DNA from: Lentzea sp. NEAU-D7
Lineage (GTDB): Bacteria > Actinomycetota > Actinomycetes > Mycobacteriales > Pseudonocardiaceae
NCBI RefSeq assembly: GCF_026242055.1
Contig: NZ_JAPJDL010000016.1
Location: 1 to 64,000, forward strand
DNA: 64,000 bases
Reading direction: 5' to 3'
Shown here: one piece after another, positions 1 through 64,000 of the stretch
How positions within the stretch are numbered: the first letter of the stretch is position 1
How the letters are laid out: every line of letters starts with the position of its first letter
Program-made: the position numbers and the translations under genes
The notes under the pieces: generated by a model
Database searches by the model: none
What the model was told of the DNA's origin: nothing
The model's input: the letters and a program-made list of their open reading frames with translations, nothing else

Positions 1-306
1 GGTGCTGGTGGTCTGGGGTACAGCAATGCGATGAGTGGTCCGGGTCATTGGGCGGGTCAGCGGATGATCACTGCCGGTGATTTCAACGGTGACGGCAAGT
101 CGGATGTTGCGGCGGTTTCGTCGGACGGCACGATGGAGTTGTATTCCGGGAACGGTGCTGGTGGTCTGGGGTACAGCAATGCGATGAGTGGTCCGGGTCA
201 TTGGGCCGGTCAGCGTCTGATCACTTCTGGTGACTACAACCGTGACGGCAAGGTCGACGTCGCTGGAATCGACGCGGTCGGCAACCTCGAGTACTACGCG
301 GGCAAC
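1..306 (+). repeat. Near-identical 153-bp intragenic tandem repeat
   Basis: Bases 1-153 and 154-306 are successive units of 153 bp (51 codons). The first ~70 bases of each unit differ at only a few positions, while later parts differ more, and a third partial unit (307-381) is diverged. This points to recent unit duplication or homogenisation within the FG-GAP gene. The repeat probably extends left of the window. Confidence 0.85.
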
Positions 307-381
307 GGCGCGGGTGGTCTGGGCTGGGGCGGTTCCATGTGGACCGGCGCCCACTGGGCGGGCTACAAGGCGATCGTCTGA
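1..381 (+). CDS. FG-GAP/VCBS repeat protein, C-terminal fragment
   Basis: The reading frame is open from base 1, so this is the 3' end of a larger gene that begins outside the window. The visible 126 residues are FG-GAP/VCBS-type repeats of about 51 residues, each with a calcium-loop motif such as DFNGDGKSD or DYNRDGKVD, a Gly-rich turn (GNGAGGLG) and a GHWAGQR segment. Such repeats form beta-propeller blades in secreted or surface proteins, often appended to an enzymatic domain that is not visible here. The last repeat is diverged and ends in AHWAGYKAIV. A strong hairpin follows the stop. The function of the whole protein cannot be told from this part. Confidence 0.85.
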   Translation, partial: GAGGLGYSNAMSGPGHWAGQRMITAGDFNGDGKSDVAAVSSDGTMELYSGNGAGGLGYSNAMSGPGHWAGQRLITSGDYNRDGKVDVAGIDAVGNLEYYAGNGAGGLGWGGSMWTGAHWAGYKAIV

Positions 382-394
382 CGCGAGAGCTTTC

Positions 395-426
395 CTGCAG
401 GGCCGGACATTCGTCCGGCCCTGCAG
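395..426. terminator. Bidirectional hairpin terminator
   Basis: A perfect 14-bp stem (395-408 with 413-426) and an ATTC loop lie between two convergent genes, 14 bp after the first stop and 8 bp after the lhgO stop. There is no long T-tract, as is usual in high-GC actinomycetes. Confidence 0.75.
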
Positions 427-433
427 AGCGTTG

Positions 434-1621
434 TCAGGAAAGCGAGCTGGTCAGGCGGTCGGCGACGTGCTTCGCGATCTCCAGTGAGCCCGTTGCGGCC
501 GGTGAAGGCGCGTTCAACACGTGCACCTGGCGTGGCGCGGTCTCGATGAGGAAGTCGTCCACCAGCGACCCGTCGGGCAGCATCGCCTGCGCTCGCACAC
601 CGGCCTCGGAACGCACCAGGTCGTCCTCGCGCACGGCCGGGACCAGCCGGGCCAGCGAGGCGGCGAACCGCTTGCGCGACAACGACCGCAGCACCTCCTC
701 GGCGCCGGTGCGGGCGTACTTGCGGGCCAGCCGCCACGTGCCGGGGAAGCGGGCGACATCGGCCACGTCGGTCAGCGAGAAGTCGCGCCAGCGGTAGCCC
801 TCGCGGCGCAGCGCCAGGACGGCGTTGGGGCCGCAGTGCACGCTGCCGTCGAGCATGCGGGTGAGGTGCACGCCGAGGAACGGCAACGTCGGGTCCGGCA
901 CCGGGTAGATCAGGCCGCGGACCAGGGACGTGCGGCGCAGCTCGAAGTACTCGCCGCGGAACGGCACGATGCGCGCCGCCGGGGTGAGGCCGGCCAGCCG
1001 CGCCACCCGGTCGCTGTGCAGGCCCGCGCAGTTCACCAGCGCGTCCGCCTTGACCACGCCCTGTGGTGTCGCGACCTCCACGCCGCCCGAGGAAGCCGGA
1101 CGGATGGCGAGCGCGGGGGAGCTCAGGCGCAGGTCGTGCGACGACAGCAGCCCCACCAGAGCGGTGCACACGGCGGAGTAGTCGATGATCGCCGTGCTCT
1201 CCACGCGCAACGCCGCCACGCACGACACCTCGGGCTCGTGCTCGCGGGCCTCCGAGGCCGAGATCAGCTTCGCCGGGACGCCGTTGGCCTCCGCGCGTGC
1301 CGCGAGGTCGTGCAGGCGGGGGAGTTCCGACTCCGCCGTCGCGACCACGAGTTTGCCGCACACGTCGACCGGGACGCCGTGGTCACGGGCGAACGCGATC
1401 ATGGACGCGTTGCCGGCGACGGACATCCGCGCCTTGAGCGAGCCCGGCTTGTAGTAGAGGCCGGCATGCACGACGTTGCTGTTGTGACCGGTCTGGTGCG
1501 CGCCCCAGACGCGTTCCTTCTCGAGCACCGTCACGCGGGAGCCCCGCGACGCGAGCTCGTTCGCCACCGCGAGCCCGACGATTCCGCCACCGATCACCAC
1601 GACATGTCGCACCCCGTACAC
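434..1621 (-). CDS. lhgO: L-2-hydroxyglutarate oxidase (LhgO-type FAD enzyme)
   Basis: The 395-residue protein is of the DAO/GlpD-fold FAD oxidase family. The N-terminus has the Rossmann dinucleotide motif VVVIGGGIVGLAVA (residues 8-21), followed by EKERVWGAHQTGHNSNVVHAG, the family's FAD-contact segment with GHNSNVVHAGLYY typical of LhgO (residues after 35). LhgO oxidises L-2-hydroxyglutarate to 2-oxoglutarate, passing electrons to the quinone pool. It starts at a GTG one base after the TAG stop of the upstream LLM oxidoreductase, so the two are one transcription unit. Close relatives with other 2-hydroxyacid or glycerol-type substrates are possible. A strong hairpin ends the unit. Confidence 0.85.
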   Translation of the reverse strand: MYGVRHVVVIGGGIVGLAVANELASRGSRVTVLEKERVWGAHQTGHNSNVVHAGLYYKPGSLKARMSVAGNASMIAFARDHGVPVDVCGKLVVATAESELPRLHDLAARAEANGVPAKLISASEAREHEPEVSCVAALRVESTAIIDYSAVCTALVGLLSSHDLRLSSPALAIRPASSGGVEVATPQGVVKADALVNCAGLHSDRVARLAGLTPAARIVPFRGEYFELRRTSLVRGLIYPVPDPTLPFLGVHLTRMLDGSVHCGPNAVLALRREGYRWRDFSLTDVADVARFPGTWRLARKYARTGAEEVLRSLSRKRFAASLARLVPAVREDDLVRSEAGVRAQAMLPDGSLVDDFLIETAPRQVHVLNAPSPAATGSLEIAKHVADRLTSSLS

Positions 1622-1622
1622 G

Positions 1623-2498
1623 CTAATGCCCGAGAACGGGCAGAACGTCCGCCGCGACCTCCTCGACCACCGACTCGCTGCCCGCGTACACGCCGTCGTG
1701 CCGCGGCCAGTGCGCGACGACGTCGGTGAAGCCCAGCGCGGCCGCCCTGCCCACGGCGTCCTGGAAGCACTGCGCGCTCGACAGCGAGTACACCGGAGCG
1801 GAGTCGAGGTTCAGGTAGCGGTGCATCCGCGTGGTCCTGCCCTCTGTGGCCAACGTCTCGCTGAACTGCTCCGACAGCGTGTGCACACCGCGCCACCACG
1901 CCTCGACGTCCTCGGTCGGCGGGCCGGTGGTGACCCACGCCTGGCCGAACCTCGCGGCGATCCGCATCGCCTTCGGGCCGTTCGCGGCGACCAGGAACGG
2001 CAGCCTCGGCCGCTGCACGCAGCCGGGCGCGCCGCGGGCCTCGTCCGCCGCGTAGAACTGGCCCTGCCACGTCGTGCGGTCCCTGACCAGCAGCTGGTCG
2101 AGCAGCTCGACGAACTCGGCGAACCGGGCCGTGCGGTCCTGCGGCAGTGGCGGCTTGTCGCCGAGCACCGTCGTGTCGTACCCCGCCCCACCTGCGCCGA
2201 CGCCGAGCGTGAACCGGCCGTCCGACACGTCGTCGAGCGCCAGCAGGTCCCGCGCGAACGGCACGGGGTGGCGGAAGTTGGGGCTCGCGACGAACGTGCC
2301 GAGCCGGATGTGCGACGTGACCATGGCCGCGGCTGTCAGCGTCGGGACGGCGCCGAACCACGGACCGTCGACCAGGGTGCGCCAGCCGAGGTGGTCGTAG
2401 GTCCACGCGTGGTGGAAGCCGTACTCCTCGGCGGCGCGCCACTTGGGTTCGGCCATCCACCACCGGTGTTCGGGAAGGATCACGATTCCAGCGCGCAC
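1623..2498 (-). CDS. LLM-class flavin-dependent oxidoreductase
   Basis: This is a luciferase-like monooxygenase (TIM barrel) of about 291 residues, beginning VRAGIVILPEHRWW, with typical segments AEEYGFHHAWTYDHLGW, LGTFVASPNFRHP and LGVGAGGAGYD. Family members use F420 or FMN; the substrate is unknown. The frame stays open to 2552, but a GTG at 2498 gives the expected family N-terminus and leaves a 60-bp divergent promoter region before the HAD gene at 2559, so that start is preferred. It lies one base upstream of lhgO and is presumably cotranscribed with it. Confidence 0.85.
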   Translation of the reverse strand: MRAGIVILPEHRWWMAEPKWRAAEEYGFHHAWTYDHLGWRTLVDGPWFGAVPTLTAAAMVTSHIRLGTFVASPNFRHPVPFARDLLALDDVSDGRFTLGVGAGGAGYDTTVLGDKPPLPQDRTARFAEFVELLDQLLVRDRTTWQGQFYAADEARGAPGCVQRPRLPFLVAANGPKAMRIAARFGQAWVTTGPPTEDVEAWWRGVHTLSEQFSETLATEGRTTRMHRYLNLDSAPVYSLSSAQCFQDAVGRAAALGFTDVVAHWPRHDGVYAGSESVVEEVAADVLPVLGH

Positions 2499-2558
2499 GA
2501 TCGCTAAGGTAACCAGCTGTTCAGCCCCTGACGAACTTGGACCAGGCACCATGGGGGC

Positions 2559-3368
2559 GTGGAACAGCCCAGATTGGTCGCATCGGACGTAGACGGCACC
2601 CTGCTCGGCCCCCCTCCGCGAGAAGGCGTGACCCCGCGCACAGCCGCGGTCGTCGGCCGCGTGCTGGAGGCGGGCGTGCCGTTCGTACTGGCCACCGGCA
2701 GGCCGCCGCGGTGGGTGCCGCAGATCGCCAAGTCAGCCGGACTCGACGGCCTCGCGGTGTGCGCGAACGGCGCGGTCCTCTACGACGTCGGCCGCGACGA
2801 GATCGTCTGGGCGCGCACGCTCGACCCGATGCAGTTGCACGACATCGTCTCCACCATCGACCACTCCCTGCCCGGCTGCACCTTCGCGGTCGAACGCGTC
2901 GGCACCGCGCAGGACGACGCCACGTTCGTCGCCGAGCTCAGCTACTCGCACCCGTGGCCCGAGGGGCCGAACGTCGGCGTGACCCGCGGCGAGACGCTCG
3001 GCCACCCGGCGATCAAGCTGCTGGTCAGGCACACGGGCATGACCAGCGGTGAGATGGCGGTGGGCATCGGCGAGATGCTCGACGGGCAGGTCGACCTGAC
3101 CTACTCGACCGACAACGGGCTGATCGAGCTCGCGGTCCACGGCGTCACCAAGGCGAGCGGACTAGCCGACGTGGCCGAGCGGTTCGGCGTGTCCGCGCAG
3201 GACGTGATCGCTTTCGGCGACATGCCCAACGACGTCGAGATGCTCAGGTGGGCCGGTCACGGCGTGGCCATGGCGAACGGGCACGAGGCCGCGCTCGCCG
3301 CCGCCGACGAGGTCACCGCGCCCAGTTCCGAGGACGGCGTGGCGATGGTCCTAGAACGCTGGTTCTAG
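2559..3368 (+). CDS. Cof-type HAD-superfamily phosphatase
   Basis: A 269-residue HAD hydrolase of the Cof (class IIB) type. Motif I is DVDGTLLG near the N-terminus (nucleophile Asp10, acid Asp12), and motif IV is FGDMPNDVEML near the C-terminus, followed by the family's GVAMANGHEA. A C2-type cap lies between. Substrates of Cof phosphatases are sugar phosphates, nucleotides or PLP and cannot be predicted here. GTG start. The TAG stop overlaps the TAG of the convergent acyltransferase gene through one CTAG palindrome (3365-3368). Confidence 0.9.
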   Translation: MEQPRLVASDVDGTLLGPPPREGVTPRTAAVVGRVLEAGVPFVLATGRPPRWVPQIAKSAGLDGLAVCANGAVLYDVGRDEIVWARTLDPMQLHDIVSTIDHSLPGCTFAVERVGTAQDDATFVAELSYSHPWPEGPNVGVTRGETLGHPAIKLLVRHTGMTSGEMAVGIGEMLDGQVDLTYSTDNGLIELAVHGVTKASGLADVAERFGVSAQDVIAFGDMPNDVEMLRWAGHGVAMANGHEAALAAADEVTAPSSEDGVAMVLERWF

Positions 3369-4069
3369 CCCACCAACGGCTTCGCGGCCTCGGCCTCGGT
3401 CCACCACTTGAAGGCGACCTCCAGCTCGGCGGGGATCTCCTCCGGCAGTCGTCCGGCGTCGTACGCGCTGGTCAGCGCCTCGATCGCGGCGTCGGAGACG
3501 CCGGAGCGGCTCATGCCGACGGAGTTGACGCCGTGCACCCGGATCGGGCTGCCGTAGGCGCGGGCGAACGGGGGCACGTCCTTCGACACGGGCGTGCCCA
3601 TGCCGATCATGGCGCCGGCGCCGATGACGCGGCGCTGGTGCACCGAGGCGTTCATGCCGACGTTGACCTTGTCGTTGATCTGCACGTGGCCGCCGAGCGA
3701 CACACCGGCCGACAGCGTGACGCCCGTGCCGACCAGGCTGTCGTGCGCCACGTACACGCGGTTGAGCAGCCACGAGTCGGCGCCGATGGTCGTCGCCCGG
3801 TACGAGCCCTGGTGGACGGTGCTGAGCTCGCGGATCACGACCCGCGCGCCGATGTGCACGCCCGCGTGCGCCAGGGAGCCGTCCCACGCCCGGTTGTGCT
3901 CGGCCGAGGTGATCTCCGGGGGAGTGCCGATGACGCAGCCCGGTCCGATCCACGTCCCGTCCTCGACGACGCACGGTCCCAGCACGACCGCGCCGGGACC
4001 GATGGTGATCCCGTCGCCGAGTTCGACGCCGTCACCGACAACAGCACTGGGATGGATGTGGTTGACCAC
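3365..4069 (-). CDS. LpxA-like left-handed beta-helix acyltransferase
   Basis: A hexapeptide-repeat protein of about 234 residues. It starts VNHIHPSAVVGDGVELGDGITIGPG and runs through repeated [LIV]-G-x4 coils with GTPPEIT and SAEHNRAWDG segments. Its C-terminal AYGSPIRVHGVNSVGMSRSG resembles the end of UDP-GlcNAc acyltransferase (LpxA). Lipid A is not expected in a Gram-positive actinomycete, and the adjoining genes make an amino sugar. It therefore more likely N-acylates a nucleotide-linked amino sugar, as WbpD- or QdtC-type enzymes do; this is inference. The frame is open to 4171, but the GTG at 4069 gives the natural N-terminus. It is divergent from the aminotransferase gene. Confidence 0.8.
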   Translation of the reverse strand: MVNHIHPSAVVGDGVELGDGITIGPGAVVLGPCVVEDGTWIGPGCVIGTPPEITSAEHNRAWDGSLAHAGVHIGARVVIRELSTVHQGSYRATTIGADSWLLNRVYVAHDSLVGTGVTLSAGVSLGGHVQINDKVNVGMNASVHQRRVIGAGAMIGMGTPVSKDVPPFARAYGSPIRVHGVNSVGMSRSGVSDAAIEALTSAYDAGRLPEEIPAELEVAFKWWTEAEAAKPLVG

Positions 4070-4194
4070 GGGCGTCCGATCAGGAGGTGGAAACAGGCGG
4101 CATAGCCCATACGGGTAGCGTGGGGCCCCGCGTGCAGGCCAGAGCACTGTACCGGCCGCGCCGGTGGACATCCCCGAAGGCGAGAGACTGCTGA

Positions 4195-5292
4195 ATGATC
4201 CCGATTACTGTTGTTGACGTCGCCGCTGCCGAGCAGCTGGTGGTCCAGGTGCTGCGCTCGGGAGCGATCGCCCAGGGCCCGATGGTCAAGCGCTTCGAGG
4301 ATGCCTTCGCAGGCGTCGCGGGTGTTCCGCACGCCGTGGCCGTGAACAACGGGACCACCGCGCTCGTGGCGTCGCTGCAGGTCCTCGACCTGCAGCCGGG
4401 TGACGAGGTCATCACCTCGCCGTTCACCTTCGTGGCGACGCTGAACGCCATCCTCGAAGCCGGCGCGACGGCTCGGTTCGCCGACATCCGCGACGACGAC
4501 TTCAACATCGACGCGGACAAGGTCGAGGACGCCGTCACCCCGAACACCAAGGTGCTCATGCCCGTGCACCTCTACGGGCAGATGGCGGACATGGGCAAGA
4601 TCATGCCCGTCGTGCAGGAGCACGGACTCGCGCTCGTCGAGGACTCGGCGCAGGCCGTCGGCGCCACCTACGAGGGCCGCCCGTCGGGCAGCTTCGGTCT
4701 CGGCTGCTTCTCGCTCTACGCGACCAAGAACATCACCACCGCCGAGGGCGGCGTCATCACGACGTCGGACGACACCCTCGCGGACCGGCTGCGCGTGCTG
4801 CGCAACCAGGGCATGCGCGCCCGCTACCAGTACGAGGTCGCGGGCCACAACTACCGCATGACCGACATCCACGCGGCGATCGGCATCCCGCAGCTGGAGA
4901 ACCTCGAGACGATCACCAAGGCGCGCCAGGCCAACGCCGAGACCCTGAACAAGGGCCTCGCCGGCGTGAAGGGCCTCCAGCTGCCGCAGGTGCTGCCGGG
5001 CCGCACGCACGTCTGGCACCAGTACACCGTGCTGATCACCGACGACGCCCCGATCAGCCGCGACGAGTTCGCCGCCAAGCTGACCGAGAAGGGCATCGGC
5101 AACGGGATCTACTACCCGAAGACGGTGTTCGACTACGACTGCTACCGGGACAACCCGAAGGTCGTCATCTCCGACGTGCCGGTCGCCGAGCGCGTCGCCC
5201 GCCAGGCGCTGTCGCTGCCGGTGCACCCGAAGCTGACCGACGCCGAGCTCGACACGATCATCACGACGGTCCGCGAGGTGCTGGGAGCATGA
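4195..5292 (+). CDS. DegT/DnrJ/EryC1/StrS nucleotide-sugar aminotransferase
   Basis: A 365-residue PLP enzyme of the sugar aminotransferase family. Visible signatures are NNGTTALVASLQ, a conserved Asp in EDSAQAVGATYEG, the PLP-binding Lys in YATKNITTAEGG and HNYRMTDIHAAIG. It transfers an amino group from glutamate to a keto-sugar nucleotide. Pattern and context (dehydrogenase directly downstream, LpxA-like acyltransferase divergent, 2-epimerase nearby) recall the WbpB/WbpE/WbpD/WbpI set that makes 2,3-diamino uronic acids, so the substrate may be a 3-keto-HexNAc nucleotide. The stop overlaps the next start (ATGA), so the two genes are translationally coupled. Confidence 0.88.
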   Translation: MIPITVVDVAAAEQLVVQVLRSGAIAQGPMVKRFEDAFAGVAGVPHAVAVNNGTTALVASLQVLDLQPGDEVITSPFTFVATLNAILEAGATARFADIRDDDFNIDADKVEDAVTPNTKVLMPVHLYGQMADMGKIMPVVQEHGLALVEDSAQAVGATYEGRPSGSFGLGCFSLYATKNITTAEGGVITTSDDTLADRLRVLRNQGMRARYQYEVAGHNYRMTDIHAAIGIPQLENLETITKARQANAETLNKGLAGVKGLQLPQVLPGRTHVWHQYTVLITDDAPISRDEFAAKLTEKGIGNGIYYPKTVFDYDCYRDNPKVVISDVPVAERVARQALSLPVHPKLTDAELDTIITTVREVLGA

Positions 5293-6260
5293 GCAACCTG
5301 CCCCGCATCGCCGTCATCGGTGTCGGCAACATGGGCTCGCTGCACGCCCGTGTGACCGCCCAGTCCGAACGCGCCGAGCTCGCCCTGATCGTCGATCCGC
5401 GCGAGGAGATCGGCAAGGCCGCCGCGGACAAGTTCGAGACGACGTGGGCGCCCGAGATGGGCGACCTCGACGGCATCGACGCGGTGATCCTCGCGTCCAG
5501 CACCGAGAGCCACCACGGCCTCGCGCTGGAGGTCCTCGAGAAGGACAAGCCGCTGCTCGTCGAGAAGCCGGTCTGCGCCTCGCTGGAGCAGACCGAGGAG
5601 GTCCTGAAGATCTCCGAGGCCAAGGGCCTGCCGATCATGTGCGGTCTGCTGGAGCGCTACAACCCGGCCGTGATGACGGCGCTCGGCCTGATCACCGAGC
5701 CGGTGTACGTCTCGGCACAGCGCCACTCGCCGTACGCGCCGCGCATCCTCACCGGCGTGGCCTGGGACCTGCTGGTGCACGACGTCGACCTGGCCATCCA
5801 GTGCTTCGGCGGCGCGGAGCCCCAGCGCGTCTCGGCCGGCGTGGCCCAGTTCCACCCGTCGTCGGTGCCGGGCGCGGAGGACGTGGTGGACACGCTGCTC
5901 ACGTTCCCCTCCGGCGGCATCGCGAGCGTCTCGGCGAGCCGGATCGGTCAGCGCAAGATCCGCCTGCTGACGATCCAGGAGCTGGACCGGTCGATCGAGG
6001 TCGACCTGCTGCGCCGCGACGTGACGATCTACAAGCACATCTCGCACGACTCCGACCCGGACGGCCGCGGCTACCGCCAGCAGACCGTCATCGAGATCCC
6101 GGAGCTGGTCACGGCGCGTGAGCCGCTCGCGACCCAGCTCGACCGGTTCATCGACCTCATCGCGGGCAACCTGGACGCCGATGACGAGCGCCGCCGCATC
6201 CTGCCATCGCACCGCGCCGTCGCCGAGGTCAAGGCGAAGTCCGCCGCGGTCGCCGGCTGA
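5289..6260 (+). CDS. Gfo/Idh/MocA-family NAD(P)-dependent sugar dehydrogenase
   Basis: A 323-residue protein with an N-terminal Rossmann motif AVIGVGNMGSLHA (residues 8-20), the family's EKPVC motif around residue 95, and a GGxxxDLxxH-like segment (AWDLLVHDVDLAIQ) preceding the substrate domain. Such enzymes oxidise or reduce sugar nucleotides; a WbpB-like role producing the 3-keto substrate of the coupled aminotransferase is the simplest reading. Its ATG overlaps the preceding stop by 4 bp. The next gene begins 20 bp downstream, suggesting one operon to 8197. Confidence 0.87.
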   Translation: MSNLPRIAVIGVGNMGSLHARVTAQSERAELALIVDPREEIGKAAADKFETTWAPEMGDLDGIDAVILASSTESHHGLALEVLEKDKPLLVEKPVCASLEQTEEVLKISEAKGLPIMCGLLERYNPAVMTALGLITEPVYVSAQRHSPYAPRILTGVAWDLLVHDVDLAIQCFGGAEPQRVSAGVAQFHPSSVPGAEDVVDTLLTFPSGGIASVSASRIGQRKIRLLTIQELDRSIEVDLLRRDVTIYKHISHDSDPDGRGYRQQTVIEIPELVTAREPLATQLDRFIDLIAGNLDADDERRRILPSHRAVAEVKAKSAAVAG

Positions 6261-6280
6261 CCCCGAGGAACTGAACTCTG

Positions 6281-8197
6281 ATGGGTGCATTCGTCGTTCT
6301 GGCGTTCATCCTGCCCGGCCTCGCGGTCGGGCTCGCGCTGCGGCTGAGAGGCTGGACCCTCGCGGCCGCGGCGCCGGTGCTGACCTTCGGCACCGTCGCG
6401 CTCGGCACACTGGTGCTGGGCAACCTCGGCATCTCGTGGAACCTGCTGTCGCTCGCGCTGTGGTCGGTGGTGCTGGCCGCCGTGGTCGGCGTCGTGACGT
6501 GGCTCGTCTCCCGTCGCACCGGTGACGAGCCGCTGATCGAGGAGCCGAAGCGCTCGCTCGGCGAGAACCTCGTCGTCCTCGGCGGTGTCGTGCTCGGCAT
6601 GGCCGTGGGCGCGGCGACGTTCCTGCGCGGCATCGGCGGCACGCTCAGCACGGTCAACCAGGACTGGGACGCGCCGTACCACGGCAACGCCATCCGGTGG
6701 ATCTCCGAGCACTCCACCGCGCTGCCGTCCGCGCTCGCGCAGATCGCGAACCTGCCGGCCGGCACGAAGTACTTCTACCCCAACACCTACCACGCGCTGC
6801 TGGCTCCGCTGCTCGACAAGGCGGTGGGCATGCCGGAGCTGCTGAACCTCGCCGCGCTCTCGGTGATCCTCGCGTGGCCGCTGGGCATCGCGGCACTGGC
6901 GCTCGCGTGGCGCATGCCGCCGCTCGGCGCCGCGATCGCCGCCGGTGTGTCGACGTGGTTCACGGCGTTCCCGTACGACTCGCTGTGGCGCGGTCCGCTG
7001 TGGCCCTACGTCGCCGGTGTCGCCCTGGTGCCCGCCACGCTGGCCATCGCCCGCAAGATCATGACCACGCGCGGCCTGACCGGCCCGCTCGGCCTCGCGC
7101 TCGCGGTCGCCGGTCTCACCGGCCTGCACACGAGCCTCGTGTTCATCGCGTTCGCGTACATCCTGATGCTGGCGCTGGCGCTGGCCTTCAAGCTGGAGCC
7201 GATCGACTGGAAGGCGACCTGGAAGCCGCTCGCCCTCACCGCGGCGCTCGGCCTGCTCGCCGTCATCCCGGTGATGCTGCCGGCCCTGGTCCAGTCCGCC
7301 GGTGTGACCGGCGCGCAGTGGGACGAGTTCGCGTCACCCGCGGAGGGCATCGGCCAGACGCTGCTGTTCTCCCCGGTGGTCGCGTTCCCGCAGTGGTTCC
7401 TCGGCGTCGCGGCGATCACCGGCATCGTGCTGATGATCAAGCACCGCACCATGTTGTGGGTCGTCGGTGCGTGGATCCTGCTGGGTGCGCTGTACGCCGG
7501 CACCGCGTCGCTGAACAACCCGTTGATCAACTCGCTCAGCGGGCCGTTCTACAACGACGCCTGGCGGTTCGCGGCGCTGCTGCCGCTCGCCGGTGCCATC
7601 GCCGTCGGTGAGCTGGGGCAGACCGTCGCCACCGGCCTGACCGCGAAGCTCGGCTCCCGCGTCAGCCCGCAGCGCGCCGCGTTCGTCGTGCCCGTCGCGT
7701 TCGGCCTCGCCGGTGTGCTCGTGCTCGGCCTGCTGGGCAAGGGCGCCTACATCGGACGCAACGCGGAACGCCTGTCGGAGACCAACAACGAGGGCGCGAC
7801 CGTCACGAGGGGCGAACGCGAGGCCTACAAGTGGCTCGCCGAGCACTCGAAGGACCGCCCGGTCGTCAACGACAGGCTGGACGGCTCCGTGTGGATGTAC
7901 GCGCTGGCCGGCGTGAAGCCCGTGGAGTGGACGTTCTACGGCGCGGACGAGAAGACCAACGCCGGGCAGATCACCTGGCACCTGCAGGACATCGACAAGG
8001 ACCCGAACGTCCGCAAGGCCATCAACGCCCTGGGCGTGAAGTACGCCCTCGTCGGTGCCGGCTACGTGCGGTCGAACTCGCGGCCCGCGCCGGGGCTGAT
8101 GGCCCTGGAACGGCTGCCCGAGGTGCGGAAGGTCTACGAGAACCCGCAGGCCACCATCTACGAGTTCGTCGAACCGGGAACCGGTCAGACTTCCTGA
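6281..8197 (+). CDS. Large polytopic membrane protein (DUF6541-like; glycosyltransferase-C candidate)
   Basis: A 638-residue protein with about 12-14 hydrophobic segments through residue ~490, starting VLAFILPGLAVGLAL. A soluble C-terminal domain of about 130 residues then begins near GAYIGRNAERLS and contains a WLAEHSKDRPVVND segment. An extracytoplasmic loop with NQDWDAPYHGNAIRW after the fourth segment resembles the acidic first loop of polyprenyl-dependent GT-C enzymes. Length and layout resemble M. tuberculosis Rv3779, implicated in adding galactosamine to arabinan; that link is inference. A GAGGAA ribosome-binding site lies 11 bases before the ATG. It is the last gene of the unit and is followed by a strong terminator. 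Confidence 0.75.
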   Translation: MGAFVVLAFILPGLAVGLALRLRGWTLAAAAPVLTFGTVALGTLVLGNLGISWNLLSLALWSVVLAAVVGVVTWLVSRRTGDEPLIEEPKRSLGENLVVLGGVVLGMAVGAATFLRGIGGTLSTVNQDWDAPYHGNAIRWISEHSTALPSALAQIANLPAGTKYFYPNTYHALLAPLLDKAVGMPELLNLAALSVILAWPLGIAALALAWRMPPLGAAIAAGVSTWFTAFPYDSLWRGPLWPYVAGVALVPATLAIARKIMTTRGLTGPLGLALAVAGLTGLHTSLVFIAFAYILMLALALAFKLEPIDWKATWKPLALTAALGLLAVIPVMLPALVQSAGVTGAQWDEFASPAEGIGQTLLFSPVVAFPQWFLGVAAITGIVLMIKHRTMLWVVGAWILLGALYAGTASLNNPLINSLSGPFYNDAWRFAALLPLAGAIAVGELGQTVATGLTAKLGSRVSPQRAAFVVPVAFGLAGVLVLGLLGKGAYIGRNAERLSETNNEGATVTRGEREAYKWLAEHSKDRPVVNDRLDGSVWMYALAGVKPVEWTFYGADEKTNAGQITWHLQDIDKDPNVRKAINALGVKYALVGAGYVRSNSRPAPGLMALERLPEVRKVYENPQATIYEFVEPGTGQTS

Positions 8198-8210
8198 CGG
8201 CACAAGCAGA

Positions 8211-8240
8211 AGAGGGGCCCGCCGGCAGGCGGGCCCCTCT
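8211..8240. terminator. Bidirectional rho-independent terminator
   Basis: A perfect 13-bp GC-rich stem (8211-8223 with 8228-8240), a GGCA loop and short T/A tracts on both sides sit between the convergent membrane-protein and epimerase genes. Confidence 0.9.
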
Positions 8241-8256
8241 TTCGCGCGGTGAGGAC

Positions 8257-9354
8257 CTACACGTAACCGAGCTGGGTCAGCGTGTCCGCGATGATCTCGC
8301 TCGGGTGGTACTTCTCCATGATGGACGGACGGCGCAGCGTCTCGTACTCACCGAGGAACTTCTCCAGCCGAGAGGTCTCCATGCCGGTCAGCACGATGTT
8401 CTGGCCGAGGCCCTGCTTGGTCTCGGTGCGCTCGCGGTGGATCGCGCACGGCATGCCGATGTAGGAGCACTCCTGCTGCAGGCCACCGGAGTCGGTGACG
8501 ACGAACTTGGCGCGCGCCAGGATCGGCAGGAACTGCAGGTAACGCTTCTTGGGGCGCATGATGAAGCGCTCGTTGTCGAACAGGTGGCCCCAGCCGTGCC
8601 GCTCGATGCGCTCCCGCTCCGGCGCGCCGGCCAGGTAGAGCATCGGGGTCTTCTCGCTGGCCTTCTTCAACAGCTCCAGCGCCTCGCGGAACTTGTCCGT
8701 GCGGGACACGAGCTCGAAGCGGTGCAGCGTGGCGAGACCGAACTCCTCGGGGAGGTCCTCGGTCGTGTTCGCGTTGATCGCGAGGCGCATCGCGTCGATG
8801 ACGGTGTTCGCGCCGGTGTTCACGACGACGCCGCGAGCGCCGCGGAGGTTGTCGACCTCGTTCTGCGACGGGGCGAAGTGGACGTCCGTGAGCTTCGTCG
8901 CAATGCGGCGGTTGAGCTCTTCCGGCAGCGGCGAGAGCAGGCTGCCGGAGCGCATGCCGGCCTCGACGTGGGCCACGCGGGCGCCGAGGAGGCGGCGGGC
9001 GATGAGGCTGCCGTACGGGGTGGTGAAGGTGTCGCCGTGCACGACCACCAGGCCGGGCTTGCCGTCGGTGGTGAGCGATCGGCGCAGTTCTTTGCGCTGG
9101 CCCCACGCGGTCTGGGCGACGGAGAGCGCCCAGCCGGGAACCTGCTTGGGAGTCTCCAGGTTGCGCGCCTTGCCCCGCGGCACCAGCCACAGGTCCGGCT
9201 CAGGCAGCTGGAGGTCTTCGAGGACGTCGGCGACCTCGTCGAAGTGCTGCGCGGTGAACCACAACAGCGGCTTCGAACCGCGGGCGACGAGCGCGTGGTA
9301 AACGGGCGCCACCTTGATGAGTTCAGCGGTGGTACCTGCGATGAAGGCGATCAC
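8257..9354 (-). CDS. UDP-N-acetylglucosamine 2-epimerase family protein
   Basis: A 365-residue GT-B-fold epimerase. It shows the N-terminal IAGTTAELIKVAPVYHAL, the family's HGDTFTT and HVEAGMRSG motifs mid-protein and the C-terminal VTDSGGLQQECSYIGMPC. Enzymes of this family invert C2 of UDP-HexNAc (WecB) or of UDP-diacetamido sugars (WbpI). With the aminotransferase/dehydrogenase/acyltransferase genes a few kilobases away, a modified ManNAc-type product for a surface glycan is plausible, although it is transcribed separately and convergently to them. GTG start; divergent from the GT2 gene at 9407. Confidence 0.88.
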   Translation of the reverse strand: MIAFIAGTTAELIKVAPVYHALVARGSKPLLWFTAQHFDEVADVLEDLQLPEPDLWLVPRGKARNLETPKQVPGWALSVAQTAWGQRKELRRSLTTDGKPGLVVVHGDTFTTPYGSLIARRLLGARVAHVEAGMRSGSLLSPLPEELNRRIATKLTDVHFAPSQNEVDNLRGARGVVVNTGANTVIDAMRLAINANTTEDLPEEFGLATLHRFELVSRTDKFREALELLKKASEKTPMLYLAGAPERERIERHGWGHLFDNERFIMRPKKRYLQFLPILARAKFVVTDSGGLQQECSYIGMPCAIHRERTETKQGLGQNIVLTGMETSRLEKFLGEYETLRRPSIMEKYHPSEIIADTLTQLGYV

Positions 9355-9406
9355 GGGAAGGACCCCTGAGGCTGGGGATCAACGGACCGCCTGGATACTG
9401 TCAGGT

Positions 9407-10435
9407 GTGACGAGCCGGAGCAAATCCCTCCCCGACGTCCCCAGCCTCAGCATCGTGATCCCGGTCTACAACGAACAGGACTGGATCGGGCGCTCCGTCG
9501 AGGCGCTGACGGTGTCGCTCGAACGCGCTGGTTGGCCGGCCGAGATCGTGGCGGTGGACGACGGCAGCACCGACGGCACGCCCAAGCGCCTCGTCGAGCT
9601 CACCGAGCGGTTCGGCATCACCGTCGTGAGCCAGGAGAACGCGGGTCGCTTCGCCGCGCGCCAGGCCGGCATCCGCGCCGCCACCGGCGAGCGCGTCCTG
9701 CTCCTGGACGCCCGCGTCATCATCGAGCCGGACGCCTTCGCGTTCCTGAAGGACCAGTTCCTGCAGCACCCGGACCGCAAGGTGTGGAACGGCCACATCA
9801 ACGTCAGCACCGACGGCAACCCCTACGGCGGGTTCTGGGCCGGGCTGGTCGCGATCGGCTGGCGGCGCTACATGGCGAACCCGCGGCTGGTGTCGTTCGG
9901 CGCGGACGAGTTCGACGTCTACCCCAAGGGCACCGGGTTCTTCTGCGCGCCGCGCGACCTGCTCGAAGCGGCGGCGCGGTCGTTCGAGTCGCTGTTCGAC
10001 GACGTGAAGCTGGCCAGCGACGACACCCGCATGCTGCGGTGGATCGCCGAACGGGAGAACATCCACCTGACGCCGGAGTTCGCGGCCACCTACAACAGCC
10101 GTGACTCGTTCAAGAAGTTCGTGAAGCACGCGTACTTCCGCGGCACCACCTTCGTCGACAGCTACCTCGACTCGCCCGGTCCCGCGCGCAACGCGTTGTT
10201 CGCCGCCATGGCCGTCGGCGTGGTCGGGCTCGTCATCGCGGCGAAGTTCCCGAAGACGGCTCTCGTGCTCGTGTTGCTGGGCATGGTCGCGGCGGGCGCG
10301 GTGGCCCGCAAGGCCGGCGCGTCCAAGGGGCAGGCGCTGGCCGTGTCCAAGCTGCTGCCGGTGTTCGCGGCGAGCTTCGGCTCGGGCGTGGTGCGCGGTC
10401 TGTTCCTCGCGTTGAAGAAGGCACTGACCAGGTGA
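9407..10435 (+). CDS. GT2 glycosyltransferase with C-terminal membrane helices
   Basis: The 342-residue protein begins with the GT-A core SIVIPVYNEQDWIGRSVEAL, then VAVDDGSTDGTP and a Gly/Ala-rich RFAARQAGIRAATGERVLLLDARV segment where DxD-like metal binding is expected. Two hydrophobic helices occur near the C-terminus (AMAVGVVGLVIAA and TALVLVLLGMVAAGAVA). It is probably a membrane-bound transferase acting on a polyprenyl-linked glycan. The GTG at 9407 gives the natural N-terminus and leaves 52 bp to the divergent epimerase gene. The stop overlaps the next gene's GTG by 4 bp. Confidence 0.85.
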   Translation: MTSRSKSLPDVPSLSIVIPVYNEQDWIGRSVEALTVSLERAGWPAEIVAVDDGSTDGTPKRLVELTERFGITVVSQENAGRFAARQAGIRAATGERVLLLDARVIIEPDAFAFLKDQFLQHPDRKVWNGHINVSTDGNPYGGFWAGLVAIGWRRYMANPRLVSFGADEFDVYPKGTGFFCAPRDLLEAAARSFESLFDDVKLASDDTRMLRWIAERENIHLTPEFAATYNSRDSFKKFVKHAYFRGTTFVDSYLDSPGPARNALFAAMAVGVVGLVIAAKFPKTALVLVLLGMVAAGAVARKAGASKGQALAVSKLLPVFAASFGSGVVRGLFLALKKALTR

Positions 10436-11691
10436 CCGAGAAGACCGCTGGCCGCTCTCTCGGCACCGTGGGAATCGCGGTGCTGATCGCGGCAGGGCTG
10501 GGTTATCCGATCCTCATCGTGACCGCCCGCACCCTGTCCCCGGCGGACAACGCGGTCTTCCTCACGTTCTGGGGCATCGTCTTCGGTGTCGGCAGCACGC
10601 TCGCGCCGGTCGAGCAGGAGTTGTCGCGCCTGGCCGCGGTGGCCGACGTGGCGGGCAAGCGGGCCGACGCCACCGCCCTGCGCACGGTCGCGGTCGCGGC
10701 GGCGGCCGTGGGGTTGTTCGGACTCCTCGTCGCCCTGCCGCCGGTGAGCGCAAGGCTCTTCGGCGAGCACACGGTGCTCGCGCTCGTCGCCCTGGCGTCC
10801 GGTCTCGCGTTCGCCGTGCAGTTCGGCACCCGCGGCACGCTCATCGGCTTCCACGAGGCCAAGTCGTTCGGTGGCCTGGTGGTCACCGAGGCGGCCGTGC
10901 GGATCGGGTTGCTCGGCCTCTTCGTCGTGCTCGGTCTCAACGGCGTGGTGCCGCTCGCGATCGCCGTCGCCGCGGGCTCGTTCGCGTTCCTCCCGTTCGG
11001 CTTCCGTGCGCGCAAGCACCTCGACCTGCGCGGCGGCGCCGAGCCGTGGGGCGTCGTGGCCAGGCGGATCCTGGTGCTGATGCTCAGCGCCGGTCTCACC
11101 GCGTCGGTGCTGACCGGTTACCCGGCGATCGTGAAGCTCTTCGCCACCACCAGGGAGGAGCTGGAGGCGCTCAGCGGCCTGTTCCTGGCTCTCACCGTGG
11201 CCAGGCTGCCGCTGCTGCTGCTGTCGCCGGTGCAGGCGATGGCCGTGCCGGCCGTCGTGCGGCTCTCTCAGGACGAGGAGGGGCACGGAAGGCTTCGTGC
11301 CCTGTTGGTCAAAGGTTCAGCAGGAGCGTTCGGGCTGGCGGCGGTCGGTGCGGCGTTCGGCTGGCTCATCGGCCCGTGGGTCGTCGAGCTCCTCTTCGGC
11401 TCCCAGTACGACGTTCCCGGCTGGGTCGTCGCAGGCCTGGTGTGGTCTTCGGTGCTGCTCGGTGCCGTGATGCTGCTCGCCGCCGTGCTGGTCGCACGCA
11501 CCGAGGGTGCGAAGGTCCTGCTCCTGTGGGCGCTCGTCGCGGCACTCAGCGTGCTGGTGCTGACGTTCGCGCCCGGTGACCTGGTGTTGCGCGCCGTGCT
11601 CGGTCTGGTGGTCGCGCCGACCATCGGTGCGTTCGTGGCCATGGCTTTCGTGCTGCGGCCTGGTGTCCGTGCTGAAACCTCTACTGGTTAG
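10432..11691 (+). CDS. Polysaccharide flippase (MOP superfamily, Wzx-like)
   Basis: A 419-residue, almost entirely hydrophobic protein with about 12-14 predicted transmembrane segments, laid out like Wzx/MurJ lipid-linked oligosaccharide flippases. A PVEQEL motif near residue 60 and paired helix repeats support a MOP-type transporter. It overlaps the GT2 upstream by GTGA and is followed by a polyprenyl-phosphate glycosyltransferase and DUF2304 gene. That arrangement recalls the M. tuberculosis Rv3630-Rv3632 set for arabinan galactosamine. It probably flips a polyprenyl-phosphate-linked sugar across the membrane; the substrate is inferred from neighbours only. Confidence 0.78.
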   Translation: MTEKTAGRSLGTVGIAVLIAAGLGYPILIVTARTLSPADNAVFLTFWGIVFGVGSTLAPVEQELSRLAAVADVAGKRADATALRTVAVAAAAVGLFGLLVALPPVSARLFGEHTVLALVALASGLAFAVQFGTRGTLIGFHEAKSFGGLVVTEAAVRIGLLGLFVVLGLNGVVPLAIAVAAGSFAFLPFGFRARKHLDLRGGAEPWGVVARRILVLMLSAGLTASVLTGYPAIVKLFATTREELEALSGLFLALTVARLPLLLLSPVQAMAVPAVVRLSQDEEGHGRLRALLVKGSAGAFGLAAVGAAFGWLIGPWVVELLFGSQYDVPGWVVAGLVWSSVLLGAVMLLAAVLVARTEGAKVLLLWALVAALSVLVLTFAPGDLVLRAVLGLVVAPTIGAFVAMAFVLRPGVRAETSTG

Positions 11692-11701
11692 GCTCCTCGA
11701 C

Positions 11702-12442
11702 GTGTCTGACTCTGTCGACTTGCGACGAGTGCTCATCGTGCTTCCCGCGTTGAACGAGGAGCACAACATCGAGAAGGTCATCGCCGAGGTGAAGGCCGCC
11801 CTCCCCGAGGTCGGCGTGCTGGTCGTGGACGACGGTTCCACGGACCAGACCTCGCTGCGTGCCCGGGAGAGCGGCGCCCAGGTGGCGCGCCTCGCGGTGA
11901 ACCTCGGTGTCGGCGGTGCGATGCGCACCGGGTTCCGCTACGCCGTGCGCAACGGGTTCGACGTCGTGGTCCAGGTGGACTCCGACGGTCAGCACAACCC
12001 GGCGCACGTGCCCGAGTTGCTGCGCGAGCTCGAACACGCGGACATCGCCATCGGCGCCCGGTTCGCGGGCAAGGGCGACTACAAGGCCCGCGGCCCGCGC
12101 CGCTGGGCCATGAAGCTCTTCGCCGTGGTCATCTCGGCGATCTCCGGCACCAAGCTCACCGACGTCACGTCGGGGTTCAAGGCGTCCGGTCCGCGCGCGG
12201 TGCGGCTGTTCGCCGCCCACTACCCGGCGGAGTACCTCGGCGACACGCTGGAGGCGCTCGTCATGGCGGCACGGGCCGATCTGAAGATCGTCCAGGTGCC
12301 CGTGGAGATGCGCGTGCGCGCCGGCGGTACGCCGAGCACGTCGCCGGTGAAGTCCGCCGTCTACCTGCTGCGGGCCACCCTGGCGCTGACACTCGCCCTC
12401 GTTCGCCGCAAGCCCAAGACCGGCTCCTTCGAAGCCGCTTAG
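11702..12442 (+). CDS. Polyprenyl-phosphate glycosyltransferase (DPM1/PpgS-like GT2)
   Basis: The 246-residue GT2 enzyme starts MSDSVDLRRVLIVLPALNEE, with VLVVDDGSTDQTS and the metal-binding VQVDSDGQHNP motif typical of dolichyl-phosphate mannose synthase-like enzymes, and no long membrane domain. Coupled to a flippase and a DUF2304 protein, it likely charges polyprenyl phosphate with a sugar for use outside the membrane. In M. tuberculosis the comparable pair Rv3631 (PpgS)/Rv3632 makes polyprenyl-phospho-GalNAc. The GTG at 11702 is preferred; in-frame GTGs upstream overlap the flippase end and cannot be excluded. Confidence 0.83.
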   Translation: MSDSVDLRRVLIVLPALNEEHNIEKVIAEVKAALPEVGVLVVDDGSTDQTSLRARESGAQVARLAVNLGVGGAMRTGFRYAVRNGFDVVVQVDSDGQHNPAHVPELLRELEHADIAIGARFAGKGDYKARGPRRWAMKLFAVVISAISGTKLTDVTSGFKASGPRAVRLFAAHYPAEYLGDTLEALVMAARADLKIVQVPVEMRVRAGGTPSTSPVKSAVYLLRATLALTLALVRRKPKTGSFEAA

Positions 12443-12451
12443 GAGGCTCCC

Positions 12452-12850
12452 GTGTCTGCGTTCCGTTTGCTGGCGATTGCGGTCGCGGCGGTCGTGCTGA
12501 TCGTCGTCGTCGAAATGATGCGGCGTCGCAAGCTCCGCGAGAAGTACGCGGCGATGTGGCTGTTCGTCGGTGTCGGTGTGGTCCTCCTGGGCGCGATCCC
12601 CGGCCTCCCGACGTGGTTGTCGAACCTCACCGGGATCCAGCTCGCGGCCAACTTCCTGTTCGCCGCCGCCGCGTTCACGCTGCTCTTCGTCGTGCTGCAA
12701 CTGTCCAGCGAGGTGGGTCACCTCGAGGAAGAGGTGCGCACCACGGTGGAGGAGATCGCGTTGCTGCGCTGTGAGCTGGAAGGCGTGCGTGCCGAGCTGG
12801 ACAAGCGCGTCACGACGACCGAAGAACAACTTCTCCGAGCCCAGCCCTGA
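12452..12850 (+). CDS. DUF2304 small membrane protein, glycosyltransferase partner
   Basis: A 132-residue protein with an N-terminal helix (LLAIAVAAVVLIVVVEMM), the family signature RRRKLREKYAAMWLFVG, a second and a third hydrophobic segment (AAFTLLFVVLQLS), and a C-terminal coiled coil of about 50 residues rich in Glu and Leu. DUF2304 proteins sit next to DPM1-like glycosyltransferases and are thought to anchor or stimulate them. A perfect AGGAGG lies seven bases before the GTG start and nearly touches the stop of the upstream glycosyltransferase. Confidence 0.9.
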   Translation: MSAFRLLAIAVAAVVLIVVVEMMRRRKLREKYAAMWLFVGVGVVLLGAIPGLPTWLSNLTGIQLAANFLFAAAAFTLLFVVLQLSSEVGHLEEEVRTTVEEIALLRCELEGVRAELDKRVTTTEEQLLRAQP

Positions 12851-14077
<1,227 letters not shown>

Positions 14078-14083
14078 ATCGCA

Positions 14084-15955
14084 ATGCCGGGCAAGTCCAA
14101 CCTCGTGGAGCACGAGGCGCCGGAGAAGCTGCTGACGCAGCGCGGCCTGTTCGCAGGGCCCTCCCAGATCGTCTCGGAGGACCTGTACGCCGAGGTGAAG
14201 CGCGGGATCGCGGAGCGGGAACGTCACCGCATGGTGGTCCACCCGAACGCCACCGTCTCGATGAACACCTACTTCGGGCGTTTCCCCGCGTCGTACTGGC
14301 AGCGGTGGTGCGTGAGCCCCGAGGTGGAGCTCGAGCTCGAGGTGACCGGCTCCGGCCAGGTCGCCCTCGTCGCCTCGGACTCCGAGGGTGAGACCCGCAC
14401 GGTCGTCGCGGAGAAGGTCGCCGGCGCGAAAGCGCAGAAGGTGCGCCTGACCGCGAAGATCGACAAGTTCACCGACGGCGGTGGTCTCTGGTTCGACGTG
14501 ACCACCGCCGACGACTCGCTCGTCGTGGAGCAGGTCCGCTGGACGGTCGCGCCGCCGAAGACGGTGCGGCCGACCGCCGTGGTCATCTGCACGTTCAACC
14601 GCGTCGACGACTGCCTCAACACGATGGCGGCCCTCGCGTCGGACCCGGAGCCGCTGAAGCTCGTCGACACGGTCTACGTCGTCGACCAGGGCACGGACGC
14701 CGTCGAGTCGCGTGAGCGGTTCGCCGAGGTCTCGGCCGCGCTCGGGCCCAAGCTGCGCTACATCCGCCAGCCGAACCTCGGTGGTGCCGGCGGCTTCACG
14801 CGCGGCCTCTACGAGGTCACCGAGATCGACCACGCCGAGCACGCCAACGTCCTGTTCATGGACGACGACGTGCTGTGCGAGCCCGAGATCGTCATCAGGC
14901 TCACCGCGTTCGCGAACCGCACGACCCAGCCGACGATCGTCGGCGGTCAGATGCTCTACCTGCTGCACCCGAACTTCCTGCACGTCGGTGCCGAGTACGC
15001 GAACCTCGACACCCTCGCGCCGGGCCAGGTCGTGGAAGGCGCGCTGTTCAACGCCGACCTCACCGGGTACGACGAGGAGACGGGCAAGCGCAACGTCCAG
15101 GACAAGCGCGTCGACGCCGGGTACAACGGCTGGTGGTCGTGCCTCATCCCGTCGGAGATCGTGAAGGCGGTCGGCTACCCGCTGCCGCTGTTCTTCCAGT
15201 GGGACGACATCGAGTACGGCTACCGCGCGCGTGAACACGGTTTCGCCACCGTGTCGCTGCCCGGCGCCGGTGTCTGGCACGCGGACTTCCACTGGAAGGA
15301 CTGGGACGACTGGCACAGGTACTTCAACCTGCGCAACGCCCTGATCACCTCCGCGCTGCACAGCCGCTTCGACCCGAAGATGATCGTGCGCGGCATGGCC
15401 AAGCAGTTCGCCACGTACATCCTGGGCATGCAGTACGGCCTCGCCGCCACCCAGCTCAAGGCGATCGAGGACTTCCTGAAGGGCCCGGACTTCCTGGCGG
15501 ACGGCGGTGTGCAGGCGGCGGCGGACATCCGCAAGCTGCGCGCCGAGTTCCCGGAGACGGTGCGGCACCCGGCGTCGGAGATCCCCGGTTTCAAGCCGGG
15601 CAGCCTGCCGATGATCAGCGCCGCGCCGACGCCGAAGCTGATCGCGCCGGTGTTCGCCAAGCGGCTCGTGAACCAGCTGCTCGGCAAGTCCGTGCACGAG
15701 GCCGGTGCCGTTCCCGCCGGTGACTCGGCGTGGTGGCACGTCTCGCTGTTCAACACGGCGGTCGTGACCGACGCGTCGCAGGAAGGCGTGCGGGTCCGCA
15801 AGCGGGACAAGGAACTCGCCGTGCGCCTGTCCAAGCAGGGCGCCAAGGTCTTCCGCGAGCTGTACCGCAGGGCTCCGGAGATGCAGCGCTCCTACCGGGC
15901 CGCGATGGGCAAGCTCACCAGTCGCGACACCTGGTCGCGGTTGTACGACCTCTGA
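14084..15955 (+). CDS. GlfT2-family galactofuranosyltransferase, diverged paralogue
   Basis: A 623-residue GT2 enzyme with the GlfT2 layout: an N-terminal beta domain containing NTYFGRFPASYWQRW, then the GT-A core TAVVICTFNRVDDC, QPNLGGAGGFTRG, the metal-binding MDDDV at about residue 260, NGWWSCLIPSE, FFQWDDIEYGYRAREHG and the WHADFHWKDWDDW segment with the putative catalytic His, then a helical C-terminus. It differs from canonical GlfT2 in the N-terminal ~70 residues and around the active site. It may build another galactofuranose segment or linkage. ATG six bases after glf; a hairpin separates it from the second copy. Confidence 0.88.
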   Translation: MPGKSNLVEHEAPEKLLTQRGLFAGPSQIVSEDLYAEVKRGIAERERHRMVVHPNATVSMNTYFGRFPASYWQRWCVSPEVELELEVTGSGQVALVASDSEGETRTVVAEKVAGAKAQKVRLTAKIDKFTDGGGLWFDVTTADDSLVVEQVRWTVAPPKTVRPTAVVICTFNRVDDCLNTMAALASDPEPLKLVDTVYVVDQGTDAVESRERFAEVSAALGPKLRYIRQPNLGGAGGFTRGLYEVTEIDHAEHANVLFMDDDVLCEPEIVIRLTAFANRTTQPTIVGGQMLYLLHPNFLHVGAEYANLDTLAPGQVVEGALFNADLTGYDEETGKRNVQDKRVDAGYNGWWSCLIPSEIVKAVGYPLPLFFQWDDIEYGYRAREHGFATVSLPGAGVWHADFHWKDWDDWHRYFNLRNALITSALHSRFDPKMIVRGMAKQFATYILGMQYGLAATQLKAIEDFLKGPDFLADGGVQAAADIRKLRAEFPETVRHPASEIPGFKPGSLPMISAAPTPKLIAPVFAKRLVNQLLGKSVHEAGAVPAGDSAWWHVSLFNTAVVTDASQEGVRVRKRDKELAVRLSKQGAKVFRELYRRAPEMQRSYRAAMGKLTSRDTWSRLYDL

Positions 15956-15973
15956 TTCACACAACGCTTTGCA

Positions 15974-16002
15974 CGGGCGGTCCGGATCTTCCGGGCCGCC
16001 CG
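15974..16002 (+). terminator. Hairpin between the two glfT2-family genes
   Basis: A 12-bp stem with one G-T pair (15974-15985 with 15991-16002) and an ATCTT loop lies 19 bases after the first stop and 22 bases before the next start. It may be a terminator or a processing/attenuation element within the operon. Confidence 0.5.
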
Positions 16003-16023
16003 CTCTAGTGAGGGGAAAGGTCT

Positions 16024-17886
16024 GTGGACCAGAACTGCGTGCTGCAACGGGTGATCCTGCCCCGCGACGAGGACCCGCTCGATGTCCGGCCGCTCTACCT
16101 GGACGAGCCGGACTCGGTGCACTGCCACGTCGCGTCCCGCCGCAGCACCACGGTTCCCCCGTCGGCGAAGGTCTCCTTCTCCACCTACTTCAACGCTTTC
16201 CCCGCCTCCTACTGGAAGCGCTGGACGACCGTCGACGAGGTCGTGCTGCGCATGGCGGTGCGCGGCACCGGTCGCGTCGACGTGTACCGCTCGCGTCCGT
16301 CCGGCGACATCATCCACATCGAGGGCCACTACGTCCGTGACGCGGCCGAGTGGACCGACGTCGAGTTCACCGTGTCGCTCAAGCCGTTCGAGGACGGCGG
16401 CTGGATCTGGTTCGACGTCTTCACCGACGACGCCCCGCTCGAGATCCGCGAGGCGGCCTGGACCGTGCGCGAGCCGTTGCCCGCGCAGTCGGTCGCCATC
16501 GGCATGACGACCATGCGCCCGGTCGACGCCGTGATCGCGTTGCGCGCGCTCGGCGAGGACAAGGCAGTGCTCGACGTGCTCTGCAAGGTGTTCGTCGCCG
16601 ACCAGGGTGCCGTGAAGGTCCGTGACACCAAGGGCTTCGCGGAGGCCGCGGCACTGCTCGGCGACAAGCTCGAGGTCATCGAGCAGGACAACCTGGGCGG
16701 CTCCGGCGGGTTCACCCGCGGCATGTTCGAGGCGATCGAGAACACCGACGCCGACCAGATCATGTTGATGGACGACGACATCCGGCTCGAACCGGACGCG
16801 GTGCTGCGCTCCAACGCGTTCGCCCGCGCCGCCGCCCAGCCGGTGATCGTCGGCAGCCACATGCTGAACCTGTACTCGCGGGCCCGCCTGCACAGCTTCG
16901 CGGAGATCGTCGACCTCAACACGTGCTTCTGGCGTGCGGCGCCGGGCGCGGTCACCGACCACAACTTCGCCACGGACTCGTTGCGGGACACCAAGGAACT
17001 GCACCCGCGCGTCAACGCCACCTACAACGGCTGGTGGATGTGCCTGTTCCCGCGCGAGGTCGTGCGCCGCAGCGGCTACCCGCTGCCGCTCTTCATCAAG
17101 TGGGACGACGCCGAGTACTCGCTGCGGGCGCTGGAGCACGGCTTCCCGACGGTGTCGCTGCCCGGCTCCGCGGTCTGGCACATGCCGTGGACCGACAAGA
17201 ACGACTCGACGGACTGGCAGGCGTACTTCCACACGCGCAACCGCCTGATCCTCGCCGCGCTGCACAGCCCGTACGACGTGAAGAACGGCATCGTGAAGCA
17301 CGGGCTGAAGCTCACGCTGCGCCACCTGCTGTCGATGGAGTACTCGACGGTCATGTTGCAGCAGAAGGCGATCGAGGACTTCCTCGCGGGCCCGTCGCTG
17401 CTCTTCGACTCGCTGCGCACCGCACTGCCCGAGGTGCGCAGGCTGCGTGCCGAGTACTCCGACGCGCAGACCCTGCCGTCGGCGAGGGAGTTCCCGCCGC
17501 CGACCTTCGACCAGGTGCGCGCCGAGGCCCTGCTGCAGCCGTCGCAGTCGAAGATCACCACCGCCAAGCGCGCCGCGAAGTCGTTGCTGCACAACTTCCG
17601 CAGCCCGGCGCCCGACGCGGCGGGCCGCCCGCAGATGAACGTGCCGGCGCTCAGCGCCCGCTGGTTCCTGCTCGGCAACCTGGACAGCGCGACCGTCTCC
17701 ACCGCCGACGGCACCGCGGTGGCGTTCTACAAGCGCGACCCGCAGGAGTTCCGCGCACTGGCCAAGCGGGCGGCCCGCAACTACCGCCGGCTCGGGCAGG
17801 AGTGGGACCAGCTCAAGCGCGTGTACCGCGCCGCGCTGCCGGAGCTGACCTCGACGGAGTCGTGGCGGAAGGTATTCGAGGGCTGA
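16024..17886 (+). CDS. glfT2: Galactofuranosyltransferase GlfT2
   Basis: The 620-residue protein closely follows M. tuberculosis GlfT2. It has RVILPRDEDPLDVRPLYLDE near the start, FSTYFNAFPASYWKRWTT, PFEDGGWIWFDVFTDDAP, QDNLGGSGGFTRGMFEA, LMDDDIRLEPD (about residue 250, metal and donor site), NGWWMCLFPRE, LPLFIKWDDAEYSLRALEHG and WHMPWTDKND with the catalytic-type His. GlfT2 processively adds alternating beta-1,5/1,6 galactofuranose residues to build arabinogalactan's galactan on the cytoplasmic face. GTG start with an AGGGGAAAGG Shine-Dalgarno. This copy is the better orthologue of the two. Confidence 0.92.
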   Translation: MDQNCVLQRVILPRDEDPLDVRPLYLDEPDSVHCHVASRRSTTVPPSAKVSFSTYFNAFPASYWKRWTTVDEVVLRMAVRGTGRVDVYRSRPSGDIIHIEGHYVRDAAEWTDVEFTVSLKPFEDGGWIWFDVFTDDAPLEIREAAWTVREPLPAQSVAIGMTTMRPVDAVIALRALGEDKAVLDVLCKVFVADQGAVKVRDTKGFAEAAALLGDKLEVIEQDNLGGSGGFTRGMFEAIENTDADQIMLMDDDIRLEPDAVLRSNAFARAAAQPVIVGSHMLNLYSRARLHSFAEIVDLNTCFWRAAPGAVTDHNFATDSLRDTKELHPRVNATYNGWWMCLFPREVVRRSGYPLPLFIKWDDAEYSLRALEHGFPTVSLPGSAVWHMPWTDKNDSTDWQAYFHTRNRLILAALHSPYDVKNGIVKHGLKLTLRHLLSMEYSTVMLQQKAIEDFLAGPSLLFDSLRTALPEVRRLRAEYSDAQTLPSAREFPPPTFDQVRAEALLQPSQSKITTAKRAAKSLLHNFRSPAPDAAGRPQMNVPALSARWFLLGNLDSATVSTADGTAVAFYKRDPQEFRALAKRAARNYRRLGQEWDQLKRVYRAALPELTSTESWRKVFEG

Positions 17887-17909
17887 TTCGCCCCTCCTTC
17901 TCAGGGCAG

Positions 17910-17940
17910 GGTCCGTCGTTCATCGGATGAGCGACGGACC
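17910..17940 (+). terminator. Hairpin after glfT2
   Basis: A 9-bp perfect outer stem (17910-17918 with 17932-17940) encloses a short, partly self-complementary loop, 23 bases past the glfT2 stop and 23 bases before the deacetylase start. Confidence 0.6.
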
Positions 17941-17963
17941 TGGCACGGCCTTGGGAGGGAACC

Positions 17964-18779
17964 GTGACCACGCTCAGCTTTGTCGCGCATCAAGACGACG
18001 ACCTGCTCTTCATGAATCCGGACATCGCGTCGGACGTGTGGGACGGCCAGGACGTCTGGATCGTGTACCTGACCGCGGGAGACATCCCGCACCGCCCCGG
18101 CAGCTCCTACGGGGGCATCCAGTACGCGGAAATGCGCCTGGACGGCGTGCGCGCCGCCTATGCCAAGACCGCCGGGGTGGCGAACAACTGGCACTACGAG
18201 CCGATGACGTTCGGCGGCCACCCCGTGCCCACGAACAGGCTCGCGGGCACCAACGTGCACATCGTCTACACCTACGTCCACGCCGCAGCCGGCCCGGAGG
18301 ACAACTTCGGCGACCTGTGGCGCCTGCTCAACGTGCCGGGCTTCACGGCCAAGCCGATCGACGGCCGCCCCGCGTACACGTACGCCGAGTTCGTGGGCAT
18401 GATCCGCGGCATCATCGACCACGTGGGCCCTGGCTTCATCCGCACGGGCAGCTCGATCGGCCACCGCGAGGGCGACCACATCGACCACACGGCGGCCGCG
18501 ATCCTCGTCGCCGACGCGAGTACCGACGACCACGGCCGCACCGCAGTGCGCCGCTTCGAGTACACCGGCTACCGGGTGCTCAACCTGCCGGAGAACATCA
18601 GCGGGTTCCTGCGCGACAAGAAGACCGAGATCTGGGACGAGTACTGGCCGCACGACCCGGAGCTGAACCAGTGGAGCTGGCGGGCGGCGATGAGCAGGCG
18701 GTACGCGCCGGACGGCCGGATCTTCCACCCCGGTGTCCCGTGGGTTCCGCCGGGCGACTTCGCCAGTTCGGTAGCCTGA
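17964..18779 (+). CDS. PIG-L family N-acetyl-sugar deacetylase
   Basis: The 271-residue protein opens with LSFVAHQDDDLLFMNPDI, the PIG-L/LmbE zinc motif (His9, Asp11-Asp12). The characteristic R...E region (GIQYAEMRLDGVRAAYAK) and a C-terminal acidic/His segment (SIGHREGDHIDHTAAA) contribute the third ligand. Family members deacetylate GlcNAc-inositol, mycothiol precursors or surface glycan sugars. No signal peptide is visible, so it probably acts in the cytoplasm; the substrate is not predictable. GTG start preceded by GGGAGGGAA. A hairpin separates it from glfT2, so it may be independently expressed. Confidence 0.87.
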   Translation: MTTLSFVAHQDDDLLFMNPDIASDVWDGQDVWIVYLTAGDIPHRPGSSYGGIQYAEMRLDGVRAAYAKTAGVANNWHYEPMTFGGHPVPTNRLAGTNVHIVYTYVHAAAGPEDNFGDLWRLLNVPGFTAKPIDGRPAYTYAEFVGMIRGIIDHVGPGFIRTGSSIGHREGDHIDHTAAAILVADASTDDHGRTAVRRFEYTGYRVLNLPENISGFLRDKKTEIWDEYWPHDPELNQWSWRAAMSRRYAPDGRIFHPGVPWVPPGDFASSVA

Positions 18780-18810
18780 CGCTCCGTTCGCGGCGGGAGG
18801 GCAGCGGTTC

Positions 18811-19257
18811 TTGCGTGCACACGAGGTTCCGAAGCTCTACGAGGGTGACGTGGTCGTGGTGTCCAGCCCGGTCGTCTCGACGACCGTCGCGCGCGTCTCG
18901 CACCACCACGTCCACCTCGAGTGGCCGTGGAAGGCGAAGGACCCGAACTCGGAGTTCTCCTGGGACGGGACCGTCGCCTTCTCCCGGTTCGCCGAGAGCT
19001 CGGAGTGGCGGAACACGCCTTGGCGGTTCAAGTGCGATCCGTGGGTCCTGCAGCCTGGTGACGTGGTCGAGCTGTTCATCCCCGAGACCGACGCCGTGGT
19101 CCGGTCGGTCACGAGGCTCGACCGGCCTCGGGACACGGGTTGGTTGCCTCGGCCGGTGCTGGTGCTCGGGTTCGGCACGGCCGAGTCCGCCGGCGACCCG
19201 GAGGCGGGTTTCGTCCTCTACTGCGACACCGACGAACCGATCACGATCAGCCCTTGA
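18811..19257 (+). CDS. Conserved-looking protein of unknown function
   Basis: A 148-residue soluble protein rich in Val, Trp and acidic residues, with segments YEGDVVVVSSPVVSTTVARVS, VHLEWPWKAKDPNSEF and WVLQPGDVVELFIPETD. It looks like an all-beta domain; I do not recognise the family. The start is a TTG at 18811 with GGGAGG about 11 bases upstream. It follows the PIG-L gene by 31 bp, and its end overlaps the convergent permease gene by 11 bp. No signal peptide or membrane segment is visible. Confidence 0.65.
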   Translation: MRAHEVPKLYEGDVVVVSSPVVSTTVARVSHHHVHLEWPWKAKDPNSEFSWDGTVAFSRFAESSEWRNTPWRFKCDPWVLQPGDVVELFIPETDAVVRSVTRLDRPRDTGWLPRPVLVLGFGTAESAGDPEAGFVLYCDTDEPITISP

Positions 19258-20059
19258 TCCCCGACTCCGCCACCCCGCGCACCAGCCACCGCTGCATCAC
19301 CACGAACACGACGACCAGCGGGGTGATGGAGACGGCCGCGGCCAGGAACAGCTCGTGCACGTTGATCGACTGAGCCGTGAGGAACGTCGACAACGCCACC
19401 TGCACGGTCCACGAGTCCTGGTCCTGCGCGATCACCAACGGCCACAGGAACTGGTTCCACGAAGTCACGAACGCGATCACGCCCAAAGCCGCGAAGAACC
19501 CACGTGAGTTCGGCACGACAACGCGCCAGAACGTCCCCCAGTGTCCGAGCCCGTCGATCCGAGCTGCTTCCTCCAGCTCGCGCGGAAACCCGAGGAAGTA
19601 CTGCCGGAACAGGAACGCCGTGAACCCGCTGAACAGCCCGGGAATAACCAGTCCGCGCAGGTCGGAGACCCACCCCAGCGTCGACACGACGACGAACGTG
19701 GGCACGAACGTCACCGCGGCCGGAATCATCAGGGTGGCGACGACGAAGTAGAACACGACATTCGCGTACCGGTAGGGAATCCGCGCCAGCCCGTAACCGG
19801 CCAGCGAGCACAAGAGCAGCTGGCCAAGAGTCTGCAGAACCGCCACCACGAGCGAATTCACCATGCTCCGCACCAACGGCACGGCGGGATCGCTGAACAG
19901 CTCGGCGAAGTTCTCCCAGCGCACCGACGACGGCAGGAACGTCCAGGACGTCGCACTGATCTCCGCCTCCGACACGAGCCCGTTGCGCACCACCAGGTAG
20001 AACGGCAGCAGGAACAGCGCAGCCGCCACGCTCAAAGCCAGGTACCGCAAGGCCTTCAT
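19247..20059 (-). CDS. Carbohydrate ABC transporter permease (MalG-like)
   Basis: A 270-residue inner permease beginning MKALRYLALSVAAALFLLPFYLVVRNGL, with six transmembrane segments and the cytoplasmic EAA loop ELEEAARIDGLGHWGTFWRVVVPNS that docks the ATPase. Its ATG overlaps the stop of the MalF-like permease by 4 bp. It is the last gene of a binding protein-permease-permease operon with no ATPase gene; a shared MsiK-type ATPase elsewhere is the usual actinomycete solution. Confidence 0.92.
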   Translation of the reverse strand: MKALRYLALSVAAALFLLPFYLVVRNGLVSEAEISATSWTFLPSSVRWENFAELFSDPAVPLVRSMVNSLVVAVLQTLGQLLLCSLAGYGLARIPYRYANVVFYFVVATLMIPAAVTFVPTFVVVSTLGWVSDLRGLVIPGLFSGFTAFLFRQYFLGFPRELEEAARIDGLGHWGTFWRVVVPNSRGFFAALGVIAFVTSWNQFLWPLVIAQDQDSWTVQVALSTFLTAQSINVHELFLAAAVSITPLVVVFVVMQRWLVRGVAESGIKG

Positions 20060-20931
20060 CGCCGCACCACCCGCCCCTGCAGCAACGTGACACCGACGAT
20101 CAGCAACGTCAGGATCACCGCGCCCGCGCTCCCGTGCCCGAAGTCCTGACCACCACTGCCCAAAGCCGTGTAGTACAGGTAAATCAACGGGGGCCGGGCG
20201 AACGGCGGATAGCCGCGATCCGTGCCGAGCACGTTGTAGAACTCGTCGAACGCCTGGTAAGCACCGATCAAAAGCAGCAACAACACGGCAACCGAAGTGG
20301 TCCGCAGCTGCGGCAACGTCACGAACCGAAACGCCTGCAACGACCGCGCGCCGTCCAGTGCTGCTGCCTCGTACAGCACAACGGGAATCCGCTGCAGCCC
20401 AGCGATGAACAGGATCATGTAGAACCCCAGCTGCAACCACAGCCGTAATGTCACGAGCACCAGCCAGTACCAGGGCGGGGACGTGGACACCGTCCACGCC
20501 ACCGGATCGGCACCGAACCAGCCCAGCACCGTGTTCGCCACACCGGACCGCAGGCCGTTGAAGATCGAGAGCTTCCACACCAGCGACGCCACGACGTACG
20601 AGCACGCCGTCGGCAGGAAGAACACCGAGCGGAAGAACGCCTGCATGAAGCTGATCTGGTTGACCAGCAACGCGAGCGCGAGGGCCAGTACGAACGTCAA
20701 CGGCACGATGAACGCCGCGAACACGCTGAAGGTGCCGAGGCTGCTGAGGAACGGGCCGTCGGTCAGCATGTCCGCGTAGTTGCGCAGGCCGACGAACTCG
20801 GTCGGTGTCACCGTGTTGCGCGCGTCGAAGAACGACAGCAGCAGGCTCCACCCGATCGGCACGTACACGAACACGAGCAGCCCGGCGGCGAACGGGCCCA
20901 CGAACAGCCAGAACGCGCGTCCGTGCCTCAT
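20056..20931 (-). CDS. Carbohydrate ABC transporter permease (MalF-like)
   Basis: A 291-residue permease starting MRHGRAFWLFVGPFAAGLLVFVYVPIGWSLLLSF, with six transmembrane segments and the EAA-type loop VLYEAAALDGARSLQAFRFVTLPQL. ATG start overlaps the binding-protein stop (ATGA), and its own end overlaps the MalG-like start, showing tight translational coupling. It partners the MalG-like subunit to import a sugar whose identity cannot be deduced. Confidence 0.92.
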   Translation of the reverse strand: MRHGRAFWLFVGPFAAGLLVFVYVPIGWSLLLSFFDARNTVTPTEFVGLRNYADMLTDGPFLSSLGTFSVFAAFIVPLTFVLALALALLVNQISFMQAFFRSVFFLPTACSYVVASLVWKLSIFNGLRSGVANTVLGWFGADPVAWTVSTSPPWYWLVLVTLRLWLQLGFYMILFIAGLQRIPVVLYEAAALDGARSLQAFRFVTLPQLRTTSVAVLLLLLIGAYQAFDEFYNVLGTDRGYPPFARPPLIYLYYTALGSGGQDFGHGSAGAVILTLLIVGVTLLQGRVVRR

Positions 20932-22157
20932 CCGTACAGGCGCTTCAGCTCGCCGCGAGCTACGTCGGCCGCCCCGCGGAGTTCGGCGTCGGCCGGGGCG
21001 CCGTCGCGGACCACGCGCGACACGGCGTCGTTGAACGCCGTCCGCATCACCGAGGTCCAGTCCGGCGGGTTGGACGCCTTCGCGTTGTCCCGCACGAACT
21101 TCACCGCGTCGGCCGCCGCGCCCGTCGTCAGCTTCGAGGCCTTCTCCGAGATGCTCCTGCGGGGCGGGATGTGGAAGCCGTAGCTCAGGTTGAAGTCCTC
21201 CTGGTAGTCGGTCTTCTCGATCCACAGCCACCGCACGAAGTCCTTGGCCTCGTCGATCCGCTTCGACTTCGCGTTGACCATCGCGCCGAACGCCCCGACC
21301 GGCACGCTTGCCGACCCGCCCTCACGCAGCGAGGGGAACGGCAGCACGCCGAAGTCGTCACCCAGCGCCTTCTGCACCGCCGGCACCGCCCACAACCCGG
21401 TCCACTGCATCGCGACCAGGCCCTGCGCGAACGCGTCAGGCTCGGCCCAGTCCTTCACCGCGCCCAGCAACAGGCCGCCGCTCGTGTAGAGCTCGCGGAG
21501 CTTGCCGATCGCCGTCGCGGCGAGGGGATCGTCGAACCCGACCTGGTGGTCCCGCACGTAGTCGAGCCCGGCCGACCACAGCGCGGGCCCGCCCAGCACG
21601 CCGCCACCACCGTCGTTGCCGGCGAAAAGCCCTTTGACCGAACCCGTGGTCAGACGCCGAGCCGCGTCGATCAGCTCATCCACCGTGGACGGTGGTCGCA
21701 CGCCGGCCTGGACGAACAAGCTCTTGCGGTAGAACAACATCTGCATGTCGACGGCCTGCGGGATGCCGTAGATCTTCCCGTCGACGGTGTGCGTGTCGAG
21801 AATCGAGGCGGAGAAGTCGCTCCTGGCGTCGCCGAAGACGTCGTCGAGCGGCACGAGCTGACCCGCCCGGACCGAGCTGATCTGCGGGGTGGACTCGAAG
21901 ACGTCCGGTCCGCCGTCGGACAGCAGGCTCGTCGCGAGCTTGGAGTCGTAGTCGCCGGGGTTCCACTGCACGTCGACCTGGGTCTTGGTGTACGCCTTGG
22001 CGTAGCGCTCCACGGCCTGCTGCACGCCGGGCTCGCCGTACGCGTGGTACCACTGCTCGAGGGCCTGGCCGTTGCCGCCCCTGCCGGTGTTCGAACCACA
22101 CGCCGCGAGCAACGCGCCCGCGCCGGCCAGGGACAGAAGTCTGCGTCGGGAAATCAC
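20928..22157 (-). CDS. Extracellular sugar-binding lipoprotein of ABC importer
   Basis: The 409-residue protein has a twin-Arg-containing N-terminus (MISRRRLLSLAGAGALLAACGS) with lipobox LAAC, so it is probably lipid-anchored after Tat or Sec export. The body is a family 1 solute-binding fold, with FESTPQISSVRAGQLVPLDDVF and LVAMQWTGLWAVPAVQKAL. It delivers a carbohydrate to the two downstream permeases. The frame starts at a GTG with a purine-rich GGGGTGG just upstream. It heads the three-gene operon. Confidence 0.92.
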   Translation of the reverse strand: MISRRRLLSLAGAGALLAACGSNTGRGGNGQALEQWYHAYGEPGVQQAVERYAKAYTKTQVDVQWNPGDYDSKLATSLLSDGGPDVFESTPQISSVRAGQLVPLDDVFGDARSDFSASILDTHTVDGKIYGIPQAVDMQMLFYRKSLFVQAGVRPPSTVDELIDAARRLTTGSVKGLFAGNDGGGGVLGGPALWSAGLDYVRDHQVGFDDPLAATAIGKLRELYTSGGLLLGAVKDWAEPDAFAQGLVAMQWTGLWAVPAVQKALGDDFGVLPFPSLREGGSASVPVGAFGAMVNAKSKRIDEAKDFVRWLWIEKTDYQEDFNLSYGFHIPPRRSISEKASKLTTGAAADAVKFVRDNAKASNPPDWTSVMRTAFNDAVSRVVRDGAPADAELRGAADVARGELKRLYG

Positions 22158-22197
22158 CCACCCCGTCTTACTCCGATCACTCGAAGTGCGCGAGCGG

Positions 22198-22392
22198 TTA
22201 CTCGAAGTGGGCGACGACGACGTTGGCGAAGTTGACGACGTACTCGCGCCCGTCGGGCCCCGGGATCGGCTGGGTGTGTCCGTTGCGGACGATCTGGGTC
22301 AGCCGCGGCGCGAGGTCGTCCCGCGTCTCGTCGGTGACCGGCAGGGAGATGGGGTTCGGGTTGGCGGCGAGGAACAGCACGAGTTTGCTCAT
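22198..22392 (-). CDS. Small protein of unknown function
   Basis: A 64-residue protein, MSKLVLFLAANPNPISLPV..., ending NVVVAHFE, with mixed alpha/beta character and no membrane segment or signal peptide. The frame extends to an ATG at 22404. It lies alone between the sugar-importer operon and glfT1 on the same strand. I do not recognise a family; codon use matches the neighbours (G/C third positions), which favours a real gene. Confidence 0.55.
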   Translation of the reverse strand: MSKLVLFLAANPNPISLPVTDETRDDLAPRLTQIVRNGHTQPIPGPDGREYVVNFANVVVAHFE

Positions 22393-22468
22393 GAGAGCAG
22401 CCAACCGCGTTCAGGAGCCCTGCGGAGGGCGGTTCCGCTCGTAGCGATTCCGCCCTCGGCAGACCGGC

Positions 22469-23371
22469 TCACTTGCGGAAGAAGCGCTCCCGCTGACCGA
22501 GGCGCACGAGCTTCAGCCACTCGACGAACGCCTTCGGGTCCCGCTTCACGGCGAGGAAGTACAGCCCGAACCGGAACACCTCGAGCGCGCCGAGCTTGCG
22601 CATGCCCGGCTGCGACAGCAGGTACCCGCGGTTGCGGTACGTGTAGTAGCGCTTGATCGGGTTCTCCGGGTCCTGGGCGTGGAACCTGCCGCCCAGCATC
22701 GGCTTGAACTCGTCCGAGCCGTCCGGGTGCACGTACGCGACCCGCAGCGACGTGCCGAACGGCAGCCCCGACCGCACCATGCGCCGGTGGACCTCCACCT
22801 CGTCGCCGCGGAAGAACAGCCGGTAGTCCGGCACGCCGACGACGTCCAGCGTGGTGGCGCGGAACAGCGCCCCGTTGAACAGCGAGGCGATGCCCGGCAG
22901 GAAGTCCGTGCCGAGTTCGGCCGCCGAGCGCTTCCACGTCAGGCCGCGCCGCAACGGGAACGCGAGCTTGTCCGGGCTGTCGATGTTGGTGACGACGGGG
23001 GAGATCTCCGCGAGACCCCTGCGCTCCGCCTCCTCCAGCAGCACGGCCAGCACGTGCTCGTCGGCCGGGCGGCCGTCGTCGTCCGCCAGCCACACCCAGT
23101 CCGCGCCCAGCGAGAGCGCGTGCAGGATGCCCAGCGCGAAGCCGCCGGCACCGCCGAGGTTGCGGTGCGACGGCAGGTAGGTCGTGGGGAGCGGACACTG
23201 CTCGACGAGGTCGCCGACGGGCTGGTCGGGACCGTTGTCGACGACGACCAGGTGGTCGGGCACGCGCGTCTGGGTCGCCAGGGCCTTCAGCGACTCGGCC
23301 AGCAGGTCCCTGCGGTGGCGGGTGACCACCACCGCGACGACGGAGCCTTTGGGCAGTGCCTCGAGGTTCAT
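22469..23371 (-). CDS. glfT1: Galactofuranosyltransferase GlfT1-like
   Basis: A 300-residue GT2 enzyme with VVAVVVTRHRRDLLAESL, VVVDNGPDQP, SHRNLGGAGGFALG and LADDDGRPAD (metal-binding Asp triad near residue 98), followed by FFRGDEVEVHRRM. GlfT1 adds the first two galactofuranose units to the decaprenyl-PP-GlcNAc-Rha linker. It follows wzt by 3 bp in a wzm-wzt-glfT1 operon, matching the mycobacterial Rv3781-Rv3783 gene set in a different order. Assignment rests on motif pattern and context. Confidence 0.87.
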   Translation of the reverse strand: MNLEALPKGSVVAVVVTRHRRDLLAESLKALATQTRVPDHLVVVDNGPDQPVGDLVEQCPLPTTYLPSHRNLGGAGGFALGILHALSLGADWVWLADDDGRPADEHVLAVLLEEAERRGLAEISPVVTNIDSPDKLAFPLRRGLTWKRSAAELGTDFLPGIASLFNGALFRATTLDVVGVPDYRLFFRGDEVEVHRRMVRSGLPFGTSLRVAYVHPDGSDEFKPMLGGRFHAQDPENPIKRYYTYRNRGYLLSQPGMRKLGALEVFRFGLYFLAVKRDPKAFVEWLKLVRLGQRERFFRK

Positions 23372-23374
23372 GCT

Positions 23375-24175
23375 CTACTCGCCGCCGTTTCCGCTGAGGA
23401 CGGGGGTTTCCTCGTGCGGGTGCTTGCGCTCGAAGGGGTCGTACCCCTTGTACGCGGTCAGCACCTCGCGCAGGCCTCCGAACATCTTGACGTGGCCCTC
23501 GTCCATCCAGATCGCCTTGTCGCAGAACTCCCCGAGGAACTCGTCGGAGTGGTTCGCGAACACCAGCAGACCGGAACGGGCGACCAGGTCCTTCAGGCGG
23601 TCACGGGCCTTGGCCATGAACGCCGCGTCGACCGCGCCGATGCCCTCGTCGAGCAGCAGGATCTCCGGGTTGATCGACGTGACGACGCCGAGGGCCAGCC
23701 GGACGCGCATGCCCGTCGAGTACGTGCGCAGCGGCATCTGCAGGTAGTCACCGAGCTCGGTGAACTGCGCGATGTCGTCGACGCGGGTTTCCATCTGCTT
23801 GCGGCTCATGCCGAGGAACAGGCCGCGGATCATGATGTTCTCGTACCCGGAGATCTCCGGGTCCATGCCGACGCCGAGGTCGAAGACCGGCGCGACCTTG
23901 CCGATGATGCGCGACTGGCCGCGGGTGGGCTCGTAGATGCCCGCCAGCAGGCGCAGCAGCGTCGACTTGCCGGCGCCGTTGTGGCCGACCAGGCCGACGC
24001 GGTCGCCGTCCTTGAGCGACAGCGTGATGTCGTGCAGAGCTTCGATTATCGGGACGCGGCCTTCGGACTCGATCTTGCCGCCGACCTTGCCGAGCGCGAG
24101 CTTCTTCAGCGACCTCGACTTCGCGTCGAAGATCGGGAAGTCGACCGATGCGTTCCAGACGTCGATGCTGACCAT
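23375..24175 (-). CDS. wzt: ABC exporter ATPase for lipid-linked galactan (Wzt-like)
   Basis: A 266-residue ATPase with Walker A GHNGAGKST, a Q-loop region VFDLGVGMDPEISGYENI, signature YSTGMRVRLALG and Walker B EILLLDEGIGAVD. These are typical of Wzt/TagH polysaccharide-export ATPases. Unlike O-antigen Wzt it has no C-terminal carbohydrate-binding domain, as in mycobacterial Rv3781. With Wzm it moves the polyprenyl-linked galactan across the membrane. ATG with AAGGAGGT ten bases upstream; 16 bp after wzm. Confidence 0.92.
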   Translation of the reverse strand: MVSIDVWNASVDFPIFDAKSRSLKKLALGKVGGKIESEGRVPIIEALHDITLSLKDGDRVGLVGHNGAGKSTLLRLLAGIYEPTRGQSRIIGKVAPVFDLGVGMDPEISGYENIMIRGLFLGMSRKQMETRVDDIAQFTELGDYLQMPLRTYSTGMRVRLALGVVTSINPEILLLDEGIGAVDAAFMAKARDRLKDLVARSGLLVFANHSDEFLGEFCDKAIWMDEGHVKMFGGLREVLTAYKGYDPFERKHPHEETPVLSGNGGE

Positions 24176-24191
24176 GGGTGTCGACCTCCTT

Positions 24192-25109
24192 CTAGACCCA
24201 GTAGGAAACGCGGGCGCGGTAGTTGCGCAGGATCACCAGCGCGGCGAACCAGCCGACGACGGTGAAGCCGCCGACGACGGCCCAGTGGTGCCAGTCGACC
24301 GCGTGGCCGAGCAGCGGGGCCCTGACCACCTCGACGAAGTGGTACACGGGGTTGAGCTCGGCGATGAGCATGCGCCAGTCGTTGTCGCCGCTGCCACCGG
24401 TGACCCTCTGCAGCACGCCCGCGTCCCAGACGATCGGCGTCATGAAGAAGACCAGGTTGATGAAGCTGTTCACCACCGGGGGGATGTCGCGGAAGCGGGT
24501 GCTGATGACGCCGAACAGCAGGGCGATCCACACCGCGTTCACCGCGAGCAGCGCGAAGCCCGGGATCGCGAGGACGATGGTCCAGCTGATGCCGGGGTGC
24601 TCGATGCCGCCCTTGGTGATCGTGTACGGGTGGTCGAGCGCCGTGAAGAAGATGGCGAGCACCACCGCGTAGACCACGAGGTTGTGCGCCAGGAACAGCA
24701 CCTGGCGCCACACCATCCGCATCACGTGGACCGTGATCGGCGCGGGGAGGTGCTTGATGAGCCCCTCGTTCGCGATGAACACGTCCGTGCCCTCGGTGAT
24801 GCAGCCGAGGATGAAGTTCCAGATGATGAAGCCGACCGTCACGTACGGCAGGAACGTGGGGACGTTCGTGTCGAACAGCACGGAGTACAGCAAGCCCAGC
24901 GCCAGCGCCGTGGTGCCCATCGAGATGGTGATCCACAACGGGCCGATGACCGAACGGCGGTAGCGCTGCTTGATGTCCTGCCAGCCGAGGTGGCCCCACA
25001 GCTCACGGTGGTCCCACGCCTCCCGCACATCCGCGAACGCGCGTTTGAAGCTGCGCGACTTGACGGCAGGGGGCGCCTCTGCTTGGTCGAGCGTACTGGT
25101 GGCTTGCAC
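24192..25109 (-). CDS. wzm: ABC exporter permease for lipid-linked galactan (Wzm-like)
   Basis: The 305-residue ABC-2 permease has a cytoplasmic N-terminal amphipathic stretch (REAWDHRELWGHLGWQDIKQRYRRSVIGPLW) typical of Wzm, and six hydrophobic segments. It pairs with the ATPase 16 bp downstream. Orthologous in layout to mycobacterial Rv3783. First gene of the wzm-wzt-glfT1 unit; the methyltransferase gene ends 59 bp upstream on the same strand. Confidence 0.92.
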   Translation of the reverse strand: MQATSTLDQAEAPPAVKSRSFKRAFADVREAWDHRELWGHLGWQDIKQRYRRSVIGPLWITISMGTTALALGLLYSVLFDTNVPTFLPYVTVGFIIWNFILGCITEGTDVFIANEGLIKHLPAPITVHVMRMVWRQVLFLAHNLVVYAVVLAIFFTALDHPYTITKGGIEHPGISWTIVLAIPGFALLAVNAVWIALLFGVISTRFRDIPPVVNSFINLVFFMTPIVWDAGVLQRVTGGSGDNDWRMLIAELNPVYHFVEVVRAPLLGHAVDWHHWAVVGGFTVVGWFAALVILRNYRARVSYWV

Positions 25110-25168
25110 GAGGACTGAGCGTACCGGCGACCACCGACGGCCATGCTTACCGGTCGGTCACGGTGCGA

Positions 25169-25999
25169 TCAGACCTTGATCACCTTTACGATGACCTGTT
25201 CGTGGTCGTAGGTGTACCCGAGGTAGTCGAACTCCACGCCGTGCGCCGCCACGTGCTCCAGCCAGGCCTTGTGCTCGTGCTCCTGCCACTGCGGGTAGTT
25301 GAAGTACTCGTCGAAGACGATGACGCTGCCCTCGACCAGACGGGGCCCGACCAGGTCGAGAACGGTCTTGGTGGACGAGTACAGGTCGCAGTCGACGTGC
25401 AGGAACGTGACGGGGCCCTCGTGGTCGGCGAGGAACTTCGGCAACGTCTCGTCGAACCACCCGGCGATGAGCTCGGCACCGGGCACGTCCGGCAGGCCGT
25501 CCATCGTGAACGTGCCGGCGGGGAACCCGTTGCGCCAGTTCTCCGGCAGACCCTCGAAGGAGTCGAAGCCGTAGACCTCGGCGCCCTCCCTGGCGTTCGC
25601 GATGATCTTGAGCGTGCCGCCGGTGTAGACGCCGAACTCGAGCGCCATGCCGCCCTCGGGCGTCTGGGCCAGCGCGAACTCGAGCGTCTCCTGCGGTGAG
25701 CCGAAGTGCGGGACCCGCGGCATGTTCTTGTGCACGAACTGAGCGCTCTGCAGCGCCGCTTCCCTGTCCGCGGCGAACACGATGTCGCGGCGGGCCCGCA
25801 CCTCATGTCCCACGGTGTGGTCGACGATCCGGTTCGCCTGCTGCGCGACCTCGTCGCGCAGGCCGTCCAGCTGGGCCTGGATCCGCTCGATCTGCTCCTG
25901 CTGCGGCTTCAACGCGTCCTGGATGAGTTCGAGCGCTTTGACACGAAGCTTGTGACGAAGCTGCTTGGCCTGCAGGCCATTGCGGACTCGGTCGAGCAC
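25169..25999 (-). CDS. TylF/macrocin-like SAM-dependent methyltransferase with N-terminal coiled coil
   Basis: A 276-residue protein. Residues ~15-65 form a predicted coiled coil (DALKPQQEQIERIQAQLDGL and following heptads). The C-terminal class I domain has ALEFGVYTGGTLKIIA (SAM loop), VYGFDSFEGLPENWR and the metal/substrate motif FLHVDCDLYSSTKTVLD with VIVFDEYFNYPQW, as in TylF-type sugar O-methyltransferases. Placed between bpa and wzm on the same strand, it may methylate the glycan handled by Wzm/Wzt; this is inference. GTG start with GGAGAGGAG upstream. Confidence 0.85.
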   Translation of the reverse strand: MLDRVRNGLQAKQLRHKLRVKALELIQDALKPQQEQIERIQAQLDGLRDEVAQQANRIVDHTVGHEVRARRDIVFAADREAALQSAQFVHKNMPRVPHFGSPQETLEFALAQTPEGGMALEFGVYTGGTLKIIANAREGAEVYGFDSFEGLPENWRNGFPAGTFTMDGLPDVPGAELIAGWFDETLPKFLADHEGPVTFLHVDCDLYSSTKTVLDLVGPRLVEGSVIVFDEYFNYPQWQEHEHKAWLEHVAAHGVEFDYLGYTYDHEQVIVKVIKV

Positions 26000-26055
26000 G
26001 GTGGCTCCTCTCCAGAACGGTCAGCGCATCGTAGAGCCACCACCGCGTGGCTTAG

Positions 26056-26532
26056 CTAGAGGTACTGACCCGTCCCTTTGCCTGTTGTTCCGCCTTCGTT
26101 ACCTTCGGCGCCGCTGCCGGCGGGCAGCGCGCGGCCGCGCATCTGCTCCAGCTGGGCGCGCGCCGCCATCTGCTGGGCGAACAACGCGGTCTGGATGCCG
26201 TGGAAGAGGCCCTCCAGCCAGCCCACGAGCTGAGCCTGCGCGATCCGCAGTTCGGCGTCGGAGGGGGTGCCCTCCTCGGTGAACGGCAGCGACAGGCGCT
26301 CCAGCTCCTCGCGCAGCTCCGGCGCCAGGCCGTCCTCGAGCTCCTCGATGGACCGCTTGTGGATCTCCTTGAGGCGGTTGCGGCTGGCCTCGTCCAGAGG
26401 CGCCGCCCGCACCTCCTCCAGCAGCTGCTTGATCATCGTGCCGATCCGCATGACCTTCGCCGGCTGTTCGACGAGGTCGGCGATGTCGCCGTCCTGGCCA
26501 CCGACGATTACGACGGGCTGCTCCTGGTTCAT
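26056..26532 (-). CDS. bpa: Bacterial proteasome activator Bpa (DUF2587)
   Basis: A 158-residue protein that contains DLVEQPAKVMRIGTMIKQLLEEVRAAPLDEASRNRL and AELRIAQAQLVGWLEGLFHGIQ, near-identical to mycobacterial Bpa (Rv3780). It ends in GQYL, the HbYX-like tail that docks into the 20S proteasome and opens its gate. Bpa forms a dodecameric ring that feeds unfolded proteins to the proteasome without ATP. An in-frame ATG nine bases upstream (26541) is an alternative start. Divergent from the aminotransferase-like gene, as in M. tuberculosis. Confidence 0.96.
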   Translation of the reverse strand: MNQEQPVVIVGGQDGDIADLVEQPAKVMRIGTMIKQLLEEVRAAPLDEASRNRLKEIHKRSIEELEDGLAPELREELERLSLPFTEEGTPSDAELRIAQAQLVGWLEGLFHGIQTALFAQQMAARAQLEQMRGRALPAGSGAEGNEGGTTGKGTGQYL

Positions 26533-26623
26533 GGTCTCCATCCTCGCGCGATTCACGTTTTCGAAACCAATCGGGGTGGGGCTGGTCGTTGCAGTGTTTG
26601 CTCGCATACGTACGGTGTGTGTC

Positions 26624-27823
26624 ATGGCGTTCGACGTCGCACGGGTACGAGGGCTCTTCCCCGCGCTCGGCGACGGCTGGGTCCACCTCGACGCACCGGC
26701 TGGCATGCAGGTGCCCGAACAGGTCGCCACCGCCGTCTCCACCGCGCTGCGCGCCCCGGTCTCCGGACCCGGCGGCATCTTCCCCGCGTCCCAGCGGGCC
26801 CAGGGCATCGTGGACGCCGCCCGCAGGTCCGTCGCGGACCTCGTCGGCGGCGATCCCGCCGGTGTCGTGCTGGGCCCCTCCTCCGCTGTGCTGCTGCAAC
26901 GTCTCGCCGACGCGATGACCGACGACTGGTTCATGGGCGACGAGGTCCTGGTTTCCCGGCTCGACCACCCGGCGAACATCGCGCCGTGGCTGCGCGCCAC
27001 CCAGCGCACCGGCAGCGCGGTCAAGTGGGCGGAGATCGACATCGAGACCTGCGAGCTGCCGAGCTGGCAGTTCGACGAGCTGGTCACCGACCGCACCAAG
27101 CTGATCGCCATCACGGCGGCGTCCGGCGTGGTCGGCACCCGTCCTGACCTGGGCAAGATCTCCGCGGTGGCTCGCGCGCACGGCTCGATGATGGTGGTGG
27201 ACGCCTCGGCCGCGGCGCCTTTCGTGCCGTTGGACATCGTTGGCATGGGTGCGGACGTCGTCGCCCTCTCCGCCGGTCAGTGGGGCGGTCCGCCGGTCGG
27301 CGCGCTGGTGTTCCGCGACCCGTCGGTGCTGGAGCGGCTGCCGTCGGTCTCGGTCGACCCGATGGCGCGCGGCCCGGAACGGCTGGAGCTCGGCCCGCAC
27401 GCGTATCCGATGCTCGCCGGGCTCGTTGCCTCGGTGGAGTACCTGGCGGACCTCGACGACGCGGCTTCCGGCACGCGCCGCGAGCGGCTGCTCACGTCGC
27501 TGGGATCGGTGAAGGCCTACCAGGCCGGGCTGCTCGCTAATCTGATCAACGAACTGCGTTCGCTGCGACACGTGATGGTGATCGGCGACGCCATGCGGCG
27601 GGTGCCCGCGCTGGCGTTCTCGATCGCCGGGGTCAAGGCGGAGGACGGCGTCGAACACCTCGCGTCGCGGGGTGTCTGCGCGTTCGCCGACCCCGGCCAG
27701 CACGGCGTGTTCTCGGTGCTCGGCGTCGGCGAGATCGGCGGCGCCATCCGCATCGGGCTCGCGCACTACACGAACGCGGTCGAGATGGACGACCTGGTGC
27801 GGGCGGTGGCCGAACTCGGCTGA
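26624..27823 (+). CDS. Class V aminotransferase/cysteine-desulfurase-like protein, Schiff-base Lys absent
   Basis: A 399-residue fold-type I protein starting MAFDVARVRGLFPALGDGWVHLDAPAG, with SRLDHPANIAPW and MMVVDASAAAPFVPLDI at the positions of the family's substrate and PLP-contact motifs. Where SufS/NifS-like enzymes have SGHK with the PLP lysine, this protein has VALSAGQWGGPPVGALVF, i.e. Gly-Gln, with no lysine nearby. It may be a non-catalytic homologue. Position next to bpa and length match M. tuberculosis Rv3778c. ATG at 26624; a methyltransferase gene follows after 19 bp. Confidence 0.85.
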   Translation: MAFDVARVRGLFPALGDGWVHLDAPAGMQVPEQVATAVSTALRAPVSGPGGIFPASQRAQGIVDAARRSVADLVGGDPAGVVLGPSSAVLLQRLADAMTDDWFMGDEVLVSRLDHPANIAPWLRATQRTGSAVKWAEIDIETCELPSWQFDELVTDRTKLIAITAASGVVGTRPDLGKISAVARAHGSMMVVDASAAAPFVPLDIVGMGADVVALSAGQWGGPPVGALVFRDPSVLERLPSVSVDPMARGPERLELGPHAYPMLAGLVASVEYLADLDDAASGTRRERLLTSLGSVKAYQAGLLANLINELRSLRHVMVIGDAMRRVPALAFSIAGVKAEDGVEHLASRGVCAFADPGQHGVFSVLGVGEIGGAIRIGLAHYTNAVEMDDLVRAVAELG

Positions 27824-27842
27824 GGGATTTGGGAGATCATCT

Positions 27843-28487
27843 TTGGACGACTCGCTGGCTCGCGAGCTCGCGGATCTCTCGGCCCTGCAGCGCCTCGGCT
27901 CGTTGAACACCGAGTACCTGCCGCAGCTCTCCGGCGACCTCAGGCCGGCGGCGCTCGTCGCCGTGATGGACGAGATCGTGCTGGGCGCCCGGACCGTCCT
28001 GGTGGAACTGGGCTGCGGGTCTTCCTCGGTCCTGCTGGCGCGTTTGTTGCAGCAGCGGGGGTTCGGGCACCTGCTGTCGATCGAGCACGACGAACGCATG
28101 GCTGCTTTCGTTGCCTCGCAACTACGACGCGAAGGTCTCGGCTCCGCCGCCCGCGTGGTGCACGCGCCGTTGTCGCGGCATCCGGCGGCGTTGTCGCGGC
28201 ACGGCCAGTGGTACGCGCCGCAGCTGGTGCACGACGAAGTGCTCGGGTACGTCGAGCGGTTCGGTCTGGTGGACCTGCTGCTGGTGGACGGACCGGGGTT
28301 CGGCGACTCGCGCTATCCGGCGTTGCCGGTGCTCAGCGCCGTGCTGGCGCCGGGGGCGACGGTGCTGGCCGACGACGCCGACCGCCCGGACGAGCAGGCG
28401 GTGCTGACGCGGTGGTCCGAGGAGTTCGGGCTGGAGTTCCGCACGGCTCCCCGGACCTCGCTGGCCGCGGCTACCGCTCTCGCTTGA
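27843..28487 (+). CDS. Class I SAM-dependent methyltransferase-like protein
   Basis: A 214-residue protein with the SAM-binding loop TVLVELGCGSSSVLLARLL, the acidic post-II residue in LLSIEHDERMA and VDLLLVDGPGFGDSRYPALP as motif IV. The substrate is unknown. The start is a TTG at 27843 with GGGAG eight bases upstream, because no ATG or GTG gives a sensible N-terminus. It follows the aminotransferase-like gene in the same operon and overlaps the convergent oxidoreductase by 17 bp. Confidence 0.75.
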   Translation: MDDSLARELADLSALQRLGSLNTEYLPQLSGDLRPAALVAVMDEIVLGARTVLVELGCGSSSVLLARLLQQRGFGHLLSIEHDERMAAFVASQLRREGLGSAARVVHAPLSRHPAALSRHGQWYAPQLVHDEVLGYVERFGLVDLLLVDGPGFGDSRYPALPVLSAVLAPGATVLADDADRPDEQAVLTRWSEEFGLEFRTAPRTSLAAATALA

Positions 28488-29436
28488 GCAGGACCTTGCC
28501 GAAGACGTCGCTCGCCTCCAGCAGGCGGTGCGCCTCGGCTGCGTCCGACATCGGCACGACCTGACCGACGATCGGCTTGACCGCACCGCTCTCGATCAAC
28601 GGCCACAGGTGTTCGCGGACCTGGGCGACGATCGCGCCCTTGCCGTCGACGCTGCGGCCGCGCAAACCCGTCGCCATCACGGAGGCGCGCTTGGTGAGGA
28701 GCTTGCCGATCGGCAGTTCGCCCTTCACCCCGCCCTGCATGCCGATGATCATCAACCGGCCGTCCGGGGCGAGGACGTCGATGTTGCGGGGGAGGTAGGA
28801 GGCGCCCATGTTGTCGAGGACGACGTCCGCCTGCTTCACCTCGGCGACGAAGTCCTGCGTCTTGTAGTTGACCGTGATGTCCGCGCCGAGCTCGGCGCAC
28901 TTGCGCAGCCGCTCGTCCGATCCCGCGGTGACCGCGACGGTCGCGCCGAGCGCCTTGGCCACCTGGATCGCGTGCGTGCCGATGCCGCCCGCACCGCCGT
29001 GCACGAGGAACGTCTCGCCGAGCTTGAGCCGGCCGTCCATCACGACGTTCGACCACACCGTGCACGCGACCTCGGGCAGCGCGGCCGCCGTGACGACGTC
29101 GACGTTGCGCGGGACGGGCAGAACCTGGACCGCGGGCACGACGACCTTCTCCGCGTAACCGCCGCCGGCCAGCAACGCGCACACCTCGTCGCCGACCTGC
29201 CAGCCGGTGACGCCGTCACCGAGCGCGGCGATCGTGCCGGAGCACTCCAGGCCGATGACGTCCGAAGCGCCGGGCGGTGGCGGGTAGAAACCCTGCCGCT
29301 GCAACAGGTCCGCGCGGTTGACCGCACTCGCGGCGACGTCGATCAGCACCTCGCCCTCGCCGGGCACCGGGTCGGCGACCTCGGTCCACTCGAGCACGTC
29401 CGGACCGCCGGGTTCGCGAACAGTGATGGCACGCAT
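28471..29436 (-). CDS. Zinc-less MDR quinone oxidoreductase (QOR/PIG3-like)
   Basis: The 321-residue enzyme begins MRAITVREPGGPDVLEW and shows NRADLLQRQGFYPPPPGASDVIGLECSG (the PIG3/QorA-type motif), a Rossmann segment VHGGAGGIGTHAIQVAKALGA and a C-terminal MSDAAEAHRLLEASDVFGKVLL. Family members reduce quinones with NADPH. It corresponds in position to M. tuberculosis Rv3777, adjoining the aminotransferase-like gene. ATG at 29436; divergent from the GNAT gene with 45 bp between. Confidence 0.9.
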   Translation of the reverse strand: MRAITVREPGGPDVLEWTEVADPVPGEGEVLIDVAASAVNRADLLQRQGFYPPPPGASDVIGLECSGTIAALGDGVTGWQVGDEVCALLAGGGYAEKVVVPAVQVLPVPRNVDVVTAAALPEVACTVWSNVVMDGRLKLGETFLVHGGAGGIGTHAIQVAKALGATVAVTAGSDERLRKCAELGADITVNYKTQDFVAEVKQADVVLDNMGASYLPRNIDVLAPDGRLMIIGMQGGVKGELPIGKLLTKRASVMATGLRGRSVDGKGAIVAQVREHLWPLIESGAVKPIVGQVVPMSDAAEAHRLLEASDVFGKVLLKRER

Positions 29437-29481
29437 GCAGTCGACCGTAATACCGTTCGACAGGTCCGGCACCATCGGATC

Positions 29482-30114
29482 ATGGACGCCTGGCCGCTGC
29501 GACACCTGGTCCTCCGCACCCCGCGCCTGGAGCTGCGCCCGGACGACGACTCCGGCCTGTTCGAGCTCGTCGAGGTCGCCAAGGCGGGCGTGCACGACCC
29601 GGCCGAGATGCCGTTCAACGTGCCGTGGACCGACAGCCTGGCGGACGACCACGGGCTCGGCATGGTCCAGTTCTTCTGGGGCGTGCGCGCCAAGCTGGCC
29701 GCCAAGGACTGGGCCATCTGCTTCCTCGTGCGGCACGAGGGCAAGGTCATCGGCGTGCAGGAGCTGGGTGCGCGCGACTTCGGCGCGCTGCGCGAGGTGA
29801 ACACCGGCTCGTGGCTCGGCAAGGAGTTCCAGGGCAGCGGCCTCGGTACTGAGATGCGTGTGGGCGTCCTGCAGTTCGCGTTCGACCACCTGGGCGCGCG
29901 CATCGCTCGTTCGGCGGCTTGGCAGGGCAACCACGCGTCCAACCGCGTCAGCGCCAAGCTCGGCTACGTGCACGACGGCACGATCGGCGTGGCACCGCGC
30001 GGAGAACGCCTTGAGCACGTGCGATTGCGCCTGGACGAGGCGAGTTTCGTGCGCCCGGAATGGAACGTCGCGGTCGAGGGGCTAGCGGAGTGTGTTCACC
30101 TGATCACCAGCTGA
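29482..30114 (+). CDS. GNAT-family N-acetyltransferase (RimJ/RimL-like)
   Basis: A 210-residue acetyltransferase with LRTPRLELRPDDDSGLFEL at the start, the acetyl-CoA loop GKEFQGSGLGTEMRVGVLQFAF and the C-terminal NHASNRVSAKLGYVHDGT, all typical of RimJ/RimL-like enzymes acting on protein N-termini or small amines. The acceptor is unknown. No good Shine-Dalgarno precedes the ATG, so the transcript may be leaderless or short-leadered. Divergent from the quinone oxidoreductase. Confidence 0.87.
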   Translation: MDAWPLRHLVLRTPRLELRPDDDSGLFELVEVAKAGVHDPAEMPFNVPWTDSLADDHGLGMVQFFWGVRAKLAAKDWAICFLVRHEGKVIGVQELGARDFGALREVNTGSWLGKEFQGSGLGTEMRVGVLQFAFDHLGARIARSAAWQGNHASNRVSAKLGYVHDGTIGVAPRGERLEHVRLRLDEASFVRPEWNVAVEGLAECVHLITS

Positions 30115-30159
30115 ACTCCCGCCGACCGACGGATTGTGTCCTGCGTCTCCCTTTTGTGA

Positions 30160-31704
<1,545 letters not shown>

Positions 31705-31716
31705 TTCGCTTTGCAT

Positions 31717-31748
31717 CGGCGGCGGTGTCCTCCGGGGCACCGCCGCCG
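31717..31748. terminator. Terminator after M28 peptidase
   Basis: A perfect 11-bp GC stem (31717-31727 with 31738-31748) and 10-base loop are followed by TTT, 12 bases beyond the stop and 6 bases before the end of the convergent gene. Confidence 0.8.
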
Positions 31749-31754
31749 TTTCGT

Positions 31755-32210
31755 TCAGCGGCCCAACTCGTCCCGTGCCGCAGCGAGGAACGCGGCCTTC
31801 GGCCCCTTGAGGTGGTCCCACAGCGAGCCACCGCCGGGCTCCTGCCAGAGGACGTGGTCGAGAGCCTTGACATAAGCCCGCGCCAACTCGTGCAGCGACG
31901 AGGCGAACAGCACGTGGATCATCCGCTCACAGACCCACAGCTCGTCGACGACGTCCAGCGCCGCCGACTTCCAGGCCGCCGTGCCGTCCCGGTCCTCGGC
32001 CGCACGTTCGGCCTGCTGCCCGGCCCGGATGAACTGCCGCAACAGCTCCAGCTGCTCCACCCGCCGGGCTTCAGCGCGCTCAGCGGTCAGCTTCCTCTGC
32101 TCGCTGCGCTCGACGCGGCGCTGCACGGTGGTCTGCACCAGGAAGGACAGGCCACCGCCGAACAGCACTCCGACCAGAGAAAGGACCGCGGGCCACATCT
32201 GTGTCTGCAT
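31755..32210 (-). CDS. Small membrane-anchored protein of unknown function
   Basis: The 151-residue protein has one N-terminal transmembrane helix (WPAVLSLVGVLFGGGLSFLVQ) followed by a long charged helix (TTVQRRVERSEQRKLTAERA onward, ~residues 27-70) that looks like a coiled coil, then a soluble helical region with WKSAALDVVDELWVCERMIHVLF. I do not recognise a family. ATG at 32210, only 26 bp from the left attachment repeat, so this is the last chromosomal gene before the integrated element. Confidence 0.7.
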   Translation of the reverse strand: MQTQMWPAVLSLVGVLFGGGLSFLVQTTVQRRVERSEQRKLTAERAEARRVEQLELLRQFIRAGQQAERAAEDRDGTAAWKSAALDVVDELWVCERMIHVLFASSLHELARAYVKALDHVLWQEPGGGSLWDHLKGPKAAFLAAARDELGR

Positions 32211-32235
32211 GACGTGACCAATACCAATGATCGCT

Positions 32236-32292
32236 TGCGGAAGCGGAGGGATTTGAACCCCCGGACGGTTGCCCGTCTCCCGCTTTCAAGGC
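32236..32292. other. Left attachment site (tRNA-Ser 3' remnant)
   Basis: 57 bases identical to 44212-44268, covering the T-arm, variable arm and anticodon-side 3' half of tRNA-Ser on the minus strand. Identity stops exactly at 32293, where the sequence no longer continues into a tRNA. It is therefore the element's distal att copy, not a second tRNA gene. Confidence 0.95.
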
Positions 32293-32384
32293 TGCATCTG
32301 GCTGTCCAGGCTCGTTCGGGCTAGTCCGCGGTTGTCGGTGTTGCCTGGTCAGGGGTGCTGTCCCGTCCCAACCCGTCCCGGACC

Positions 32385-32407
32385 GTTGCTACACCCGTAG
32401 CTACACC
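32385..32407. repeat. Candidate integrase arm-type site, left copy
   Basis: Two GCTACACC octamers spaced 12 bp apart within 23 bp. The same 23 bp with one mismatch, in the same orientation, occurs at 44142-44164 inside the other end. Paired copies just inside both att cores are expected for integrase/excisionase arm binding. Confidence 0.65.
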
Positions 32408-32698
32408 TCTTCCTGGTAGCTGTCCCGTCTCGCTGATCCTCGGTGGGGCGGCTTTGGCATGTCCGGTGGCCGATGACGCGGAGCGTTGGCGGGCGTCGAT
32501 CGCCGTGCCCGGCTCGGTCAGCTCTTGGATCGCGCGATCGTCCCGACGCCTGGGTGCTGGGAGCTCCTGCGCGTCGCCGTCGGTGGCGTGCTGCCGTGGA
32601 TGGACGCCGGCCGCGCCGCACGGCCGACGGGCGGAGCGAAGCGGGAGCCCGGCGTGCCGGGATGGATGGGGAGCCGGTGCCAACGTGACAGGCCCCGT

Positions 32699-32721
32699 GC
32701 GCGCCGCCGACGGCGGCGCGC
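32699..32721 (-). terminator. Possible terminator of the NACHT transcript
   Basis: An 11-bp arm palindrome (32699-32709 with 32711-32721, one central base, so in practice a 9-10-bp stem) lies about 83 bases beyond the NACHT stop. There is no T-tract. Confidence 0.45.
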
Positions 32722-32803
32722 CTTGATCCCATAGAGCCCAACTCGGCAAGAAAAGGACTACAGCAGGGACTACAGCGGGCGAGATCCGCAGGGAATCCAC
32801 CTA

Positions 32804-35743
32804 TTAAGTACCATGATTGACCGCTACTACATCCCTGACTAGGTCAACTTGTCGACTTAGCCAGCGTGACAGGAGCTCAATGACCGCCGCGTGCACGCCG
32901 AGCTCCTGCAGGTAGGACAAAATATCCTGTACTTTGCGTCCAACGTCATTTCCTGAAGCAACTAGCACGCTTCGGAATGTAGAGACTCTATTTCGACCTT
33001 CAGAAAGCAAGCCCACGACGATATTGTACTCGACATGGAAGGCGAGCAAAAGAAGGAAAAGCTCTAGTCGGGCTCCTCTTTCATCAAAGGACTCGGCGTC
33101 AGAAAAGGATCCAAGACTGAATCCAAGGTGCTTGTTAAACTGACCTAGATCCACCCAGGGTGTCGGCGCGACAAGCAAGCGATTCACAAGCTCATCGAAG
33201 TTTCCATTAGATATCCACTTTTGCCAGTCTAGATCCGTTCTGAAGCGGCCTCCTCGGAAGGACGTGAACAACGCACTTGCAATGGAGCACGCGTCACCAA
33301 AGCCGAATCGACCGTGGATAAATAGGGTTCCTAGATCATTGCGGAATAGGTATTCATTTATTCCGATTATCCCTCGCGCAACTGCGTACTCGTCGAGCCA
33401 GGGCCAGGAAGCCTCTCTGGTCACGTAGGAATTGAATTTCGCGCGCCAGTCTTCACCGACCGATTTCCAAAAATCCAAGCCTTCTCTTGAGAGAAATGAC
33501 CGAGATTGGTTCCGCTGCCTTGAGAAATCCTCAACATAAAGCGCAAAGAAGAGCGCCTTTTCTTCATCTTCCGTACCAAGTCTGCTACGAACAAGATCAA
33601 GTAGGATATCTCGGACTTTCGGCAATAGCTCAGAAGCCGCGCAAGCAACCTCGGTTATCTGAGCTCCCGAGACAAGGTGCGAATCCACCGAATTATCTTG
33701 AAGCAAGTATGCTTCGAACGCTGCAGAGACTATCTCTTTAACCAAGTCTGGCCTTGGGACAACAAAAGACAAGGATCGAGCAAGGAATGACTCGATGTTG
33801 GTCCGCTCGTCCAGATCGGCAACATGACGCTCGGATAGCAGAAGAGCCATAAAGTCATCGGCGCCGTCCTCCGCAGCTTCATTAAATAGCTGCAGGGCGA
33901 GCTGAGCTACAACGTCCCACTCCGCCTTTTTGATTTTGCTGGCAAGAAGATCATGCAAAAGAACCGCATCGCGACGGACTCGCACAATTTGGCATGCCGC
34001 GAAGTATTCGAGGAATGTTCGGTGTGTGAAACCGAATAGCGATTGACTAGGGTTCGATCCAACATCCGTCATGACCCATGCTCGGCCAGTGCAAAAATCA
34101 ACGAAACTTGTAGCCGCATTCTCAGCTTCTTCGTCGTTATCGAAGCGCTTTTCTCGAAGGTAATTCGCCATGAACTTAATCAGCGCACCCCGGGTGAGTC
34201 CTTGCTGGCGTGCAGGCGTCTCATATAGCCACAGGGCAAGTGCATAAAGCGCGAACTTAATAAGCGCATCGAACGGGAGAGGGACTACAATACTACGTTG
34301 TTTGTCCCATCGCTCAAAGAGCATTGTGGCGCATTTTTCATAGATATCGGGACGGTTTCGTGGAATATAGTTCTCGACCGAGTAGATCCCGCACATCAGT
34401 GAGAGCATGAGAGGGTTCTGCCTAAGATCTTGAACAACAATACTTTCGGCCAAGAACGATTTGGCCATTGTTTCGCTCTGGTCTGCACTCAATGATTCAT
34501 CTTGAGAGAACCATTGGCGAGCATAGGTTGACACCTGCTGATCAGAAAACTGGCCGAGTGATACTACGGGAAACAGCTCAGGGTCGAGCGGTGCTTCCTC
34601 GTACCCGATTCGGCGTGATGTTACAAGCACTGGCGTCGTAGGGTACCTATTTACAAAAGCGTGCACGGCGTCAACGACTTGAACCCGCAACGATGTGTCA
34701 ATCAGCTCGTCTAGGCCGTCAAAGATGACGAAGGCGCGCCCTGTAAGAAGCAAATATTCGATTGCGCCGTCCGGTGGGTTCAACTCGTAAGGTGAGCGAC
34801 AGAGGTCTGCAAGATGCTCCGCTATCGTTGCCTTCTTGCTTTGGAATGCAACAGCGAAATCACGGAGCACAACAACCATTGGAACGCTAGCGGAGGCGAC
34901 CTTGTGGTCTGATCCAATTGCAAGATCGTAAGCTGTTTTAAACGAGAGAGTAGATTTCCCGCCCCCCGGATCACCAAGGATCACACACCGCGTAGAACTT
35001 GCAAATATCTCCGTCAGGCTAACATGCTCACGATGAACTTCGCGTCGCTCATTATTGGAGACGAGAGCAATTCTTGGTTGTACGTAGAGTGATTCCCACG
35101 CCACTAGCTTCTTTGTCCCCCAATGTGGAAGGCGCATCTTGGAGTGGGTCGATTTGATCTGCTCTCGAAGATCACGCTCGAACTTCTCAATTTCTGCCAG
35201 AGACTTAATTGCGGAAATTACGGAACAGTCCTGATCTACGTTTGATGCTTGGCCTGCTGCAATCCTCGCGATCTCCCCAGCAGCCTGCTTAGGAAGAAAC
35301 TTGCTTAGGTGTGAGTCAGTCAGATATGAGCTAGCGTCAAGAACAATCTGCTCAACTAGAAGACTAGATGCTTCGGCACACAAGGCGTTGGAGAAAGACG
35401 GCATCTGTAGCTTCAGAAGCGCTGCTAGCTCTTTCTCCGCGTCGTAGCGCGCCTCATCGACCTGACCCGGCTTCTTCTTGATAAAGTATTCGGCGACAAT
35501 CTTCATGGCGATGCTATTGAATTCGGCTGAACGCACGAAGTTTGACAACGCGGCGGCGCCTTCAGGCTGCACACTGTCTATGAAGTTGTGCAGTCGCATG
35601 CTTGAAGGAGGGCTACTGGCCTCCTTCATTGCCTCAGTAAGCTTCCTGCGTTCACGGAAATTTACAAATGCGCTTCCGCCAACCTTAGCGACAGCCCCAC
35701 CGATCGCCTTGCTTAGAGCGCTTAGTGCAGTAACGGGTTCCAT
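32804..35743 (-). CDS. NACHT-domain STAND NTPase, candidate anti-phage defence protein
   Basis: A 979-residue protein. Residues 1-~230 are a helical N-terminal domain without recognised catalytic motifs (possibly an NNH-type NACHT N-terminal helical domain). NACHT core: Walker A LGDPGGGKST (257-265), Walker B FVIFDGLDEL (338-347), sensor VLVTSRR (372-378) and the winged-helix end GFTHRTFLEYFAA (571-583). The remaining ~400 residues are helical, not LRR-, WD40- or obvious TPR-like. NACHT STAND proteins of bacteria sense phage components and trigger defence; that role here is inference. Start ATG preceded by GGAAG; 31 bp behind the HAD gene. Visibly AT-rich, with AT-ending codons and a TAA stop, unlike the host and the AICE core, so acquired cargo. 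Confidence 0.92.
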   Translation of the reverse strand: MEPVTALSALSKAIGGAVAKVGGSAFVNFRERRKLTEAMKEASSPPSSMRLHNFIDSVQPEGAAALSNFVRSAEFNSIAMKIVAEYFIKKKPGQVDEARYDAEKELAALLKLQMPSFSNALCAEASSLLVEQIVLDASSYLTDSHLSKFLPKQAAGEIARIAAGQASNVDQDCSVISAIKSLAEIEKFERDLREQIKSTHSKMRLPHWGTKKLVAWESLYVQPRIALVSNNERREVHREHVSLTEIFASSTRCVILGDPGGGKSTLSFKTAYDLAIGSDHKVASASVPMVVVLRDFAVAFQSKKATIAEHLADLCRSPYELNPPDGAIEYLLLTGRAFVIFDGLDELIDTSLRVQVVDAVHAFVNRYPTTPVLVTSRRIGYEEAPLDPELFPVVSLGQFSDQQVSTYARQWFSQDESLSADQSETMAKSFLAESIVVQDLRQNPLMLSLMCGIYSVENYIPRNRPDIYEKCATMLFERWDKQRSIVVPLPFDALIKFALYALALWLYETPARQQGLTRGALIKFMANYLREKRFDNDEEAENAATSFVDFCTGRAWVMTDVGSNPSQSLFGFTHRTFLEYFAACQIVRVRRDAVLLHDLLASKIKKAEWDVVAQLALQLFNEAAEDGADDFMALLLSERHVADLDERTNIESFLARSLSFVVPRPDLVKEIVSAAFEAYLLQDNSVDSHLVSGAQITEVACAASELLPKVRDILLDLVRSRLGTEDEEKALFFALYVEDFSRQRNQSRSFLSREGLDFWKSVGEDWRAKFNSYVTREASWPWLDEYAVARGIIGINEYLFRNDLGTLFIHGRFGFGDACSIASALFTSFRGGRFRTDLDWQKWISNGNFDELVNRLLVAPTPWVDLGQFNKHLGFSLGSFSDAESFDERGARLELFLLLLAFHVEYNIVVGLLSEGRNRVSTFRSVLVASGNDVGRKVQDILSYLQELGVHAAVIELLSRWLSRQVDLVRDVVAVNHGT

Positions 35744-35774
35744 TTTCTTCCAAGTCTAAAAGGTTGCGGCGTAC

Positions 35775-36491
35775 CTACGACACAGGATGAATATATTCAG
35801 TTAACGTTGCCATTGAACTAACTACTGCAGTTGCGCCATGCTTGAGCAGGATGCTGTCCTTGCCAGGCTTATTTGCGTAGCCGATCACTTCTACCTGTTC
35901 CTGCTTTGCCGCGAGGACGTCATCGACCGAATCGCCGACCATTATCACCGTGTCCGCGGAAACGTTCAACCTTGTCAATGCCTGCTTGATGAGAAAGCTG
36001 CTCGGCTTAAGGAGTTCTGGGTTCGATGACTCTCGCGCTGCAATCAGCCCTACGTAGCGCACGAGATCGAACCTCTCAAGATAGCGCTGAACGGCTTGGC
36101 GGCTGTTATTGCTTACTATTGCTAATTTTCCGCCGCGCGATGTCCACGCGTGCATGAGCTTCTCGGTGCCGACCGTCGGTTCAGCTGTGGAGACCGCTTC
36201 GATCTCACAGGCTGTCAGCTCTGTCTCAATTAGATTCGCTTCAACTATTCCGAGTTTCGCGGAATGTCGAAGAATATCGAATGGATCGCTTGAGTTATTC
36301 AAATTTTCTGGTAGTCGATGACCGCGTGCGCGCAATACGTCGCGAAGATTGCCGGCGATTATTTCTGGTGAAAACTGGGCAAATACGGAGCAGACTGGTC
36401 CGTCAAAATCTAGGAAAAGTGCATTACTCTTCTTGGTAAGGCGTTGCAGCGCTGCCGGGTTGACGAGTGGTGATACTCCGCTCTTGGTCAT
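35775..36491 (-). CDS. HAD-superfamily phosphatase, coupled to GntR and NACHT genes
   Basis: The 238-residue HAD hydrolase has motif I ALFLDFDGPVC (Asp28, Asp30), motif II AIVSNNSR, motif III Lys in LLKPSSFL and motif IV VIMVGDSVDDVLAAK, all catalytic positions present. A helical C1 cap (residues ~45-120) resembles phosphoglycolate-phosphatase-like or nucleotidase members. The ATG overlaps the gntR stop (ATGA), so it is translationally coupled to the regulator. It is AT-richer than gntR and similar in base use to the NACHT gene 31 bp downstream. It might control a nucleotide or phosphorylated signal used by the NACHT protein, or be an independent cargo enzyme. Confidence 0.85.
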   Translation of the reverse strand: MTKSGVSPLVNPAALQRLTKKSNALFLDFDGPVCSVFAQFSPEIIAGNLRDVLRARGHRLPENLNNSSDPFDILRHSAKLGIVEANLIETELTACEIEAVSTAEPTVGTEKLMHAWTSRGGKLAIVSNNSRQAVQRYLERFDLVRYVGLIAARESSNPELLKPSSFLIKQALTRLNVSADTVIMVGDSVDDVLAAKQEQVEVIGYANKPGKDSILLKHGATAVVSSMATLTEYIHPVS

Positions 36492-37330
36492 CGCTTGTAC
36501 TCCACGGATACGGTGTCCCACATGGAATCGAACCACATGCGGGCTTGTTGAACGTATTGGCTGCCGGTGCTGGTGTCGTCATCGGTGACGCTGTGGTGGA
36601 AGAGAATGGCTTCTTTGCCGACTAGGTCGTAGATCGGCTTGGGTTCGCCATCGAAGCGGATGACGTGTTCGCGGACTGGGTAGAAGCCGAAGAAGGCTTC
36701 CTCGTTGTTGAGCAGGTAGAGCTTGAACAGCGGTGCGGCGCGGTGGACCTTGATCTCGACGGAGACGTCCTTGACCAGACCAAGGTCTCCGAGTTCCTGG
36801 ACGTTGTCGACGATCGCGAGTGTGTGGCGTCGCATGATCTCGTCCATGCGCTTGCGGAAGCCCGGGCTGTCCTGCAAGTCCTCGACCTGGCACGGGATCG
36901 CCCACGGCTGAGACGTGTCCGGGACGAGCATCCGGATGTTGATCGAGGCAGGTGTCAGTCGGCCGATTCGGATCTTGTCCAGCGGTTCCTGCATGACGCC
37001 TTGCAGTGTCTCGCCAGAGAAGCCGGAGAAGGCGATGGAGACGTGCTCGGCCTCGAACGCACGCTCGATGTGCGGCCGGAGTCCTACCGGGCGTTCGGTG
37101 CGCTCGCGGACGAAGACGCCGCTGCCCTGTCGGGAGACGATCAGACCTTCATCGCGCAGTTCGCGTAGCGCGTTCTGCACGGTCATCGGGGCGACTTCGT
37201 ACTTCTTCGCCAGCTCGGCGCGCGAGGGCAACTTGTCGCCGGCCTTGAACACCTTGGTGAGGATGGCAGCCCGAAGCGCGTTCGCCACCTGCATGTACGG
37301 CGGTCGCGGGTCGTCGGGGTCGAGAGCCAC
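36488..37330 (-). CDS. GntR-family repressor (KorSA-like) of the element
   Basis: A 280-residue regulator with an N-terminal winged HTH (PPYMQVANALRAAILTKVFKAGDKLPSRAELAKKYEVAPMTVQNALRELRDEGLI, residues ~10-64) and a C-terminal ligand-binding domain ending in YVQQARMWFDSMW. The C-terminal part is atypical compared with plain UTRA domains. In pSAM2 a GntR protein (KorSA) represses pra and so holds the element integrated; the divergent Pra-like gene here fits that role. GTG start with GGAGGAG. Its upstream region holds 11-bp iterons and a CTAG cluster, likely operators. Stop overlaps the HAD start. Confidence 0.9.
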   Translation of the reverse strand: MALDPDDPRPPYMQVANALRAAILTKVFKAGDKLPSRAELAKKYEVAPMTVQNALRELRDEGLIVSRQGSGVFVRERTERPVGLRPHIERAFEAEHVSIAFSGFSGETLQGVMQEPLDKIRIGRLTPASINIRMLVPDTSQPWAIPCQVEDLQDSPGFRKRMDEIMRRHTLAIVDNVQELGDLGLVKDVSVEIKVHRAAPLFKLYLLNNEEAFFGFYPVREHVIRFDGEPKPIYDLVGKEAILFHHSVTDDDTSTGSQYVQQARMWFDSMWDTVSVEYKR

Positions 37331-37343
37331 AGCTCCTCCAAGT

Positions 37344-37371
37344 GCCTACAGATCGCCTACTAAGCGCCTAC
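37344..37371. promoter_or_regulatory. Three GCCTAC iterons at 11-bp spacing (candidate operator)
   Basis: GCCTAC occurs at 37344, 37355 and 37366, exactly 11 bp apart (one helical turn), 14-41 bp upstream of the gntR start. The phasing suggests cooperative binding on one face of DNA, plausibly autoregulation by GntR. Confidence 0.5.
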
Positions 37372-37404
37372 AGGTAGACGGTACTGAGACCAGCGGGAAC
37401 CTGT

Positions 37405-37519
37405 CTAGCCCGCCTAGGGAGCTAGCTCACCTGCGAAAACCGTGAACTACTTGACCTGGCTAGACAACCTAGCTAGTTTCAAACTTGGCTAGGTTGAACA
37501 GGCGACCTAGCGGGGCTAG
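37405..37519. promoter_or_regulatory. Cluster of nine CTAG-centred motifs in the gntR/pra intergenic region
   Basis: CTAG starts at 37405, 37414, 37422, 37460, 37469, 37473, 37489, 37507 and 37516, nine times in 115 bp, where chance would give less than one. Several sit in short palindromes such as GCTAGC. They cover the likely pra promoter and are candidate repressor or replication-control sites. Confidence 0.55.
37451..37479 (+). promoter_or_regulatory. Putative promoter of the Pra-like gene
   Basis: TTGACC (37451-37456) and TAGTTT (37474-37479) are separated by 17 bp, about 54 bp upstream of the ATG at 37533, and lie inside the CTAG cluster, so a repressor bound there would block it. Confidence 0.4.
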
Positions 37520-37532
37520 GGAGGTTGCAGTC

Positions 37533-38009
37533 ATGGCGGTTCCGTACGGCACTCGCTTCGAGGCGTCGTTTGACCAGGTCTTTCCGCAGGGCGCGCTGAT
37601 GGTCGGCGTGGTCGCTCCGGACATGGAGTACATGAGCAACGAGGACAAGGCGCGCGGCAAGCAGGCCAAGCAGAAGGTCGACGAACGGTCCGGCAAGCGT
37701 CAGTGGAAGGTCGTCGTCACCGACCCGTCGGCCGAGAAGGAGCGGGACGCGTCGGTCACGATCACCGTGCTCGCGGACGTCCAGCCCGTCCCGCCTCAGG
37801 CCGTGCAGGTCATGCCCGGCGTTGAGGTCCGGCCCGTCGCGTTCGAAGGACTGACGGTCGAGCCGCGCGTCATGGGGGACCGGTTCAAGTACCAGGGCTT
37901 CACGATCCGGGCCACGGGTATCAGCGCGCCTCAGGTCGGGGCTCCGCCCAAGCGTGAGAACAAGCCTGCGGGTCAGCAGGGTCAGACCGACCAGAAGTCG
38001 GCGGCCTAA
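37533..38009 (+). CDS. Pra-like activator of replication, integration and excision
   Basis: A 158-residue protein starting MAVPYGTRFEASFDQVFPQGALMVGVV, with RQWKVVVTDPSAEKERDASVTITVLADVQP and GFTIRATGISAPQ. Proteins of this pattern head the transfer/replication operons of AICEs and are commonly annotated as plasmid replication, integration and excision activators (Pra in pSAM2). It is divergent from the GntR repressor. ATG chosen for GGGAGG eight to nine bases upstream. Function is inferred from resemblance and position. Confidence 0.65.
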   Translation: MAVPYGTRFEASFDQVFPQGALMVGVVAPDMEYMSNEDKARGKQAKQKVDERSGKRQWKVVVTDPSAEKERDASVTITVLADVQPVPPQAVQVMPGVEVRPVAFEGLTVEPRVMGDRFKYQGFTIRATGISAPQVGAPPKRENKPAGQQGQTDQKSAA

Positions 38010-38011
38010 CA

Positions 38012-38278
38012 ATGGCGCGGCCGTCGCGTGAGGCGGTCGCCCGGTGGAACACCGCGTATGCGGAGCAGACGGCGGCCCTGTTCGCGGCGTCCCGTACGGG
38101 CGACAAGCAGGCACTTCTTCGTCTGGCTCTGGGCTACTCCGCGGTGGCGGAGGCGTGGCGGATCTTGGCCGCTGATCTGGCGGTGCCGCTTTGGGCTCGT
38201 CACGCCTGCTCCATCGCCGCTGAGGAGTTCGAGCGTCGCGCGCGGCTTGAACAGTCCCGTTCTGGGGAGGAGTCGTGA
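38012..38278 (+). CDS. Small AICE protein, unknown function
   Basis: An 88-residue helical protein, MARPSREAVARWNTAYAEQT..., with an Ala-rich centre (ALLRLALGYSAVAEAWRIL) and charged C-terminus. No family recognised. ATG two bases after the Pra-like stop, and its stop overlaps the next start, so it belongs to the element's main operon. Confidence 0.7.
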   Translation: MARPSREAVARWNTAYAEQTAALFAASRTGDKQALLRLALGYSAVAEAWRILAADLAVPLWARHACSIAAEEFERRARLEQSRSGEES

Positions 38279-38550
38279 TGTTGAAGCTCATGATCTCGCC
38301 TGGTCCTGCGGCGTCGGCGGACATCGTGGCATGGCCCGACTCGGCCGCTGCGGAACATTGCCTGCGGCTGAACCTCGATCCGGCGCAGATCGCTATCCAT
38401 GTGCCGGACGGGCCTGACGGTCGGGAGCAGTTGGCGGCGTTCCTGCGGACGTTGTCGCAGCACGCCGGCCTGTTGGCTGCGGTGCTCGAACCGTCCAAGG
38501 GTGCTGGCTGGGTTGGTAACACGCCTGGGCCACTGACTGAGTGGGGTTAG
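38275..38550 (+). CDS. Small AICE protein, unknown function
   Basis: A 91-residue protein (or 90 from the ATG at 38278), MLKLMISPGPAASADIVAWPDS..., containing DPAQIAIHVPDGPDGREQLAAFLRTLSQHAG. Mixed alpha/beta, no membrane segments. GTGATG start region overlapping the previous stop, with GGGGAGGAG just upstream. Family not recognised. Confidence 0.65.
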   Translation: MMLKLMISPGPAASADIVAWPDSAAAEHCLRLNLDPAQIAIHVPDGPDGREQLAAFLRTLSQHAGLLAAVLEPSKGAGWVGNTPGPLTEWG

Positions 38551-38552
38551 CC

Positions 38553-38972
38553 ATGCTCGACGTACTTCAGCTGTCTGACGCAGTGCTCGGTGAGTTCGCG
38601 GACGACGTGCAGGTTCAGCTGATGCTGGTGGCCCTGCTCGACGATCCGTGGAGCTTGTGGACCGTGCCGAAGCTTGCCGAGTTTCTTCGGCAACCGCTGT
38701 GGACCGTCTACCGGCGGATGGAGCGGTTGCGCCGCTGCGGGTTGGTGCAACGGGTTCCGTTCTGGCCGGAGCAGGAACGGCCTTGGCGGTACTGGGTCTC
38801 GCCGGACGGGCTGCGGTCGTCGCGGTGGCTGATCCGGGCGAACTTCGAGGTGCTGCACACGATGGCGGTGCCGCTCGGGTTGTCGGTGCGCAAGGCGTTG
38901 GGTTTCGGCCCGGTCCTCGACGCCTGCCGGTGTGACTGTGGCCGGTGCTGTTGCGGGCTTCCGCACATCTAG
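38553..38972 (+). CDS. Winged-helix-like AICE protein with Cys-rich tail
   Basis: A 139-residue protein. Residues ~20-75 (LMLVALLDDPWSLWTVPKLA, then LWTVYRRMERLRRCGLVQRV) look like a MarR/PadR-type winged helix. The C-terminus is Cys-rich (ACRCDCGRCCCGLPHI), perhaps metal-binding. ATG two bases after the preceding stop. A DNA-binding role in control of the element is likely but not demonstrable. Confidence 0.7.
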   Translation: MLDVLQLSDAVLGEFADDVQVQLMLVALLDDPWSLWTVPKLAEFLRQPLWTVYRRMERLRRCGLVQRVPFWPEQERPWRYWVSPDGLRSSRWLIRANFEVLHTMAVPLGLSVRKALGFGPVLDACRCDCGRCCCGLPHI

Positions 38973-38984
38973 CCGCGTTAGGCG

Positions 38985-39185
38985 GTGGTGCCGGTGAGGC
39001 CTCGCCTGCTGGCTCGGTTGATGTACCGCATGAACCTGACCGCGAAGCACCCGGTGACCGGGCGGGTTCGGATGGAGTACCGGAACTGCTCGCGGTGTCT
39101 GGGTGGCGGGTGGTTCCGGAAGACGGAGAGACGGCCGCTCTGCTCCTGGTGCAGAGCGCTCGCGAAGAAGCTCGCTCAGAGCTGA
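38985..39185 (+). CDS. Small zinc-ribbon-like AICE protein
   Basis: A 66-residue basic protein with two CxxC knuckles (CSRCLGGG and CSWC) 18-19 residues apart and many Arg/Lys, the look of a small zinc-ribbon nucleic-acid-binding protein. GTG start assumed at 38985; nearby GTGs are possible. Other frames are also open here, so the call rests on the paired cysteines and operon position. Confidence 0.5.
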   Translation: MVPVRPRLLARLMYRMNLTAKHPVTGRVRMEYRNCSRCLGGGWFRKTERRPLCSWCRALAKKLAQS

Positions 39186-39320
39186 TCCACAACTGAACAA
39201 ACAGCGTTGGTGTGTGTCGCGCGGAAACAGTCCAAAGTCTTGGCGGGCCTTGACTGTTCCCGGCGACGTACACCGACTCGAACGACCCTGAAATCGTTGG
39301 GACACAAGGAGATTCGAGTC

Positions 39321-39599
39321 ATGCATAGGGTATCTGCGCGTACCTGGGGTGCGTCAAGTCGACAGGACCGGCTCGCCGCGATGGTGGAGCGTTTGCAGGC
39401 TGTCGACACCTACACGGTGATGGTCGACGGCGGCGGGCTGGTCAGCCTCGACCTCACTCAGGCTCAGGCCGAAGGGTTCGAGTGCCTGACGTGTAAGCGC
39501 TTGTGCGGCAACGGGTTGAGCGCATTCAAGCCCGTGGGGTTCATCCCGAGTACTGGCATGGTGTTCCGCTGCGTTTCGTGCCTGGACGGTGCGGCATGA
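39321..39599 (+). CDS. Small Cys-containing AICE protein
   Basis: A 92-residue protein, MHRVSARTWGASSRQDRLAA..., with TYTVMVDGGGLVSLDLTQAQ followed by paired cysteines (CLTCKRLCGNG and FRCVSCLDG) that could bind zinc. ATG preceded by AAGGAG at nine bases. The stop overlaps the start of the transfer gene (ATGA). The 135 bp before it (39186-39320) carry no convincing gene and may hold a promoter. Confidence 0.65.
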   Translation: MHRVSARTWGASSRQDRLAAMVERLQAVDTYTVMVDGGGLVSLDLTQAQAEGFECLTCKRLCGNGLSAFKPVGFIPSTGMVFRCVSCLDGAA

Positions 39600-41056
39600 G
39601 CGGGACGAAGTGGGTCGATCCGGCTCCGTTCGAGGGTGCTCGGCCGCGTTTCCCGTGGTGGATCTGGCTTCCTCGGTGGGCGAAGGTTGTTGCGGCACCG
39701 TTCGTGCTGGCGGGGTTCGCCGTGTGGCTCGGCGTCCGCCTGGTGCTCGTCGCGGTGCGGTACCCGGTCGTGGCTGGCCTGGCTGTCGTCGGGCTCGCGG
39801 CCTATCAGAAGTTCGGGCTCTCCCCGCTCGTGCTGGCACTGCTCACGCTCGTTGCTGCGCTGCTGATCTGGTTCGGGCTCCACCAGCGGTCGTTTCTGCG
39901 GCACTGCTGGTACCGGGCGGTCACTGAGTGGCGGCGGGCCACGGTCTACGTGTCGAAATGGCGCACTGTCATGCGGCTGGCTGATCTCGCCAAGGAACAC
40001 CGGGGCAAGGAGTACCGGCCTGAGCTGCGGCGCGTCCGGGCTGAGGGCTGGCGGGACAAGGTCCGGGTACGGATGATCCCGGCGCAGTCCCCGGAGCAGT
40101 GGGAAGCGCGACGGGACAACCTGGCGCACTCCTTCAACGCTCGGTCCTGCCGGGTGCGGGTACTGAAGCCTCGGCTGCTTGAGCTCGACTTCATCCACGC
40201 TGACCCGCTGGCGCGGCCCGTGGCAGTTCCGCCGCTGGGGGATTCTGCGGACGTCGATCTGAAGAAGCTGGTCGTCGGGAGGACGGAGACCGGTAAGCCG
40301 TGGAGGTTGAAGCTGCTCGGCTCTCAGATCCTTGTCGTCGGCGTCCCTGGCGCGGGTAAGGGCTCGGTGCTCTGGTCGATCGTCTGGCAGCTCGCCCCCG
40401 CGATTCGCGCCGGCCTGGTTCGGCTCGTCGGCATCGACCCCAAGGGCGGGATGGAACTCGGCCAGTGTCCTGACGCCTTCGACAAAGTCGTCTACGACAA
40501 CGGGCCGGAAGCCGTTGAACTGCTGGAAGAGATCGCAGCGGAGGTCAAGGCTCGCGCTTCGAGGTACCGGGGCGTTCGTCGGCTCTGGACTCGGAACGCC
40601 GGTGAGCCGTTCACGGTCCTGGTGGTCGACGAGTTGGCGGACCTCGTCGCCTACCAGCAGGACAAGCAGCTCCGGGAACGTGCCGGGCGTGCTGTCCAGA
40701 CGATCAGCTCGCAGGGACGCGCTCCCGGAGTGGCCACGGTCGCCCTGGTGCAGGACCCGCGCAAGGAAGTCGTGAGCTTTCGGCACCTGTTCACCACTCG
40801 GGTGGCGCTGCGCCTGGACGAGCCGATTCAGGTGGACATGGTCCTGGGCGACGGCGTTCGGCAGCGTGGCGCGGCTGCTCATGAGATCAGCGAGAGCACG
40901 CCTGGTGTCGCCTGGCTCAAAGAGGACGGGCAGCGCGAACCGGAACGCGCGAGGGCCTTCCACGTCACGGACGCGGACCTGGTCGAGTTGGGCGTCTACT
41001 TCGCCCCGGCCACCGTTCACGACTTCCCGGCAAGCAGCGAGCGGAGGGCAGCATGA
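39596..41056 (+). CDS. FtsK/SpoIIIE-like conjugal DNA translocase (TraB/TraSA type)
   Basis: A 486-residue protein with two to three N-terminal membrane helices (residues ~30-100), a linker, and an FtsK-type motor: Walker A VVGVPGAGKGS, VGIDPKGGMELG, Walker B VLVVDELADLV and ISSQGRAPGVATVALVQDP. In AICEs such a single ATPase forms a hexameric pore that moves double-stranded DNA between hyphae, without relaxase or type IV machinery. ATG overlaps the upstream stop, and its own stop overlaps the rep start (ATGA), forming one coupled operon. Confidence 0.92.
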   Translation: MSGTKWVDPAPFEGARPRFPWWIWLPRWAKVVAAPFVLAGFAVWLGVRLVLVAVRYPVVAGLAVVGLAAYQKFGLSPLVLALLTLVAALLIWFGLHQRSFLRHCWYRAVTEWRRATVYVSKWRTVMRLADLAKEHRGKEYRPELRRVRAEGWRDKVRVRMIPAQSPEQWEARRDNLAHSFNARSCRVRVLKPRLLELDFIHADPLARPVAVPPLGDSADVDLKKLVVGRTETGKPWRLKLLGSQILVVGVPGAGKGSVLWSIVWQLAPAIRAGLVRLVGIDPKGGMELGQCPDAFDKVVYDNGPEAVELLEEIAAEVKARASRYRGVRRLWTRNAGEPFTVLVVDELADLVAYQQDKQLRERAGRAVQTISSQGRAPGVATVALVQDPRKEVVSFRHLFTTRVALRLDEPIQVDMVLGDGVRQRGAAAHEISESTPGVAWLKEDGQREPERARAFHVTDADLVELGVYFAPATVHDFPASSERRAA

Positions 41057-42663
41057 GCACGAACGTCACCACGTTTCCCGGCGATGTTGCAGGCCAGACC
41101 CGCGCGGAACGGATGAGGCAGCCTGCCGCGCTCGACGTCACCAAGGCTGCCGCCGAGCAGCACGGCGTGTGCGTCCGGCCGTTCACGATGGAAGTCGAAG
41201 ACCACGAGTCCTACGAGGTTCGGTACGTCGCGGTGCCGTGTGGCTCGACGGTGGAGAGCGTCTGCAAGCCCTGCGCCAAGAAAGCCAAGGCCTTGCGGAT
41301 GGCTCAGTGCCGCGAAGGCTGGCACATGGAGGTGGAGCCCGACTTCACCCCGGAACCGCCCACAAAGGACCAGACGGAGCTGCTGGAGTACCGCGCTGAC
41401 CTCATGAAGGCCTTCAAGGAGGAGGGCAGCTCGGCTGAGGCGGACGAACTGCGGGAGGAGATCCACAGCGTCGACGAAGAACTTCGGCAACTCGGCGTCC
41501 GTGGTCGCCTGCCCTCACCGGACGATCCCGGCAAGCGGCCCGTGAAGCGCTCGACGAAGCGTCGGCAGGATGCGCCGGACCTGCCTCGGCGGCGCGTGGA
41601 GAGGCGGACGGTTGGACGGGAGTTCGCGGGAGCCTTCCGTCCCTCGATGTTCGTGACGCTCACCCTCGACACCTACGGCAAGGTGCGCGACGACGGCACG
41701 CCCGTTGACCCGGACAGCTACGACTACCGCCGTGCGGCAAGGGATGCGGTCCACTTCGCGTCGCTCGTTGACCGGTGGTGGCAGAACCTGCGGCGGGTGG
41801 CTGGCTGGGACGTCCAGTACTTCGCCACGGTCGAGCCTCAGAAACGCGCCGCTCCGCACCTGCACGCAGCACTCCGCGGTTCGATCCCTCACGAGGTCAT
41901 TCGGCTGGTCACGGCGGCTACCTACCACCAGGTGTGGTGGCCGAAGCACGACGAACGCGTCTACGTGGACCGGCTGCCGGTCTGGGACTTCGATCTCAAG
42001 GCGTTCATCGACCCGGACACCAGAAAGGCCCTGACCACCTGGGAAGACGCGGAGGTCGAGGAACCGGCGCACGTCGCGAAGTTCGGGCGGCAGGTGCACT
42101 CCAAGGGCATCCTCGGCGGCTCCGAGGAATCTGGGCGACACATCGGTTACCTGACGAAGTACCTCACGAAGTCCATTGGTGAGGTGGTCGAGCAGGACAA
42201 CGAACGGCAACGCCGGCATGCGGACCGCCTGGCGGACGAGTTGGCCGTCACGCCGTGCTCGGATCGATGCGCGAATTGGCTGCTCTACGCCGTCATGCCT
42301 CGAGGCGCCAACTCGCGGATGACGGCTGGACGGTGCAAGGGGAGGGCTCACCGCAGGGCCACGCTCGGGCTGCCTGGGCGGCGGGTTCTGGTGTCCCGCA
42401 AGTGGTCAGGGAAGACGCTCGCGGACCACAAGGCTGACCGGAAGCGCTTCGTCCTCCAGGCGCTCAAAGCAGTGGGGATCGAGAAGCCAGAGAAGGACCC
42501 GGCACGGCTCGTCTGGCACAAGGTGCGGCCTGGTGATCCGAACGTGCCGCCACGGGCGCACCTGCTCATGCATGCGATCGCTCAACGCGTGACGTGGAAG
42601 GCCGAGTACGACCGCGCGCTGCTCGCGGCCGGGCCTCCAGATCTTTCGGCAACTGCGGCCTGA
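41053..42663 (+). CDS. RepSA-type replication initiator (HUH rolling-circle)
   Basis: The 536-residue initiator has a Cys pair near residue 75 (CKPCAKKAKALRMAQC), FRPSMFVTLTLDTYGKV, the HUH metal motif APHLHAALRG, and GYLTKYLTKSIGE with the likely nicking tyrosine. This is the RepSA family, which replicates the excised AICE circle by rolling circle. A second Cys cluster lies at TPCSDRCANWLLYAV. ATG overlaps the stop of the transfer gene. xis and int follow on the same strand. Confidence 0.92.
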   Translation: MSTNVTTFPGDVAGQTRAERMRQPAALDVTKAAAEQHGVCVRPFTMEVEDHESYEVRYVAVPCGSTVESVCKPCAKKAKALRMAQCREGWHMEVEPDFTPEPPTKDQTELLEYRADLMKAFKEEGSSAEADELREEIHSVDEELRQLGVRGRLPSPDDPGKRPVKRSTKRRQDAPDLPRRRVERRTVGREFAGAFRPSMFVTLTLDTYGKVRDDGTPVDPDSYDYRRAARDAVHFASLVDRWWQNLRRVAGWDVQYFATVEPQKRAAPHLHAALRGSIPHEVIRLVTAATYHQVWWPKHDERVYVDRLPVWDFDLKAFIDPDTRKALTTWEDAEVEEPAHVAKFGRQVHSKGILGGSEESGRHIGYLTKYLTKSIGEVVEQDNERQRRHADRLADELAVTPCSDRCANWLLYAVMPRGANSRMTAGRCKGRAHRRATLGLPGRRVLVSRKWSGKTLADHKADRKRFVLQALKAVGIEKPEKDPARLVWHKVRPGDPNVPPRAHLLMHAIAQRVTWKAEYDRALLAAGPPDLSATAA

Positions 42664-42680
42664 TCAACCAAGGGGAAGAC

Positions 42681-42860
42681 ATGAACGACATCGCGTATCG
42701 CGTTGAGGAAGTCGCTCGGGCCCTTCGGGTGGGGCGGACGAAGGTGTTCGACTTGATCAGGGCTGGTGAGCTGGTGTCCGTCAAGATCGGCGGGAGTCGT
42801 CGGGTTCCGGCCTCGTCGGTGCAGGCATACCTGTCTCGGCTGATCGCTGAGGCGGCGTGA
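42681..42860 (+). CDS. xis: Excisionase (MerR/AlpA-type HTH)
   Basis: A 59-residue protein, essentially one winged helix: DIAYRVEEVARALRVGRTKVFDLIRAGELVSVKIGGSRRVPASSVQAYL. This is the excisionase/DNA-binding domain family paired with AICE integrases, directing Int toward excision. AGGGGAA precedes the ATG, and the stop overlaps the int start, giving the usual xis-int coupling. Confidence 0.93.
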   Translation: MNDIAYRVEEVARALRVGRTKVFDLIRAGELVSVKIGGSRRVPASSVQAYLSRLIAEAA

Positions 42861-44137
42861 TGGCCGGGGGCAAGCGGTCCAACGGTGAGGGCTCGGTCTA
42901 CCAGCGCAAGGACGGGCTGTGGGTCGGCGCGGCCTACGTGCTCACCACGACCGGGCATCGCAAGCGCGTCACTGTTTCGGCAACCACGGAGTCGGAGGCC
43001 TGGAAGAAGCTCAGGAAGAAGATCGCCGACTCCGACGCCGGCATCCCGGTAGCTGCGGAGACGTGGACGCTGGAGAGCTATCTCAAGTACTGGCTGTCCA
43101 CTGTGGCCGCGACGAAGAGGCCTCGGACGGTCGAGGGGTACGGCGTGGTCGTGCGGCGGCACCTGGTGCCCAACCTCGGGACGAAGAAGCTCCATCGGTT
43201 GTCGGCGCAGGACGTCCGGACGTTCATCACGCGGCTTCGGAACGATTGCCGGTGCTGCGCGGAGAAGATCGACGCCAACCGGCCGAAGGATGCTCGACGT
43301 TGCTGTGCCAAGGGGAAGTGCTGCAAGACGGTTCTTTCCGACCGAACGATTCAACAGATCCACGCTGTTCTGCGGAATGCGCTGGCGCACGCAATGCGGG
43401 AGGAGGTCGTGCCGCGCAACGTCGCCCGGCTTGTTCAGGTCAGGTCGCCTCGGTACGACGTGAATCGGGGCCTGGACGCTGATCAGGCAAAGGCGCTACT
43501 CAAGGCAGCGGAAAACGATCGACTGAAGGCGCTGTACGTCCTGGCGCTCTACCTCGGAATGCGACGCGGTGAGTTGCTCGGCCTTCGATGGAAAGACATC
43601 GACTGGGACAAGTGGGACGAGCCGTGCGCCGAACATGCGGATGACTTCTGCGAGGACTGCGCGGGGCAGCACTTCCCGACGTTGCAGATCCGCCAGACGC
43701 TTCAGCGGGTGGGTACGAAGCTCGTGTTCGTCCCGCCGAAGACGGACCGGTCAGAGCGGGTCATGCCGCTGCCGCTCCTCGTCGCCTGGGCGCTGGTCGA
43801 TCACTGGGACGGCCAGGACGACGAAGCGGAAGCGGCAGGGGACAGGTGGGAGGAGTCGGGGCTGATCTTCGCGACGGTCCTCGGTGGGCCGATCGATCCG
43901 ACCTACCTGAGGTCGAGTTGGTACCCGATCCGGAAGCGCGCCGGCCTGGAAAACGTGCGCTTTCACGACATCCGGCACTCGTGCGTGACGCTGCTGCTCA
44001 GGCTCGGCGTGCCGCCGCACATCGTCCGAGACATCGTCGGCCACTCGAATATTGAGGTGACGATGATGATCTACGCGGCCGTCTCCCTTGAGGACAAGCG
44101 GGAGGCCTTGAAGCGGCTCACGGACGAGCTGGGCTGA
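42857..44137 (+). CDS. int: Tyrosine recombinase integrase
   Basis: A 426-residue integrase (425 from the ATG at 42860) with an N-terminal arm-binding AP2-like part (GEGSVYQRKDGLWVGAAYV), a SAM-like core-binding domain and a C-terminal catalytic domain with YLGMRRGELLGLRWKDIDW (first Arg), HDIRHSCVTLLLRLG (HxxR), GHSNIEVT and the nucleophile Tyr in MMIYA. Two Cys-rich inserts (around CRCCAEKID...CCAKGKCC and CAEHADDFCEDC) suggest a zinc-stabilised loop. It lies 76 bp from the tRNA-Ser gene used as attachment site. Confidence 0.97.
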   Translation: MMAGGKRSNGEGSVYQRKDGLWVGAAYVLTTTGHRKRVTVSATTESEAWKKLRKKIADSDAGIPVAAETWTLESYLKYWLSTVAATKRPRTVEGYGVVVRRHLVPNLGTKKLHRLSAQDVRTFITRLRNDCRCCAEKIDANRPKDARRCCAKGKCCKTVLSDRTIQQIHAVLRNALAHAMREEVVPRNVARLVQVRSPRYDVNRGLDADQAKALLKAAENDRLKALYVLALYLGMRRGELLGLRWKDIDWDKWDEPCAEHADDFCEDCAGQHFPTLQIRQTLQRVGTKLVFVPPKTDRSERVMPLPLLVAWALVDHWDGQDDEAEAAGDRWEESGLIFATVLGGPIDPTYLRSSWYPIRKRAGLENVRFHDIRHSCVTLLLRLGVPPHIVRDIVGHSNIEVTMMIYAAVSLEDKREALKRLTDELG

Positions 44138-44141
44138 GGTC

Positions 44142-44164
44142 GTTGCTACACCCGTTGCTACACC
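44142..44164. repeat. Candidate integrase arm-type site, right copy
   Basis: Two GCTACACC octamers 12 bp apart in 23 bp, matching 32385-32407 with one mismatch and the same orientation, 47 bp inside the right att core. Confidence 0.65.
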
Positions 44165-44207
44165 AGAGGGGGTGTGACCAGCCTGAACGGCCGGGCACAC
44201 CCCCTCT
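44165..44207. terminator. Long-stem hairpin between int and tRNA-Ser
   Basis: A perfect 12-bp stem (44165-44176 with 44196-44207) with a 19-base loop lies between two convergent genes, int and the tRNA. It probably ends transcription from one or both, or forms part of the att region architecture. Confidence 0.6.
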
Positions 44208-44211
44208 GAAC

Positions 44212-44268
44212 TGCGGAAGCGGAGGGATTTGAACCCCCGGACGGTTGCCCGTCTCCCGCTTTCAAGGC
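44212..44268. other. Right attachment site within tRNA-Ser
   Basis: The 57-bp repeat identical to 32236-32292. It covers the 3' end through the anticodon arm of tRNA-Ser, so integration leaves the tRNA intact, the standard strategy of tRNA-targeting integrases. Confidence 0.95.
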
Positions 44269-44298
44269 GGGTGCATTCGGCCGCTCTGCCACGCTTCC
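44214..44298 (-). tRNA. tRNA-Ser (anticodon UGA)
   Basis: On the minus strand the 85-base gene starts GGAAGCG and pairs with CGCTTCC before a G discriminator. The anticodon loop reads CTTGAAA (UGA), there is a class II long variable arm (GACGGGCAACCGTC), and the T-loop is GTTCAAATC. CCA is not encoded. It is the integration target of the AICE. Confidence 0.97.
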
Positions 44299-44325
44299 AC
44301 GACGCCAGGAGCGTCGGCACAAAGC

Positions 44326-44802
44326 CTAGCCGTTCGACTCCCGCAGGTGTGTCATGACCCGGTCGAACACCTTGGCCAGCACCTCGCCCTCCTCGGGCGT
44401 GAGCAGGTCGACGATGTGTTCCCGCACGCCACGCAGGTGCGTCGGCGCGGCCGAGACGAGCTGCGCCATGCCCTTCTGCGTGAGTTCGGCCAGCACGCCG
44501 CGGCCGTCCTCGGTGCACTCGCGGCGGGACACCAGGCCTGCCTTCTCCATGCGCGCGACCTGGTGTGAGACGCGCGACTTCGAGGAGGCGACGTCCTCGG
44601 CGAGCTGGGTCATGCGCATGCGCTGGTTCGGCTGTTCGGACAGGCGCACGAGGATCTCGTAGTCCGCCAGTGACACTCCGTGGGTGTCCTGCAGCTCTCG
44701 GTGCAGGCGGTCCATGAGCATGGAGGAACCGTTCACGTAGGTGCGCCACGCGCGCATCTCGCCCTCGTCGAGCCAGTGCGGCTCCTGCTCACTTGGTGTC
44801 AC
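44326..44802 (-). CDS. MarR-family transcriptional regulator
   Basis: A 158-residue winged-helix regulator: SLADYEILVRLSEQPNQRMRMTQLAEDVASSKSRVSHQVARMEKAGLVSRRECTEDGRGVLAELTQKG carries the MarR recognition helix and the D-x-R-G wing. The GTG at 44802 is preferred, since there is no sensible coding sequence upstream. It is divergent from the nucleotidase gene with a 118-bp region between, which may contain its operator. The ligand is unknown. Confidence 0.9.
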   Translation of the reverse strand: MTPSEQEPHWLDEGEMRAWRTYVNGSSMLMDRLHRELQDTHGVSLADYEILVRLSEQPNQRMRMTQLAEDVASSKSRVSHQVARMEKAGLVSRRECTEDGRGVLAELTQKGMAQLVSAAPTHLRGVREHIVDLLTPEEGEVLAKVFDRVMTHLRESNG

Positions 44803-44920
44803 GGGAACAAGGTTAGTCCTGAGCATGACGATCCAGTCATTGCTCTGGAAAACGTGGCGATCGGAAGGCAGACTCCTGCGCCGTACACGCGCGTTAACCA
44901 AGCCTTGAAAGGCTCCATCC

Positions 44921-46633
44921 ATGAGTTCGTTCAGACGGCTTTCCGTTCTGGCGATCACCGCCGCCGCGGCCACTGTCATCAGCGCTACCGGGCCTGCCCA
45001 GGCCGATGTCCAGTCACTGCGCGGTCGGGGCACGGTTGACGTGCGCCTGATCGGCATCAACGACCTGCACGGCAACCTCGAGCCGCCTACCGGGTCGTCC
45101 GGGCGCGTCATCCTGCCGGACGGCACGACCGTCGACGCCGGTGGTGCCGCGTTCAACGCCACGCACATCAAGAACCTCCAGAAGGAGGTCAGGAACTCCG
45201 TCATCGTCGGGCAGGGCGACCTGATCGGCGGCTCGCCGCTGGTGTCCGCGCTGTTCCACGACGAGCCGACGATCGAGGTGCTCAACGAGGTCGGCATGGA
45301 CACGACCGCGGCGGGCAACCACGAGTTCGACGAGGGCTACAAGGAGCTCCTGCGGATCCAGCGCGGTGGGTGCCACCCGGTGGACGGCTGCCAGTTCCGC
45401 GACGAGTACAAGGGCGCGAAGTTCCCGATCCTCGGCGCGAACGTCACGCACGCGAAGTCCGGGCTGCCGGCTCTTCCGCCGTTCTGGGTGGAGATCCGCG
45501 ACGGGATGCCGATCGGTTTCATCGGCATGCCGCTCAAGGACGTGCCGATCCTGGTCGACCCGAACGGCATCAAGGACATCAAGTTCGGTGACGAGGTCAA
45601 GGCGGCCAACAAGTACGCCAACCTCCTCGACGCCATCGGCGTCAAGTCGATCGTCCTGCTCGTGCACCAGGGCGACCAGGTGACGTCGACCGGTGGCGGG
45701 CCCAACGCGTGCAACGTGTCGCCGGAGAACCCCGGCAGCTACATCGCCACCAACGTCAGCCCGAAGATCGACGCGGTCTTCTCGGGCCACAGCCACCAGC
45801 ACTACAACTGCGTGGTCAAGGACCCGGCCGGCAACCCGCGGCCGTTCATCGAGGGCCTGGCGTTCGGGCGCGAGCTCAGCGTCGTCGACCTGAAGATCGA
45901 CCGCCGGACGCGCGACGTCGTCCGCGGCGAGACGAAGGCCGAGAACAAGATCGTCACGCGCACCGTCACGCCGGACCCGGTGATCCAGTCCGTGATCGAC
46001 CTGGCCAAGGCGAAGTCCGGCCCGATCGCGAACCGGCCGATCGGCTCGATCGGCGCGGACATCGTCCGGGCCGCGTCCGCCTCCGGTGACTCCCCGCTGG
46101 GCAACCTGATCGCCGACTCCCAGCTCGAGGCCACCAAGGCCAACGGTGCCGTGGTCGCGCTGATGAACCCCGGTGGCGTGCGCGCCGACCTCACCTACGC
46201 GCCGAAGGGCACCGAGGGCGCCGGCGTGGTGACGTACGACGAGGCGTTCACGGTTCAGCCGTTCAGCAACATCCTGCAGACCGTCACGTTGTCCGGCACG
46301 CAGATCAAGAACGCCCTGGAGCAGCAGTTCACCGCGACCAGGAAGATCATCCTGCAGCCGTCGGCGGGCTTCACGTACTCGTGGTCGGCCTCCGCGCCGT
46401 TCGGTTCGAAGATCTCCGACATCAAGATCGCCGGTGTCGCCGTCGACCCGAACGCGAAGTACCGCGTGACGATCAACAGCTTCCTGCAGGGCGGCGGTGA
46501 CGGTTTCCCCGAGTTCACCCTGGGCACCGAGATCACCGGTGGCGGCATCGACCTCGACGGGTTCGCCGCCTACCTCTCGACGCACCCGAACCAGCTGCCC
46601 CCGGCGACCGGCCGGATCACGCAGCTGCCGTAA
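44921..46633 (+). CDS. Secreted 5'-nucleotidase/metallophosphatase (UshA/NadN-like)
   Basis: The 570-residue protein has a signal peptide (LSVLAITAAAATVISATGPAQA) and an N-terminal calcineurin-like domain with INDLHGNLEP, GQGDLIGGSP, AAGNHEFDEG, VLLVHQGD and SGHSHQHYNC. The C-terminal 5'-nucleotidase domain has SPLGNLIADSQLEATKAN, NPGGVRADL and the substrate-stacking region YSWSASAPFGSKI. It dephosphorylates extracellular nucleotides or related phosphoesters. No sortase motif or lipobox, so released or wall-associated. Followed by a strong terminator. Confidence 0.93.
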   Translation: MSSFRRLSVLAITAAAATVISATGPAQADVQSLRGRGTVDVRLIGINDLHGNLEPPTGSSGRVILPDGTTVDAGGAAFNATHIKNLQKEVRNSVIVGQGDLIGGSPLVSALFHDEPTIEVLNEVGMDTTAAGNHEFDEGYKELLRIQRGGCHPVDGCQFRDEYKGAKFPILGANVTHAKSGLPALPPFWVEIRDGMPIGFIGMPLKDVPILVDPNGIKDIKFGDEVKAANKYANLLDAIGVKSIVLLVHQGDQVTSTGGGPNACNVSPENPGSYIATNVSPKIDAVFSGHSHQHYNCVVKDPAGNPRPFIEGLAFGRELSVVDLKIDRRTRDVVRGETKAENKIVTRTVTPDPVIQSVIDLAKAKSGPIANRPIGSIGADIVRAASASGDSPLGNLIADSQLEATKANGAVVALMNPGGVRADLTYAPKGTEGAGVVTYDEAFTVQPFSNILQTVTLSGTQIKNALEQQFTATRKIILQPSAGFTYSWSASAPFGSKISDIKIAGVAVDPNAKYRVTINSFLQGGGDGFPEFTLGTEITGGGIDLDGFAAYLSTHPNQLPPATGRITQLP

Positions 46634-46650
46634 CCGCGGAACGCAGTTGA

Positions 46651-46686
46651 AGGCCATCCCGGCGACCCAGGTCGCCGGGATGGCCT
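46651..46686 (+). terminator. Rho-independent terminator
   Basis: A perfect 16-bp stem (46651-46666 with 46671-46686), CCAG loop, and a run of T immediately after, 17 bases beyond the nucleotidase stop. Confidence 0.93.
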
Positions 46687-46730
46687 TTTCCGTGTGACGC
46701 GTTGCTCCATTTGATCTAGGGTGAGGGCCG

Positions 46731-47303
46731 ATGTCCTGGTTGCGTCGGTTCCTGCTGCTCGCCGGTCTGGTGACCGGTGCCTGGCTGCTGGGCGGCGCGG
46801 GCGAGGCGAACGCCGACGTGCGGGTCGAGATCGACCAGCTCGAGATCGAGGTCGAGCTCCCCGTCGCGGACATCGGCCTCAGGATCGACACCACACCACC
46901 GCGGCAGCCCGACGCGCCCGTCCCGCCGAAGCCGGCACCGCGCGTCGAGGTTCCCGAAGCCGTGCCCGTGACGCCCGCGGTCCCGGCGGTGGAAGCACCC
47001 GCGCAGGCGGAGGTGCCCCGGCAGCACGCATCTCCTGAGCCGCTGCCGCAGCCGACGACGACAACGCGGCCCACGAACCCCGAGCCGGTGACCCCGCAAC
47101 CGCGACCGCAAGCCGAGCAGCCGATCTCCGGCGCGCTCCCGCAGAGCGGCGCGGGGGCGTCGGCGGGCAGCCTCCAGATTCCGGCGGGCACGTTGCCGAA
47201 CGCGGTGCGGCCGCCCACCACCACAGCGTCTCTGGTCAGCACCGAACAGCAGGACGTGCCGCGCATCGTGCGCGTGGAGGAGCCGACGTTCTCCCCTGAT
47301 TGA
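46731..47303 (+). CDS. Secreted Pro-rich protein of unknown function
   Basis: A 190-residue protein with a signal peptide (FLLLAGLVTGAWLLGGAGEANA) followed by a short acidic segment (DVRVEIDQLEIEVELPVADIG) and a long Pro/Ala/Thr-rich low-complexity tail. No cell-wall sorting signal is visible. The acidic segment resembles the start of a beta-strand repeat. It may be a cell-wall-spanning linker protein expressed with the chaplin-like gene 54 bp downstream. Function unknown. Confidence 0.7.
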   Translation: MSWLRRFLLLAGLVTGAWLLGGAGEANADVRVEIDQLEIEVELPVADIGLRIDTTPPRQPDAPVPPKPAPRVEVPEAVPVTPAVPAVEAPAQAEVPRQHASPEPLPQPTTTTRPTNPEPVTPQPRPQAEQPISGALPQSGAGASAGSLQIPAGTLPNAVRPPTTTASLVSTEQQDVPRIVRVEEPTFSPD

Positions 47304-47357
47304 TCCGCGGGTGCCGCACGCAGCACAGGGATCCGTCACTCTCCAGGGAGAACAGTC

Positions 47358-48131
47358 ATGCGCAAGAACCTGAACCGCACCATGTCCGCGGCCCTCCTGA
47401 CCGGTGGCCTGATGGTCGCGACCGCCGGCTGGGCACAGGCCGTCCCGGTGCCGCTCGACGTCGACGAAGAGGTCCGCGTCGGCAACATCGTCAGCGTCCC
47501 GGTCAAGGTCTGCGGCAACGCGATCAACGTGCTCGGCAACAGCGACGCTACGTGCGACGAGAAGCCCGCCGCGCGCACCCAGGCCGACCAGGCACTCGTC
47601 TCCGCGCCCGTCACGGTCTGCGGCAACTCGGTCGGCGTCGCCGGCGGCGGCAACGGCAGCTGCGGCCAGACGAAGCCCGAGGAGCCCAACGGCACCGTCG
47701 AGGCTCCCATCACCGTCTGCGGCACCGCTGCGGGCGTGCTCGGCACGGCGAGCGGCGACTGCGGCAAGACCGAGACCCCCGAGCAGCCGGAACAGCCGGA
47801 GCAGCCGGGCGAGAACCCGGAGCAGCCGGGCGAGAACCCGGAGCAGCCCGGTGAGAACCCCGGCAACGAGACCCCGGGCACCGAGAACCCCGGCAACGGC
47901 AACCCCGGCGGCGACAACGGCGGCGACAACTCCGGCAGCGGCACCACGGGCGACGACTCCGGCGCCGGCACCCCGCAGACCGGCGACAAGGCCTCGCGGC
48001 ACGCCTCGGCGGTCATCCCGAACCTGTCGAGGACCGGCGCCGACCCGCTCGAATTCCTGCTGGCGGGTCTCGGACTGATGACCGCGGGCGTCATGGCCCG
48101 CCGCGGCGCGCGGCGCGCCACCAAGGCCTGA
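47358..48131 (+). CDS. Long chaplin-like surface protein with sortase signal
   Basis: The 257-residue protein has a signal peptide ending AGWAQA and three chaplin-like repeats (VGNIVSVPVKVCGNAINVLG, SAPVTVCGNSVGVAGG, EAPITVCGTAAGVLG), each with a Cys pair. A Glu-Gln-Pro/Asn-Gly repeat linker follows, then a C-terminal LSRTG motif with hydrophobic helix and RRGARRATKA tail, the layout of a sortase substrate. Long chaplins of Streptomyces coat aerial hyphae and are anchored by class E sortase at LAxTG. LSRTG is slightly off-consensus. The repeats are shorter and more Gly-rich than Streptomyces chaplins. Confidence 0.82.
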   Translation: MRKNLNRTMSAALLTGGLMVATAGWAQAVPVPLDVDEEVRVGNIVSVPVKVCGNAINVLGNSDATCDEKPAARTQADQALVSAPVTVCGNSVGVAGGGNGSCGQTKPEEPNGTVEAPITVCGTAAGVLGTASGDCGKTETPEQPEQPEQPGENPEQPGENPEQPGENPGNETPGTENPGNGNPGGDNGGDNSGSGTTGDDSGAGTPQTGDKASRHASAVIPNLSRTGADPLEFLLAGLGLMTAGVMARRGARRATKA

Positions 48132-48154
48132 TCAAATATCTGATCGTTTTTTCC

Positions 48155-48191
48155 CAATCGCCCGGCGAGAGATTCTCTCGCCGGGCGATTG
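48155..48191 (+). terminator. Strong hairpin after chaplin-like gene
   Basis: A perfect 16-bp stem (48155-48170 with 48176-48191) and GATTC loop, 24 bases beyond the stop. A T6 run precedes rather than follows it. Confidence 0.75.
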
Positions 48192-48703
48192 CTGTCCGCA
48201 GTGTCGATCTCCGCAGGTCACCCGTCCGACTTCACCAATTCAGGTTTGGCGTGAGGTGTTGAGAAATGCGGCGATCAAGCGCATAGTCGATAACGAGCTG
48301 GCAACCGGTAGGTGAATGAAACTGACCACCCGGTGGCCACGCCCAGAAGGGGTAGGTGGTGCTGTGCAGGTATCTCCTCGCTGTGGCGAAACGCGGTCTG
48401 TCGCATCCCCGCGAGCGGATCGGACGTGAACGGTCCGAGCGCGACTGCGTAGCGACGGACACGAGGTTTCGGGTGCCCAGGCGCCATCAGGCGTCGCTCG
48501 GCGCACTTCGACGCTGTTGAGCTCGGCTTCGGTGTCGTCTCATGGCGTCACCGGCTGAGCGCCACGCCAACCTTCGTGGGCCGTAGTCGTCACTTCCAAA
48601 TGGGAAAGCCTTGGTGCGGTGCCCCGACGTCGGGCTCCGCACCAAGGCATGTTTCGTGCTTTATCGTTTGCGGCACCCATGGGGTCCTTGGCAGGAGGAT
48701 GCG
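48192..48703. other. Gene-free stretch with a second hairpin
   Basis: About 510 bp between the chaplin terminator and the metalloprotease gene. Short open frames on the minus strand lack start signals and recognisable products, and base use is less biased than in the genes around. The only structure I see is the hairpin at 48608-48648. Confidence 0.55.
48608..48648. promoter_or_regulatory. Large hairpin in the metalloprotease leader
   Basis: A 12-bp outer stem (48608-48619 with 48637-48648) encloses an inner palindrome CCCGACGTCGGG, 55 bp before the GTG start. It may be an upstream terminator or a leader structure controlling the gene. Confidence 0.5.
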
Positions 48704-49600
48704 GTGCAGTTCAACGAAGGCGCGGAACTCGACACTTCTCAGGTTTCGGACCAACGAGGCTCAGGCGGCAGGGTCGCGGGCGTCGGTGGCGGCCTCGGCG
48801 TGGTCGGCCTGATCATCTACTTCCTGTTCCAGCAGTTCACCGGCATCCAGCTGCCCGCGGGCGGGCTGGAGGGCCTGGGCAACAACACCCAGGTCGAGTC
48901 CGGCCAGCTGCTCGACAAGTGCAAGACGGGAGCCGACGCGAACCGCGACAGCGACTGCAGGGTCCTGGCCACGATCAACTCGATCCAGGCCTTCTGGACC
49001 GACCAGTTCGCCCGCTCGGGCAACACCTACCAGGTCACCAAGACCAACTTCTTCCGCAACAGCGTGAACACCCGCTGCGGCAACGCCACCTCCGCGGTCG
49101 GCCCGTTCTACTGCCCCGCGGACTCCCAGGTGTACATCGACCTGGACTTCTTCAACGAGCTGCGCACCAAGTTCGGTGCGACCGGCGGCCCGTTCGTCGA
49201 GGCCTACGTGCTCGCCCACGAGTACGGCCACCACGTGCAGAACCTGCTCGGCACGTCCGACCGGGTCGGCCGGGAGACCGGTCCCACCTCGGGTTCGGTG
49301 CGCCTCGAACTGCAGGCCGACTGCTACGCGGGCGCCTGGGGCAAGGCCGCGACGACCGTCCCGTCGGCCAACGGACAGCCCTTGATCTCGAACATCACCC
49401 AGGAAGACGTGGACGCCGCCCTCGACGCGGCGGCGCGCATCGGTGACGACTTCATCCAGAGCGAGCTCGGCGGCGGGCGGGTCGACACGACCCAGTTCAG
49501 CCACGGCAGCTCGGAGCAGCGGAAGAAGTGGTTCACGACCGGGTTGCAGACGGGCGACCCCGCCCGCTGCAACACGTTCGACACGAACAACCTGGGCTAA
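48704..49600 (+). CDS. Neutral zinc metallopeptidase (YpfJ-like)
   Basis: A 298-residue membrane-anchored protein with a Gly-rich N-terminal transmembrane segment (VGGGLGVVGLIIYFLF, residues ~28-43), TKTNFFRNSVNTRCGNAT and QVYIDLDFFNELRTKFGA, then the zinc motif VLAHEYGHHVQNLLG (His172 and His176 region) and RLELQADCYAGAWG with the third ligand Glu. The catalytic domain is expected outside the membrane; substrates are unknown. GTG start with AGGAGG six bases upstream. Its stop overlaps that of the convergent M28 gene. Confidence 0.92.
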   Translation: MQFNEGAELDTSQVSDQRGSGGRVAGVGGGLGVVGLIIYFLFQQFTGIQLPAGGLEGLGNNTQVESGQLLDKCKTGADANRDSDCRVLATINSIQAFWTDQFARSGNTYQVTKTNFFRNSVNTRCGNATSAVGPFYCPADSQVYIDLDFFNELRTKFGATGGPFVEAYVLAHEYGHHVQNLLGTSDRVGRETGPTSGSVRLELQADCYAGAWGKAATTVPSANGQPLISNITQEDVDAALDAAARIGDDFIQSELGGGRVDTTQFSHGSSEQRKKWFTTGLQTGDPARCNTFDTNNLG

Positions 49601-51008
49601 CGCAGAGCGGCCCGTTCCTGCCGGGACGGGACGCCGTTCACGCCCTCGGTGGTGACGGCGTACGAGGCGATGACGTGGGCCGCGGCGGCGACGTGGGCCG
49701 CGGCGGCGACGTTGCGGCCCAGCGCCTCGCGGTTGATGTTGCCGAGGTGGTCGCACGCGCGGTGGTAGCAGGGGTCCATCTCCATGCCCGCCGTGCCGCC
49801 CCACTTCGCGGCCTGCGCTTCGGTCTTGACCTCGCCGCCGCCGGAGATGATGCCGCCCGCCGGGATGCCGAGCGCGGTGAACGAGCCGTAGTCGCTGGCG
49901 CCCCGGACGTTCAGACCCTCGGGACCGAGGCCGCGGGCCGTGTAGAAGTCGCTGAACGCCTTCTCGACGTGCTTCGACCCGTGGGGCAGGCCGGGGTCGT
50001 TGTAGACGAAGTAGCCGGGGTTCGGCGAGCCGACCATGTCGAAGTTCAGGTACAGCGCGATGTCGAGCTGCTGCTCGAACGACAGCGCCGAGGCGTAGGC
50101 GCGCGACCCGATCAGACCGGCCTCCTCCGCGCCCCACCACGTGAAGCGCACGGCGTTGGGCAGCTTGGGCCGGGAGCCCATCTTCAGCGCCACTTCGAGC
50201 AGGGCGGCAGACCCGGAGCCGTTGTCGTTCATGCCCGGTCCCGCGTCGACGCTGTCGAGGTGCGCTCCCGCCACGACCACGTTGTCCTTGCGGCCCGTGC
50301 GGGTCTGGGCGACGACGTTGCGGTCGAGGTGGACCTCGTCGTGGTGGCGCAGTCGAGCGTGACGGACTGGCCGGCCAGCGCGGCGAGCGCCGTGCCGTCG
50401 GCCTTCGAGGTGCTGCCGCCCGGGATCGTGCCGGGGATGCGCAGGTCGAGGTGGCCGTCGACGTTGTTGGAGATGATCACGGCCGCCGCGCCCGCGTTCA
50501 CCGCGTTGGCGTACTTGGTGACGAACGTGCAGGTACCGCGCCGGATCAGCGCGACGGAGCCCTTGAAGTCCTGCCCGGCGAAGTCACCCGCCTCGCAGCC
50601 GGGCGTGCCGTCCTCGGGCACGACCCGCAACGGTGCGGTGAGGCCGCCGTCCGGGGTGTTCGGGGTGTCGCCGAACGGCACGAGCTCGTGCGCGGCGCCG
50701 CCGACCGTCGCCCGGCCCGCGTCGTCGATCTTCCGCCTGACCTCGAACTCCGGTGTGGTCACGTCGAACCCGGCCTCGCGCAGCCGTCCGGCCACGTAGT
50801 CGACGCTGGCCGCGTAACCGGTGGTCGTCGCGGCCCGGTTGCCGCCGTGGGTGTCGGCGATGCGCTGGAACGCGATCAGGTGGCGTTGGGCGCCGTCCGC
50901 GCTCACCCGTGCGGAGAGGTCGCGGGCGGGGTCGGTGGCTGCGCTCGCTGTGGAGCCGAGCAGCACCAGGGACGAGGCCAGGGCTGTTACCGCGGTGATG
51001 GCACGCAT
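49597..51008 (-). pseudogene. Secreted M28 peptidase interrupted by a single-base frameshift
   Basis: Two overlapping frames together encode one M28 aminopeptidase paralogous to 30193-31704. The first (51008 down to about 50350) gives a signal peptide (VTALASSLVLLGSTASA) and PA domain ([20 protein letters not shown]). The second (about 50350 to 49597) gives the peptidase core with AGAHLDS, NDNGSGS, WGAEEAG, NFDMVGS and CYHRACDH, all zinc ligands present. The frames join at a missing base near 50350: restoring one C gives D-L-R-H-H where the intact paralogue has D-M-R-F-H. It is either a recent pseudogene or a sequencing error. An 18-bp unit is duplicated near 49678-49713 (AAAAHV twice). Confidence 0.85.
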
Positions 51009-51064
51009 GACCTCGACCTTGGCCCAGGTGGTCGTGAGAGCGCTACCACCTGGGCCAGGTGAGA

Positions 51065-51772
51065 TCAGCGGCGTGCCACGGCCAGCAACCGGTGGCTGCC
51101 GACCTCGAACGCACCGCCGTCGGTGTCGCCGAACAGTTCCACCGACGAGAACCCGGCGTCGTTCAGCATCCGGGTCAGCTCGCCGGCCGTGTAGACGTGC
51201 TGCACACAGGCCGACCGCTGCGTCCGCTCACCGTCGGTGAACGTGAAGTCGATCAGCAGACGAGCCGACGCCACGTCGTAGGTGTTGACGGCGACCATGT
51301 CGACGCCGCCCGCGGACATCCGGATCTCGCCCGGCAACGAGGGCAGCAACGCCTCGGCCGCGCAGCCGTAGTCGATGACCAGCACCGGCGCGGCCGCGGC
51401 CAGATCGGCCAGGAACCGCTGCGAACCGGCGTGGTCGAGGTAGCCGAAGCTGTTGCCCAGGCACACGGCCAGGTCGGCCGTCACGCCGAACGAGCCCAGC
51501 GCCGCCAGGTCGCCCTGCCGCCAGTCGAGCGAGGGAGCCAGCGCACGGGCGTGTGCGATGGCCTCGTCCGAGATGTCGATGCCGGTGACCGCGTAGCCGC
51601 GGCGAGCCAGCTCGATGCTGTGCCTGCCGCTGCCGCACGGCGCGTCCAGCACCCGCGGGCCGGTGCCGAGACCGACGAGGAAGTCGACCTCGGCAGAGGT
51701 CTGCGCAGGCTGGACCGCACCGCGCCAGAAGCCGTTGGCGAGATCGGTGAAGAAAGAGGTGTACCAAGTCAA
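51065..51772 (-). CDS. Class I SAM-dependent methyltransferase
   Basis: The 235-residue methyltransferase begins MTWYTSFFTDLANGFWRGAV, with SAM motif RVLDAPCGSGRHSIELARRG, post-I TGIDISDEAIAHA and LAVCLGNSFGYLDHAG. These are features of small-molecule/biotin-synthesis-like class I methyltransferases. Substrate unknown. TTG start at 51772 with AGGAG seven bases upstream; longer frames reach 51904 but lack homologous-looking sequence. Stands alone. Confidence 0.82.
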   Translation of the reverse strand: MTWYTSFFTDLANGFWRGAVQPAQTSAEVDFLVGLGTGPRVLDAPCGSGRHSIELARRGYAVTGIDISDEAIAHARALAPSLDWRQGDLAALGSFGVTADLAVCLGNSFGYLDHAGSQRFLADLAAAAPVLVIDYGCAAEALLPSLPGEIRMSAGGVDMVAVNTYDVASARLLIDFTFTDGERTQRSACVQHVYTAGELTRMLNDAGFSSVELFGDTDGGAFEVGSHRLLAVARR

Positions 51773-51929
51773 GGTGGTGCTCCTGGTGATCGCGAGAAGA
51801 AGAACGCGAGAGTCACCGGGTACTGCGAAGGCACCCGGTGTGTCCGGGGCTGCCCATGGCATCGACCTTGTCTCTGAGAACGCCTGAAGGCACCACTCAA
51901 CCACGCCGGGGGCGGAAGAGGACAGCGAT

Positions 51930-52340
51930 TTACGGCTGGGTGCGCGGCGAGGAGAAGCGGATCATGTTGCCCGACGGGTCGCGGAACGCGCAGTCGCGCA
52001 CGCCGTAGAACTGGTCGATCGGCTCCTGCAGCACCTCGGCACCGGCCGCACGCACCTGCTCGAACTTCGCGTCCACGTCGTCGATCTCGAAGATGACGCC
52101 GAGCAGCGATCCCTTGGCCAGCAACGCGTGCAGCGTCTCGTAGTCGGTCGGCGGAGCGGGCGGCCCGATGTGCGACAGGCCGATCTCGACGCCGGGCTGC
52201 TCGGCGGGGCCGACGGTGAGCCAGCGGTAACCGTCCTCGATGGTGGCGTCCGTGCGCACTTCGAGCCCCACGACGTCGCGGTAGAACTTCAGCGCGACGT
52301 CCTGGTCGTGGACGAAGAGGAACGTGTGCGAAAGCTTCAT
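51930..52340 (-). CDS. VOC-family glyoxalase/dioxygenase-like protein
   Basis: A 136-residue vicinal-oxygen-chelate protein: MKLSHTFLFVHDQDVALKFYRDVVGLEVRTDA and DQFYGVRDCAFRDPSGNMIRFSSP show the paired beta-alpha-beta-beta-beta units. It could bind metal through His and Glu, or be an antibiotic- or stress-binding protein. The gene is 10 bp downstream of an AraC-type regulator, a frequent actinobacterial pair in which the regulator controls the VOC protein. Confidence 0.9.
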   Translation of the reverse strand: MKLSHTFLFVHDQDVALKFYRDVVGLEVRTDATIEDGYRWLTVGPAEQPGVEIGLSHIGPPAPPTDYETLHALLAKGSLLGVIFEIDDVDAKFEQVRAAGAEVLQEPIDQFYGVRDCAFRDPSGNMIRFSSPRTQP

Positions 52341-52350
52341 GGGCGAAACC

Positions 52351-52782
52351 CTAGGCACGAGGTGAACGGGTCGCTTCTCGAAATCTGCTCGGCCGCGTCA
52401 GGCCCATCAAATGGCATCCCGGCACCCCGGCCAGCGCGTCGTGTGCGCATGCCCGGTAGGCCGACGGCGTTTCCCCGACCAGTTCCGTGAACCGCGCGGA
52501 GAACGAGCCGAGCGAGGTGCAGCCGACCTCGACGCACACCTCGGTCACGGACATCGTTCCCAGGCGCAGCAACGCCTTCGCCCGTTCGATCCGCCGAGTC
52601 ATCAGGTAGCCGTACGGGGTCTCGCCGTACGCGACGCGGAACTGGCGGGCGAAGTGCGACGGTGACATCAGCGCGGCACGGGCCATCGCGGGCACGTCCA
52701 GTGGCCGCGCGTACTCGCGGTCCATCAGGTCACGTGCCCGGCGCAGGTGCGCGAGGTCCTCCGGCGTCACGCGGACCAGCAT
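52351..52782 (-). CDS. AraC-family transcriptional regulator (HTH only)
   Basis: A 143-residue protein consisting almost entirely of the double-HTH domain: LDVPAMARAALMSPSHFARQFRVAYGETPYGYLMTRRIERAKALLR and VCVEVGCTSLGSFSARFTELVGETPSAYR. No separate ligand-binding domain, as in SoxS-like members. ATG at 52782. Probably regulates the VOC gene 10 bp downstream. Confidence 0.9.
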   Translation of the reverse strand: MLVRVTPEDLAHLRRARDLMDREYARPLDVPAMARAALMSPSHFARQFRVAYGETPYGYLMTRRIERAKALLRLGTMSVTEVCVEVGCTSLGSFSARFTELVGETPSAYRACAHDALAGVPGCHLMGLTRPSRFREATRSPRA

Positions 52783-52940
52783 GCCACCGCCGTGAGCGCA
52801 GAGGACTCCCCGCGGTGCTCACGCTTTCCGAACGTCATCGGTTGCCCTGCTCAAAAGAAAATCTCGGGCACCTTTTCGTCATCCTTTCGACCCTTTCACG
52901 CGATCTCGGAACGGGTGTACTTTCCGAACGTCTTGCCGAT

Positions 52941-52967
52941 GCGTGCGGGGGCTCTGACATCGGCGGA
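52941..52967 (+). promoter_or_regulatory. Conserved 27-nt leader element, first copy
   Basis: 27 bases beginning GCGTGCGGGGGCTCTGAC, identical but for one base to 55684-55710. Each copy lies about 30 bases before the TTG start of an SdrD-like paralogue. It may be a promoter/sigma-factor or RNA-binding site. Confidence 0.5.
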
Positions 52968-52999
52968 CGTCGTGAACACTGGGACTCGGGGGGAATCCG

Positions 53000-55581
53000 T
53001 TGCCCGGCAGATCCATATTCCAGATCGGTGCGCTGACCGCGGTCGTGGCGCTGGTTTTCAGTTCGTCCGCCTTCGCGCAGGACGACTCCACGAGCGCACC
53101 TCCGTCGCCCACCGAGACCACGTCGGCGCCAGCCTCGCAGCCCACCCCGCCCCTCCTGCCCCTGAGCAGAAGCCGCAGGTGGAGCAGAAGAACAGCATCT
53201 CCGGCGTCCTCTACGGCGACAAGAACCGCAAGGGCAGGCAAGACCCTGGCGAGGCCGTCCAAGGTGAGGTCAGCGTCTTCGGCGGAACCACCAGGCACAC
53301 GACGACGAGCGCCGCGGACGGCACGTTCGCGTTCCAGGGCCTCACACCGGGCACCTACTGGGCGACCTACGAACTGAAGGACGGCTGGGTCGTGCACCAC
53401 GCCCAGGCCGCCGGGGACGAGGTCGTGGTAGCCGGCGGCACGACCACCGAGGTGGCGGTGCGTGCGGAGCGGCCCTACTCGGAACAGCTCAAGGCGACCG
53501 CGTCGCTCGACCGCGGCAGCTACGAGTACCCGGCGCACGCGAAGATCAAGATCAGTCTCACCAACACGACCGACCGCACGATCAGTGCCGTCCAGGCGCG
53601 GTGCAACCGCCCGAACCTGGGGAACACGCTCGGCAACGGCGGTCCCGAGTGGCACGTGTTCAACACGCGAGGCGTGACGCTGGCCGCCGGTGAGCAGTAC
53701 ACGGTCGCCATCACCGAGAAGATCCGGGAGGAGGCCCTCGCTGCGGGCGTCGTCACGCTCGACTGCGACTTCGCACCGAACGCCGCCTGGATCACCGACG
53801 GTCCATCGGTGCACGCCGAGGCGAAGGTGTCGGGCCGCCTCGGCCACACGATGGTCTTCGGCGAGGACAGGAACGCCGACCAGCGCGTCGGCGCGGACGA
53901 GGTCGTCGGCGGTGTGAAGGTCGTCCTGCTGGATCTGCTCACCGGTGCCCGCGTCTCCGAGCGCACCAGTGGCGCGGACGGCAAGGTCGAGTTCACCGGG
54001 CTGAAGGCCGGTGACTACCGCGCCGTCCTCCTCGGGCCGTGGGCGTTCACCGACGACCACCAGCAACTCGTGAGCGTGACCGATCAGGGCAGCACCGGCA
54101 CCAAGTTCCTCAAACGCGCGGCGCCCGCGTCTCTCGTCGCGACGATGAAGTTCGACAAGCCGCGCTACGAGTCGCACGAGTTGGTTCGCGTGGACCTCAC
54201 CATCACGAACAACGGCGGCCAGACCGCCGAGCGGGTCAAGGTGCACGACGGGTTCTACGACGTGGTCACCACCGCCGAGCAGTGGGGCGAGGTCAGGGGA
54301 GAGGGACCAGGCGCCCGGATCCCGGCCGGGGAGTCCCGGACGTACAGCGTCACCGGCCCGATCCGCCACTTCCAGGACGGGAAGCTGACGGTGTGGGCCT
54401 CGGTCGAGCACATCGGCTCGGCGGACCGCCCGGCGAGCGTCAGCGCCGAGGCCGAGGTCGTGCAGACCACCGGTGACGTCAGCGGTGTCGTCTACGTCGA
54501 CAGGAACCACAACAGGCAGCAGGATCCCGGCGAGGCCGCCGCGGAGACCGTCGTGGAGGCCAACGGCGGCGCGCCCTACGACTACTTCAGGACCACCACG
54601 GACGCCGAAGGCCGCTACTCGTTCGAGAACATCCCCTCCGGCGACTACCTCATCGGTCACACGCTGGCCGGAGGGTGGGTGGTGCACGCCGAGAGCAACG
54701 CGCCGCAGGTCCGTGTGCGGCCAGGGCCACCTGTCCAGGTCACCGCACGCGCGGAACGCCCGTACGCCGAGGTGCTCAAGGCGGCGGTGGTGCTCGACAA
54801 GCCGGTCTACGCGGCCGGGGACGACGTCAGGATCACGATCACGCTGTCGAACCAGGCCGTCTACGAGATCAGGAACGTCCAGGCCGCCTGCGAACGGGAA
54901 GGCAACACCTGGCCGGTGTCCGCCGGCTGGGGCGACCTGCACGAGCCGGGCGTGACACTCGGTGCCGGCGAGACGAAGACGATCACCGTTCTGGAGGAGG
55001 TGCCCGCGGAGCCGTCCGGGGTGAACCGGGTGACCGCGCACTGCGGGTTCGCGCCTTGGGTCAAGGCGAACGCCGAGGACGTCGCGATCGGCTACGACTG
55101 GGCCGGCATCCCGGGCGGGGCAGGCACCCTGAGGGGCACGATCGCGTACGACGAGAACCACAACTACTGGGTCGACCCCGGAGAGCCGCTCCAGAACACC
55201 CGGCTCCGGCTGATGACCGACCGCGAGTACGGCGGCATCGTCGCCGAGACCGTCACGGACGCCGACGGGTCCATGTTCTTCGAGCAGGTGCCGCTCGGCA
55301 CCTACTGGTTGGAGATCGACGGGCCGTGGCGATTCCCGGTTCCGACCAACGCCGTGGTGGAGGTCAACGCGGCAGGGGAAGGCTTCTACCTGCTGTTCGT
55401 GGAGCCCGGTCCGTCTCCCGTGCCACCAGGTGGCGACAGCGGCCGGGATGTCGGTGAAGGGGACACCGGTGGCGCACTCGCCAAGACCGGGGCCGGCGTG
55501 CTCGGGCTCGGTGTGCTCGCGGCGCTGCTCGTGACGTTCGGCGTCGGCGCCAGGATGATCGGCCGCCACCGGACCACTTAG
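53000..55581 (+). CDS. SdrD B-like surface protein with sortase signal, apparent frameshift
   Basis: A cell-wall protein of about 860 residues if the frameshift is corrected. From a TTG at 53000 the first frame encodes a signal peptide (FQIGALTAVVALVFSSSAFAQ) and a Pro/Ser/Thr linker. Around 53140-53165, in a C-rich run, coding moves to the next frame (one base missing) at APPAPEQKPQVEQKNSISG. Mature part: at least four SdrD/Cna-B-type domains (starting SISGVLYGDKNRKGRQDPGE, DVSGVVYVDRNHNRQQDPGE and GTLRGTIAYDENHNYWVDPGE) alternating with DUF11-like beta domains. It ends in LAKTG, hydrophobic helix and RHRTT, a class E sortase substrate. Paralogue of the next gene. Confidence 0.83.
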
Positions 55582-55683
55582 AGAAACGGTGTCGTGCACG
55601 CCACTGTCCAGAGTGGATTGTTGATGTTGTAGATCTCTTTCCAGCGGGCACTTCGTCAGGTACCGTCCCCACGTCTGCCAGGC

Positions 55684-55710
55684 GCGTGCGGGGGCTCTGA
55701 CGTCGGCGGA
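55684..55710 (+). promoter_or_regulatory. Conserved 27-nt leader element, second copy
   Basis: Matches 52941-52967 with a single change (A to G), 30 bases upstream of the TTG start of the second SdrD-like gene. Sequences around it are not similarly conserved. Confidence 0.5.
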
Positions 55711-55740
55711 CCACCAGTTACAGGGTCTATGGGGGATCCA

Positions 55741-58700
55741 TTGTCCGAAAGATCGGTCAGCCGTGCCCTGCTCAAGTTCGGGGCCTTGACCACCGCTGTC
55801 GTCCTGGCGTTCGGCGGAGCCACCACCGGTGCGCTCGCGCAGGAGCCGGAGACGCCCACGTCGAGCGTCGAGGTGACGCCGACGAGCGAGCCGAGCACGC
55901 CGCCGCCGTCCACAACGGACTCGGCGCCGCCGTCGACGACCGAGCCCGCACCGCCGTCGACCACCGACCCGGCGCCGCCGTCGACGACGCAGCCCGGTGA
56001 AACGGCCACGCCGCCGAGCGCCGAGCAGCCCGCGACCAGCACACCGGCGGAGACGTCCAACGCTCCGGCGCAGGCCGAGCAGAAAGCCGAGCAGAAGGCC
56101 TCGGCGGAGCTGCCGGACGTGAAGGTGACCGCGTCGATCGACAAGACGCACTACCAGTCGCACGAGTCCGTGAAGGTCAAGGTCACCGTCACGAACCAGA
56201 GCGCGTTCCCGGCCGAGCGCGTCCGCGCGAGCGCCTGGGGCATCCAGGTGAAGTACGGCTCCTGGGGCAGCCTCGAATACCCCGGCACGACCTTCGCGCC
56301 GGGCGAGTCGCGCACGGTCGAGGTCGCCGGAAGCATCTCCCAGCTGAACGGCGACAAGCTCGACCTCACCGTCCACGCGCTGGCGGAGGCGGGCGACGCC
56401 CACAGCAACGACAACTTCGTCGCCTTCCAGCCGACCGTCACCAGGACCGTGGGCAACGTGAGCGGCCTGGTCTTCGCGGACGTGAACCGCAACGGCCAGC
56501 CCGACGCCGGTGAGTCGCTCGGAAGCTCGAACGTCAGCATCTACGGCGGCAGCCCCGTCGCCGAGCACCGCACGACGACGGACGCCAACGGCCGGTACAC
56601 CTTCACCGGAATTCCGTCCGGCACGTACTACCCGCCGTACTACGAGCTTCCCGGCGGCTGGATGGTGCACACCCAGTCCGGCCAGGAGTCGATCACGGTC
56701 GCGCCTGGCCAGACGACCGAGGTGGTCAGCCCCGCCGAGCGTCCGTACTCGGAGATGCTGACCGCGACGGCGTCCTTCGACAAGACGACCTACGCCTACC
56801 CGGCCACCGCGAAGATCACGGTGACGCTCACCAACACGAGCCAGTACGCGATCGGCAAGATCCAGGCGGGGTGCAACCGCGTCGGCAACAGCAACCACTT
56901 CGGCTTCGGTCCCGAGTGGAACGCGACGTTCGGCGTCGGCGTCGACCTGGCGGCCGGTGAGACGAAGACCGTCGTGATCAACGAGGCCGTTCCCGAGGGA
57001 GCCGCCCAGGCGGGCGAGGTCTGGCTGGCCTGCGACTTCCAGCCGAACCCCGGGTACAACACCGACGGTCCCCACGTCGGCGTCAAGGCGAGCGTGACCG
57101 GCGGCAAGGGCCGCTACACGATGCACCTCACCGACGACAAGAACCAGAACTGGATGACCGACCCCGGAGAGGCGGTCGCGAACCTCAAGATCATCCTGGT
57201 CGACCAGGTGACGGGCGACAAGGTCGCTGAGGGCGTGAGCAACGAGTACGGCCAGCTGGACTTCGTCGACGTGCCGGTCGGCACCTACCGGGCCGTGATC
57301 CTCGGTCCGTGGGCCTTCGACGGTCCGGCCGACGCCGACCAGGTGCCGGTCGTCGGGTGGGGCAGCAGCGTGCTCACCCGCCTGAAGCCGGGGCCTGACG
57401 CCCCGCACCTGCGCGCCACGCTGAAGCTGGACAAGCCGCGCTACGAGTCGCAGGAGACCGTGAAGCTCTCGCTGACCGTGTCGAACGTCGGTGGTCGCCT
57501 CGCTGAGCGCGTCCACCTGTCCCTCTCACCCACTTCGATGGACATCCCGGCCGCGCATTGGGGCGACTTCGCGGAGTTCGCTCCCGGTGTTCAAATCCCC
57601 GCTGGCGAGTCCCGCACGTTCGAGGCCTCGGGCACGATTCGCGACCCCGCGGTCGGCAGGCTGCTGGTCCAGGGGTCCATCAGCTACCTCGGCGCACCGA
57701 CTCCCTCCAGCACCACCTTCGACGCCTCTGCCGAGGTCGTGCTGACGGTGGGCGCGATCTCGGGTGTCGCCTACGCGGACAAGAACGGCAACAAGGAGCA
57801 GGACGCCGGCGAGGCAGTCGAGGGTGTCGTGGTCGAGGCTCGCGGCGGCACGCAGTCCGGCTACTTCACGACCACCACGCTCGCTGACGGCCGCTTCGGT
57901 TTCTCGGATCTGCCGTCGGGCAAGTACTACCTGACCTACGCCTTCCCCTGGAACTGGGTCGTGCACAGCGACGGCAGCGACCGCGCGGTCCGCGTGGGGC
58001 CTGGCATTTCCGCCCACGTGGTGGCGCGCGGTGAGCGGCCGTACAACGAGTCGCTCATCCCGAAGGTGACCCTGGACCAGGACGTCTACCAGCCCGGTGA
58101 GGCCGCCAAGATCTCGGTCACCCTGACCAACCAGGGCCAGCACGAGATCAGCGGCATCGTCGCCGCCTGCAACGGGGCCGGCAACGGCAACGAGCTCGGT
58201 GCCTCGAACAAGCCAGGCCACGGCTGGGGTGACCTGTTCGGTCCCGGCGTGACGGTCGGTGCGGGCGAGACCAAGACGTTCGTGGCCATCGAGGCGGTGC
58301 CGCAGGAAGCCCTGAAGTTCGGCACCGTGGTGGTGGGGTGCAGGTTCGCGCCGAACGCGATCGACAACTTCGACGCGCCCTTCGCGTACGACACGGCACG
58401 CGTGCCGGGCGGGTTCGGCTCGGTGAGCGGTGAGCTCTTCGTCGACCGCGACGGCGACTACCGGCCCGACGCGGGCGAGATGATCGGCAACACCCGGATC
58501 GTGCTGCGCGACCGCGAGCTCGGTGTGGACGTCGCCGAGACGTTCTCCGACGACAAGGGGCACGTGCACTTCGACAAGGTGCCCGCCGGTGACTTCTGGG
58601 CCTGGGTCGACGGGCCGTGGAAGTTCGAGGGCCGGTACAGCGGCCACGTGCAGGTCTTCGCCGGCAGCGAGTCGAAGAACGACTTCCAGGTCGTCGCGGA

Positions 58701-58911
58701 CCCGAAGCCCGTGACACCGGGCGCCTCGACGCCCGCCGCGGTGGCTGCCGCAGGCGGAGCCGGCGACGGTGGTTCCGGTGCCGACGGTGGTTCGGGTGAC
58801 GCGCTGGCCAAGACCGGTGCGTCCGTTCTGGGCCTCGGCCTGCTCGGCGCGCTGCTCGTGGCCTTCGGCTTCGGCGCCAGCCTGATCGGACGCCGCCGCC
58901 AGGTCGCCTGA
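55741..58911 (+). CDS. SdrD B-like multidomain surface protein with LAKTG sortase signal
   Basis: A 1056-residue protein with a signal peptide ending GALAQ, a Thr/Pro/Ser linker with repeated PPSTT units (residues ~40-95), then alternating DUF11-like domains (ESVKVKVTVTNQSAFPAERV) and SdrD/Cna-B domains (NVSGLVFADVNRNGQPDAGE, AISGVAYADKNGNKEQDAGE, SVSGELFVDRDGDYRPDAGE) with Ca-binding DxNxxxxxDxGE loops. A Gly-rich spacer and LAKTG-helix-RRRQVA end follow. It is presumably anchored to peptidoglycan by a class E sortase as a stalk or adhesin. TTG start preferred by analogy with the paralogue; ATG at 55729 is also in frame. Confidence 0.88.
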   Translation: MSERSVSRALLKFGALTTAVVLAFGGATTGALAQEPETPTSSVEVTPTSEPSTPPPSTTDSAPPSTTEPAPPSTTDPAPPSTTQPGETATPPSAEQPATSTPAETSNAPAQAEQKAEQKASAELPDVKVTASIDKTHYQSHESVKVKVTVTNQSAFPAERVRASAWGIQVKYGSWGSLEYPGTTFAPGESRTVEVAGSISQLNGDKLDLTVHALAEAGDAHSNDNFVAFQPTVTRTVGNVSGLVFADVNRNGQPDAGESLGSSNVSIYGGSPVAEHRTTTDANGRYTFTGIPSGTYYPPYYELPGGWMVHTQSGQESITVAPGQTTEVVSPAERPYSEMLTATASFDKTTYAYPATAKITVTLTNTSQYAIGKIQAGCNRVGNSNHFGFGPEWNATFGVGVDLAAGETKTVVINEAVPEGAAQAGEVWLACDFQPNPGYNTDGPHVGVKASVTGGKGRYTMHLTDDKNQNWMTDPGEAVANLKIILVDQVTGDKVAEGVSNEYGQLDFVDVPVGTYRAVILGPWAFDGPADADQVPVVGWGSSVLTRLKPGPDAPHLRATLKLDKPRYESQETVKLSLTVSNVGGRLAERVHLSLSPTSMDIPAAHWGDFAEFAPGVQIPAGESRTFEASGTIRDPAVGRLLVQGSISYLGAPTPSSTTFDASAEVVLTVGAISGVAYADKNGNKEQDAGEAVEGVVVEARGGTQSGYFTTTTLADGRFGFSDLPSGKYYLTYAFPWNWVVHSDGSDRAVRVGPGISAHVVARGERPYNESLIPKVTLDQDVYQPGEAAKISVTLTNQGQHEISGIVAACNGAGNGNELGASNKPGHGWGDLFGPGVTVGAGETKTFVAIEAVPQEALKFGTVVVGCRFAPNAIDNFDAPFAYDTARVPGGFGSVSGELFVDRDGDYRPDAGEMIGNTRIVLRDRELGVDVAETFSDDKGHVHFDKVPAGDFWAWVDGPWKFEGRYSGHVQVFAGSESKNDFQVVADPKPVTPGASTPAAVAAAGGAGDGGSGADGGSGDALAKTGASVLGLGLLGALLVAFGFGASLIGRRRQVA

Positions 58912-58922
58912 CCGAATGGTGG

Positions 58923-58965
58923 GACAGCAGGCCCGGTGCTCACTCTGAGTGCCGGGCCTGCTGTC
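58923..58965 (+). terminator. Terminator after the SdrD-like gene
   Basis: A perfect 14-bp stem (58923-58936 with 58952-58965) encloses a loop with its own short inverted repeat, starting 12 bases past the stop. Confidence 0.8.
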
Positions 58966-59034
58966 ATGAGCGACACACTCTGCTGTCCCGAGTGGAGTGT
59001 TAGCGTCGCGAACCATCGGGTACCTGGGGGTGAC

Positions 59035-59784
59035 ATGACGGTCTGGGAAGCAATCGCGGTGGTCATCGCGGGTGTGTTCGCAGGCGGCATCAACACCGTC
59101 GTCGGCAGCGGCACCCTCGTGACGTTCCCCGTGCTGCTCGCTGTCGGTTACCCGCCCGTGGTGGCGAACGTGTCCAACAGCCTCGGCCTCGTGCCCGGCT
59201 CGCTGTCGGGCGCGTGGGGCTACCGCGAGGAGCTCAAGGGGCAGTCGGACCGCGTCAAGCGCCTGCTGCCCGCGTCGATCCTCGGCGGCATCGTCGGTGC
59301 GATCCTGCTGGTGACGCTGCCGGACAAGGCGTTCACCGCGATCGTGCCGGTGCTGATCGTGATCGCGCTGGTCCTGGTGCTCATACAGCCGTGGCTCAAC
59401 CGCAAGCTCGCGCACCGGCGCAACGACAACGACGGCGGTGTGCTGCTGTGGTTCGGCGTCTTCGCCGCCGGCGTCTACGGCGGTTACTTCGGTGCCGCGC
59501 AGGGCGTGCTGGTCATGGGCATCATGGGTGTGCTCGTCAGCGAGCACCTGCAGCGGATGAACGCGCTGAAGAACGTGCTCACCGCGTTCGTGAACCTCGT
59601 CGCCGGCGTCCTGTTCATCTTCATCGCCGACGTGGCGTGGCTGGCCGTGCTGCTGCTGGCCGTCGGGTCCGTGGTCGGCGGCCAGATCGGCGCCAAGATC
59701 GGCCGCAAACTCCCACCCGCCGTGTTGCGCGGCGTCATCGTGGTGGTGGGAGTCGCGGCGATCGTTCAGCTGCTCACGAGGTGA
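59035..59784 (+). CDS. TauE/SafE-family (TSUP) membrane permease
   Basis: A 249-residue protein with about eight hydrophobic segments in two halves, starting MTVWEAIAVVIAGVFAGGINTVVGSGTLVTFPVLLAVGYPPVVANVSNS, the TSUP signature G-G-[IF]-N-[TS]-[VI]-[VA]-G-[SG]-G. The second half has AGVYGGYFGAAQGVLVMG. TSUP proteins move sulfite, sulfonates or organic acids out of the cell; substrate unknown. ATG with GGGGGTG upstream. The end overlaps the convergent aminotransferase gene by 11 bp. Confidence 0.92.
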   Translation: MTVWEAIAVVIAGVFAGGINTVVGSGTLVTFPVLLAVGYPPVVANVSNSLGLVPGSLSGAWGYREELKGQSDRVKRLLPASILGGIVGAILLVTLPDKAFTAIVPVLIVIALVLVLIQPWLNRKLAHRRNDNDGGVLLWFGVFAAGVYGGYFGAAQGVLVMGIMGVLVSEHLQRMNALKNVLTAFVNLVAGVLFIFIADVAWLAVLLLAVGSVVGGQIGAKIGRKLPPAVLRGVIVVVGVAAIVQLLTR

Positions 59785-60841
59785 AGGCGCGAGCCGCTGC
59801 CAGGAACGCGTCGTTCTCGTCCGGCTCCCCGATGGTCACGCGGGCACCCTCGCCCACGAACGCGCGCACGACGACCTTGTGCGCCAGGCAGTGCTCGTTG
59901 AACGCTCCCGTGCGCTCGCCCAGCGGCAGCCACACGAAGTTCGCCTGGGTCTCCGGCACCTCGAAGCCCATCGCCAGCAGTTCGCCGCGCACGCGACCCC
60001 GTTCCGCCACGATCGCGCGGCAGCGGACCATCAGCTCGTCCTCGGCGTCCAGCGACGCCATCGCGGCCACCTGGGCCAGCGCGTTCACCGAGAACGGCAC
60101 GTACACCTTGCGCAGCACGTCGGTGACGACCGGCGGAGCGACCGCGTAGCCGATCCGCAGGCCCGCGAGGCCATAAGCCTTCGAGAACGTCCGCAGCACG
60201 GCGACGTTGGTGTGGCCCGCGGCCCACTGCTGCTTCGCGAGCTCGACGCCGTCCGGGACGTGGGCGTCGTCCACGAACTCCTTGTAGGCCTCGTCGAGCA
60301 CGACGAGCACGTCGCGGGGGACTCGAGCGATGAACGACTCGATCTCCTCGGTGCGCAGCGCGGTGCCGGTCGGGTTGTTCGGGTTGCAGACGAAGACCAT
60401 CCGCGTGTTCGGCGTGATCGCCGCGAGCATCGCGTCCAGGTCGTGCGTGTGCTCCGAGTTCAGCGGCACGCGGATCTGCCGTGCGCCCGCCACGTGCGTG
60501 ACGATCGGGTAGGCCTCGAAGGACCTCCAAGCGAAGAGCACCTCGTCGTTCTCGGTGCAGGTGGCCTGGACGAGCTGCTGGCACAGGGTCACCGAGCCGC
60601 AGCCGATCGCCAGGTGGTCAGCCGGGACGCCGAGTTTGTCGGCAAGTCGCCCGGTGAGTTCGACGGCACCCGAGTCGGGGTACCTGTTGATGCCGGTGGC
60701 CGCTTCGGCGATCGCTTCGACGACGCTGGGCAGCGGTCCGGCCGACACCTCGTTGCTCGCGAGCTTGATGGCGCCGGGGATGGTCCTGCCGGGCACGTAG
60801 GACGGCAGGGACGCCAGGTCAGCACGGGTTCGCACGGTCAT
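59774..60841 (-). CDS. Histidinol-phosphate/aromatic aminotransferase (HisC2/Pat-like)
   Basis: A 355-residue fold-type I PLP enzyme: ASNEVSAGPLPSVVEAI, FVCNPNNPTGTALRTEEI, VVLDEAYKEFVDD, RTFSKAYGLAGLRIGYAVAP (PLP Lys) and ANFVWLPLGERT. The family includes HisC and the aromatic aminotransferase Pat. It is not in a his operon, so an aromatic or second histidinol-phosphate role (as for mycobacterial HisC2, Rv3772) is more likely. ATG at 60841. Confidence 0.9.
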   Translation of the reverse strand: MTVRTRADLASLPSYVPGRTIPGAIKLASNEVSAGPLPSVVEAIAEAATGINRYPDSGAVELTGRLADKLGVPADHLAIGCGSVTLCQQLVQATCTENDEVLFAWRSFEAYPIVTHVAGARQIRVPLNSEHTHDLDAMLAAITPNTRMVFVCNPNNPTGTALRTEEIESFIARVPRDVLVVLDEAYKEFVDDAHVPDGVELAKQQWAAGHTNVAVLRTFSKAYGLAGLRIGYAVAPPVVTDVLRKVYVPFSVNALAQVAAMASLDAEDELMVRCRAIVAERGRVRGELLAMGFEVPETQANFVWLPLGERTGAFNEHCLAHKVVVRAFVGEGARVTIGEPDENDAFLAAARAFTS

Positions 60842-60917
60842 GTCACCGATCCTCGCATTGCTCCGTCCGATTGGTCACGTTGACTGGAGTTCACCCCCTC
60901 GTGGAAGGGTGGGAATC

Positions 60918-61559
60918 ATGACCACTACCCGCACCGAGACGCTTTCCCTCACCGACGGCCGTGAGCTGCGGGTGACCATCGCCGAACCCGACTCCGCCGT
61001 GCGGGGCGGACTCGTGGTGCTGCACGAGGCCCGCGGCATCACCGCGGGTGTGCGCACGCTCGTCAGCAGCCTCGCCGACGAGGGCTGGCTCGCGATCGCG
61101 CCGCACCTCTACGACGCGGACCGGGTGCACGGTGACGACATCAAGGACCAGGTCAGCAAGCTCAACGGCGACCGGCTGCTCGCCGACACCGACGTCGCGT
61201 TCGTCTGGCTGGGCCAGCAGGGCGTGAGCGCGGACCGGATGGGCGTCGTCGGCTTCGACATCGGCGGCACCGTCGCCATGGTGGTCGCCGCCAGCCGCAC
61301 GATCGGCGCGGCCGTCACGGTGCAGGCGCCCGGCATCCTCGAACCCCTCTCGGACGGTCTCCCCGCGCTGGTGGACGTCGCCGCCGACCTCACGTGCCCG
61401 TGGCTCGGCATCTTCAGCGACGACGACTCGGAAGAAGTGAGCAAGCTTCGTGATGCTGTGATCAGCTCCGAAACCGCGTCAGATCTGGTCCGTTTCAACG
61501 TTTCGAGTGACGAAGCCTGGGTTCGTGCGTTGAACTGGTTTGACGCTCACATGAGGTAA
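60918..61559 (+). CDS. Dienelactone-hydrolase-fold protein lacking canonical catalytic residues
   Basis: The 213-residue alpha/beta-hydrolase has GGLVVLHEARGITAGVRTLVSSLADEGWLAIAPHLY at the start, typical of the DLH family. The nucleophile elbow reads VGFDIGGTVA, with Asp where DLH has Cys (GxCxGG). The C-terminal region where the catalytic His should be (FNVSSDEAWVRALNWF) has none. The Asp-containing loop GIFSDDDSEEV is present. It may be a non-hydrolytic or altered enzyme. ATG at 60918, 76 bp from the divergent aminotransferase. Confidence 0.83.
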   Translation: MTTTRTETLSLTDGRELRVTIAEPDSAVRGGLVVLHEARGITAGVRTLVSSLADEGWLAIAPHLYDADRVHGDDIKDQVSKLNGDRLLADTDVAFVWLGQQGVSADRMGVVGFDIGGTVAMVVAASRTIGAAVTVQAPGILEPLSDGLPALVDVAADLTCPWLGIFSDDDSEEVSKLRDAVISSETASDLVRFNVSSDEAWVRALNWFDAHMR

Positions 61560-61626
61560 GGGTCTTTACGGCGGATTGGAACCGAACCGTCCTCCAGGTA
61601 CATCTAAGGAGTGCTTCGGACGGCTG

Positions 61627-61655
61627 ACTGGGTGTAGCTGCGCGTAACACCCAGT
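61627..61655. promoter_or_regulatory. Inverted repeat upstream of the ESX-type cluster
   Basis: Nine-base arms (ACTGGGTGT at 61627-61635 and its complement at 61647-61655) separated by 11 bases, 39 bp before the start of the first ESX-type gene. It could be an operator or an RNA hairpin. Confidence 0.4.
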
Positions 61656-61694
61656 GCTGCGGTGACGAGTTAGCAGTGCAGGGGGTTGTTGGGA

Positions 61695-62249
61695 ATGGCT
61701 GAAGGCACTGGGACAGGTACCGGGACGACTGGCACGGCGACGGCGGGCACCGTGCCGCCGGCGGAACCACCGGCGGTGACACCGCCGGTCACGACGTCGA
61801 CCACCGTGCCGATCACGGCTGAGCAGCTGGCGGCGGTGAAACCTGCTCTCCAGCAGCAGATGCTCACGGACAAGGCGGAGGCGAGCCACGCCGCGGCCAA
61901 GCTCGACCAGGCGGCGGACAGCGGCAAGCTGACGCTCGACGTCGACGCCGCGGACGCGTTGATCAAGGCCGTCGATGCGGCCCGGGACCAGGTGATGGAC
62001 CTGTGGAAGCGCGCCACCGACCAGCTCGCCACACCGCTGCAGCTGGGGGAGAACCCGGTCGCCAAGGCGATCAGCGCGCGGTTCGCCGACCTGGCCGTCG
62101 GTGAGGACTCAGGTGCCGCGAAGGCGTTGTTGGACCTCTTCAAGGTCCTCGACGACATCGGCAACGCCCTGCGCCGCAACCGCGACACCATTCGCGACAC
62201 CGACGAAGAGGCCGAGAAGTCGATGAAGAACGCCGGGGGGTCCTGGTGA
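61695..62249 (+). CDS. ESX-associated helical protein (WXG-like)
   Basis: A 184-residue protein with a Gly/Thr/Pro-rich N-terminus (~45 residues) followed by a long helical region (QQQMLTDKAEASHAAAKLDQAADSGKLTLDVDAADALIKAV) and charged C-terminal helix. No signal peptide. It is the first gene of a PPE-EspG cluster in Pseudonocardiaceae-like order and probably is an ESX (type VII) substrate or partner of the next protein. The stop overlaps the next GTG (GTGA). Confidence 0.65.
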   Translation: MAEGTGTGTGTTGTATAGTVPPAEPPAVTPPVTTSTTVPITAEQLAAVKPALQQQMLTDKAEASHAAAKLDQAADSGKLTLDVDAADALIKAVDAARDQVMDLWKRATDQLATPLQLGENPVAKAISARFADLAVGEDSGAAKALLDLFKVLDDIGNALRRNRDTIRDTDEEAEKSMKNAGGSW

Positions 62250-63511
62250 GCTACGGATCGCACGACAACAAGGGGAACGGAAACGGGGACGGCAAGTCGT
62301 CGCACCACGACGACAAGTACGACCGCAGCGATCTGCACGAGCCGGTCGACTGGATGACGTACAGCCACGAGGCGCTCTACAAAATGGTGCACACGGGCGT
62401 GAACCTCGCCGGCGCCCAGGCCGCCGCCACGAACTGGAAGAAGATCGGCGAGGACATCGCCGGCGTGCGCACGAACCTGCTCAAGGCCGTCGAGGACTCG
62501 TCGGTCGGCTGGGACAGCGAGTCCGCGCGGCTCGCCCGCGACGGCCTGACCGAGGTCACCAACTGGGTCGACGACACCGCGAACTACGCGACCAAGGTCT
62601 CGGACGCGATCACGACCGAGACCAGCAACGTCGAAGCCGCGCGTGCCGCGATGCCGCCGCCTCCCAAGGCGCCCGAACCGCCGGTGCCCGCGGAGACGAC
62701 GCTGCCCAGGACGGCGCTGCAGGACAGGTTGCGGACGGTCGACCAGATCGACGGGTTCGGGGCCGAGAGCCTGCGGGAACCGCGCCTGATCGCGCAGCCG
62801 CAGACCGAGTTCGCCGGCTTCGAGACCATCGGCACCAGCCCCGTCGACACCCTCGCGGCCAACGACGCCTCGCACCGCCTCGCGGCGGACGTCATGGCGG
62901 CGTTCCAGCGCAACTCGGCCGCGGTCGACCAGACCGTTCCCGCGCAGTTCACGCCACCCGTCAACCCGCTCAACCCGACCCCGGTCGGCGGTGACCTCAC
63001 CGGCCGCACGCCGACGACGCCCCCGGACGGCGGCGCGGGCGGTGGCGCGGCTGCTCCCGTCACGACCGGCACGCAGAACCAGAACCGCGGCACCACGAAC
63101 ACGTCCTCGCGCTACGGCGGCGGAGGTGGCGGTGGCCGTGGTGGCGCCGGAGGGGCCGGTGGCTTCGGCGGCGGCATGGCGCGTCCGTTCGGTTCCGGCA
63201 GCGGCGGCCAGGGTGCTGCTGCGGGTGGCGCCGGCGGTCCCGTGTCCGCTGGTGGCGCGGCCGGTGTGAGCGACGGCTCGCGCGGTGGTGGCGCCGGCGG
63301 TGCCGCTGCAGCGGCCTCCGCCGCACCCGGCAACACGACCAAGGCGTTCCAGAACCCGCTCGCGATGGGCGGCGCGCCGATGGCCGGTGCCCCCGTGGGG
63401 GCCGGCGGCCAGAACGACTCCAAGGAACACAAGACGGCGAGCTACCTGGAAGAGGACGACAACGTCTTCGGCCTGGACCGCAAGGCGGCCCCGCCGGTGA
63501 TCGGTCAGTGA
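62246..63511 (+). CDS. PPE-like ESX (type VII) substrate
   Basis: The 421-residue protein has a His/Asp/Lys-rich N-terminal extension (~residues 1-35), then a helical PPE-like domain (VDWMTYSHEALYKMVHTG, NWKKIGEDIAGVRTNLLKAV, VGWDSESARLARDGLTEVTNWVDDTANYA) with a WxG-like turn (GWDSES), a Pro-rich segment, and a long Gly/Ala-rich region ending in EDDNVFGLDRKAAPPVIGQ. Likely secreted by a type VII system as a partner of the preceding protein, with EspG downstream as chaperone. Starts and stops overlap neighbours by 4 bp. Confidence 0.8.
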   Translation: MSYGSHDNKGNGNGDGKSSHHDDKYDRSDLHEPVDWMTYSHEALYKMVHTGVNLAGAQAAATNWKKIGEDIAGVRTNLLKAVEDSSVGWDSESARLARDGLTEVTNWVDDTANYATKVSDAITTETSNVEAARAAMPPPPKAPEPPVPAETTLPRTALQDRLRTVDQIDGFGAESLREPRLIAQPQTEFAGFETIGTSPVDTLAANDASHRLAADVMAAFQRNSAAVDQTVPAQFTPPVNPLNPTPVGGDLTGRTPTTPPDGGAGGGAAAPVTTGTQNQNRGTTNTSSRYGGGGGGGRGGAGGAGGFGGGMARPFGSGSGGQGAAAGGAGGPVSAGGAAGVSDGSRGGGAGGAAAAASAAPGNTTKAFQNPLAMGGAPMAGAPVGAGGQNDSKEHKTASYLEEDDNVFGLDRKAAPPVIGQ

Positions 63512-64000
63512 TCGAACGCCAGTTCACGGTGAGCTCGCAGGAGTTCTTCCTGCTGTGGCAGGCCGTGCACGGCGAGGACCGCGTCGTGCCGCTCGGCACG
63601 CCCCACTTCGGGGCCACCCGAGCGGCGCGGCAGCGCCTCGTCGAAGCGAGTTCACAGACGTTGCTGGCTCGCCGGCTGGGCACGGTCCAACGCCCCGACC
63701 CCGATCTGAGGGCGCTGGTCAGCGGCCTCGGTGAGTTCGACCGCGCGTTGGAGATCGCGTACTTCAAGGGCACCGAACTGGCCAGGGGCGTCGCGTGCGC
63801 CGGCTGGGGCGGTGCCTTCGCCGCCCGCGTGAACGGCGAGGTGCACCTGTACCCGTTCCACCCGACGTCGCTGGCCTCGGCCACGGTGTCGTCGTTGCCA
63901 GGCCTCGCGCCGGGCAACGGCCGTGCCGTGAACGTCCGCTGGGACGACTACGTCCGCGCGGGCAAGGCGGGGGAGCAGGACGGCAAGCAGGCGTTCCTGG
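63508..64000 (+). CDS. EspG-family ESX chaperone, partial (runs off window)
   Basis: An N-terminal ~164 residues starting VIERQFTVSSQEFFLLWQAV, with LGTPHFGATRAARQRLVEAS and ALEIAYFKGTELARGVACAG. This pattern fits the ESX secretion-associated EspG family, cytosolic chaperones that bind PE/PPE substrates. GTG start overlaps the PPE-like stop (GTGA). No stop before base 64000, so the C-terminus and further ESX genes lie to the right. Confidence 0.83.
   Translation, partial: MIERQFTVSSQEFFLLWQAVHGEDRVVPLGTPHFGATRAARQRLVEASSQTLLARRLGTVQRPDPDLRALVSGLGEFDRALEIAYFKGTELARGVACAGWGGAFAARVNGEVHLYPFHPTSLASATVSSLPGLAPGNGRAVNVRWDDYVRAGKAGEQDGKQAFL

Follow-up and report, generated by a model that had tools for sequence, protein, structure and literature searches.

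A NACHT gene as probable exchangeable cargo behind a conserved GntR-HAD gene pair in an AICE of Lentzea sp. NEAU-D7

The window (the whole 64,000-nt stretch of DNA that was analysed) contains a complete 12-kb AICE seated in a tRNA-Ser gene of Lentzea sp. NEAU-D7, with a NACHT gene and a HAD phosphatase gene at its distal end. We consider it likely (probability about 0.7) that GntR and HAD form a regulatory chassis, and that NACHT is a standalone, exchangeable defence cargo on the GntR-HAD transcript. This reading builds on the anatomy of the element, the conserved coupling of HAD to GntR, the swap boundaries among sibling elements, the turnover of cargo and the enrichment of defence models in it. 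NACHT and HAD had been proposed, from the sequence alone, to act as a two-gene system; since related elements keep a HAD of the same family behind GntR with other cargo, they probably do not form a dedicated system of this kind.

Anatomy of the element

The element combines a tyrosine integrase and perfect 57-nt att repeats at a tRNA gene with an excisionase, a RepSA-type initiator, a single FtsK-type translocase and a GntR regulator (Table 1), so that NACHT and HAD indeed lie, as the sequence-only reading held, at the distal end of a complete AICE in cargo position. The translocase also has a TraB match, weak and far below the cut-off. The AT-richness of the two genes relative to the host and the AICE core was likewise confirmed (51% G+C vs 69% in the flanks): the G+C content is 0.507 for NACHT, 0.515 for HAD, 0.625 for GntR, 0.65-0.70 for the remaining genes of the element and 0.690 for the flanks, and third-position G+C falls from 0.83 in GntR to 0.54 in HAD at their junction. 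Upstream of GntR, CTAGACA and AGCTAGC are found in 15 and 16, respectively, of the 17 elements compared.

Table 1. Features of the NEAU-D7 element (window coordinates)
Feature	Position	Strand	Evidence or remark
Distal att copy, 57 nt	32236..32292	.	Perfect direct repeat of 44212-44268
Conserved distal arm region	32293..32803	.	Sibling alignment; contains arm-type repeat 32384-32407 (24 nt, 96% match to 44141-44164)
Predicted NACHT STAND protein, 979 aa, probable exchangeable cargo gene	32804..35743	-	Pfam NACHT and motifs
Predicted HAD class IA phosphatase, 238 aa, gene 2 of GntR operon	35775..36491	-	Pfam HAD_2, invariant catalytic residues, model
GntR-type regulator, 280 aa	36488..37330	-	Pfam GntR 69 bits (cut-off 27); PLD-like C-terminal domain suggested by fold
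Divergent intergenic region, conserved CTAG repeats	37331..37532	.	Candidate operators 37476-37460 and 37408-37402 (- strand)
First gene of divergent (transfer-side) set	37533..38009	+	53-97% identity to copies in ten related elements; start picked by eye from multi-element alignment
Small conserved AICE gene, 88 aa	38012..38278	+	tblastn matches in siblings
Small AICE gene, 91 aa	38275..38550	+	Present in part of siblings
Small AICE gene, 143 aa	38541..38972	+	Present in part of siblings
FtsK/SpoIIIE-type DNA translocase (Tra)	39503..41056	+	Pfam FtsK_SpoIIIE 35.7 bits (cut-off 24)
RepSA replication initiator	41053..42663	+	Pfam RepSA 339.5 bits (cut-off 34)
Excisionase	42594..42860	+	TIGR01764 45.1 bits (cut-off 28.8)
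Tyrosine integrase	42857..44137	+	Pfam Phage_integrase 90.4 bits
Integrase-side att copy, 57 nt	44212..44268	.	Within 3' end of tRNA-Ser (44213-44298, -)

The NACHT protein

The NACHT gene is intact (ATG..TAA) and its coordinates proved exact. Its Pfam NACHT score is 48.7 bits (cut-off 26.7), and the motifs noticed earlier are all in place: Walker A GDPGGGKS at residue 257, Walker B VIFDGLDEL at 339 and the winged-helix-type HRTFLEYFAA at 574, at positions mostly invariant among nine aligned sequences. The Pfam match and the intact Walker motifs agree with its earlier assignment to the putative anti-phage sensors of the STAND/NACHT kind. Outside residues 242-413 no Pfam domain is found, and the C-terminus is poorly conserved in the alignment. 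Neither NACHT nor HAD matched any PADLOC family at E<=0.1, NACHT stayed below the cut-off of the NCBIfam EruA model NF058535 (31.8 vs 1000 bits), and a sequence search of the PDB with NACHT gave nothing at E<=0.1. In viral contigs, a single-protein query found no relative, and an alignment query found five at ~25% identity. One relative (L108) has, by eye, an HTH-like stretch at its N-terminus.

HAD is a constant partner of GntR

The HAD gene is also intact (ATG..TAG), 31 bp from NACHT, and this gap contains GGAAGAAA before the NACHT ATG. The catalytic Asp residues reported earlier lie in DFDGP at 28 and GDSVDD at 186, accompanied by SNN at 127 and KP at 162; D28, D30, S127, K162, G186, D187 and D191 are invariant in 63 aligned sequences. 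The predicted structure (pLDDT 95.4) resembles capped phosphatases, with TM-scores to the query of 0.55-0.67 among the 50 matches listed. With its four catalytic motifs and a cap that we read as C1-type, HAD is modeled as a class IA phosphatase.

What the sequence-only reading overlooked is that the HAD start codon lies inside the GntR stop codon (ATGA, 4-nt overlap), and thus the gene order is GntR-HAD-NACHT on the - strand. A 4-nt xTGA overlap recurs in 93 of 99 other distinct GntR-HAD loci (98/104 before five duplicates were dropped; 68/70 in the loci for which a frame-corrected count was made). Of 35 other GntR places, 34 have a HAD immediately after GntR, some HAD copies being broken, and HADs 76-84% identical to each other stand before unrelated DNA. 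At 10 of 80 named HAD loci, a sample of the 293 found, tblastn detected no GntR, with weak remnants in two of the ten. The dN/dS of HAD is 0.14-0.28 (where defined) vs 0.01-0.08 for GntR, which is odd for a plain partner of GntR. GntR-HAD elements are spread over many actinobacterial genera, and the literature searched yielded no published description of such a regulatory module.

UTRA is missing from the complete Pfam list of the NEAU-D7 GntR (12 families, E<=0.1). A Foldseek search with its model returned PLD-like rows, e.g. F13 and phosphatidylserine synthase, both of which we take to belong to the PLD-like superfamily, at low whole-chain TM-scores (0.30-0.36); VIA-align matched winged-helix/HTH structures only (residues 1-81). 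The fold comparison thus hints that the C-terminal domain may be PLD-like.

Swap boundaries and cargo turnover

DNA identity between the NEAU-D7 AICE and related elements ends at the GntR stop (36480-36488) in all seven elements aligned and resumes at 32748-32758, ~50 bp beyond the NACHT stop, in six of them; the contig of the seventh ends early. HAD plus NACHT is therefore the exact segment swapped among six sibling elements, five of them from Lentzea, and the earlier view that the AT-rich segment was gained as a whole is borne out by these limits. Compared with the four closest Lentzea elements, GntR is 95-97%, Rep 94-97% and Int 91-96% identical, vs 41-53% for the HADs; Tra was left out, as its ORF pieces gave unreliable identities. 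The siblings carry a different HAD and, as named cargo, GmrSD with HEPN, an AAA ATPase (AAA_21/15), methylase with MBL and HATPase, or methylase with HATPase. Fast evolution of HAD in place was considered and rejected: in the six Lentzea pairs listed, HAD is at or close to saturation in its synonymous positions (pS 0.69-0.81) and GntR dS is 0.35-0.49, so that replacement of HAD fits better.

Across 88 loci, HAD G+C follows that of the cargo once GntR and upstream G+C are corrected for (r 0.52, p 2e-7), whereas GntR G+C does not (r -0.16, p 0.15). HAD G+C also correlates with that of GntR (rho 0.40), and only 47 of the 88 loci have a HAD poorer in G+C than their GntR; AT-richness is thus no general property of HAD. 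Homology spans HAD and ends at the HAD end in 8 of 14 other pairs; in the remaining 6 it continues or restarts past HAD. A chassis HAD that never moves with cargo is contradicted by the Lentzea swap, which begins at the HAD start. Together with the G+C data, this boundary ties HAD to the cargo here and leaves room for cooperation between them.

The cargo itself is often defence or toxin-antitoxin-like, although part of it is not defence-like. In 42 delimited slots, 87 cargo ORFs matched 334 PADLOC models (models, not proteins), vs 6 for 87 flanking ORFs (E<=1e-5); the control ORFs were called with the same simple caller in GC-rich flanks, where possible spurious ORFs would lower their count. 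Among the longest called ORFs of the 41 other slots, 30 run antisense to HAD and 10 lie on its strand; one slot has no ORF. The GntR-HAD chassis marks a defence-rich slot across many actinobacterial genera, so that its position in this slot is enough to make an uncharacterised gene a defence candidate. Taken by itself, NACHT would be just another STAND candidate; its context adds more.

Proposed model and alternative explanations

We propose that the element has its own regulatory operon, in which a HAD phosphatase acting on a small molecule would be coupled in translation to a GntR repressor that may have a sensor domain of phospholipase-D-like type, and that the exchangeable cargo is whatever stands between this operon and the att arm. 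NACHT was swapped in with its HAD allele, probably through recombination between conserved flanks, and a single GntR-HAD-NACHT transcript would be autorepressed via the CTAG repeats. That NACHT senses infection and stops growth on its own seems reasonably probable. That HAD makes or removes a phosphorylated ligand read by GntR is a tentative suggestion, but a GntR ligand is a better guess for its substrate than a NACHT ligand. That a phosphatase is tied so closely to a GntR repressor points to a phosphorylated small molecule as the signal in GntR-HAD elements. Several observations sit uneasily with a GntR-HAD chassis: the link of HAD to cargo by G+C and swap boundary, the dN/dS of HAD, the loci without GntR, homology past HAD in some pairs, the inconstant AT-richness of HAD, the low-TM basis of the PLD-like fold beside the HTH-only VIA-align result, and a cargo that is partly not defence-like, with NACHT itself escaping PADLOC.

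If HAD and NACHT were a two-gene defence system of their own, with the phosphatase clearing away a nucleotide signal or a ligand that activates NACHT, this would account for the shared strand, short gap, common AT-rich composition and joint swap of the two genes as well as for the HAD-cargo G+C correlation. Such a dedicated system is nevertheless very improbable, because HAD is coupled to GntR irrespective of cargo and the longest ORF of most other slots is antisense to HAD. Moreover, the proposed search for HAD beside NACHT relatives found HAD or GntR of these families at 0 of 33 loci (21 with only ~1.5 kb of flank; three further places were left out), which rejects a conserved pair; nor do NACHT relatives have any partner in common apart from what plain synteny gives. 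Two other GntR-HAD pairs had a NACHT-like gene nearby, in one case an antisense gene of 23% identity ~1.4 kb behind HAD (L127) and in the other an antisense fragment (L075). A generic role of HAD as cargo partner, e.g. a brake silencing the loaded defence gene during transfer or establishment, would explain its constancy at the front of a slot with changing content, its co-swap and the G+C correlation; it appears quite improbable, since a single phosphatase would have to match very diverse cargo, much of which is antisense to the operon. As for NACHT, a target among other mobile elements rather than phages, or a role in host regulation, is unlikely: the missing PADLOC match, the weak EruA match, the N- and C-terminal parts lacking Pfam domains and the HTH-like stretch of L108 would fit it, but slot cargo matches many defence models, and anti-phage activity measured for NACHT STAND proteins is on record in PMC12169576.

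HAD could also be an entry-exclusion factor, the functional counterpart of Pif, the Nudix protein that prevents redundant transfer of pSAM2 as its conjugal-immunity factor (PMC3218068); the HAD alleles would diversify since a new allele admits the element into sibling-holding cells. This role is possible, though doubtful. HAD belongs to the regulator's operon, its catalytic residues are invariant, yet elements with ~95% identical GntR hold widely different HADs, and its dN/dS is raised, although far under 1; the replacement of HAD may be mere hitchhiking with cargo. Nudix genes stand directly behind HAD in four loci (L129, L138, L144 and L190), and the share of regions with a Nudix box was 15/60 for other RepSA regions (the best listed, not random) vs 4/48 for those GntR-HAD regions that have Rep or Tra (p 0.04), comparing whole regions of <=20 kb rather than elements only. 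A point against this role is that Nudix was called by a strict regular expression. HAD and Nudix occur together in some elements, so an outright replacement of Nudix/Pif by HAD is weakened; the Nudix box of L083 lies ~410 bp behind HAD and overlaps another ORF call. By the test applied, no Nudix gene lies directly behind GntR in the 60 best-listed other RepSA regions. More speculative, and unlikely as a whole, is a widespread actinobacterial module that joins these ideas: a GntR repressor whose sensor is PLD-like, and a translationally coupled HAD making or destroying the phosphorylated ligand of GntR, the HAD allele and defence cargo being swappable as one cassette, with the allele as an identity tag setting immunity between siblings and the cargo protecting the host. 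Near-identical elements with different HAD alleles make allele-specific conjugal immunity directly testable.

Comparison with known systems

In tRNA integration, tyrosine integrase, excisionase, RepSA, FtsK-type Tra and GntR regulator, the element resembles AICEs of the pSAM2 type, but it differs in the C-terminal domain of GntR (no UTRA match, a PLD-like hint), the HAD gene coupled to GntR and the distal slot for defence cargo. Its GntR shares the winged helix, AICE setting and presumed autorepression with KorSA of pSAM2, and unlike KorSA/HutC repressors it has no match to the UTRA ligand domain. KorSA is a kil-kor repressor whose effector molecule was not identified, according to PMC8584621, and GntR-HAD gives a handle on that question. 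Pif is likewise a small hydrolase of an AICE; the NEAU-D7 protein, however, has a HAD fold, matches HAD-type Pfam families only and has no Nudix motif. NACHT shares the ATPase domain, intact Walker motifs and winged-helix-type motif with bNACHT and Avs-type STAND anti-phage proteins, unlike which it has no PADLOC match and no recognised effector or repeat sensor. Phages and satellites also carry interchangeable defence cargo on a fixed mobile chassis. Tn7-like transposons do so as well, as reported in PMC8649781; here, by contrast, the chassis is an AICE and the slot lies between the GntR-HAD operon and the att arm.

Element anatomy and siblings

The window carries a complete AICE of ~12 kb bounded by perfect 57-nt repeats, one of which (44212-44268) occupies the 3' end of a tRNA-Ser gene. 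From the tRNA inwards, the + strand encodes an integrase, an excisionase, RepSA, an FtsK-type translocase and small conserved genes, and the divergent - strand set consists of a GntR regulator, a HAD phosphatase and a NACHT protein. Gene calls together with domain and motif checks confirmed the coordinates and motifs assigned to HAD and NACHT by the sequence-only reading, which had proposed the two genes as a defence cassette. Sibling elements with a common backbone occupy the same tRNA-Ser gene in Lentzea (L116, L120, L134, L136, L140) and Saccharothrix (L119), and three of the Lentzea contigs (L116, L120, L136) match the chromosomal DNA past the distal att at 88-93%, which suggests a host in or near Lentzea. 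RepSA matches occur at four places in the host genome (contigs C8, C23, C43 and one more), which perhaps holds several AICEs; a single GntR-HAD module was found in it at the thresholds used.

Coupling of HAD to GntR

Comparison of loci indicates that HAD belongs to GntR. In the window, the GntR stop codon overlaps the HAD start (ATGA). GntR was detected in 35 of 298 genomes of the order, and at 34 of the 35 other GntR places fetched HAD, in some copies broken, lies immediately behind it, L104 being the sole exception. A search with the HAD alignment across GTDB species genomes gave 293 relatives; among the best 80 of these, kept for locus comparison, GntR is immediately upstream in 70 and leaves weak remnants at 2 further loci. 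The 4-nt xTGA overlap is found at 30/34 loci of the first set, at 68/70 named loci and, with five duplicates taken out, at 93/99. Both the catalytic residues of HAD and the cysteine of its first motif, DFDGPxC, are invariant across 63 aligned sequences. The HAD structure model (pLDDT 95.4) resembles capped small-molecule phosphatases, e.g. predicted phosphoglycolate phosphatases and a pyrophosphatase.

Exchange of HAD and cargo

The window element and its four closest relatives are 95-97% identical in GntR, 94-97% in Rep and 91-96% in Int; their HADs are just 41-53% identical. DNA identity to the window stops at the GntR stop codon (36480-36488) in 7/7 aligned elements and returns ~50 bp beyond the NACHT stop (32748-32758) in six, the contig of the seventh (L118) ending before identity could resume; two short matches within HAD occur in the L120 alignment. 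The swapped segment is therefore HAD plus NACHT, which points to the two genes having moved together.

Base composition was compared at 88 loci that passed overlap and length filters, out of 115 (110 distinct). HAD G+C tracks cargo G+C (partial r 0.52, p 2e-7), whereas GntR G+C does not correlate with it (r -0.16, p 0.15). HAD and GntR G+C are also correlated (rho 0.40), and HAD is AT-richer than GntR in only 47/88 loci. How far homology extends past HAD differs among another 14 pairs of related loci. Homology spans GntR and HAD and terminates where HAD ends, without any later block, in eight, where HADs are 76-84% identical and the DNA behind HAD measures at least 3.6 kb except in L084 (only 665 bp); in the other six (L138/L071, L123/L126, L076/L077, L180/L089, L075/L076, L174/L186) it continues or resumes. 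Of the pairs sharing at least 95% GntR identity, 20 of 25 have a defined HAD dN/dS, which lies at 0.14-0.28; GntR values are 0.01-0.08.

NACHT relatives and their neighbours

NACHT, by contrast, does not appear to bring a HAD. Counting the window's own genome, relatives occur in 27/298 genomes of the order (E<=1e-20) and 6/394 of the class (E<=1e-40). We examined 33 loci, namely 29 of the 32 other places from the order search and 4 new ones from the class search, 12 with longer flanks (up to ~10 kb, including the 5.5-kb contig L266) and 21 with ~1.5 kb; within these flanks, family profiles found neither HAD nor GntR at any locus. HAD plus NACHT is the segment swapped in the siblings, but it does not recur as a pairing among the NACHT relatives examined. 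In genome G290, a NACHT relative and the genome's GntR-HAD locus, which is broken, are ~1.4 Mb apart. NACHT-like genes lie at two other GntR-HAD loci, one antisense and 23% identical (L127), the other a fragment (L075). Neighbours shared among eight NACHT loci (L106-L113) come mostly from two syntenic pairs, L107/L109 and L111/L113, and the remaining ones (L108/L113 and two weak ones) include no common partner gene. In L107 and L109, the NACHT relative is preceded by a UvrD-like helicase gene, at a distance of 3 and 84 bp, respectively.

Contents of the slot

The slot, i.e. the DNA between the GntR-HAD operon and the distal att arm, is enriched for genes that match defence models. At 45/115 loci (42 without duplicates) the two att copies were located, and 134 ORFs were called in the 42 slots. 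The 87 of them with at least 180 aa and <0.70 G+C matched 334 PADLOC models (E<=1e-5), against 6 for a random draw of 87 out of 268 flanking ORFs; PADLOC models being redundant, these are not protein counts. Part of the cargo is not defence-like (an alpha/beta hydrolase in L103, a sugar transporter) and part gave no Pfam match (e.g. both L119 ORFs, two in L083 and two in L093); L140 cargo enters the tallies only.

Features of the window and of compared loci
Feature	Locus	Coordinates	Remark
att repeats	window	32236-32292 and 44212-44268	perfect, 57-nt
UvrD-like helicase	L107	6796-9045	domain-scanned
UvrD-like helicase	L109	6549-8840	82% identical to L107 gene
STAND-like candidate	L139	10843-13206	slot cargo; sub-threshold AAA_16 and nucleoside deoxyribosyltransferase matches
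DarT + macro-domain protein	L089		delimited slot
RloB + AAA_21	L099		delimited slot
ParA-like ATPase beside protein with sub-threshold HEPN match	L078		delimited slot
SUKH + AAA_21	L080		delimited slot
GmrSD + HEPN	L116		delimited slot
AAA_21/15	L120		delimited slot
Marginal N6-methylase match + MBL + HATPase	L134		delimited slot
Methylase + HATPase	L136		delimited slot
Methylase + HSDR_N	L133		outside delimited slots
Methylase + DUF2357/PDDEXK_7	L077		outside delimited slots
TPR-GreABC-associated PIN protein	L090		outside delimited slots

Nudix genes (157-170 aa) begin 19-164 bp behind HAD on the same strand at four loci, in the order GntR-HAD-Nudix in L129 and L138; GntR was not detected at the other two (L144, L190). 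In three genomes (L123, L128, L193), genes for mutually related 270-275-aa proteins follow HAD with a 4-nt overlap at its stop, the L123 copy having an APH-type phosphotransferase match. Short islands between att copies in L099, L103 and L105 carry GntR-HAD and cargo; tblastn found neither Rep nor Tra in them, and they are possibly decayed or mobilisable forms.

The regulator and a possible mechanism

CTAG-containing repeats recur in the divergent promoter region (CTAGACA in 15/17 elements, AGCTAGC in 16/17; L095 gave no match in a longer motif scan) and are candidate GntR operators. The C-terminal 195 residues of the window GntR match no Pfam domain, and across 51 relatives the sole non-DNA-binding type among 25 of 37 families listed is a weak TetR_C_7 in two. 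The GntR model is confident (pLDDT 90, pTM 0.69). Its Foldseek rows (207-323 columns) include F13, phosphatidylserine synthase and the archaeal regulator TrmBL2, all of which we take to be PLD-superfamily or PLD-like proteins, at a low whole-chain TM of 0.30-0.36; VIA-align listed the HTH alone. The confidently modelled putative sensor domain of the 36488-37330 product (residues 84-280) combines PLD-like fold hints with the lack of a Pfam match. Such a C-terminal part may be a non-enzymatic PLD-like sensor of a phosphorylated ligand, which the coupled HAD would make or destroy. A ribosome-binding-like GGAAGAAA precedes NACHT, 31 bp behind HAD; NACHT would be expressed from the GntR-HAD transcript and may act alone as a STAND sensor.

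Relation to published work

The matches listed from the main text of open-licence PMC papers include no description of GntR-HAD pairs in AICEs, nor of a defence slot following such a pair. Variable AICE cargo, restriction-modification and AIPR genes included, has been reported (PMC9513070), as have defence systems on mobile elements of Actinobacteria (PMC10482375) and NACHT proteins with anti-phage activity (PMC12169576). KorSA, the GntR-type repressor of pSAM2, is treated in PMC8584621, and Nudix genes in AICEs, as well as immunity through Pif, the Nudix conjugal-immunity factor of pSAM2, have already been reported (PMC3218068; PMC11706625).
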